Positions 1 through 29,270 of a stretch of DNA of 29,270 bases are shown in pieces (position 1 is the stretch's first letter; each line of letters opens with the position of its first letter). The notes beneath the pieces were generated by a model that was not told where the DNA came from, ran no database searches, and saw nothing but the letters and a program-made list of their open reading frames with translations. The stretch comes from a virus: the IMG/VR virus record IMGVR_UViG_3300033571_001070, positions 1-29,270 of that record; one strand, given 5' to 3'. Made by a program: the position numbers and the translations under genes.

Positions 1-1919
1 GCAATCTCAGCAAGTTTGACTCGACGTTCAAAATCCTTGCTTTCGTTGTCTTCATTAAGGTTGTTAGACAGTGCAGCGATGTACTTTGCCTGTGCAACTT
101 GAGGTGCAATCTGAGCCTCAACAGAAGCCTTCTGAGCCTCCGCAGACTCTCTAGCAGCCTTAGCCTGCAATTCCTGTACTTGAGCCGCCAGAAGCTGCAT
201 TTGAGCCTGTTGTTGAGCCATAGCAGCCTGTTGGGCAGCAGGATCAGGCTGACTCATCTGTTGCAATGCAGCAATCAAGTCACCACGATTGCTCAAACTA
301 CTGTTTTCAAGGATACCCTTGAGAATCAAAGGCAGAACAGGCGTATCAGGCCCCAAAGTCTGTAACAAAGCAATCATCTGTTGCTGTTCAAACTCACGAG
401 CAAGGATACCAAGCGTTGCCGTAGGCACAAACTTCATGTCCACAGAAGGATAACGGTCTGGATCAAACTGCATGTACCTAAATACAGCCTTGTTGATGAA
501 TGGAATCATGAAGTCTTCTTGGAAATTCGTCAGGGTTCGCTTATATTTCTTGATAATTCCCGCCATAGCCATCGACATACCACCGGCAGAAGCATCACGG
601 GGTACGTTACTAGGCATACCAGCACTGTCAACGGTGCCAGTAGCTTGTAGAAGCATTCTCTCAAAGTTCTGAGCAGCCGCCACCGCATTACCGTCCGTCT
701 GACCAAACTTAAACGGATAAAGAATTTCACTTGGAGCACCGTTAGTCAGGATAGCCTTACCGGGCTTGATCTCAAACTTGGCACCGCGAGGCAGTCGCGT
801 AGCATCCATAGCGATCATAGGAGCCGTTGTAAGGGCTAAAGAGTCCATATGAGCCCGCAGTTGACCGTCAATGGCCTTCTGCATGTTGTAGGCCTTCTCA
901 ACAGTACCACGACCCCAAAAACGTCCAGGCACCGTATCATCCTGATAGGCCACCACAGGACGATCCTTCATCATGTACGGGCTTTCCTCAGCCTTCAGCA
1001 GCACACCGTCATTAGCAATGACAACAATAGCCTCAACTAAGTTGCAATGTTCGTCTGCTTCTGATCCTTCAGGGAACAATTCTTCGTATTCGTCTTCTTC
1101 AGGATACAAATATTCTTTGGGAACTAAGCCGTAGTACGTCAGTAGCTTGACCTTATCATCGTGATAGGTACGAAGTTCCTGCGTAGGCTCCAAGTCATCG
1201 TCAGAATACACTGGTCCGATGTTGGCTTTCTTGTAAATACCCTTCTCAATGTTCTCAACCACCTTGTGAATTGAGACATACTTCTCAATAGCGACACCCA
1301 AAGCATCATCAATGCTGTCTGCGTTAGGGTCAATAAGGAAGTTCTTAGGGTTTACAGGCTTGATCTTAACCGTTACACGTTCCGTTTCAGTCACACCAAT
1401 GGCGGCTGCTTGCACTCCGGGCATCGGTTGCGTAGCAGGGGTGTATTCCATCTCTGTACCGACAAGGATCTCTCCAATGCCCGTACCGTAGATCTCAGCC
1501 ATCAACTCAATCTGGTCTACAGACTTCTTGATTTTGTCTTTCTTGAAGTCTTCGTGAAGCTGTTTACGGATGGCTTCAATGTCCAGAGGGTTACCGTTGA
1601 TGTCTTTGAGGTCATCAGCGATGTCAAAGAACTCTCCGTTACCGAAGATGGCTTCCATGATCTCAGCGTGTCGTGTCTCCACAGCCTGCTGCGTGGCAGG
1701 ACTGATGATACGACTACGCTCAGAGTCTCGGGTCTTGTCCGCAGCATCCCAGATACCACGGAAGATACGCTCGTATTCTTCCCATAGTTCTTGGAAGTTA
1801 GAATCCCTATGGTCACGCCACCGGTCACAGTGGTCAACAACCCAAGAAGTTAACTCGCGTTCCCCTTCTGAAGGTTCCTCAAAGAGGCTCTCAGGCGGCT
1901 TGTCGTTATAATCGTCCAT
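1..1919 (-). CDS. Portal protein (head-tail connector), 3' end cut by window edge
   Basis: An open frame runs from an ATG at 1919 to position 1 with no stop, about 639 codons. The start overlaps the large terminase stop by one base (TGATG), so translation is probably coupled. The N-terminal part is acidic and rich in aromatic residues, followed by a long mixed domain. The visible C-terminal part (roughly residues 545-620) is rich in Gln and Ala and probably helical, as in the barrel region of podoviral portals. Gene order small terminase, large terminase, portal is the usual packaging order, and the length fits the 600-750 residue podoviral portals. Portals form the dodecameric ring through which DNA enters and leaves the head. 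The identification rests on length, context and general sequence look, not on a short catalytic motif. Confidence 0.85.
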   Translation of the reverse strand, partial: MDDYNDKPPESLFEEPSEGERELTSWVVDHCDRWRDHRDSNFQELWEEYERIFRGIWDAADKTRDSERSRIISPATQQAVETRHAEIMEAIFGNGEFFDIADDLKDINGNPLDIEAIRKQLHEDFKKDKIKKSVDQIELMAEIYGTGIGEILVGTEMEYTPATQPMPGVQAAAIGVTETERVTVKIKPVNPKNFLIDPNADSIDDALGVAIEKYVSIHKVVENIEKGIYKKANIGPVYSDDDLEPTQELRTYHDDKVKLLTYYGLVPKEYLYPEEDEYEELFPEGSEADEHCNLVEAIVVIANDGVLLKAEESPYMMKDRPVVAYQDDTVPGRFWGRGTVEKAYNMQKAIDGQLRAHMDSLALTTAPMIAMDATRLPRGAKFEIKPGKAILTNGAPSEILYPFKFGQTDGNAVAAAQNFERMLLQATGTVDSAGMPSNVPRDASAGGMSMAMAGIIKKYKRTLTNFQEDFMIPFINKAVFRYMQFDPDRYPSVDMKFVPTATLGILAREFEQQQMIALLQTLGPDTPVLPLILKGILENSSLSNRGDLIAALQQMSQPDPAAQQAAMAQQQAQMQLLAAQVQELQAKAARESAEAQKASVEAQIAPQVAQAKYIAALSNNLNEDNESKDFERRVKLAEI

Positions 1920-3178
1920 CAATACCCCGCTATTTTGTCAAATACTTCGTACTCATCTTCTTCATAGTCTTGAAGATAAGGAGTAACAGCTAATTGATCC
2001 ACGTAGGACAAAGCATCAACCAAGTCATCATGCACACCTGCTGTGGGGAACATGATAAGCTGATCGACAAACTCTTCCCAATCCTCATCCTCGTTAAAGC
2101 TGATACGACCATGCTCAAGTCTTCCTTGAAGACCCCACACAACTCTTTCAGCTTTCTTCTTGTTACCGTGAGTCAGATCAGTGATGTGCGAATAAATGTT
2201 ATTCTTACGCATCAAATCCGTTAGATATGGCAACACCGCATTCTTTAATGAACCACGCTCAATACCAACACCAATAGGTTGAAAGTCCCTGATGGACTTC
2301 AGGATGTTCACAGCAGTGGTTCTGATGTCCCACCGCCCATGTCTGATCTCTTTAACCCACCAGTCACCATTGTCAGTCACCTTGACAATAGCAATAGCCG
2401 ATTCATCTAATCTCTTCTTTGCTGCACTAGCAGTAGACCCCACGTCCTCAAAGCCTGCTAAGTCAATAGCAACGACATAGGAGCCATACTGAGGCTCTGG
2501 TGCTGTCTTGAACCATTCTCGCTTAAAGACATCAGCACCGGCATTATCAAAGCTACTCAAGTATTCCTGCTTAAAAGCAAAGGAACTCAGCGTACGCTTA
2601 GCAGCCTCAATTTCTTTAGGATCAATTGTTTCGTTGTCTTGGGTGGTGAAGTGCCATGCCTTCCACTCTTCATCTTCATCCGACAACCCTAGCTTATAAA
2701 CATCGTAGAACCAGTTTCTACCGCTAGGCGTTGAGATGAATAACGCTCTACCTTTTTTGTCGGACAATGCAGCACGCAGAATCTTTTGCCATACATCTTC
2801 TTTAATGAAGGCGCATTCGTCCAACACTAGGTAAGTTAAACTCACACCACGAAGACTGTCAGGATTGTCTGCACCTCTGATCAGAATCTTTCTACCATTG
2901 ATAAGACTGATCTCAAGGTTGTTAACGTGACTGCTCTTGATTACAGGCCTCCCAAGCTCATGTAACAAGTCCCAGATAATCGTCCGGGCCTGCCCCAGCG
3001 TAGGGGCCACATACATCACATGGCTGCCCTCAGGACAGTTTAAAGCCTCTATGAGCAGCGTTACAGCCGACAACCTAGACTTACCACACCGACGACCAGC
3101 AGCTACAACCTTGAACCGCTTATCGCTCTTAAAGACCTCTTGCTGCCACTTGAGTAGTTGGAAGTTAAGACTCGTCAT
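1919..3178 (-). CDS. terL: Terminase large subunit (packaging ATPase and nuclease)
   Basis: A 419-residue protein with the two-domain plan of phage packaging motors. The ATPase half shows Walker A AGRRCGKS (residues 27-34), Walker B YLVLDE (116-121, catalytic Glu 121) and the coupling motif FISTPSG (148-154). The RNase H-like nuclease half shows the acidic residues expected for metal binding: Asp 239 in VVAIDL, Glu 307 in GVGIERG, and Asp 384/385/388 in VHDDLVDAL. The enzyme docks on the portal, cuts concatemeric DNA and pumps it into the head. The start at 3178 overlaps the small terminase by 14 bases and the stop overlaps the portal start by one base, so the three genes form one unit transcribed leftward. 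No truncation or missing key residue is seen. Confidence 0.96.
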   Translation of the reverse strand: MTSLNFQLLKWQQEVFKSDKRFKVVAAGRRCGKSRLSAVTLLIEALNCPEGSHVMYVAPTLGQARTIIWDLLHELGRPVIKSSHVNNLEISLINGRKILIRGADNPDSLRGVSLTYLVLDECAFIKEDVWQKILRAALSDKKGRALFISTPSGRNWFYDVYKLGLSDEDEEWKAWHFTTQDNETIDPKEIEAAKRTLSSFAFKQEYLSSFDNAGADVFKREWFKTAPEPQYGSYVVAIDLAGFEDVGSTASAAKKRLDESAIAIVKVTDNGDWWVKEIRHGRWDIRTTAVNILKSIRDFQPIGVGIERGSLKNAVLPYLTDLMRKNNIYSHITDLTHGNKKKAERVVWGLQGRLEHGRISFNEDEDWEEFVDQLIMFPTAGVHDDLVDALSYVDQLAVTPYLQDYEEDEYEVFDKIAGY

Positions 3179-3560
3179 CAGTTACCTCCGTGTACTCAGC
3201 GTCACTGACATCATACACTTGTTCAGTGTTCACCGTTGGTGAGTTAAGACCACTGATATTGATGCTGATCTGAGGGACACCACCACCACTCTTATTGGTG
3301 ACATCAAAGGCACTGATGGGTGCAACTCTATCAATAACTAACTTCCAGGCCGCTGCTTGATTCTTATTCTCTGGATCTAATGCCGCATCAAAGATAGCTT
3401 CTAAGACCTTAGCACTCTTCGGTGATGCAAGCATACGCTGTACATAGCCATCGATGATTGCCTTGGTGCCCGGAGGTCTGCCTACAGGTCTATTCTCTTT
3501 GATTGCTGCAAGGTCAGACTTCTTTGGTCTTCCTTTTTTATTGCCACTGGGTACTGTCAT
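3165..3560 (-). CDS. Putative terminase small subunit (DNA recognition)
   Basis: A 131-residue basic-to-acidic protein directly upstream of the large terminase, overlapping it by 14 bases. The first 33 residues are Lys/Arg-rich and carry two AT-hook-like cores, GRPKK (10-14) and GRPPG (27-31), suited to minor-groove DNA contact. A helical middle (about 33-85) could be the oligomerising part, and the C-terminal 20 residues are acidic. Small terminases bind the packaging site and regulate the large subunit. The ATG at 3560 is preceded by AAAGGA with good spacing. The assignment comes from position, size and the DNA-binding look; small terminases diverge too much for a motif test. It is the first gene of the leftward operon. 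Confidence 0.75.
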   Translation of the reverse strand: MTVPSGNKKGRPKKSDLAAIKENRPVGRPPGTKAIIDGYVQRMLASPKSAKVLEAIFDAALDPENKNQAAAWKLVIDRVAPISAFDVTNKSGGGVPQISINISGLNSPTVNTEQVYDVSDAEYTEVTDDES

Positions 3561-3616
3561 CTTTATCCTTTAAGGAGACGGTTTTGTTAGCGGTAGCACA
3601 CTGATAGTACTATAGA

Positions 3617-3708
3617 GTTCTAACATGTTGCATTTACGTCAGGGGATTCCTGATGAAATTATCCCTGATGTCATTAAAGTGTGTTCAGATTGCAATCATT
3701 GTTAGAAC
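3617..3708 (-). promoter_or_regulatory. Structured 5' leader of the terminase operon
   Basis: GTTCTAACA (3617-3625) pairs perfectly with TGTTAGAAC (3700-3708), and the next helix pairs TTGCA (3628-3632) with TGCAA (3691-3695) across a 2/4-base internal loop. Inside, TCAGG (3639-3643) pairs with CCTGA (3649-3653), or alternatively CAGGGGAT (3640-3647) pairs with ATCCCTG (3661-3667) with one bulge, so two exclusive folds are possible. The element lies between the leftward promoter and the small terminase ribosome site. It could be a cis-regulatory RNA, a packaging (pac-like) recognition site, or both. Pairing is read from the sequence; function is inference. Confidence 0.5.
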
Positions 3709-3720
3709 CTTTATGTGTCT

Positions 3721-3778
3721 GGACAGCCGCCCTCTGTCCGGTTTCATCGAGGCCCCTGTCTTGTATTCATCGTACAAG
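3721..3778 (-). promoter_or_regulatory. Two short hairpins at the 5' end of the leftward transcript
   Basis: CTTGTA (3760-3765) and TACAAG (3773-3778) can form a 6-bp hairpin placed almost exactly at the predicted transcript start, which could protect the 5' end or act as an operator. GGACAG (3721-3726) and CTGTCC (3734-3739) form a second 6-bp hairpin with a 7-base loop. Neither is followed by a T run in the leftward direction, so terminators are unlikely. Confidence 0.4.
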
Positions 3779-3785
3779 AATACTT

Positions 3786-3814
3786 ATCATAGCACATTTT
3801 AGTCATTTTGTCAA
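3786..3814 (-). promoter_or_regulatory. Leftward sigma70-type promoter for terminase/late genes
   Basis: On the minus strand a perfect -35 TTGACA (3814-3809) is followed after 17 bases by TATGAT (3791-3786), matching the -10 consensus at five of six bases. The predicted start is near 3779, leaving a leader of about 220 bases before the terminase genes. The heptamer TAGCACA (plus strand 3790-3796), which recurs in this noncoding region, overlaps the -10 box, so a repressor site here is conceivable. Confidence 0.75.
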
Positions 3815-3849
3815 TAGCTTTTTAATATTTATTTTTAGAGGGTGCACTA

Positions 3850-3869
3850 GTGTTGTTCTTTTACAACAC
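3850..3869. repeat. Inverted repeat, 7-bp arms
   Basis: GTGTTGT (3850-3856) and ACAACAC (3863-3869) are perfect inverted arms around a 6-base T-rich loop, just downstream of an A/T-rich tract (3820-3838). It could be an operator or a hairpin; no T run makes it a terminator. Confidence 0.4.
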
Positions 3870-3990
3870 ATCTGTACCTACAACCGAGCATTACAGACTT
3901 AAGGATCGATTATACGAGCCTACTCTAAAGTCCCCCATCCAGGGTGTACAGATTGGACTCTCCAGTTCCTTACTTTTTCTAAATCTGACA

Positions 3991-4063
3991 AGTACTTAGT
4001 GAGTACTAACTTAGTATGTCGTTAATTCAGATTAGGTCTATTTAGGTCTTTTTCACCTAGTCT
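3991..4063. repeat. Cluster of short direct and inverted repeats
   Basis: AGTACT occurs at 3991-3996 and 4002-4007. TTAGGTCT occurs at 4032-4039 and 4042-4049, a 10-base period, followed by the inverted relative CACCTAGTCT at 4054-4063. The spacing near one helical turn would place protein sites on one DNA face. The last part also forms a 5-bp hairpin followed by six T, a weak rightward terminator at best. Confidence 0.35.
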
Positions 4064-4146
4064 TTTTTGTAAGCGTTAGAGGCTCCATCAACAATTACTC
4101 AAGCAGTCTGACCCCTCCCCCGTCACTTCACAGCACACTGACGATC

Positions 4147-4168
4147 TATATAAGTACATGCTTATATA
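4147..4168. repeat. A/T-rich palindrome, 8-bp arms
   Basis: TATATAAG (4147-4154) and CTTATATA (4161-4168) are perfect inverted arms around TACATG. A dimeric repressor operator or an easily melted origin element are both possible. Confidence 0.45.
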
Positions 4169-4189
4169 ACCATACACTGATGTACGGTA

Positions 4190-4286
4190 GAGTCATGCAA
4201 GAATCATGCCAGGTCTGTGGTGTGGGAGTCGTTGGTGGTACCTCTGACGTACACTTGAAGCATACCTGAAGCATACTTGATAGCAC
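4190..4286. repeat. Two sets of 11-base iterated units
   Basis: GAGTCATGCAA (4190-4200) is followed by GAATCATGCCA (4201-4211). Further on, CTTGAAGCATA (4254-4264), CCTGAAGCATA (4265-4275) and CTTGATAGCAC (4276-4286) stand head to tail. The exact 11-base register recalls iterons bound by replication or partition proteins. They end 21 bases before the parS match. Confidence 0.4.
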
Positions 4287-4307
4287 ATCCTAGACTCAGC
4301 CCATCGG

Positions 4308-4323
4308 TGTTTCACGTGAAACA
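4308..4323. promoter_or_regulatory. parS: Perfect parS-like centromere site
   Basis: The 16-base palindrome TGTTTCACGTGAAACA is identical to the widely conserved chromosomal parS consensus bound by ParB (Spo0J) proteins. A fixed 16-mer is expected about 7 times in a million windows of this size with equal base use, so chance is unlikely. No ParA or ParB gene is visible in the window. The site lies in the noncoding hub between the 11-base repeats and the rightward promoter. ParB loading here by the host protein is inference. Confidence 0.85.
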
Positions 4324-4361
4324 ATGCAGCTTGACAGTGTGGTAAAAATACAACAGTAACA

Positions 4362-4378
4362 CTAGGGTTTGTCCCTAG
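4362..4378. promoter_or_regulatory. Palindrome upstream of the rightward promoter, possible operator
   Basis: CTAGGG (4362-4367) and CCCTAG (4373-4378) flank TTTGT. It lies 20 bases upstream of the -35 box at 4399, a typical place for a regulator site. The T run needed for a terminator is missing on both strands. Confidence 0.4.
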
Positions 4379-4398
4379 AAAAAAGATGAAGAAAGTGT

Positions 4399-4426
4399 TT
4401 GACAGTCCCAAAGATGGGTGCATAAT
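4399..4426 (+). promoter_or_regulatory. Rightward sigma70-type early promoter
   Basis: TTGACA (4399-4404), a 16-base spacer and CATAAT (4421-4426) give a near-consensus promoter pointing into the early arm, with a start near 4433 and a leader of about 45 bases before the first gene. A second TTGACA at 4331 has no good -10 box. Confidence 0.75.
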
Positions 4427-4478
4427 AGAGTCATCGGTTAGGCAATAAAGCACAGCCGAACACACTGGAGCAGACAAC

Positions 4479-4664
4479 ATGTACTTCACCAAGGTCCGGC
4501 CAGACGGCACCACGGAGCGCCTGCGACACGTCACGTATACCGTGCGTCAAACCGGTGCATCTGAGTGGTGTGCATACACTCTCAAGGGCCGTTTGCTGGC
4601 CAGGGATCGTCGCAGCGAATCACATCTGCGCGCAGTCTGCGACACGATCGCGGAACCCACATGA
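4479..4664 (+). CDS. Early hypothetical protein, 61 residues
   Basis: First gene after the rightward promoter. The ATG at 4479 has GGAG (4467-4470) at good spacing. The product is small and basic, with many Arg and Thr and a single Trp-Cys pair in the middle; no membrane segment or known motif is seen. The decamer CACACTGGAG before it recurs at the same distance (8 bases) before the next gene, so the two share a ribosome-site module. First-expressed small phage proteins often act on the host, but nothing in the sequence shows a target. Function unknown. Confidence 0.7.
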   Translation: MYFTKVRPDGTTERLRHVTYTVRQTGASEWCAYTLKGRLLARDRRSESHLRAVCDTIAEPT

Positions 4665-4717
4665 CCGCGCCGCTTGCGTTCCCTCAACCCTGACACACAC
4701 ACACTGGAGTAACTAAC

Positions 4718-4804
4718 ATGCACAAAGCCTTCACCCTTGCAGATTGTGTCTTCGCCGGGGCCTATGGTATCATCCTGGGTCTCTTGATCGCAGCGTTTAT
4801 CTAG
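4718..4804 (+). CDS. Very small membrane protein, 28 residues
   Basis: The ATG at 4718 follows CACACTGGAG with an 8-base gap, the same arrangement as for the gene at 4479. The peptide is short and polar for about eight residues, then about 20 residues of Ala, Gly, Leu, Ile and Phe that would span the inner membrane once, ending at TAG 4802. Small single-span phage peptides can modify membrane proteins of the host, but the role here is unknown. The strong ribosome site and hydrophobic composition argue that it is a real gene despite its size. Confidence 0.6.
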   Translation: MHKAFTLADCVFAGAYGIILGLLIAAFI

Positions 4805-4816
4805 GGTTTACACCTA

Positions 4817-4843
4817 TAGCACATTGCCTACCAAAGTGTGCTA
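4817..4843. repeat. Inverted TAGCACA repeat before gene 4879
   Basis: TAGCACA (4817-4823) and TGTGCTA (4837-4843) are perfect inverted arms around 13 bases, in the 74-base gap between two early genes. The same heptamer is found at 3594, 3790 and 4281 in the control hub, so it may be a recurring protein site. A hairpin in the mRNA is the alternative. Confidence 0.45.
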
Positions 4844-4878
4844 GAGTGTGCGCCTTGCACTTAACCGGAGCTTTCATC

Positions 4879-5202
4879 ATGTATCAACGTGCTACCCTGT
4901 CAGACTTCCGTGACGCATTCAATTCTGCAGGCCGTCTTGATCAGTTCTCCTACGATGGCTTGCGTGTCATCTTTGATTGGCTTGAGGAGTACGAGGATTC
5001 CACCGGCTCACCCGTTGAGCTTGACGTCATCGCCATCTGCTGCGATTACGCAGAAATGACGCCCGAGGAGATCATTGAGGCTTACAGCATCAACTTTGAT
5101 TCACAGGTCGATGATGCTGAGTCTGTCGCCACGGATTATCTGGAGGATCACTCTTTGATCCTGGGCAAGACCAAAGACACCATTGTCTTCAGCCAGTTCT
5201 AA
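4879..5202 (+). CDS. Hypothetical acidic phage protein, 107 residues
   Basis: The ATG at 4879 is preceded by CCGGAG (4865-4870) and was chosen over an in-frame ATG at 4744 because the longer form would run through the upstream membrane peptide and the inverted repeat. The protein is strongly acidic and helical in look, with the segment FDWLEEYEDSTG (residues 33-44) and a DVIAICCDYAEM stretch, then a TPEEIIEAYS helix. Similar small acidic proteins are common among early genes of phages infecting proteobacteria; no catalytic motif is visible. A DNA-mimic or inhibitor role would fit the charge but is only a guess. Confidence 0.8.
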   Translation: MYQRATLSDFRDAFNSAGRLDQFSYDGLRVIFDWLEEYEDSTGSPVELDVIAICCDYAEMTPEEIIEAYSINFDSQVDDAESVATDYLEDHSLILGKTKDTIVFSQF

Positions 5203-5219
5203 CACAAGGGGCATTGACC

Positions 5220-5507
5220 ATGACCGAAGTTTTCACTGTCCACGGCAAACCCTACATCCTGACAGATGGCTATCTGTACCGCGCAGCGCCTAACATGCTG
5301 CCACGCAAAGATGCGCGCGGTAATCGCTACGCTAAACAAGACGGATGGATTCCCGATGGCATCCCCTTGATGCGCGTCACGAACGATTGGGATAACCCTT
5401 TGTTGGCTCTCTTGTTGAATCGCGGCACGCCTGCATGTGATATTGCACCCGATGGCGTATGTGAGGCGCTAGAGTGCTGCAAAGATAACGGGAGGGTTTG
5501 CGTATGA
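5220..5507 (+). CDS. Hypothetical protein, 95 residues
   Basis: The ATG at 5220 has AAGGGG (5205-5210) at good spacing and is preferred to a TTG at 5214. The product has mixed composition with a Tyr/Gly-rich N-terminal half and a Cys-rich end (CDIAPDGVCEALECCKDNGRV), where four Cys in 20 residues could bind metal. Its stop overlaps the ATG of the next reading frame by ATGA. No family recognised. Confidence 0.75.
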   Translation: MTEVFTVHGKPYILTDGYLYRAAPNMLPRKDARGNRYAKQDGWIPDGIPLMRVTNDWDNPLLALLLNRGTPACDIAPDGVCEALECCKDNGRVCV

Positions 5508-5670
5508 AGTTTAGCACTGTAGAGATCAAAGAGCGTGAAGCCAAGATGGCCGCATAAAAGCGTTTGAAGAGCTGCGAGAGCATATGGTAAAGTGCTGCGA
5601 AAATAATATAAAAGAGCTTACACACAAGATCAACAATCTCAAGAAACTCGCCCCACATAAGGAGGTATGA
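5504..5670 (+). pseudogene. Small gene apparently split by a -1 frameshift
   Basis: The ATG at 5504, coupled by ATGA to the gene before, opens a frame of only 17 codons that ends at TAA 5555. In the -1 frame, from about 5557 to TGA 5668, the sequence reads as a charged helical peptide (KAFEELREH at the start, KELTHKINNLKKLAP near the end). Joined, the parts give one coherent small helical protein of about 54 residues. No slippery heptamer is seen before the stop, so decay or a sequencing error is more likely than programmed frameshifting. The second half could also be translated alone from ATG 5584 (28 residues). Confidence 0.45.
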
Positions 5671-5672
5671 TC

Positions 5673-5822
5673 GTGCATAACATTATCGAAAGACTGTCAA
5701 ATATCTTTGAATCAGATAATCGTGAATTATCTTCTATGGAATATATTCAAGCCACAGATATACTTGAGGAGGAACAATACATCGTATCTCAAATCGTTAC
5801 AGATAATCATTTGGGGGACTAA
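5673..5822 (+). CDS. Hypothetical small acidic protein, 49 residues, GTG start
   Basis: GGAGG (5661-5665) is seven bases before GTG 5673, the ideal spacing; an ATG at 5667 in the same frame is only one base from that site. The peptide is rich in Glu, Asp, Ile and Asn and looks helical. It ends at TAA 5820. It has no known motif. Its strong ribosome site and tight packing between coding regions support a real gene. Confidence 0.6.
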   Translation: MHNIIERLSNIFESDNRELSSMEYIQATDILEEEQYIVSQIVTDNHLGD

Positions 5823-5826
5823 CATC

Positions 5827-5973
5827 ATGTATGCAGTTATGTTCAAGTCTAGTGGCGTGATTGCTGCTCGTTTCCTTGATCGCACCAATGCAAAGTTCTG
5901 GGCATGGATCAACGATATGGACCACGAGGGAAACCCTATGGGCCTGTTTATCGTTAAGAAGGTGAAGCCATGA
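5827..5973 (+). CDS. Hypothetical protein, 48 residues
   Basis: The ATG at 5827 follows GGGGG (5812-5816). The peptide begins with a hydrophobic beta-like stretch (MYAVMFKSSGVIAARF), then a Trp-rich centre (FWAWINDMD) and a basic end (IVKKVKP). It overlaps the next gene by four bases. A longer in-frame form from 5707 would lie over the gene at 5673 and is not needed. Function unknown. Confidence 0.65.
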   Translation: MYAVMFKSSGVIAARFLDRTNAKFWAWINDMDHEGNPMGLFIVKKVKP

Positions 5974-6200
5974 GCGTCTACACAATGAGTCGTCAAGACC
6001 TAGAAGACACTGTTGTTATTTTACAACGAGTGTGTCACAATGCAGCCATCCAAATCAATGAAGCTGTGCTGGAGTTGGACTATGGTTCTCAGTTGAAAGC
6101 CATGACCATCCTTCAGCAAGTGACCTTCAGGCTCATGGATGGCTCAGGAAGGGCCCTAGAAGGCTCTAGGATCGATCAAAAGCCCGTCACCATGTCGTGA
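5970..6200 (+). CDS. Hypothetical helical protein, 76 residues
   Basis: The ATG at 5970 overlaps the previous stop (ATGA), indicating coupling. Residues 6-58 look like two amphipathic helices with a hydrophobic repeat (LEDTVVILQRV, LKAMTILQQVTFRLM). No enzyme motif or membrane segment is seen. Function unknown. Confidence 0.7.
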   Translation: MSVYTMSRQDLEDTVVILQRVCHNAAIQINEAVLELDYGSQLKAMTILQQVTFRLMDGSGRALEGSRIDQKPVTMS

Positions 6201-6228
6201 CAACCCCTAAGAAAGCGAGGAACCCAAA

Positions 6229-6468
6229 ATTCGTTGTACCTGCTGCAATCGTGCCCTTTCCGACTTTGAGTCAACCCGCCGCCATGCTCTCACTGACGCT
6301 TTTCTTGATCTTTGCAATACCTGCTTTGATGAAGTTAGCGAAGATGCCGACATCCCAGTGATCACCAGGGGTGACCTTGAGTGTTGTGAAGACACAACAT
6401 CAGAGCTTGACAACTTCTCTTCTATGGATTACAATGATGTCTTCACTGATGTTCACTTTGATGAATAA
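6229..6468 (+). CDS. Small zinc-ribbon protein with an ATT start codon
   Basis: The frame is closed upstream by TAA 6208 and has no ATG, GTG, TTG or CTG before the conserved-looking N-terminus, which begins at ATT 6229. GAGGA (6217-6221) lies seven bases before it. The product (79 residues if the ATT is read as Met) starts with an IRCTCCNRALS segment and has paired cysteines at 3/6 and 29/32, a compact zinc-ribbon arrangement, followed by an acidic tail. Small phage proteins of this look normally start Met-Arg/Lys-Cys, so the ATT stands exactly where ATG is expected. A point mutation or sequencing error in the start is the alternative. Role probably DNA or protein binding; not known. Confidence 0.7.
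   Translation: MRCTCCNRALSDFESTRRHALTDAFLDLCNTCFDEVSEDADIPVITRGDLECCEDTTSELDNFSSMDYNDVFTDVHFDE
6407..6435 (+). promoter_or_regulatory. Internal rightward promoter before the replication genes
   Basis: TTGACA (6407-6412), 17 bases, then TACAAT (6430-6435) lies inside the end of the zinc-ribbon gene. Predicted start near 6442, just before the A/T-rich octamer array and gene 6556. The -35 is perfect and the -10 matches five of six. Confidence 0.6.
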
Positions 6469-6482
6469 ATAAATATAATACA

Positions 6483-6542
6483 TTAATGTATACTTTAATG
6501 TATATAATTAATGTAATATATCTTAAATGTTTCTTTAATGTA
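6483..6542. repeat. A/T-rich array of TTAATGTA octamers
   Basis: Exact TTAATGTA copies begin at 6483, 6495, 6508 and 6535, with a degenerate copy at 6523, giving steps of 12, 13, 15 and 12 bases. The 84-base gap between genes (6469-6552) is almost entirely A and T. It may be an origin melting element or an operator array on the transcript from 6407. Confidence 0.5.
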
Positions 6543-6555
6543 ACAAGGGGTAATG

Positions 6556-6747
6556 ATGTCTGATTATGAGTTCAACGATTCATACTCATATGCTGCCGAG
6601 TATGTCATGGAGTGTCGTCAAATGATGGCGGATTCATACAACTATGGGGTCTATAATGAGGTTGCAGACCTTATTGTCGAATACGGGTGGGATCACGTTA
6701 AAGCCCGCATTGATGAGGCTTTGAACAGGGTTAACGGACATGAATAA
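6556..6747 (+). CDS. Hypothetical acidic, Tyr-rich protein, 63 residues
   Basis: Two ATG codons stand in tandem at 6553 and 6556; the second is preferred because AAGGGG (6545-6550) is five bases away from it. The peptide is rich in Tyr, Asp and Glu with a helical C-terminal half (VADLIVEYGWDHVKARIDEAL). It overlaps the next gene by eight bases. It is the first gene after the octamer array. Function unknown. Confidence 0.7.
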   Translation: MSDYEFNDSYSYAAEYVMECRQMMADSYNYGVYNEVADLIVEYGWDHVKARIDEALNRVNGHE

Positions 6748-6913
6748 TACGAACCCTTTAGATACTCTTGTCGAACCTAAGACAATCAAGCATCGACCCA
6801 ATTGGCCTTTCTATGTATACACTGACACAGACACAGGAAAGTTATTCATCAATAAAGCACCAAGACAAACCAAGAAACAATACCTTGACACACTTGAAGA
6901 GGCATTACTGTGA
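6740..6913 (+). CDS. Hypothetical protein, 57 residues
   Basis: ATG 6740 overlaps the end of the upstream gene and the stop at 6911 overlaps the next start (GTGA). The sequence is basic to neutral, with a compact beta-like middle (WPFYVYTDTDTGKLFI) followed by a basic helix. The tight gene packing is the main evidence that it is real. Function unknown. Confidence 0.65.
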   Translation: MNNTNPLDTLVEPKTIKHRPNWPFYVYTDTDTGKLFINKAPRQTKKQYLDTLEEALL

Positions 6914-7149
6914 AATTTAATGTACTGGTTACCGTTCAAGAAACTACCTTCGAAGTTGTCGGATGCTATGAGCATTCCGTCCCTGGACGTACATCAGGAC
7001 ATCCCGACGAATGGGAACCCTCAGAGCCTGAAGAATTCGACGTCGAGTCTATCAACGTCAATGGTGCGGACATGACGGAATTCTTGGACGACTATTACTA
7101 CCGGTGGATCAGTGATTGCGCACTACAGGAACTTAGGAGTAATTCATAA
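6910..7149 (+). CDS. Hypothetical acidic protein, 79 residues, GTG start
   Basis: GTG 6910 overlaps the previous stop as GTGA. The N-terminal 25 residues look like a beta hairpin (FNVLVTVQETTFEVVGCYE), followed by a Pro/Glu-rich segment and an Asp/Tyr-rich helix (MTEFLDDYYYRWISDCALQEL). No known motif. The stop overlaps the next ATG by one base. Confidence 0.7.
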   Translation: MKFNVLVTVQETTFEVVGCYEHSVPGRTSGHPDEWEPSEPEEFDVESINVNGADMTEFLDDYYYRWISDCALQELRSNS

Positions 7150-7355
7150 TGAAAGCCACGTTAGAGTTTGACCTCCCAGACGATGAACACGCATTCAATC
7201 TCGCAACTAAAGCCTCAGAGATGCACAGTCTGATTCTGGGTTGTCATGAACGCTTGCGCATGTACGTCAAGCACGGTAACCCTGATAACGAGTCAGCGAT
7301 GGACGTTATCGAGGATGTTAAGTTCAGGTTAAGTGCTGTTTGGGACTACGAATGA
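7149..7355 (+). CDS. Hypothetical helical protein, 68 residues
   Basis: ATG 7149 overlaps the preceding TAA (TAATG), and the end overlaps the primase-helicase start by ATGA. The short beta-like start (ATLEFDLP) leads into helices (AFNLATKASEMHSLILGCHERLRM). Small helical proteins just upstream of T7-like primase genes are common, but nothing shows the role here. Confidence 0.7.
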   Translation: MKATLEFDLPDDEHAFNLATKASEMHSLILGCHERLRMYVKHGNPDNESAMDVIEDVKFRLSAVWDYE

Positions 7356-8974
7356 CCTCTAAATTCTTGCGTCATGTGTCGTGTAGTTACTGCGGTAGCT
7401 CTGATGCTGGTGCAATCTATGACGATGGGCACTTCCATTGCTTCAAGTGTGGAACAACCAAGCAAGAATCAGAACTAGAATACGATGATATTTGTCGTTA
7501 CAACACACAAAGTGCACGAAGTGCAAACACTAAGGCCTTTATGACTGGCATTGTAGACATTCCAGGTGATTACAAATCAATCAGTGACAGGGGCATCAGT
7601 AGGGCTACCTGCGAGAAGTTCGGAGTCAAACAAGACGACACCAGACACTTCTATCCCTACTATGACACTGAGGGAACCCTATCTTCTTATAAGACGAGGC
7701 AGGTAGCAGATAAAAAATTCTCAATCACTGGAGATTTTAGTAAATCTGGCCTCTTTGGACAACATTTGTTTCACTCTGGTGGCAAGTACATCACAATCTA
7801 CGAAGGAGAACTAGACGCTCTAGCAGGCTTTCAACTTACGGGGTCTCAATGGCCCTCAGTGAGCATCAGGAATGGCGCTCAGGCTGCATTAAAGGACTGC
7901 AAGGCACACTTTGAGTGGTTGAACACCTTTGAGACTGTGGTCATCTGCTTTGATGCTGATGAGCCAGGAAAGAAAGCAGCACGGGAAGTTGCAGAATTGT
8001 TTGGCACTAAAGCCAAGATCGTTAAACACTTGACAGGATACAAAGATGCGTGTGATTACTTGGTTGCTGGGGCAGGGAAGGAGTTCGTCAATGAATGGTG
8101 GCGAGCAGAAACTTACATCCCTGATGGTATCGTTAATGCTGCCGACCTCTGGGAAGACGTTAGCAAACCAGAAAAGCCAGCAGATGCACAGTACCCGTGG
8201 AAAGGACTGAACAAGCTCTTGTACGGTATCCGTTCGGCAGAACTCATCACAGTCACTGCCGGGTCTGGTCTGGGTAAGAGTCAGTTCCTCCGAGAGATCC
8301 TGTACCACCTACTGAAGACCACAAACTTCCGCATAGGTGCGATGTTCTTGGAAGAATCTATACGCAAGACTGCACGGAGTATCATGTCAGTGCACGCTAA
8401 CAAGATGCTTCACTTACCGGACACACCAGTGACTGACAAGGAACTTCATGATTCTTTCGATGCGACTCTTGGTACTGGCAGGGTTTTTCTTTTTGATCAT
8501 TTTGGATCAACAGATATTGATAACATCCTTAACCGTATTAGATATATGGCTAAGGCTCTCGACTGCCGCGTTGTTTTCTTGGATCACATATCAATTGTTA
8601 TTTCTGGGCAGGATTTAGGAGATGAGCGTAAGGCCATTGACAACTTGATGACTAAGCTGAGGACGCTGGTGCAGGAATTAGAGATCACACTGTTCTGTGT
8701 GTCTCACCTTCGCAGGCCCCAAGGCAATGCAGGACACGAGGATGGACAGGCCGTGTCGTTGTCACAGTTGCGAGGCTCTGGTGCCATTGCTCAGTTGTCG
8801 GACGCTGTGATTACACTGGAGCGTAACAGCATGGCAGAGGACGAAGCAGAAAGGCACACGACTAAGGTTGCTGTGGCTAAGAATAGATTCAATGGCTACA
8901 CTGGACCCGCATGCCACTTGCGTTTTGACACAGAAACTGGTAGAATGCGTGAAGTCGAAGAGGAGACACTATGA
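7352..8974 (+). CDS. T7 gp4-type primase-helicase
   Basis: A 540-residue bifunctional replication protein. The start at ATG 7352 (coupled to the previous stop by ATGA) is preferred to a TTG at 7340. The N-terminal zinc-binding domain has Cys 11, 14, 30 and 33. The TOPRIM primase core shows EGELD (151-155) and FDADEPG (200-206). The hexameric RecA-like helicase follows with Walker A AGSGLGKS (303-310), the catalytic glutamates 334/335, Walker B VVFLD (407-411), His 452 of the gamma-phosphate sensor segment CVSHL, and the QLRGSGAIAQLSD motif (472-484). T7 gp4 unwinds the fork 5' to 3' and makes primers for the lagging strand. It lies two genes before the polymerase, as partners usually do. All key residues are present. 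Confidence 0.95.
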   Translation: MTSKFLRHVSCSYCGSSDAGAIYDDGHFHCFKCGTTKQESELEYDDICRYNTQSARSANTKAFMTGIVDIPGDYKSISDRGISRATCEKFGVKQDDTRHFYPYYDTEGTLSSYKTRQVADKKFSITGDFSKSGLFGQHLFHSGGKYITIYEGELDALAGFQLTGSQWPSVSIRNGAQAALKDCKAHFEWLNTFETVVICFDADEPGKKAAREVAELFGTKAKIVKHLTGYKDACDYLVAGAGKEFVNEWWRAETYIPDGIVNAADLWEDVSKPEKPADAQYPWKGLNKLLYGIRSAELITVTAGSGLGKSQFLREILYHLLKTTNFRIGAMFLEESIRKTARSIMSVHANKMLHLPDTPVTDKELHDSFDATLGTGRVFLFDHFGSTDIDNILNRIRYMAKALDCRVVFLDHISIVISGQDLGDERKAIDNLMTKLRTLVQELEITLFCVSHLRRPQGNAGHEDGQAVSLSQLRGSGAIAQLSDAVITLERNSMAEDEAERHTTKVAVAKNRFNGYTGPACHLRFDTETGRMREVEEETL

Positions 8975-9150
8975 TCAGCCTTGAACAGTTGATTGGAAGG
9001 GTTTGGGAGCTAGAGGGAAAATACTTTGATCTACAACAGCAGTATCAGTTATTGATCCACCAGTATGAGCAGTTGAAAGAGAAACATGAGAGTTGTTCTA
9101 GACTCAGAGACGGACAGCAAGGCGAAGAAGATTCACCTAGTAGTAACTAA
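8971..9150 (+). CDS. Small coiled-coil protein, 59 residues
   Basis: ATG 8971 overlaps the helicase stop (ATGA). Residues 3-42 form a regular heptad-like helix rich in Leu, Gln, Glu and Tyr (LEQLIGRVWELEGKYF, then LQQQYQLLIHQYEQL). The last 65 bases overlap the start of the DNA polymerase in another frame, which is long but within what phages show. Alternatively the polymerase starts further down, but its exonuclease motif sits at residue 6, so the overlap is real if this gene is. Function unknown. Confidence 0.55.
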   Translation: MISLEQLIGRVWELEGKYFDLQQQYQLLIHQYEQLKEKHESCSRLRDGQQGEEDSPSSN

Positions 9151-10798
9151 AGACATCGACACCGGAAAGGTTCGTTTATGGAGAGCAGCAGACGGTCTAA
9201 GGGAATTTCTGGATCAATGTACGTTGATAGTCACGCAGAACGGCATCGGTTTCGATGCTCCTCTATTGAATCGCTTATGGAAGACGAAGATACGATTGAG
9301 CCAGTGCTACGATACATTAATCGCAAGCCGACTACTAGAGCCGAGCAGGGAAGGCGGGCACAGCCTAGAGGCTTGGGGAAAGACACTAGGGAGGAACAAG
9401 ATTGACTATGCCACTAGGTGGGAAGAACTTGCAGGCCGTAAGCAACTTTATCGTGGGGAGTGTTTTGATGATCCTTTTGATGATCTTCTTGTTGAGTACT
9501 GCATTGGTGATGTTGAAGTAACAGAACTGCTCTACAATCACCTTACAACCCAGTTAAAGAAGAAGGAGTTCTCAGATGAAAGCATTGAACTGGAACACCA
9601 AGTAGCAGCCATAGTAGAGACACAAACTAAAAATGGATTCAAACTTGACATCCCGTACACGACCAGTCTACTTGCTGACATCAAAGGAAGAATGGCAGAG
9701 GTTTATGAATCAATGCAACAGCGCTGGCCTGCCTATGAAGTCCCCCGAGTCAGTGAAAAGACTGGCAAGTCTCTTAAACCCAAACTGGTTGAGTTTAACC
9801 CAGGATCAAGAAAGCAGATCGGAGAAAAGCTGATAGAACTCGGGTGGAAGCCTGAGACCTTTACTGAGACGGGGCAACCCATTGTCGATGAGGGGGTGCT
9901 GTCTAAGTTGTCCTTTCCTGAAGCCAAGATGATTGCAGAGTATCTGATGCTCCAGAAGCGGGTAGCTCAGATTGAATCATGGATGGAGGCGCTAGGAGAA
10001 GACAACAGGGTGCACGGTAGGGTGATCACTAACGGCGCCGTGACGGGCCGCATGACGCACCACAGCCCCAACATGGCACAGATTCCGAACTCTGGTAGCA
10101 TCTACGGGCACGAGTGCCGCGAGTGCTGGACAGTGGAGGATGGCAGTGTTCTTGTTGGCTGTGACGCTAGTGGTCTAGAGCTTCGTATGTTGGCGCATTA
10201 CATGAAGGATGAAGACTATGTTAAAGCGGTCGTCTCAGGGTCTTCTAAGGACGGCACCGACATTCACACCAAGAACCAGAAAGCAGCCGGGTTACAAACA
10301 AGAGACCAAGCAAAGACGTTCGCCTACGCTTTCTTGTATGGTGCCGGTCCGGCAAAGATTGGTTCTATTGTGGGTGGTGGGGCAAAAGAAGGACAGAAAC
10401 TTATTGATGCCTTTCTTAAAGCGACTCCCTCTCTCAAGAGTCTACGCGATAGAGTCTCTAAGTATGCGGGTAAGGGTTATGTACCGGGGCTTGATGGTCG
10501 AAAGATTTGGGTACGCTCCGAACATGCGGCACTTAACAGCCTACTTCAAGGAGCAGGCGCGATAGTGATGAAGAAGGCTTTGGTGTTGTTCAACGACAAG
10601 ATCAAGGCTAACAAGTGGCCTGTGAAGTTTGTAGCTAATGTCCATGATGAGTTTCAGTTTGAATGCCATCCCGACATTGCAGAACTTGCAGGCAAAGCAG
10701 CTAAACAAAGCATCATTGATGCGGGGACACACTTCAAACTGAGGTGTCCTCTAGATGGAGAATACAAAGTTGGCAGATCATGGCGAGACACCCATTGA
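9086..10798 (+). CDS. Family A DNA polymerase with 3'-5' exonuclease
   Basis: A 570-residue T7-type replicative polymerase. Proofreading domain: Exo I DSE (Asp 6, Glu 8), Exo II with Asp 57, and Exo III YCIGD (Tyr 138, Asp 142). Polymerase domain: motif A CDASGLELR (catalytic Asp 360), motif B RDQAKTFAYAFLYGAG (Lys 410, Tyr 414) and motif C VHDE (519-522, Asp 521). Tyr 414 corresponds to E. coli PolI residue 762 and T7 Tyr 526, the form seen in lytic phages. The start is fixed by Exo I at the very N-terminus. It works with the primase-helicase upstream and the SSB downstream; T7 polymerase also needs host thioredoxin, which cannot be judged here. Confidence 0.96.
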   Translation: MRVVLDSETDSKAKKIHLVVTKDIDTGKVRLWRAADGLREFLDQCTLIVTQNGIGFDAPLLNRLWKTKIRLSQCYDTLIASRLLEPSREGGHSLEAWGKTLGRNKIDYATRWEELAGRKQLYRGECFDDPFDDLLVEYCIGDVEVTELLYNHLTTQLKKKEFSDESIELEHQVAAIVETQTKNGFKLDIPYTTSLLADIKGRMAEVYESMQQRWPAYEVPRVSEKTGKSLKPKLVEFNPGSRKQIGEKLIELGWKPETFTETGQPIVDEGVLSKLSFPEAKMIAEYLMLQKRVAQIESWMEALGEDNRVHGRVITNGAVTGRMTHHSPNMAQIPNSGSIYGHECRECWTVEDGSVLVGCDASGLELRMLAHYMKDEDYVKAVVSGSSKDGTDIHTKNQKAAGLQTRDQAKTFAYAFLYGAGPAKIGSIVGGGAKEGQKLIDAFLKATPSLKSLRDRVSKYAGKGYVPGLDGRKIWVRSEHAALNSLLQGAGAIVMKKALVLFNDKIKANKWPVKFVANVHDEFQFECHPDIAELAGKAAKQSIIDAGTHFKLRCPLDGEYKVGRSWRDTH

Positions 10799-10802
10799 GC
10801 GC

Positions 10803-10958
10803 ATGGTAGTGCTCCAAGTCATTGATGATGAACTCCGGGTTCAGGCATCAGAAGACTTGGATATCGAATACGTAGGAGCAATGTTGTATAAAGCACTACA
10901 GGCCATACATTTTGCTGCCTATGGGGTTGACAACGGTAAAGAAAGAGTGCTACAATAA
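10803..10958 (+). CDS. Hypothetical protein, 51 residues
   Basis: ATG 10803 comes five bases after the polymerase stop. An in-frame ATG at 10755 with GAGG upstream would give 67 residues but would overlap the polymerase by 44 bases, so the start is unsure. The sequence VVLQVIDDELRVQASEDLDI and the helical VGAMLYKALQAIHFAAYG suggest a small folded protein. Its last codons contain the promoter for the tRNA. Function unknown. Confidence 0.65.
   Translation: MVVLQVIDDELRVQASEDLDIEYVGAMLYKALQAIHFAAYGVDNGKERVLQ
10927..10956 (+). promoter_or_regulatory. Strong extended -10 promoter for tRNA-Leu and HNH gene
   Basis: TTGACA (10927-10932), 18 bases, then TACAAT (10951-10956) with TG at 10948-10949, an extended -10. 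The predicted start near 10963 leaves about 14 bases before the tRNA 5' end. It is the best match to consensus in the rightward arm and lies inside the end of the preceding small gene. Confidence 0.7.
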
Positions 10959-10976
10959 CTGTATTGAAACTTCGGA

Positions 10977-11058
10977 GGACGGTTGGTGAAAGAGGTAAAC
11001 ACAGAAGACTTAAAATCTTCCGCCGAAAGGCTTTCGAGTTCGAGTCTCGAACCGTCCA
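10977..11058 (+). tRNA. tRNA-Leu (anticodon TAA)
   Basis: A complete class II tRNA cloverleaf of 82 bases. Acceptor GGACGGT (10977-10983) pairs fully with ACCGTCC (11051-11057), discriminator A 11058. D arm GTG/CAC with a GG-containing loop (10986-11002). Anticodon arm GAAGA/TCTTC with loop CTTAAAA (11009-11015), anticodon TAA at 11011-11013, reading TTA leucine codons. Long variable arm with GCC-GAAA-GGC hairpin (11021-11033), typical of tRNA-Leu. T arm TCGAG/CTCGA with loop TTCGAGT (11034-11050). CCA is not encoded (CAA follows), so the host must add it. It has its own promoter at 10927. The whole gene except its first nine bases also lies inside the HNH reading frame. Confidence 0.93.
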
Positions 11059-11570
11059 CAAAAGAAGAGTGGAGACTTGTAGAGAAACATGGGGGAATCT
11101 TTGAGGTTTCTTCTCATGGAAACATGCGTAGAAAAGGATCAGAAAAGATTCTTAAGCAAGCCATAGGGAAAAATGGGTACAGACTGATTGCTTCCTATAT
11201 AGGTGGGCGTAAAGGAACGGCTGTTTGTTTTAGGGTGCATTGTGAGATAGCGAGAGCTTTCATACCAAACCCTCATAACAAACCTTTTGTCAATCACAAA
11301 GATGGATGCAAGACAAACAACTCACTCGACAATTTAGAGTGGTGTACTGCTGCTGAAAACACAAGACACGCACATCTAACGGGACTAATAAAAGTTCCTC
11401 GGGGCGATGCCAATAAAAATACTCGCATAAGTGACAAACAAGTAATAGAAATAAAGGAACTATCTTTATCTTCCGGCCGATCTTTGCGCTCTTTGTGTAG
11501 GGAACATAAAATTTCTCATTCAACCGTTATATATCGTTACAATAGACTGAAAGGAATAAACAATGAGTGA
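10986..11570 (+). CDS. HNH homing endonuclease (NUMOD4-HNH), start inside tRNA-Leu
   Basis: A free-standing homing endonuclease of the NUMOD4-HNH type. The NUMOD4-like segment begins at residue 27 (EEWRLVEKHGGIFEVSS), the HNH part shows VNHKDG (102-107), a TNNSLDNLEW stretch (110-119) and AENTRHA, and the C-terminal 50 residues look like a helix-turn-helix DNA reader. No ATG, GTG or TTG lies in frame between the tRNA end and the middle of NUMOD4 (next is ATG 11124), so the start must be GTG 10986 or TTG 10983, both in the tRNA gene. GGAGG (10974-10978) is seven bases before the GTG. Residues 1-24 are therefore coded by the tRNA sequence. The gene looks A/T-richer than its neighbours and ends eight bases inside the SSB gene, signs of a mobile insert. 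Confidence 0.8.
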   Translation: MKEVNTEDLKSSAERLSSSSLEPSTKEEWRLVEKHGGIFEVSSHGNMRRKGSEKILKQAIGKNGYRLIASYIGGRKGTAVCFRVHCEIARAFIPNPHNKPFVNHKDGCKTNNSLDNLEWCTAAENTRHAHLTGLIKVPRGDANKNTRISDKQVIEIKELSLSSGRSLRSLCREHKISHSTVIYRYNRLKGINNE

Positions 11571-11991
11571 TGTTTTCAAGCCTGTCAAGGTTTCTGGTGA
11601 ACTGTTCTGGGCCTCGTTCATGAACACCTTCAACACCAAGTTTGATGAGGAGAACACCAAGTATGAGTGCTGCCTTGGTGGCCTTAGCGAAGCTGCTATG
11701 AAGGCTCTTGAGGGTCAACTGGGCATCAAGGTTAAAGAGCGTGACCCCATGGGCCGCTACGTGGTTGCTAAGTCTAAGTTTGTCTTTGAGCCTGTGGACG
11801 AAGATGGTAACAAGATTGACATTGCGAAGATCGGTAACGGCACTAAGGTTGTGGCTCTGGTGTCTTCCTATCGTCATAAGATGTCGGCTAAGTTCGGGGC
11901 CTCTCCGTCGATTCGTAAGTTGATTGTGACTGAACTCAAGGTGTACGACCCCGAAGGAAGCGTAGCGGAAGAGAATGACGACATCCTGTGA
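11563..11991 (+). CDS. Putative ssDNA-binding protein (T7 gp2.5-like role)
   Basis: A 142-residue protein between polymerase and exonuclease, the place of SSB genes in T7-like replication blocks. The body is rich in beta-type segments with many Lys and aromatic residues (ELFWASFMNTFNTKF at 13-27, YVVAKSKFVFEPVDEDG around 65), as in OB folds. It ends in an acidic tail (VAEENDDIL), the typical partner-binding end of phage SSBs, although without the final Phe of T7 gp2.5. The ATG at 11563 has AAGGA upstream and overlaps the HNH gene by eight bases. It would coat single strands at the fork. Assignment is by context, tail and composition. Confidence 0.75.
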   Translation: MSDVFKPVKVSGELFWASFMNTFNTKFDEENTKYECCLGGLSEAAMKALEGQLGIKVKERDPMGRYVVAKSKFVFEPVDEDGNKIDIAKIGNGTKVVALVSSYRHKMSAKFGASPSIRKLIVTELKVYDPEGSVAEENDDIL

Positions 11992-12709
11992 TGATCTGAA
12001 ACTAGCGTTAATTGATGCAGACTTCTTGGTTTATCGTGTCTCCTTCGCTGATCCAGAGGGGCCGAACGATAGGGTCTGCTATCACCTGACAGAGTTTCTC
12101 AATGACTTTGTTTATCGCGTCCTCAAGTGTGACGATTACAAAGCCTACTTAACAGGTAAGAACAATTTCAGGTACGACATTGCCAAACATGTGCCTTACA
12201 AAGGTAACCGTAAGGATGTTGCAAAGCCGCCACACTACGATGTCTTACGAGAACATCTAGTCAAACTGGGGGCTGAGGTGACAGACGGTGATGAAGCTGA
12301 CGATGCTGTGGCTAGGGAGTCTGTCAAGGGTGGTTGCTGGATAGCCCATGTGGACAAAGATCTGGATCAACTTGAAGGCTGGCACTACAACCCGGTGAAG
12401 AACGAGAAGTATTACATCAGTGCCTTTGACGGACTGAAGAACTTTTACAAACAGATGCTGACAGGAGATCGTACCGATAACATAGAAGGTGTTAGGGGAA
12501 TCGGTCCTGTTAAAGCCAACAAACTGCTCATGGACTGCAAGACTGAGCAAGAAATGTATGAGGTCATATGCAAAGTGTACGCCGACAACGGTATGGAATC
12601 TACAAGGATTCTGGAGAACGGGAATCTCCTGTGGCTAAGGAGAAGCGTGACGGAGAGTTGGTGTCCTCCTTCATGCTCGCAGGAACAGTCTGGGATGTCT
12701 ACGAAGTAG
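11975..12709 (+). CDS. 5'-3' exonuclease (FEN/T7 gp6-like)
   Basis: A 244-residue flap-endonuclease-family nuclease. Metal-binding acidic residues are seen in order: Asp 14 (LIDADFLVY), the DGDEADD cluster (104-110), HVDKDLDQL (125-133) and LTGDRTDN (162-169). A helix-hairpin-helix follows (GVRGIGPVKANKLL, 172-185), which grips the DNA backbone. Such enzymes remove RNA primers and degrade host DNA for reuse. The ATG at 11975 overlaps the SSB gene by 17 bases. The last 20 residues are Ser/Cys-rich and lie over the start region of the metallopeptidase gene, so they are probably not conserved. Confidence 0.92.
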   Translation: MTTSCDDLKLALIDADFLVYRVSFADPEGPNDRVCYHLTEFLNDFVYRVLKCDDYKAYLTGKNNFRYDIAKHVPYKGNRKDVAKPPHYDVLREHLVKLGAEVTDGDEADDAVARESVKGGCWIAHVDKDLDQLEGWHYNPVKNEKYYISAFDGLKNFYKQMLTGDRTDNIEGVRGIGPVKANKLLMDCKTEQEMYEVICKVYADNGMESTRILENGNLLWLRRSVTESWCPPSCSQEQSGMSTK

Positions 12710-12942
12710 ACCACCTGACGGAGATGGGAAACTGTGAGCCTGCTCAGGCCATGCTGCGTATTAGCAGGAACATGCCAGTGCAAGCTAAAGAGTCTACCTT
12801 CTACCATGAGCTTGTCCATGCTATCCTTTACACTATGGGCAGGAACGATCACGATGAAGTCTTTGTAGACTCCTTCGGTAACCTGCTCCACCAGTTTATG
12901 AATACATTCCATGAGCCCGAGCAGTGCGAAGAATCCTCTTGA
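12661..12942 (+). CDS. Small zinc metallopeptidase-like protein (HELVH)
   Basis: The protein carries the zincin signature YHELVHAIL with HExxH, followed by a likely third ligand region HDEVFVDSFGNLLHQF. Small zincins of this type are found in many phages near replication genes; the substrate is unknown. The start is uncertain: GTG 12661 (93 residues) has GGAG five bases before it and is used here; GTG 12631 with GGGAA and ATG 12673 without a clear ribosome site are alternatives. It overlaps the exonuclease end by 49 bases and the second HNH gene by 32. Whether it is an active peptidase cannot be told from sequence alone. Confidence 0.75.
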   Translation: MSSFMLAGTVWDVYEVDHLTEMGNCEPAQAMLRISRNMPVQAKESTFYHELVHAILYTMGRNDHDEVFVDSFGNLLHQFMNTFHEPEQCEESS

Positions 12943-13507
12943 GGAGGCCCACGACCCTGGGGGAGATTATGTTACTCACATAGATAGCCAAGGTATTCAA
13001 CGGAGGAAGTATAAAACTTATTGTATTGAATGCGGTATTGAGAGGCTTGTTACGAAAACACGCCTAAATAAACAAAAAAGGTGTAGGGCTTGTGCCAATA
13101 AACTGCCTCCGACGGAGGAACAACGCAAACGTATCTCGGAAACTTTGCGGAATAAGTACGCAACTGATGCGGATTTCAAACGTCGAGTAGCCGCAGCACA
13201 AAATGTGTCAAGTGGTGATAAGCACTGGAACTGGAAAGGTGGCGTTACTCCCCTCAATCAGAGAACACGCACTTCCGGAGAGGTGAATGCTTGGAGGCTT
13301 GCTGTTTTTCATAGAGACCACTACAAGTGTCGTATATGTGAAGAAACAAAAGATATTCAAGCTCACCACATAAATTCTTGGGCGGCTTTTCCAGAAGATA
13401 GGTTTGTATTGGAAAACGGCCTTACTTTATGTGCCCCTTGCCATAAACAGTATCATGATTATGAAAGGGAGGTCAGTAAAAATGGCACTAAAACCCTCGT
13501 CAGCTAA
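12911..13507 (+). CDS. HNH homing endonuclease with zinc fingers
   Basis: A 198-residue free-standing HNH endonuclease. A first zinc finger uses Cys 38, 41, 58 and 61. A DNA-binding linker includes the GDKHWNWKGG segment (102-111) typical of phage HNH proteins. The HNH nuclease has Cys 140/143, the catalytic HH 152-153, and Cys 174/177 with His 178. Its first residues MSPSSAKN resemble the start of the nuclease gene that follows (KPSSAKN), as though the insert captured that gene's original start. The ATG at 12911 lies 32 bases inside the peptidase gene, and the stop lies inside the next gene. The sequence looks A/T-richer than its surroundings, fitting a mobile gene. Confidence 0.9.
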   Translation: MSPSSAKNPLEEAHDPGGDYVTHIDSQGIQRRKYKTYCIECGIERLVTKTRLNKQKRCRACANKLPPTEEQRKRISETLRNKYATDADFKRRVAAAQNVSSGDKHWNWKGGVTPLNQRTRTSGEVNAWRLAVFHRDHYKCRICEETKDIQAHHINSWAAFPEDRFVLENGLTLCAPCHKQYHDYEREVSKNGTKTLVS

Positions 13508-13829
13508 GAATAAAGGAAGGCTCCTCCAGCAGTGGGTGGCTAAGAAGTTACTAGAGCATGCTCCTAAGCTAGAGCCTGACGATGTTGTCAGTACCAGCAT
13601 GGGAGCACCGGGGGAAGACGTTAAGTTATCCCCTGCTGCACGTAAGGTTTATCCAATTCAGATAGAATGCAAGAGTTACGCAAAGATAGCTGTATATGAA
13701 TTTTACAAACAAGCCTCTGTGCACGGTAATAAGGAGCCTGTTGTGGTCATTAAGCAGAATCAGTGCAAGCCTCTTGTTGTTGTTGATGCTGATTATTTCT
13801 TTAAGGTACTGACCGATGCAAGTAAATGA
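13482..13829 (+). CDS. PD-(D/E)XK-like nuclease, possible Holliday junction resolvase
   Basis: A 115-residue protein. The motif set GEDVKLS (44-50) and PIQIECKSY (58-66, E62-x-K64) fits the Asp...Glu-x-Lys active site of restriction-like nucleases. The N-terminal SSAKNKGRLLQQWVAKKLL helix carries an early basic patch. Phages place such enzymes among recombination genes, where T7 uses endonuclease I to resolve branched DNA before packaging. The start at ATG 13482 has GGGAGG upstream and overlaps the HNH stop by 26 bases. It may have been rebuilt after HNH insertion (see the preceding gene). The nuclease fold is fairly likely; the exact substrate is inference. Confidence 0.7.
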   Translation: MALKPSSAKNKGRLLQQWVAKKLLEHAPKLEPDDVVSTSMGAPGEDVKLSPAARKVYPIQIECKSYAKIAVYEFYKQASVHGNKEPVVVIKQNQCKPLVVVDADYFFKVLTDASK

Positions 13830-13974
13830 AATCACTGAACACGAAGATGGTTCAGCAACGTTGCACTTTGATCTGACCAACGAAGAAGTAAAGCTGTTGC
13901 TTGATTGGGCTATCAAAGAGGCTATCAAGAACGCTATTAAAGAAAGTGGAAAGGTCTTTGATGACATTCGATGA
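13816..13974 (+). CDS. Hypothetical protein, 52 residues
   Basis: ATG 13816 overlaps the end of the nuclease gene and the stop at 13972 lies inside the MazG start region. The peptide has a short beta-like start (GSATLHFDL) and a long amphipathic helix (EEVKLLLDWAIKEAIKNAIKE). The overlap on both sides and a coherent helix suggest a real gene. Function unknown. Confidence 0.65.
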   Translation: MQVNEITEHEDGSATLHFDLTNEEVKLLLDWAIKEAIKNAIKESGKVFDDIR

Positions 13975-14272
13975 ATATCAAAAGCAGGCATGGAGCTATG
14001 CGCTACCGACAGCAAAGACAAACCAGTACCTGCTTCCCGGTCTTGCTGGTGAAGTAGGTGAGCTACAAAGTCTATTTGCTAAATGCTTGCGTGATCGTAC
14101 TAATTTAGACTACATGGCTTTGCCTAAGGAACTAGGAGACATTCTGTGGTTCGTCTCAGGGATCGCCATGTATCATGGGCTGTCGTTGTCAGAGATTGCT
14201 GACAAGAACATTGAGAAGCTAGAGTCTCGTAAGCAACGTAATACTATTAAAGGATCAGGCAATGACCGTTAA
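13961..14272 (+). CDS. mazG: MazG-like nucleotide pyrophosphohydrolase
   Basis: A 103-residue all-helical protein of the MazG/dUTPase-type superfamily. The metal-binding set is clear: GEVGEL with Glu 31 and Glu 34, then KELGD with Glu 57 and Asp 60 (E-x2-E ... E-x2-D). These enzymes split NTPs or dNTPs to monophosphates and are thought to tune nucleotide pools or the alarmone level in infected cells. ATG 13961 with AAAGG upstream is preferred to an earlier in-frame start at 13901, which would run through the previous gene. It sits with ThyX and RNR in a nucleotide block. Confidence 0.88.
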   Translation: MTFDEYQKQAWSYALPTAKTNQYLLPGLAGEVGELQSLFAKCLRDRTNLDYMALPKELGDILWFVSGIAMYHGLSLSEIADKNIEKLESRKQRNTIKGSGNDR

Positions 14273-14546
14273 GAACGATGTATTTACTTTCAACTATAAG
14301 TCTGAAGAGGCTAACATCAGTTTTGAACTGACTGAGACAGACTATCAGTTGCAATCATGGCCGTATGTTCTGGATCATTTCGTAAAGTTCCTTGAGTCAG
14401 TATATCGATACGAGATTCAAAGCAAAATTCAATTGAAGTATTCTCCTTACACTGATCCTGAAACAGATTGGCATGGAGAGTTCTTCAATGTCCCGGAAGA
14501 CAATGAAGACGAACAAGATGATGAAAAGGCAGGACTGACTGAATGA
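14262..14546 (+). CDS. Hypothetical acidic protein, 94 residues
   Basis: ATG 14262 overlaps MazG by 11 bases; the stop overlaps the phosphoesterase start by four (ATGA). The N-terminal 70 residues look mixed beta and helix with many aromatics (WPYVLDHFVKFLESVYRYE). The last 25 residues are very acidic (EDNEDEQDDE). No known motif. An SSB-like or DNA-mimic role would fit the tail but is not shown. Confidence 0.7.
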   Translation: MTVKNDVFTFNYKSEEANISFELTETDYQLQSWPYVLDHFVKFLESVYRYEIQSKIQLKYSPYTDPETDWHGEFFNVPEDNEDEQDDEKAGLTE

Positions 14547-15313
14547 CTCGACACCTGATTATCCCTGATTGCCAAGTTCGTGAGGGTGTTCCTCTAGAGC
14601 ATCTTGAATGGGCTGGTAAAGCAATCGTGGAATACAGGCCTGACGTAGTGATCAACCTCGGAGACTTTGCGGACATGCCTAGCCTATCAACACACGATAA
14701 GGCAGGCTCCAAGGTCTTTGAGGGCCTTCGCTACAAGAAGGACGTAGACTTCACTAAGGAAGCAATGCAAATGCTTCTGAAGCCTATACGTGACTTGCAG
14801 GCACAGCAGAAGAAGAACAAGGACAAGATCTACAAGCCTCGGATGGTTCTGCTCCTGGGTAACCATGAGAACAGAATCGACAGAGCCATTAACAACTCGC
14901 CTATCCTTGACGGGCTGATCAGCACTAAAGACTTAGGCTATGAAAAAGATTGGGAAGTACATGGATTTCTACAACCTGTCTTCATTGACGGTGTGGGTTA
15001 CAGTCATTATTGGCCTGTTGGGGCTATGGGCAGGCCTGCTTCCAGCGCCTCTGCTATTGTCTCTAAACTTCATATGTCTTGCATTGCTGGTCATCAGCAA
15101 GGCAAACAAGTAGCATATGGTAAGAGGGCTGATGGAATTCCTCTGTGCTCCATCATTGCAGGCTCTTACTATCTTCACGATGAGCCCTACATGGATGGCC
15201 TCAGCAACAGTCATTGGCGTGGCCTTGTTGTCTTGAATGATGTACGACAAGGGCAGTTTGATGAGATGTTCCTGAGCATTGAATACCTTCGGAGGAAGTA
15301 TGCAAACGGCTGA
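14543..15313 (+). CDS. Calcineurin-like metallophosphoesterase
   Basis: A 256-residue protein with the metallophosphoesterase order of motifs: PDCQ (Asp 9), LGDFAD (Gly 40-Asp 41), GNHEN (Asn 107, His 108, Glu 109), His 155 in GYSHYW and AGHQQG (His 184). Two positions that are usually His, the third residue of D-x-H and the last of GH-x-H, are Gln here (Gln 11, Gln 186). The enzyme would hydrolyse a phosphoester, possibly on nucleotides or DNA ends; T4- and lambda-type phage phosphatases are distant relatives. The start at 14543 is coupled to the previous gene. The fold is sure, the substrate unknown. Confidence 0.88.
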   Translation: MTRHLIIPDCQVREGVPLEHLEWAGKAIVEYRPDVVINLGDFADMPSLSTHDKAGSKVFEGLRYKKDVDFTKEAMQMLLKPIRDLQAQQKKNKDKIYKPRMVLLLGNHENRIDRAINNSPILDGLISTKDLGYEKDWEVHGFLQPVFIDGVGYSHYWPVGAMGRPASSASAIVSKLHMSCIAGHQQGKQVAYGKRADGIPLCSIIAGSYYLHDEPYMDGLSNSHWRGLVVLNDVRQGQFDEMFLSIEYLRRKYANG

Positions 15314-15968
15314 CATTAAAGTAGAACTGATTACTTTCTGCGGAACAGATACCACTATCGTCAATGCTGCCCGTGTTTCTTTCAACAAAGAAAGTGCAAT
15401 GGAGCTTAACGACGATAATTGGCCTGTCTTCCCTGAGAAGGACAAGAAGCTGCTGAACTATCTTGCAAAGCATAAGCATCTCAGTCCATTCAATCATGCC
15501 TTCATGAGCTTCCGTGTCAAGGCTCCGATCTTTGTTGCTCGACAACTAGTGAAGCACAAGTTCATGCCGTGGAACGAGGTGAGTAGGCGCTACGTTGATG
15601 CTGAACCAGAGTTCTACATGCCTCCAATCCGTAAGCGGGCAGAGAGTGTCAAGCAAGGCAGCAGCGATGAACTGGTGGAAGAAGAGAAGCTAAATGGCAT
15701 GGACGTGCTAATTTCTGATGCACTGGCGCAGTACAACTACCTAATTAGGGTAGGAGCATGCCCAGAGCAGGCACGAATGGTACTGCCTCAGAACACCATG
15801 ACAGAATGGATCTGGAGTGGTACATTGGGTGCCTTCTGTGACATGCTTGCGCTACGATTGAAACCAGACACACAAAAGGAAACACGAATGGTTGCAGAAC
15901 TCGTTGCTGAGACTATCGAAGAGTTGTTTCCTGAATCATATAGGGCACGAATGACGTATGGGAAATAA
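15300..15968 (+). CDS. thyX: Flavin-dependent thymidylate synthase ThyX
   Basis: A 222-residue enzyme that methylates dUMP to dTMP using FAD, folate and NADPH. The ThyX signature RHRxxSxNExSxRY is present in changed form as KHKFMPWNEVSRRY (85-98): RHR is KHK and the first Ser is Pro, while NE, S and RY are kept. The histidine-rich substrate loop LAKHKHLSPFNHAF (55-68) and the C-terminal EQARMVLPQN helix fit the family. ATG 15300 has GGAGG (15291-15295) upstream and overlaps the phosphoesterase by 14 bases. It supplies dTTP with the RNR and MazG genes nearby. Confidence 0.92.
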   Translation: MQTADIKVELITFCGTDTTIVNAARVSFNKESAMELNDDNWPVFPEKDKKLLNYLAKHKHLSPFNHAFMSFRVKAPIFVARQLVKHKFMPWNEVSRRYVDAEPEFYMPPIRKRAESVKQGSSDELVEEEKLNGMDVLISDALAQYNYLIRVGACPEQARMVLPQNTMTEWIWSGTLGAFCDMLALRLKPDTQKETRMVAELVAETIEELFPESYRARMTYGK

Positions 15969-16326
15969 GTTTACTACCTGCAAGGACTGCTTCTACGAGA
16001 AGTTTACAGATTATGAAACGCCTTGCACTAACTGCTCCTGGAGCAACCGGTTTATTGCTAAAGGAGTCTTCAGTGACCCTCCTATCAAAACTGTACCAAT
16101 CACAAAACAGTCACAAGACAATGTGAACCATCCTAAACACTACACACAGGGTGGCATTGAAGTGATTGACGCGATTGAAGCATGGGGACTGAACTTCAGG
16201 CTTGCCAACGTGATCAAATATGTAGCACGGGCAGACCACAAGAAGAATAAACTTGAGGATCTGCGTAAGGCATTGTGGTATCTAAACAGGGAGATTGGCA
16301 AACTTGAGCAACCCACTGACGTATGA
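15958..16326 (+). CDS. DUF3310 protein with N-terminal zinc ribbon
   Basis: The C-terminal two-thirds is the DUF3310 nucleotide-kinase-like phage domain: NHPKHYTQGG (57-66), IEVIDAIEAWGLNF (67-80), VIKYVARADHKKN and LEDLRKALWYLNREI. The N-terminal 30 residues form a compact zinc ribbon with Cys 8, 11, 23 and 26, a combination often seen in phages. The biochemical role of DUF3310 is not firmly known; its place next to ThyX and RNR points to nucleotide metabolism. It overlaps ThyX by 11 bases. Confidence 0.85.
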   Translation: MGNKFTTCKDCFYEKFTDYETPCTNCSWSNRFIAKGVFSDPPIKTVPITKQSQDNVNHPKHYTQGGIEVIDAIEAWGLNFRLANVIKYVARADHKKNKLEDLRKALWYLNREIGKLEQPTDV

Positions 16327-16462
16327 AGAGATCAAAGAACGGCTGAAGAGGCTTGACGAAGTAACGCTTTTGGAACTCTTGGACATTAAGAGTGACGACA
16401 TCGTTGAACGCTTCTCAGACATTATTGAAGACCAAGTAGAACAACTACAGGAAGAACTATGA
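16304..16462 (+). CDS. Conserved-looking small acidic protein, 52 residues, TTG start
   Basis: TTG 16304 follows AGGGAG (16288-16293) by ten bases. Read as Met, the product begins MSNPLTYEEIKERLKRL and continues as acidic helices (VTLLELLDI, then DQVEQLQEEL). It overlaps DUF3310 by 23 bases and the RNR start by four (ATGA), which bridges the otherwise empty 132-base gap. A TTG start and coupling on both sides make this a good candidate for a missed gene. Function unknown; the sequence resembles small phage proteins known only as hypothetical. Confidence 0.7.
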   Translation: MSNPLTYEEIKERLKRLDEVTLLELLDIKSDDIVERFSDIIEDQVEQLQEEL

Positions 16463-18363
16463 CTTTTAAGATGAGTGGCTATAACGAGTGGATAGCCAAA
16501 TCCCGCTATTCTCGGTTCCTTGACGACAAGGGTCGTCGTGAACACTGGCCTGAGACAGTGAATCGGTACTTTGATTTCATGTCAAAGCACCTGCTCAAGA
16601 AGCATAACTATACAATTCCTGCTGAACTGCGGGAGCGTCTACAGACGGCAGTGACTAACCTTGAAGTCGTGCCAAGTATGCGCTCTATCATGACAAGCGG
16701 GGATGCACTGGAACGACAGAACGCAGCAGGCTACAACTGCTCATACTTGCCCATCGATGATACAAAGGCCTTTGATGAGGCCATGTACATTCTGCTGTGC
16801 GGCACTGGTGTGGGCTTCAGCGTGGAACAGAAGTATGTCAATAAGTTGCCTGAGATCCCTTGTAAGCTCTACGATTCTGAGTCTGTGGTTGTTGTTAAAG
16901 ACTCCAAGGAAGGATGGGCTAAGGCGCTACGACAGGTTATCGCCCTACTTTATGCAGGCGAGATCCCGAAGTGGGATGTCTCTGGAGTCCGCCCTGCTGG
17001 TGCTCGGCTCAAGACTTTTGGCGGGCGCGCATCAGGACCTGGGCCACTTGTTGAACTCTTTAAGTACGTGGTCTCCAAGTTCAAAGGCGCTGCTGGCCGT
17101 AGACTTAACAGCCTTGAGGCTCATGACATCCTTTGCAAGATTGGAGAAGTTGTGGTCGTGGGAGGAGTCCGTAGGTCTGCGATGATCTCTCTGTCTGACC
17201 TTAGCGATGATCGTATGGCTCACGCTAAGGCAGGTAACTGGTGGGACGGTAACGGACAACGGGCATTGGCTAACAACTCTGCTGTGTACGATAGTCGTCC
17301 TACGGTGGGTCAGTTCATGCGTGAGTGGACTAGCATTTATGAGTCACACTCGGGTGAGCGAGGGATCTTTAATCGGTATGCGAGTAAACTTCAGGCAGCT
17401 AAGAACGGACGTCGTAACGAAGATCAAGAGTGGGGGACGAACCCTTGCAGCGAGATTATTCTACGGCCTTATCAGTTCTGTAATCTTTCTTCTGTCATTG
17501 TGCGTAGCGATGATACTGTGGAATCTCTTAGCAATAAGATTTATCTGGCTACTATCCTTGGAACTTTTCAATCGACGCTAACGCACTTTCCGTACCTGCG
17601 GAAGATCTGGCAGACAAACACTGAGGAGGAGCGATTGCTCGGGGTGTCGATGACCGGCATCTTGGACAATGCTCTGCTTAACAATCCTGACAATCCCGAA
17701 TTGCCATCTATATTGGAAGGGCTTCGAAATGTCGCTATTGATACTAACGCTGAGTACGCTGATGCTATTGGCATTAACCGTTCTGTGGCTATCACCGCCA
17801 TCAAGCCGGAAGGCACAGTTTCGCAGCTTGCTGGCACTGCTAGTGGTATCCACCCTCAGCATAGTAGTTTCTACATCCGCCGCGTCCGTTCTGATAACAA
17901 AGACCCCCTCACTGACTTTCTGAAGTCTCAGGGGTTTCCTGCGGAGGCAGACTTCTACAACCAGAACAGCACCACGGTGTTTAGCTTTCCTATGAAGGTA
18001 GCCCCAGGTGCTCTACTGCGGGAAGACTTGGATGCTATCAAGCACCTGCGTCTGTGGTTGCTGTACCAGCGTCACTACTGCGAGCACAAGCCTTCTGTGA
18101 CCATCAGTGTCAAGGAAGAGGAGTGGCCTAAGGTAGGCGCATGGGTGTGGGATAACTTTGATGAGATCACTGGTGTGAGTTTCCTACCAATGGACGGAGG
18201 AACTTATAAACAGGCTCCTTATGAGTCCATCACTGAAGAGGAGTACAACAAACTGATGCAGACAATGCCTAAGCGTATTGACTGGGATGCCTTCAAGGAA
18301 GGTCAAGACAACGTGGAGGGAGCGCAAATGCTTGCTTGCACTGCTGGAGTATGTGAACTATGA
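16459..18363 (+). CDS. Class II (B12-dependent) ribonucleotide reductase, monomeric type
   Basis: A 634-residue enzyme that reduces ribonucleotides to deoxyribonucleotides with adenosylcobalamin as radical source. Compared with Lactobacillus RTPR the key residues are all present: Cys 94 and Cys 341 (redox pair, RTPR 119/419), the thiyl Cys 330 in NPCSE with Asn 328 and Glu 332, and the C-terminal reducing pair Cys 627/632 in ACTAGVCEL. It is shorter than the cellular enzyme (about 739). No small subunit gene is seen or needed, and the spacing of the residues matches the class II pattern. The phage would depend on host B12. It is coupled to the genes on both sides. Confidence 0.94.
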   Translation: MTFKMSGYNEWIAKSRYSRFLDDKGRREHWPETVNRYFDFMSKHLLKKHNYTIPAELRERLQTAVTNLEVVPSMRSIMTSGDALERQNAAGYNCSYLPIDDTKAFDEAMYILLCGTGVGFSVEQKYVNKLPEIPCKLYDSESVVVVKDSKEGWAKALRQVIALLYAGEIPKWDVSGVRPAGARLKTFGGRASGPGPLVELFKYVVSKFKGAAGRRLNSLEAHDILCKIGEVVVVGGVRRSAMISLSDLSDDRMAHAKAGNWWDGNGQRALANNSAVYDSRPTVGQFMREWTSIYESHSGERGIFNRYASKLQAAKNGRRNEDQEWGTNPCSEIILRPYQFCNLSSVIVRSDDTVESLSNKIYLATILGTFQSTLTHFPYLRKIWQTNTEEERLLGVSMTGILDNALLNNPDNPELPSILEGLRNVAIDTNAEYADAIGINRSVAITAIKPEGTVSQLAGTASGIHPQHSSFYIRRVRSDNKDPLTDFLKSQGFPAEADFYNQNSTTVFSFPMKVAPGALLREDLDAIKHLRLWLLYQRHYCEHKPSVTISVKEEEWPKVGAWVWDNFDEITGVSFLPMDGGTYKQAPYESITEEEYNKLMQTMPKRIDWDAFKEGQDNVEGAQMLACTAGVCEL

Positions 18364-19094
18364 ACATGCGAAAGAAGACTACAGAGGAAGAGACGCCTGC
18401 AAGGCAGACACAGAGTCTGAAGTTGAAGCTGGATCATATGTGTACGATTCAGGCAAAGACTGCCAAGCAACAGGAGTTCTTTGATGCCTACACCCGAGGA
18501 GATTACTTCATGTGTCTCCACGGTGTAGCAGGCACCGGGAAGTCCTACATTGCCCTCTACAAGGCCCTGGAGGAGGTTCTAGAGCGTAGCAACCCATACG
18601 ACAAGGTAGTGGTTGTTCGTAGTTCCGTACAGGGCCGAGACATGGGACACTTGCCGGGTAGCGCTGATGACAAGATGGAGGTATATATTCAGCCTTACCG
18701 ACAAATTGCATCAGACCTGTTCCGTCGCAAGGATGCTTGGGATCGACTCTGTGAGCAAGGACATGCTGAGTTCCTGTCCACATCGTTCATCCGTGGGACC
18801 ACATTCACAAACAGTATCTTGTTAGTGGATGAGTTTCAGAACATGAACTTTGAGGAACTGGACACAATCATTACCCGTGTGGGTCACACCAGTAAGATTA
18901 TCTTCTGTGGTGACATCCGACAGACAGACTTACGGAAGAAGGATGACAAATCTGGACTCCCTAAGTTCCTGTCTATCTGTGACACCATGAAGCAGTTCAG
19001 CAGGTTTGAGTTCACCACTGATGACATTGTGCGCAGCAGCTTGGTCAAGGACTACATCATTGCCAAGACTAAGTTTGAAGACCAGTGCCCATAA
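18360..19094 (+). CDS. phoH: PhoH-like P-loop ATPase
   Basis: A 244-residue PhoH-family protein. Walker A GVAGTGKS (55-62), Walker B ILLVDEFQNM (153-162), the SSVQGRDMGHLPG loop (88-100) and the sensor CGDIRQTDL are all typical. Phage PhoH proteins are widespread in podoviruses and myoviruses; nuclease/helicase-type activity has been reported for the family, but the role in infection is unsettled. ATG 18360 overlaps the RNR stop (ATGA). It is the last gene of the rightward arm and is followed 14 bases later by the terminator. Confidence 0.93.
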   Translation: MNMRKKTTEEETPARQTQSLKLKLDHMCTIQAKTAKQQEFFDAYTRGDYFMCLHGVAGTGKSYIALYKALEEVLERSNPYDKVVVVRSSVQGRDMGHLPGSADDKMEVYIQPYRQIASDLFRRKDAWDRLCEQGHAEFLSTSFIRGTTFTNSILLVDEFQNMNFEELDTIITRVGHTSKIIFCGDIRQTDLRKKDDKSGLPKFLSICDTMKQFSRFEFTTDDIVRSSLVKDYIIAKTKFEDQCP

Positions 19095-19107
19095 TTGAAT
19101 AGACAAT

Positions 19108-19157
19108 AAAAAAGCCCCTGCAAGGTTCCTTTAAGGTTCCTTGACAGGGGCTTTTTT
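19108..19157. terminator. Strong bidirectional terminator between converging arms
   Basis: AAAAAAGCCCCTG (19108-19120) and CAGGGGCTTTTTT (19145-19157) form a perfect 13-bp stem. Inner CAAGG/CCTTG can extend it after a one-base bulge. The T runs serve both strands, so it stops the rightward PhoH transcript and the leftward lysozyme transcript. It is exactly at the meeting point of the two arms. Confidence 0.95.
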
Positions 19158-19164
19158 GTTTGTG

Positions 19165-19626
19165 CTACGCGAGCAGCATTGCTTCGGCTTGCCGTCTGAT
19201 AGTCAGTCCTCTCAGGACTCTACCAGCAGCCTTGTTCCACTTCAGGATCTCTGTAGCGGCCTCATCCCATCGTTCTTCATTGACCATCTTACGCAGTGTA
19301 CTGATCTGGTAGTTCCTTAAGCCACAGTTGTAGCAGAAGGAGATCAGAGCAGCCTGCCTACGAGGATAGTTGATAACCTTTGGTGACAGCTTCAGCAGAC
19401 CCTTGTTGAAGTACTCTAGATGCTCGTCTAGGGCTGCTTCAGCCTGCTGGTGTGTCCAGACAGTCTCTGGAGTGATCTCCGGCCCCGTAGAGCCATAACC
19501 GATAGTCCAGGGGTGTCCTCCAGTGCCGGGATCAGGATAGGCTTTACAGCCTCCATCAGGTAGTCTCTTGTGATAACCCTCAAAGGGCTTCACAAGAGCT
19601 TCCCTAGCAATCTTAATTGCTTCCAC
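19165..19626 (-). CDS. Endolysin, GH24 lysozyme (muramidase)
   Basis: A 153-residue T4/P22-type lysozyme. The catalytic triad is seen as Glu 16 (KPFEGYHK), Asp 32 (AYPDPGTG) and Thr 41 (HPWTIGYG). Further conserved stretches are the QAEAALDEHL helix, RRQAALISFCYNCG (89-102) and the WNKAAGRVLRGLTIRRQAEAML end. No signal peptide or anchor is seen, so it needs the holin to reach the wall. The start overlaps the holin gene by 14 bases. It is the last gene of the leftward late arm. Confidence 0.95.
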   Translation of the reverse strand: MEAIKIAREALVKPFEGYHKRLPDGGCKAYPDPGTGGHPWTIGYGSTGPEITPETVWTHQQAEAALDEHLEYFNKGLLKLSPKVINYPRRQAALISFCYNCGLRNYQISTLRKMVNEERWDEAATEILKWNKAAGRVLRGLTIRRQAEAMLLA

Positions 19627-20098
19627 GATACTTCTCTATGGTTCTACCAACGAACCAGAAAGTAAGGATCATGTTCAACATCCCGAAGTCTTCAGCAGTC
19701 CAGAGGGACACCAGTGCATCCTTCCAAGGAGCACCAGAGTCTATGGCATAAGACACCATAATGATCTTGTAGGCAACGTACATCCCAAAGAGAACGTAAG
19801 TGACTCCGGGCCTTACAAGAGCAGACAAACTAGCAACCCACTTCCATGCCTTCTTGTCTGCTTCACCTTGTTGCTTGAATGCCTCACTGATGGCTTCTAG
19901 CTGTGTAGCGCTATGCTCTACATAACGCTCTTCGATCCTGAACTCACCACGAATCTTCTCTAGGTCAGTCTGCAGGGTGAACATCTTGAGTTCATGCAGT
20001 CTTTCATCTTTACGATCAAAGAACTTCAGGATCTCAGGAGCTAGTCGGAACAAGCCACCTAAGAGACTGCCTAGAATACCTCCTGAAAAGAAGTCCAT
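19613..20098 (-). CDS. Putative holin of the GTA three-span type
   Basis: A 161-residue membrane protein. A hydrophobic Gly/Leu segment at residues 6-20 is followed by a charged helical middle (28-86) and two likely membrane spans (about 96-117 and 136-152), matching the holin family described for gene transfer agents and many phages. It directly precedes and overlaps the endolysin. Holins time lysis by opening the inner membrane. The start overlaps the previous stop by TAATG. Confidence 0.85.
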   Translation of the reverse strand: MDFFSGGILGSLLGGLFRLAPEILKFFDRKDERLHELKMFTLQTDLEKIRGEFRIEERYVEHSATQLEAISEAFKQQGEADKKAWKWVASLSALVRPGVTYVLFGMYVAYKIIMVSYAIDSGAPWKDALVSLWTAEDFGMLNMILTFWFVGRTIEKYRGSN

Positions 20099-22674
20099 TA
20101 TTCCATTTCCTCTTCAAACTGTTGGATGGGCTGTCGTGCAGACAACCCGACCTCACCGGATGCTACAGCACCCAAGCCACCAAAGATACCAGCAGAGAAT
20201 GTGTTAGCACCTAACTTCTTAGCCAGTCTCACAGCCTTGTCAGTAGCCTTGCCGGCAGACTTCTCAAGTTCTCGCACCAGAGCAGAAGCATCAGCCACCG
20301 CTGAGGGGTTAGACAAGAACTCTTGAATCTCCGCTGCTTCAGACTTGCTTGCGCGATTCTGACCAAAGCGGCTTAAGATGTTCATAGCAGTTCTGAAGGT
20401 ACCCAATACAGGGTTGCGGACTTCAGAAGCAATCTGCTCAGGCCTTGAACCCGTCAGTTGCTGGAAGCCAGTCTGCTGAGACACCGCCTGATTGACCTTG
20501 GCACGCATCGGGAACTGTGCAAGACGCTCCGAAGCATCCAGCAGCATCTTAACCTGCTGACTGTACTCTGGACCAAACAGAGTGTTCAGAGTCTTGATGT
20601 TGTCGTTAAAGAATCCTGTCTTATCAGAAGTCTTCATACCAATATCAAGGATAGCACTCTTCAAGCCCTGATGCAAGTTCTTGTCAGTGCCTGCTAACAG
20701 AATCAACTCATTCAGTTGAGCAGGGGTCTTCAATGACCTTTCAACATAGCCTTCAAATCCACCACGGGAACCAAAGGCCTGTGACCAAACATTAGAGAAC
20801 TCTTCAACCTTAGCATTCTTCTGTTGCTCCAGAATAGAAGCACGGATGTCTTTCAGTTTACTAACCTCTAGAGAAATGCCCAAGAGTCTCTGACGCAATC
20901 CGGGAACCTGATCAATAGCTTCCTTGTTACTGTCAACAAACAAACGCAACTTAGCAGGATTGACGACACCATCAGCACTTACAATACCTTGTGCCTGACT
21001 AATCTTCATCATGAAAGCGTCTTCAACAATCTTCACTGCTTCAGGCGAATTATCAGAAGCTGCTAGGATCTGCCGCACAGCAGAAGGCTTAGTGGTCAGT
21101 TGAGGAACAACATTCTCTACGAACCTAGCCTTGTCTACAGACACCACCCCAGCCTCGCTGAAGGGGATACCAAGACGCTTCGCATACTCTTTGTCGAGGT
21201 TCCTATAAGAAGTTACAAACTCTTCCGGCATAGAAGACACAGCATTGTCAAACTCTTTCTTGAAAGCAAACAACATACGAAGTTGATCGCTATCGTTAGT
21301 AGAGCCAATCGCCTTGTTCAATGCGCGCTTTAACGAGTCAATGTCCTCAATTGGTGCGGGCTTATAAGTACCTTCAGCACTGCGCACTAAGTTAGGGTAC
21401 CTTTCAGCAAACTTAGGGCTGAACGAAGATGCCTGCTTTGGAGCAAACACAGCAGTGATCTTAGGATACAGTGCTGGGAACTTAGCAAAGACATCCTCTG
21501 CTTTAGAGGATTTGATGAACTTCCACAGGCCTGCTACTTGAGTAGAATCTAACTCAACACCATCCTTCTTAGCCTGATCCAGCAAGGAAGTATACTGAGG
21601 GCTCAGTTCCTTCTTGATAGCGGCTTCCTTGGCATCCAGCAGATTACGCACACGGTTACCGATGTCTTCCTTTCCTGCGGTAGAACCGAAAGCAGAGTTA
21701 GACAACTCATTGATCCTGTTGTCAATCTCGTCAACACGACGATTGATGTTCTCCTGCTTCATTGCAAAAGCAGTCTGCCTACGGGCATTCTCTAGTTCAA
21801 CCTTCTTTGCTTCTGCTTCAGCACGAAGTTCTGCATTGCGAGGATCACCAGCAAGTTTCTTCTGGGTTTCCTTAACAGCAGCCAGTGCTTCATCTTCCTG
21901 TCGTTTGATTAAGGCAGTGAAGGCTGCATTCTCGCCACGGGAAGTCTCTGATGCCAGCAAACCAGTGAGCGTAGTGTCTCCCTTGGAGGCAGCGCTGATA
22001 GGCAGTTTAACACCCAGCTTAGTCTCAATCTCCTTTGCAGCAGCAAGGTCAGAACCAAGACTAGGATTGGCTTCTAAGGCAGTCTGGAGCTTGTTACGAG
22101 CACGGACACTGCCAAGCATATCACTTACTTGTGCAGCCTCAGCGCCTAAGCCCCTCCCTTGCATAGCTCCTTTAACAATATCAGGTACGTTACGCACAAC
22201 AGAATTCGCAGCCACGCCACCCACCGCGCCACCACCCATTTCACCGAGCGGACGATACTGCTCACCAAACTTCTGAGCAACCTGCTGACCTACTTCACCG
22301 CCGACAACACCGCTACCGGCACCAATAGCTCCCTCAACAAGCAAGGCCTTACCGGATTGAGGCATTACAGCCTTAGCAAAGTTGGCCAAGTAAGGGGCAA
22401 ACTTAGTTCCTTGAAATAGCGCCTGAAGGCCCCTAGCACCAGCAGCCAATGGAGGCACAGCAGCAGCACCTGCCAGAGCATTCTGCACTGCTCTTTCCTG
22501 TTCACTCATCATAGCCACCGGAGCAGGAGCAGCCTGCCCAGGAGCAGCGCCGGGAATCTGACCGGGAGTGCCTGACGGAGTACCACCAACACTAGCAGCC
22601 AGTTCTTCTAATTCAGCTTCAGTTAATTCTCGATCTGTCTTGAATTTCTGACCATTGATGGTATAAGTAGGCAT
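20098..22674 (-). CDS. Large putative internal virion protein, 858 residues
   Basis: The N-terminus (MPTYTINGQKFKTDRELTEAE) is followed by a Pro/Ala-rich linker and hydrophobic Gly/Ala segments (about 70-160) that could insert in membranes. Long charged helices follow (residues 200-340), then several helical repeats to the end. No lytic transglycosylase motif is seen. Its place just before the lysis genes and after two other helical proteins corresponds to T7 gp16 in the order gp14-gp15-gp16; such proteins are ejected to form a channel for DNA. The assignment is by position, size and composition only. Stop overlaps the holin start. Confidence 0.7.
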   Translation of the reverse strand: MPTYTINGQKFKTDRELTEAELEELAASVGGTPSGTPGQIPGAAPGQAAPAPVAMMSEQERAVQNALAGAAAVPPLAAGARGLQALFQGTKFAPYLANFAKAVMPQSGKALLVEGAIGAGSGVVGGEVGQQVAQKFGEQYRPLGEMGGGAVGGVAANSVVRNVPDIVKGAMQGRGLGAEAAQVSDMLGSVRARNKLQTALEANPSLGSDLAAAKEIETKLGVKLPISAASKGDTTLTGLLASETSRGENAAFTALIKRQEDEALAAVKETQKKLAGDPRNAELRAEAEAKKVELENARRQTAFAMKQENINRRVDEIDNRINELSNSAFGSTAGKEDIGNRVRNLLDAKEAAIKKELSPQYTSLLDQAKKDGVELDSTQVAGLWKFIKSSKAEDVFAKFPALYPKITAVFAPKQASSFSPKFAERYPNLVRSAEGTYKPAPIEDIDSLKRALNKAIGSTNDSDQLRMLFAFKKEFDNAVSSMPEEFVTSYRNLDKEYAKRLGIPFSEAGVVSVDKARFVENVVPQLTTKPSAVRQILAASDNSPEAVKIVEDAFMMKISQAQGIVSADGVVNPAKLRLFVDSNKEAIDQVPGLRQRLLGISLEVSKLKDIRASILEQQKNAKVEEFSNVWSQAFGSRGGFEGYVERSLKTPAQLNELILLAGTDKNLHQGLKSAILDIGMKTSDKTGFFNDNIKTLNTLFGPEYSQQVKMLLDASERLAQFPMRAKVNQAVSQQTGFQQLTGSRPEQIASEVRNPVLGTFRTAMNILSRFGQNRASKSEAAEIQEFLSNPSAVADASALVRELEKSAGKATDKAVRLAKKLGANTFSAGIFGGLGAVASGEVGLSARQPIQQFEEEME

Positions 22675-22676
22675 AT

Positions 22677-23885
22677 TTAATCCTCACGGGTAACGACAAT
22701 ACCAGACTTCAGTGTGAATTGTTTTGCTGCTCTGGGGGGAGTCAGACGGAAGATGTCTTCAATATCTTCTGGCTTGATAGTTCCTGCCCTTGATGCAGTA
22801 CGCTTAGCCATCGTCTCTTCACCCTTCAGTCGCTCTTCATTCTTCTTTTTCAGAATCTGTGCCACTGTGCGCATCTTCTTTAAGGTGTCTTCTGTAGGCG
22901 TACCTTGAACAAGTCTAGAAGTCACATCAGCAATAGAGCCAATCAGAGAAGGATCACCACCAAAGGCTTTAACGTCAGCAGCACTGATCTGAGTCTCTCC
23001 AGAAGCCTTAGCAAGACTTCTTTCTGCTGCGGATACAGCAGCGAAGTTGCCTTTCTTTAAGCCTTCATTGATAAGACTGATAGCATTGTCAGCAGCATTG
23101 ATGCTGTCACGATATGGCTTAACAACTTCATTCAGAGTCTTACGGAATCCCAACACATCAGGAGCATCCTTAAGGCCGGGGATAGACACTTCAAGTTTAT
23201 TAGCTTTTGCCGATGCTTTTCGAGTATCTCTGTCTAACAAAGTCTGATTGATTGCTTTGACTTGTTCTGAGCTGTAACTACCGATCTTGTCTTTTTCACC
23301 AAAGCCTAATTCAACAGCAACAGCTAAGAAATCAGCAGGAGGCTTTACTCCTTTTTCTTCCTTAGTCAATGGCTTCAGGTCGCTATACTTACCTGAGTCC
23401 ATAAAGGTTTGAAGACTATCCGGAGTAAACTTATCAGCATTAGCCCTAGCAAACTGAGCCTTAGGATCAGCGGCATCCTTTTCTCGACCACGCTGAGTAG
23501 CCAGAGCCTTCTCAGAAGTGATCTTAGCTTCAGTCAAAGCCATCTCGCGGGCCTTCATAGCAGCCTGCTGAGCCATCGCAGGGTTCACACTCTGCAAAGC
23601 CTTAGCGTACTGCATCATGCCATCAGCAGTGCTGGTGTCAAACTGCGTAGACAGATCACGCATCTTAGAAGCCTGAACCAGCATAGGGTCTTCAACACCC
23701 GCAGCCCTCATCAGGCCTTGACCTACTCGACCAGCATACTTGCCTACGTTAGAGGCTAACTGCTGCTCTAAAGGCATCTTAGCGAATTCTTGAGCCTGTG
23801 CGTCACGGAGGTACTGAATAGCTTGCGCAGGAGGCATACCACCTTGAACCAAGGTAGCCAGTTGTGTCATCATATCAGCAGCCAT
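22677..23885 (-). CDS. Putative internal virion protein, 402 residues
   Basis: A Gln/Ala/Lys-rich, strongly helical protein with coiled-coil-like stretches (100-150 and 260-370) and no enzyme motif. Early residues (QLATLVQGGMPPAQAIQYL) form a hydrophobic helix. It lies between two other helical late proteins and is spaced two bases from the next gene, with its ATG overlapping the upstream stop. Position fits the second of three ejection proteins (gp15-like). Inference from context; no homologue recognised. Confidence 0.65.
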   Translation of the reverse strand: MAADMMTQLATLVQGGMPPAQAIQYLRDAQAQEFAKMPLEQQLASNVGKYAGRVGQGLMRAAGVEDPMLVQASKMRDLSTQFDTSTADGMMQYAKALQSVNPAMAQQAAMKAREMALTEAKITSEKALATQRGREKDAADPKAQFARANADKFTPDSLQTFMDSGKYSDLKPLTKEEKGVKPPADFLAVAVELGFGEKDKIGSYSSEQVKAINQTLLDRDTRKASAKANKLEVSIPGLKDAPDVLGFRKTLNEVVKPYRDSINAADNAISLINEGLKKGNFAAVSAAERSLAKASGETQISAADVKAFGGDPSLIGSIADVTSRLVQGTPTEDTLKKMRTVAQILKKKNEERLKGEETMAKRTASRAGTIKPEDIEDIFRLTPPRAAKQFTLKSGIVVTRED

Positions 23886-24796
23886 TATGGTCCTCCTCCG
23901 ATGAGCTTGTTAATCAAAGCAGCAACAGGATCAGCAAACTTATTGATAGCAGAATTGAGAGAAGCGTTGTTGATTTTATTTGCTTGATTTTGCCCAGCGA
24001 AATTATACTGAGCAGCCTGAGCACCTGCCTGAGCAGCAGAAGAGCCTAAACCAGCACCAACACTCAACGAATTCTGAGCCTGTTGTTCAACAGTATTAGC
24101 GGCGTTGAAGGCACCAGTGAACGGAGACAACGCTTGATTCTGAAGGTTGTAACCAGCACCTTGTAAGCCAAGAGCACCAGACATAAGACCTTGCCCAAAC
24201 TGTGCTTGTTGCTGTCCCATCTGCTGTGCTTGAGCAGCCAATCCAGCATCCTGCTGTGCAAGAGCGTTGTAATAAGCAGCCATTTCTGGGTTCGTAGCAG
24301 CCCTATCGCCAGCAGCAGTAGCACCAGTGGCAAGACCACTGCGGCCAGTCTGGAACAGACGATTACGCACACCAGCAAGTTGTTGTTCACGCTGAGGAGC
24401 CAGTAAAGCCTGTTGCTTACTCATCCAGTCAGCAGCGGCTGCCTGAGGAGTCTGAGCGACATACTGGTTACCCAGGTTAAACAAGCCTTGAGCACCTTGC
24501 TGAACCTGCGGGAAGAACCCTTGAGCCTGCTGTGCTTGATTCAGCGCACCACCGCCGATGCCCAGCAGTGACTCACGCATTGCAGCCACATCAGGAGCAG
24601 CTTGGTAGCCTGCACCGATAAGCTCACCGTTAGGGCCATAGTTGAAACCACTACGGCCAAAGCGAGTAGTTACACCTACAGGCCTAAACTGAGCAGCTTG
24701 AGCAGCCTGCTGTCCTGCTGCTTGAGCAGCATCAGCAGCCTTGTTAGAAGAATAGATAGAACCAAATAGTCCTAAGACATCACCAAGGGTAGCCAT
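23885..24796 (-). CDS. Putative internal virion protein, Gln/Ala-rich, 303 residues
   Basis: The N-terminus (MATLGDVLGLFGSIYSSNKAADAAQ) has a short hydrophobic helix, as in gp14-like ejection proteins. The rest is extremely rich in Ala, Gln and Gly with many AQQ and AAQ runs. It ends with a hydrophobic helix (DPVAALINKLIGGGP). The composition and place upstream of two larger helical proteins suggest the first protein of the ejection set, which forms the outer-membrane pore in T7. A structural or scaffold role in the tail is the alternative. Confidence 0.65.
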   Translation of the reverse strand: MATLGDVLGLFGSIYSSNKAADAAQAAGQQAAQAAQFRPVGVTTRFGRSGFNYGPNGELIGAGYQAAPDVAAMRESLLGIGGGALNQAQQAQGFFPQVQQGAQGLFNLGNQYVAQTPQAAAADWMSKQQALLAPQREQQLAGVRNRLFQTGRSGLATGATAAGDRAATNPEMAAYYNALAQQDAGLAAQAQQMGQQQAQFGQGLMSGALGLQGAGYNLQNQALSPFTGAFNAANTVEQQAQNSLSVGAGLGSSAAQAGAQAAQYNFAGQNQANKINNASLNSAINKFADPVAALINKLIGGGP

Positions 24797-25026
24797 CAGT
24801 AGGTTCCTCCGTTAATAGTTCCTGTGTAGGTTCCTGATACTGAAAGGTTATCAAAATAGGTGGTACCCGTGAATGTAGCATTATTAATATCTGCTTTAGA
24901 AGCAATAGCAGTAGAAATAGCTACAAATTCAGCATCAATTTCAGTTCCCTTGACCTTCTTAGCAGCGTTGCCTGTTGCCAGGGAATCCTTAACTGCAAAG
25001 TTAGTAGTCTTCGTGTAGTTGCTCAT
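24796..25026 (-). CDS. Short fibre-like protein, 76 residues
   Basis: The sequence MSNYTKTTNFAVKDSLATGN is typical of the N-terminus of phage tail fibres, with a GTEIDAEF stretch soon after. It ends in a short beta repeat (TGTTYFDNLSVSGTYTGTINGG) instead of a full shaft. It could be a small trimeric tail accessory or the remains of a longer fibre. Starts four bases inside the previous gene, so it is translated with it. Confidence 0.65.
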   Translation of the reverse strand: MSNYTKTTNFAVKDSLATGNAAKKVKGTEIDAEFVAISTAIASKADINNATFTGTTYFDNLSVSGTYTGTINGGTY

Positions 25027-26558
25027 GCTGTCTTCCCTGTCTTAACATAGATGTCCAGTTTTTGGATTGAAATTGCATTGGTATTTACTACAGTCTCTAA
25101 TCCTAGCTGAATAACTTTTCCTTGGCCACCAACATTAACAGAAAGACTGTTCAATGACGAAGGGGTAAATTCAGCAATGCCATACTCTGCAACACCATAC
25201 TCAGAGGGCACACCAGCAGGAATTGAGAAGGAACGGTATGTAAAGTTATCTGTGAAGTCGTAGCCGATGCTCAACGACATTGAATAACCTTCACCCCCTA
25301 CAATAACAACACCAACTTTCTTAAGAATTTTAATAGCAGTGGGGGCACTGAAATCAAAATAATTAGTAAAGTATTTCATGTTATAAGTGCTGGTATTATC
25401 TAAGTACCCTACATGATACCCAATATATTCAGCAAAGCCCATCAACAATTCTTTGTCTTGTGTGTAACAGAAGGACTTAGGAGAAAGTCTCCATGATGTC
25501 GTCCTCGCTGCTCCGTTCTGTAGCATTGTACGCATATCAAAGCAGTATGTCAAGGACGAATCACTAAAAGATAGCAAATAAAATGCTTCTTTTTCAGAGT
25601 AGACTGCTTTGATGTTTGCAGCTACTGATCCAGAAATTGTACCAACTAAGTCATCTCGAATATTAGAACTCAAGTCACGCATTGGTGCTGATTTCTCTTG
25701 GATCACCCGCATCAAAGAACGTACACCAGTGTCCGACAAGAAGATAACATCGGTGCCAGTGTTGACCACTGAATCCCTAGCAATACAGCCGACACCCGTG
25801 ATAGCGTCCTGAAGACTCATTGCAGCAGGATCTTGAGGATTGCTGTAGATCAATATCTGTCGTTTACCAAAGACAATCAGGAACCCGTTATGGGCTGCTA
25901 AGGCAGTGATCTCATCAGGACCAGCAGGCCATATCTGCGTAAGGTCTAGAGTACCGCTAGAGCCTGTACTAAGTACATAACCTAACAGAAGATCAGAAAA
26001 CTGAATAAGAGACTTGTCAGTGGCTGTAGCTGCTGACCATATACGACCATAAGCGCTAATGGCACAAGCAGAAGACTGCACAGTAGCCACGTACCCAGAC
26101 TTTTCAGACACCCTGCGATACGTCACAGCAGACACAGTGGGATCGAAGATCAAGGGATCATGTCCTGACTGATATAGGTACAGAATGTTGTTCAAGGAAC
26201 ACATCTGCCAGTGACTGTCGGAGATTGTCGGCGCTACACCGCCGCCACCGTAAGTCAATTCAGACAGAGTAGACCCAACGAGCTTGAACAGCTTGTTGTT
26301 TCCTGCTGCCACAGTATATGTAGTACCGTCTTCAGTGATTAACTGTCCGATGCTCTTGACATCAGCAGTTCCTAATGCAGCCAGCGTAGAGTGCTTAGGG
26401 AGCCAGCCTTTACGGGCACCAACACGACCAAACTTATCAATTACACAGTTCTCAGCAATGGTTGCAAAGCCTGACTCCAAAGATACTGAACTCTCTTGTG
26501 TGTTCAGACCTAAGAAGCCAGGAGCCGCTACGGTATTAGTTAAGAGTTTTGCAGTCAT
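25023..26558 (-). CDS. Tail nozzle/stabilisation-type protein, 511 residues
   Basis: A long beta-rich protein. The start (APGFLGLNTQESSVSLESGFATIAENCVIDKFGR spread over residues 12-45) resembles podoviral tail proteins related in role to T7 gp12 or P22 gp10, with AENCVI and GARKGW as clear points. It then has repeated short beta-strand blocks such as ILYLYQSGHDPLIFD and GFLIVFGKRQILIYS, like a propeller. It follows the adaptor gene, as gp12 follows gp11. The function (closing the tail tube) is inferred from context and fold-like repeats. Confidence 0.75.
   Translation of the reverse strand: MTAKLLTNTVAAPGFLGLNTQESSVSLESGFATIAENCVIDKFGRVGARKGWLPKHSTLAALGTADVKSIGQLITEDGTTYTVAAGNNKLFKLVGSTLSELTYGGGGVAPTISDSHWQMCSLNNILYLYQSGHDPLIFDPTVSAVTYRRVSEKSGYVATVQSSACAISAYGRIWSAATATDKSLIQFSDLLLGYVLSTGSSGTLDLTQIWPAGPDEITALAAHNGFLIVFGKRQILIYSNPQDPAAMSLQDAITGVGCIARDSVVNTGTDVIFLSDTGVRSLMRVIQEKSAPMRDLSSNIRDDLVGTISGSVAANIKAVYSEKEAFYLLSFSDSSLTYCFDMRTMLQNGAARTTSWRLSPKSFCYTQDKELLMGFAEYIGYHVGYLDNTSTYNMKYFTNYFDFSAPTAIKILKKVGVVIVGGEGYSMSLSIGYDFTDNFTYRSFSIPAGVPSEYGVAEYGIAEFTPSSLNSLSVNVGGQGKVIQLGLETVVNTNAISIQKLDIYVKTGKTA
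25525..25553 (-). promoter_or_regulatory. Possible internal leftward promoter
   Basis: On the minus strand TTGACA (25553-25548), 17 bases, then TACAAT (25530-25525), inside the nozzle-type gene. It is as good as the other internal promoters and could boost the ejection and lysis genes downstream. It could also be chance within coding sequence. Confidence 0.4.
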
Positions 26559-27208
26559 TAGATGTCCGTCCAGACAACATCCTCATTGTACCTGTTACGT
26601 TCCAATGCGATAGCATCAGCCAGTGCAAGACGGTATTGTTGATAGAGTTCCGCAAAAGGTTGTCCTGAGTCCTCACCACGCTCTGAAATAGCCTTAGCAT
26701 GCGCTAAGAGTTCTACTAAATGCGAAGGAACTTTCAGCACATCTGTATTAGAAGATAAATCTGTTTGAGGGACTTTTAATTCAAACCGAAGACTATATAC
26801 ATCATCTGGTATAGGCCATACTTTTACAATAGTGTCGTCACCAGAGACACCATCGTATACATAGTACTCAGGAGCCTTACTCACCGTAGGACTAATATAG
26901 AACTGACGATTCATCCATGCTCTGGGGGCTTGATCGAGAGCGTAGTCGCTGGTATCATTAAGAACATCGCCAGTAGTAAAGCGCTGCCCGGAGCCTGTTA
27001 AAGTATACGAACTAGTGCCAGACACAGTAGGGATTACAATAGTCTGTGACAGGCAGTTCCAATCATGTGCGTCTTCAACTTCTCGTTTAGCGTCATTGAC
27101 TAGAATACCAATAAGACTACTATAAGGAGTGTCGGAAACACTAGACACTTCGTTTTCCCTAAGTCTTACAAGTACATTGTTAACAAGTTGTAAGTAAGTA
27201 GAAGACAT
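26558..27208 (-). CDS. Tail adaptor (head-to-tail, gp11/gp4-like)
   Basis: A 216-residue protein with a helical N-terminus (YLQLVNNVLVRLRENEVSSV) and a beta-strand middle. It then has a second helix set (LVELLAHAKAISERGEDSG; ELYQQYRLALADAIALERN). Short-tail adaptors show this helix-beta-helix plan, as does T7 gp11. AAGGA lies before ATG 27208, and its stop overlaps the nozzle start. It would join the portal to the nozzle protein. Fold assignment is inference from pattern and gene order. Confidence 0.75.
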   Translation of the reverse strand: MSSTYLQLVNNVLVRLRENEVSSVSDTPYSSLIGILVNDAKREVEDAHDWNCLSQTIVIPTVSGTSSYTLTGSGQRFTTGDVLNDTSDYALDQAPRAWMNRQFYISPTVSKAPEYYVYDGVSGDDTIVKVWPIPDDVYSLRFELKVPQTDLSSNTDVLKVPSHLVELLAHAKAISERGEDSGQPFAELYQQYRLALADAIALERNRYNEDVVWTDI

Positions 27209-27235
27209 TTTTATTCCTTTGTCTCGTTTGAACTA

Positions 27236-28084
27236 TCACAGGTCCGTTGTGTTAGTTGACGGGAATGCACGACCAGATCCCCAGATGATGCGAACAGCAC
27301 CACCGCCACCGGAAGACCCGGCTTGGTTGCTGCCGCCAGCGGTTGCCGAGTAACCACCGCCACCACCACCGCCATAGGAGCCCCCAGCGCCGAGACTCGA
27401 TCCCGAAGTTCCTCCAGAGCCTCCTCCGCCACCTGTAGGAGTGGCTCCATTTGTGCCCCCAGAGCCGCTGGTGGATTGGCCTAAAACACCAACACCACCG
27501 CCCCCAGCGCCTGCACTGCCATAGGAAAAACCACTCACGGTGTTATTGTTGGCTGCCCCGGTGTTAGAGCCGCCACCGCCACCTGAACCCCCTGACCCAG
27601 CAAAGCCGCCCCCGGCCCCGCCGATACCGCCATAAGATCCAGCACCGCCACCACCGCCGCCGTTAAAGACGCTACCGTATGTGCCTGTCACCGAGGCACC
27701 CGCACCACCACTACCTCCTCGGTTTCCTGTGCCCACTTCTGTTGTCGCTGAGCCACCACCAGCAGCCAGACACAACTTCGTTCCGCTGCGGTCCAGATAT
27801 GAGTCACCGCCGTCGTTACCGCCGTTGATCAGGACGCTGGTAGACCCAGTGCCACCAGAGCCAACAAACACGGTTAGGGTTTCACCCGGGGTTGTCGAAA
27901 TCGAATTTACATAGCGAAGATTACCACCTTCGCCACCATACCTGGAACCGCCGCCTTCACCGCCTCCAATGCAGACGACGTTGATGCTGTAGACATCAAC
28001 CGGACAAACCCAAGAGTAAGTACCCGGTGTCAGGTATGCCTGTTGTCCTAGGGCACCAATTGCAGAGGTTACTGAAGAAAACAT
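27236..28084 (-). CDS. Glycine-rich fibre/adhesin protein, 282 residues
   Basis: Residues 1-40 form a beta-rich head (AYLTPGTYSWVCPVDVYSINVV). From about residue 40 to 255 the chain is dominated by Gly runs, many of five to seven Gly, separated by Ser, Ala, Thr and Asn, as in the polyglycine-II adhesins used by some T4-like phages for receptor binding. The end GGGAVRIIWGSGRAFP is the recurring cap of glycine-rich phage proteins. Placed among fibre genes, it is probably the receptor-binding tip or a fibre-tip protein. AAGGC before ATG 28084 is a weak ribosome site. The poly-Gly tract is prone to length change. Confidence 0.8.
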   Translation of the reverse strand: MFSSVTSAIGALGQQAYLTPGTYSWVCPVDVYSINVVCIGGGEGGGSRYGGEGGNLRYVNSISTTPGETLTVFVGSGGTGSTSVLINGGNDGGDSYLDRSGTKLCLAAGGGSATTEVGTGNRGGSGGAGASVTGTYGSVFNGGGGGGAGSYGGIGGAGGGFAGSGGSGGGGGSNTGAANNNTVSGFSYGSAGAGGGGVGVLGQSTSGSGGTNGATPTGGGGGSGGTSGSSLGAGGSYGGGGGGGYSATAGGSNQAGSSGGGGAVRIIWGSGRAFPSTNTTDL

Positions 28085-28092
28085 TGTATGCC

Positions 28093-28587
28093 TTAAACTG
28101 TGTAGTTTTGACCGCCGTTACTGCCGTACCAGTTAGTACCGTCGGCAGTGAAAATATATTTATCCATCTTGCTTGCCGTAGCTGTGATGGAGGGGGCAGC
28201 ATTATTGGGCCATTTTACACCAGCAGGCCACGTTACAGTTCTACTACCCGTACCGTCTTGCTTGAGTAGAATCATGAAAGATTTACCAGCAGTAGCTGTA
28301 GGGAAGGTAAAAGTACAGTTACCTGTGAGTGTTAAGATGTGAATGGTGCCACTTGTCAGACTGATCGTGTAAGCAGTACTTGTATTGGCGGTATTGACTT
28401 TTTCTTGATAATCGCCGTCCAACGTAAGTACTTTGGGATTAGTACCAAGTTCAACGACAGTACCACCGGAGTTTTTAGTGAAAATCCGCTTATCAGAGAC
28501 ATTAACAGCTAACTCACCCTGAACAAGATCCCCTGTTCCGGGCACAGCAGCAGCAGTGCTACTATTCTTTGTAATCAGTGTCGCCAT
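28093..28587 (-). CDS. Tail fibre or virion appendage protein, 164 residues
   Basis: The N-terminal VPGTGDLVQGELAVNVSDK (15-33) with a following IFTKNSGG is the common virion-attachment block of phage fibre proteins. The remainder is a beta-sandwich-like domain (TSGTIHILTLTGNCTFTF, SFMILLKQDGTGSRTVTWP), ending with YIFTADGTNWYGS. This is a typical tip or shaft domain. The start at ATG 28587 has GGAGG upstream and touches the previous stop. Confidence 0.8.
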   Translation of the reverse strand: MATLITKNSSTAAAVPGTGDLVQGELAVNVSDKRIFTKNSGGTVVELGTNPKVLTLDGDYQEKVNTANTSTAYTISLTSGTIHILTLTGNCTFTFPTATAGKSFMILLKQDGTGSRTVTWPAGVKWPNNAAPSITATASKMDKYIFTADGTNWYGSNGGQNYTV

Positions 28588-29270
28588 TTAACCTCCAAAT
28601 TTACCTTCATACCATTGTTGCAGTGGGGTTGCTACGTCTCTGGGAGCCGCAGGCATATAAGTATTGTAATACTGTTGAATTGCTTTGTAATAGTCAGCGT
28701 TTCCTACAGGAACAGGCGTTGTCGGGGCCATCGGGGCAGTTCCCCCACCACCTCCTGCGCCGCCCCCAGAACTTAACAAACCTGTTGACGACAGATTAGT
28801 TAGAGCCTTCAGAATATCTGTTAGAGTTAAAGACCCAACCAATTTAGTAGCTGTATCGGCAGCGGTCTTATCCCCGGTTGTTTCTAAGACTTTATCATAG
28901 ACAGTTGTTTGAGTTCCTGTCATCCCGGGGCCGTATTGAGCACCGGCATTGACCGCAGCAGCCACATCTCCAATGGTTTGAGTTGGTTTATTTTGGGTAA
29001 TCTCAACAACTTGAGTATCAGGGGCTGTCGGAGAAGCTACAGCAGTTGTTTCTGCAACTGGCGGCTGTACAACAGGAGGATTAACAGTAGCTGCAATAAC
29101 TTCTGCCAAGTTGTCCTTAGGTGCTTCTGGAGCTGTAACTTCTACTACTTGAGCAGGCTGAGGAGGTTCCACAAGGACAGGCTCAGTTGGAGCAGGTTCT
29201 ACCGGGCCCGTAAGCTCAGCAATAACTTCTGTCAAGTTGTCCTTAGGTGCTTCTGGAGCTGTAACTTCTA
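28588..29270 (-). CDS. Pro/Val-rich repeat protein, 5' end outside the window
   Basis: The frame is open to the right edge, so the TTG at 29235 is not the real start. The N-terminal visible part is a Pro/Glu/Val-rich flexible region with a repeated block (EVTAPEAPKDNL) of period 42 residues. The next part has Pro-Val-Val-Gln runs. The C-terminal 110 residues hold helical segments (ATKLVGSLTLTDILKALTNL), a Gly/Pro linker and an aromatic end (YYKAIQQYYNTYMPAAP). It precedes the fibre genes in the late operon. Probably a structural or fibre-linked protein; no family recognised. Confidence 0.6.
   Translation of the reverse strand, partial: EVTAPEAPKDNLTEVIAELTGPVEPAPTEPVLVEPPQPAQVVEVTAPEAPKDNLAEVIAATVNPPVVQPPVAETTAVASPTAPDTQVVEITQNKPTQTIGDVAAAVNAGAQYGPGMTGTQTTVYDKVLETTGDKTAADTATKLVGSLTLTDILKALTNLSSTGLLSSGGGAGGGGGTAPMAPTTPVPVGNADYYKAIQQYYNTYMPAAPRDVATPLQQWYEGKFGG
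29095..29270. repeat. Direct repeat of at least 50 bases, period 126
   Basis: Bases 29095-29144 and 29221-29270 are identical except at 29106/29232. The second copy is cut by the window edge, so the repeat may be longer and the copy number higher. It encodes the repeated block of the Pro-rich protein. Confidence 0.9.

Follow-up and report, generated by a model that had tools for sequence, protein, structure and literature searches.

Organization of the divergent hub

The DNA analysed here, which we call the window, is the whole stretch of 29,270 nucleotides at positions 1 to 29,270 of the IMG/VR virus record IMGVR_UViG_3300033571_001070. The phage is podovirus-like and encodes a T7-type helicase-primase, a family A DNA polymerase and a 5'-3' exonuclease, as well as MazG, ThyX, a class II ribonucleotide reductase (RNR) and PhoH; in its long relatives, an SU10-like portal and adaptor as well as a phage lysozyme were found in addition. 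Beside the polymerase gene lies a gene for an HNH/NUMOD4 homing-type endonuclease (10983-11570), and a second ORF (12911-13507) was judged by eye to look like an HNH gene.

The leftward packaging genes are separated from the rightward early genes, which start at about position 4479, by a gap of approximately 900 bp, referred to as the hub (Table 1). It contains the 16-bp palindrome TGTTTCACGTGAAACA, which lies in noncoding DNA, with the terminase genes to its left and the early genes to its right, and fits the parS consensus TGTTNCACGTGAAACA at 16 of 16 positions. This consensus has been tabulated for B. subtilis and Burkholderia, with N at position 5 (PMC7022226). The initial annotation had described a perfect parS site, and our scan of the window agrees: the palindrome is present in a single copy, and no second match was found with up to three mismatches. 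At this threshold 0.14 matches are expected from dinucleotide shuffles of the window, and 8.2e-6 exact copies are expected from base composition. The site had also been placed in noncoding DNA, which is confirmed by the reading frames crossing it, as these differ from one relative to the next in both length and sequence; the variant base of relative L203 replaces K by E in the longest frame of the minus strand. Since none of these frames is conserved, a coding origin of the palindrome was ruled out.

Table 1 Features of the hub and its borders in the window
Feature	Position	Strand	Basis and remarks
Terminase large subunit (TerL)	1919..3178	-	phrog_2, E=1e-49
Putative terminase small subunit, left hub border	3165..3560	-	ORF; position upstream of TerL; no PHROG match
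Leftward sigma70-like promoter, extended -10, for packaging genes	3786..3814	-	scan
Three imperfect 11-bp repeats, TTGAAGCATAC / CTGAAGCATAC / TTGATAGCACA	4255..4287	+	by eye
Conserved block CATYGG-parS-ATGCAG	4302..4329	.	sole strongly conserved block in the 250 columns to its left and right
parS-consensus palindrome TGTTTCACGTGAAACA	4308..4323	.	exact unique match; kept in 5/5 close relatives
Small hairpin CTAGGG-loop-CCCTAG, terminator-like on minus strand	4362..4378	-	between parS and the early promoter
Sigma70-like early promoter TTGACA-16-CATAAT	4399..4426	+	scan, 11 of 12; 75 bp downstream of parS
First early ORF right of the hub	4479..4664	+	ORF; no PHROG match

The proximity of an early promoter, also claimed previously, holds true in the window, and a TTGACA element lies 65-66 bp from parS in the relatives L203, L205 and L206; it is absent in L202, the record of which carries the same leftward promoter motif as the window. 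The small hairpin is partly kept in L203, L205 and L206 and lost in L202. The iterated repeats reported next to the site could be recognized only weakly, as about three 11-bp units seen by eye, and they are poorly kept in relatives.

Conservation of the parS palindrome among relatives

We retrieved 80 relatives with TerL. Conservation in close relatives had been proposed as a check on the site, and parS was found at the same place in each of the five relatives whose TerL is at least 95% identical (95-99%); the hub is included in all of them. Three of them carry the exact palindrome, while L203 and L204, which are near-identical to each other, carry TGTTCCACGTGAAACA; this sole substitution among the close relatives, T to C, falls on position 5, which is the N of the consensus. 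The approximately 500 alignment columns around the site diverge among the close relatives and contain indels. When five non-redundant hubs were aligned (66-88% pairwise identity, many indels), no 16-column block other than parS reached 15 invariant columns in the 250 columns to its left or right, and the conserved stretch took in six 3' bases too, whereas 26% of the gap-free columns in these flanks were invariant. The conservation in the alignment and the unconserved reading frames indicate that the noncoding parS is maintained by selection. Close relatives also carry a tRNA-Leu gene with the anticodon taa (L202:340-423, L203:125-209).

A search of 39 whole records, allowing up to two mismatches, returned parS only in the five close relatives and in L269, a more distant relative with 82% TerL identity. 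The perfect parS of L269 is found where an early ORF ends; its context is unrelated, and the early side of this phage is unrelated in sequence to that of the window. As the stretch has no counterpart in L280, which is a 95% relative of L269, the 16-mer arose or was acquired separately there. The early ORF of L269 (MKRLIHPAVNTQALRTVPRETNDCTVRAL...) is located at 1525-1965, counted on the reverse complement of the 2.6-kb stretch that lies upstream of TerL; a parS-like site follows directly upon its start, and the perfect parS is at its stop codon. The second site of L269, GGTTCCACGTGAAACA, was discounted, since it lies inside an ORF and may be due to chance. No parS was found in about 40 hub-containing relatives with 81-87% TerL identity; the function of the site is thus dispensable in most of the family.

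DnaA boxes in the hub

In the 46 family loci with a hub, 63 of the 65 TTATCCACA DnaA boxes were located in the hub, i.e., 63 boxes in 50.6 kb of hub DNA versus 2 in 579 kb elsewhere, and permuted TTATCCACA controls had no hub bias. The hubs of 22 of these 46 relatives are full of DnaA boxes. Dense clusters of perfect boxes were seen 400-1500 bp upstream of TerL in L257, L275, L240, L278 and L279-L281, among others. The window and L203-L206 contain no TTATCCACA boxes; in L202 two DnaA boxes lie some 90 bp away from parS, and five boxes matching a looser consensus are present in L269. Since almost all boxes of the family fall there, the hub is probably its replication origin and would depend on host DnaA. 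The parS site occupies the position where relatives probably bind host DnaA, and its setting would resemble that of chromosomal parS. The GC skew changes sign near the parS of the window but tracks gene orientation, and we discarded it as proof of an origin.

Search for ParB, ParA and the host

A search with PF02195 (ParB_N), which was positive in 10 of 14 control genomes, gave no match in the window, in the 39.6- and 40.7-kb relatives or in L269. Neither ParA, ParB nor an integrase was among the best 25 Pfam families of each relative of about 40 kb, the completeness of these contigs being unproven. Thus, neither approach revealed a phage-borne ParABS system with its own ParA and ParB, and the earlier statement that parA and parB are not visible in the window can be extended to two relatives of about 40 kb.

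A nucleotide search of cultured phages with positions 4279-9000 of the window gave no match, and the only cultured phages related in TerL have about 27% identity, which provides no cultured host. A TerL profile scan of genomes returned a single short contig (66% TerL) in a betaproteobacterial MAG, which possesses two exact parS sites just upstream of a mnmG/gidA-like gene. This hints at a betaproteobacterial host, the binning of a phage contig into a MAG being weak evidence. The specificity of the host ParB is assumed from the near-universal consensus. Two other routes to the host were abandoned: the best matches of the helicase and RNR were diverse (Pelagibacter, rhizobial/roseobacter phages), and the tRNA-Leu of L202 gave only a partial match of at most 81% identity, besides exact pieces of 26 bp, in 299 genomes of the phylum of the MAG.

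Comparison with known systems

The palindrome is the same as in chromosomal parS sites and probably has an origin-like neighbourhood in the phage family, but a bacterial replicon also encodes ParB, whereas the phage site is an orphan. Phage-plasmids such as P1 and some mycobacteriophages possess parABS systems in which the centromere site is accompanied by self-encoded ParA and ParB; the window phage shares the presence of a centromere site in the phage genome, but no ParA or ParB of its own was found.

The closest parallel in kind is the Bacillus phage phi29, whose DNA becomes trapped in spores through the action of host Spo0J (PMC9437464). Our scan of its genome (NC_011048) identified four TGTTTCACGTGGAACA sites with one mismatch each (0.18 expected at up to three mismatches), and its annotated genes include no ParB. 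Thus phi29 is a virulent phage with parS-type sites and without a ParB of its own, and the window phage likewise combines a parS-type site with the lack of a detectable phage ParB. The two phages are nevertheless unrelated, as the window phage has a T7-like helicase-primase, a family A polymerase and an SU10-like portal. Furthermore, phi29 has four sites versus one per genome in the window clade, replicates as a linear molecule by protein priming and infects a sporulating Gram-positive host with Spo0A control, whereas nothing links the host of the window phage to spores. Another mobile element with parS but without parAB is SGI1, whose parS mimics hijack the ParABS system of the IncC plasmid and destabilize this helper plasmid (PMC10954446). 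Like the proposed use in the phage, it exploits the ParB of another replicon, but SGI1 is an integrative element that targets a plasmid and has two copies of the site and a dedicated protein, Sci. The literature on orphan parS in lytic phages, in which few subscription journals were covered, yielded no papers other than the ones we cite.

Predicted function of the parS site

The conservation of the site, the substitution tolerated at the free position of the consensus, the independent copy in L269 and the phi29 precedent argue that selection has very probably maintained parS as a place where host ParB docks. We are accordingly rather confident in predicting that host ParB binds it. The initial annotation had proposed that the site attracts host ParB as a tether, a silencer or a decoy; of this, the sequence supports well that it is a true parS to which host ParB would be attracted, each of the three uses being a possibility.

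Chance, or contamination of the assembly with host DNA, would explain the palindrome without any function. Apart from the general risk inherent in metagenomic contigs nothing speaks for it, and with 8e-6 exact copies expected and five independently assembled contigs that agree in the position of the site, we regard this as negligible. More serious, though still improbable, is that the palindrome serves a phage-encoded DNA-binding protein and resembles parS by convergence. Palindromes near early promoters are often operators, and on both sides of this palindrome six further bases belong to the conserved block. Such convergence would, however, have to account for the identity with parS at 16 of 16 positions, for a substitution only at the free position and for the presence of this 16-mer in L269 as well, where its flanks are unrelated. 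In addition, no repressor candidate was present among the best 25 Pfam families of each long relative, where small ORFs without assignment remain.

If host ParB is the ligand, the question is what the phage gains. Our main reading, to which we give about even odds, is that the site is a genuine, maintained loading site for host chromosomal ParB in a phage without ParB, with positioning or partition of the genome as its likeliest benefit. Upon entry of the phage DNA, host ParB would recognize parS, close as a CTP clamp and spread across the hub and the early region. The ParB-coated phage genome could then be handled as an extra host origin region, and the unintegrated genome would be positioned or partitioned through host ParA and/or SMC. 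One benefit might be that the genome survives cell division in slow or starved hosts, as has been reported for phi29 with Spo0J; effects on nearby early transcription may arise as a by-product or represent a second use. In favour of this reading are the origin-like location and the precedent of phi29, but there is only one site per genome of about 40 kb, and for a fast lytic phage the need for partition is not obvious. That segregation or positioning is the main purpose of the site is a possibility to which we give slightly less than even weight.

Alternatively, ParB spreading from parS may cover the promoter 75 bp away and repress or delay the early genes, which would couple infection to the ParB/CTP status or the cell cycle of the host and act as a lytic-deferment device. 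Consistent with this, the window, L203, L205 and L206 possess a sigma70-like promoter 65-75 bp downstream of parS, and P. aeruginosa ParB represses promoters beside parS3 and parS4 (PMC5521831). However, L202 retains parS though its TTGACA promoter is lost, which argues against a role as a silencer only, and chromosomal ParB silencing has been described as limited in most hosts (PMC5521831); we consider such a switch rather unlikely. Replicated phage genomes could also titrate host ParB off the chromosomal parS sites, disturbing segregation or freeing the nucleoid. A replicating phage brings many copies, and the parS mimics of SGI1 do destabilize their helper plasmid (PMC10954446). Nevertheless, titration would favour many sites per genome, and late in the lytic cycle it would have no evident benefit. 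Since the phage has a single site, we judge the decoy to be as improbable as the operator.

Exact parS sites in other viral contigs

The exact 16-mer occurred in at least 120 contigs of IMG/VR, compared to 1 and 13 contigs for two control palindromes of the same composition. A ParB_N match was missing in 96 of the first 100 of these parS contigs, and 21 of the 48 parS records of at least 15 kb encode a phrog_2 terminase. The excess sets an upper limit for viral use, as host DNA may be present in some of these contigs. A crude ORF filter classed 44% of the exact sites as intergenic versus 9% of the background (only 7/25 of the sites in TerL-positive records); this excess was set aside as support, as the filter miscalls spurious ORFs.

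The phenomenon is already known in kind, as the spore entrapment of the virulent phi29 has been reported to rely on host Spo0J/ParB. What is new is another phage lineage, the overrepresentation of exact parS sites among viral contigs without ParB, and a hub that is rich in DnaA boxes in other members of the family and is thus probably the replication origin. So far, phi29 has been the main documented case of a phage using host ParB, and there the purpose is entry into spores. The conserved orphan parS of an environmental lineage unrelated to phi29 and the excess in ParB-less contigs suggest that phages may borrow the segregation machine of their hosts more generally, without a tie to sporulation. 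In practical terms, a single, easily mutated site would provide a handle on the placement and inheritance of phage genomes in slow-growing or carrier cells.

More speculatively, the divergent hub might be a modular landing pad for host chromosome-origin proteins, with which the phage imitates oriC/parS, and orphan parS might be a widespread, overlooked viral strategy. This tentative proposal rests on the occurrence of sites for DnaA in many members of the family, for ParB in the window clade and for both in L202 and L269. If it is true, replication and segregation of the phage would fall under host cell-cycle control.

Some viral records contain many parS-type sites. L086 (record G125; 116,662 bp) has 24 of them, 1 exact and 23 TGTTTCACGTGGAACA, in two clusters at 91.7-95.7 kb and 105.8-112.4 kb; it has no ParB_N match, and its terminase gene contains in-frame TGA/TAG. 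In L009 (record G048; 18,120 bp), which also has no ParB_N match, six parS-type sites are arranged as three close pairs.
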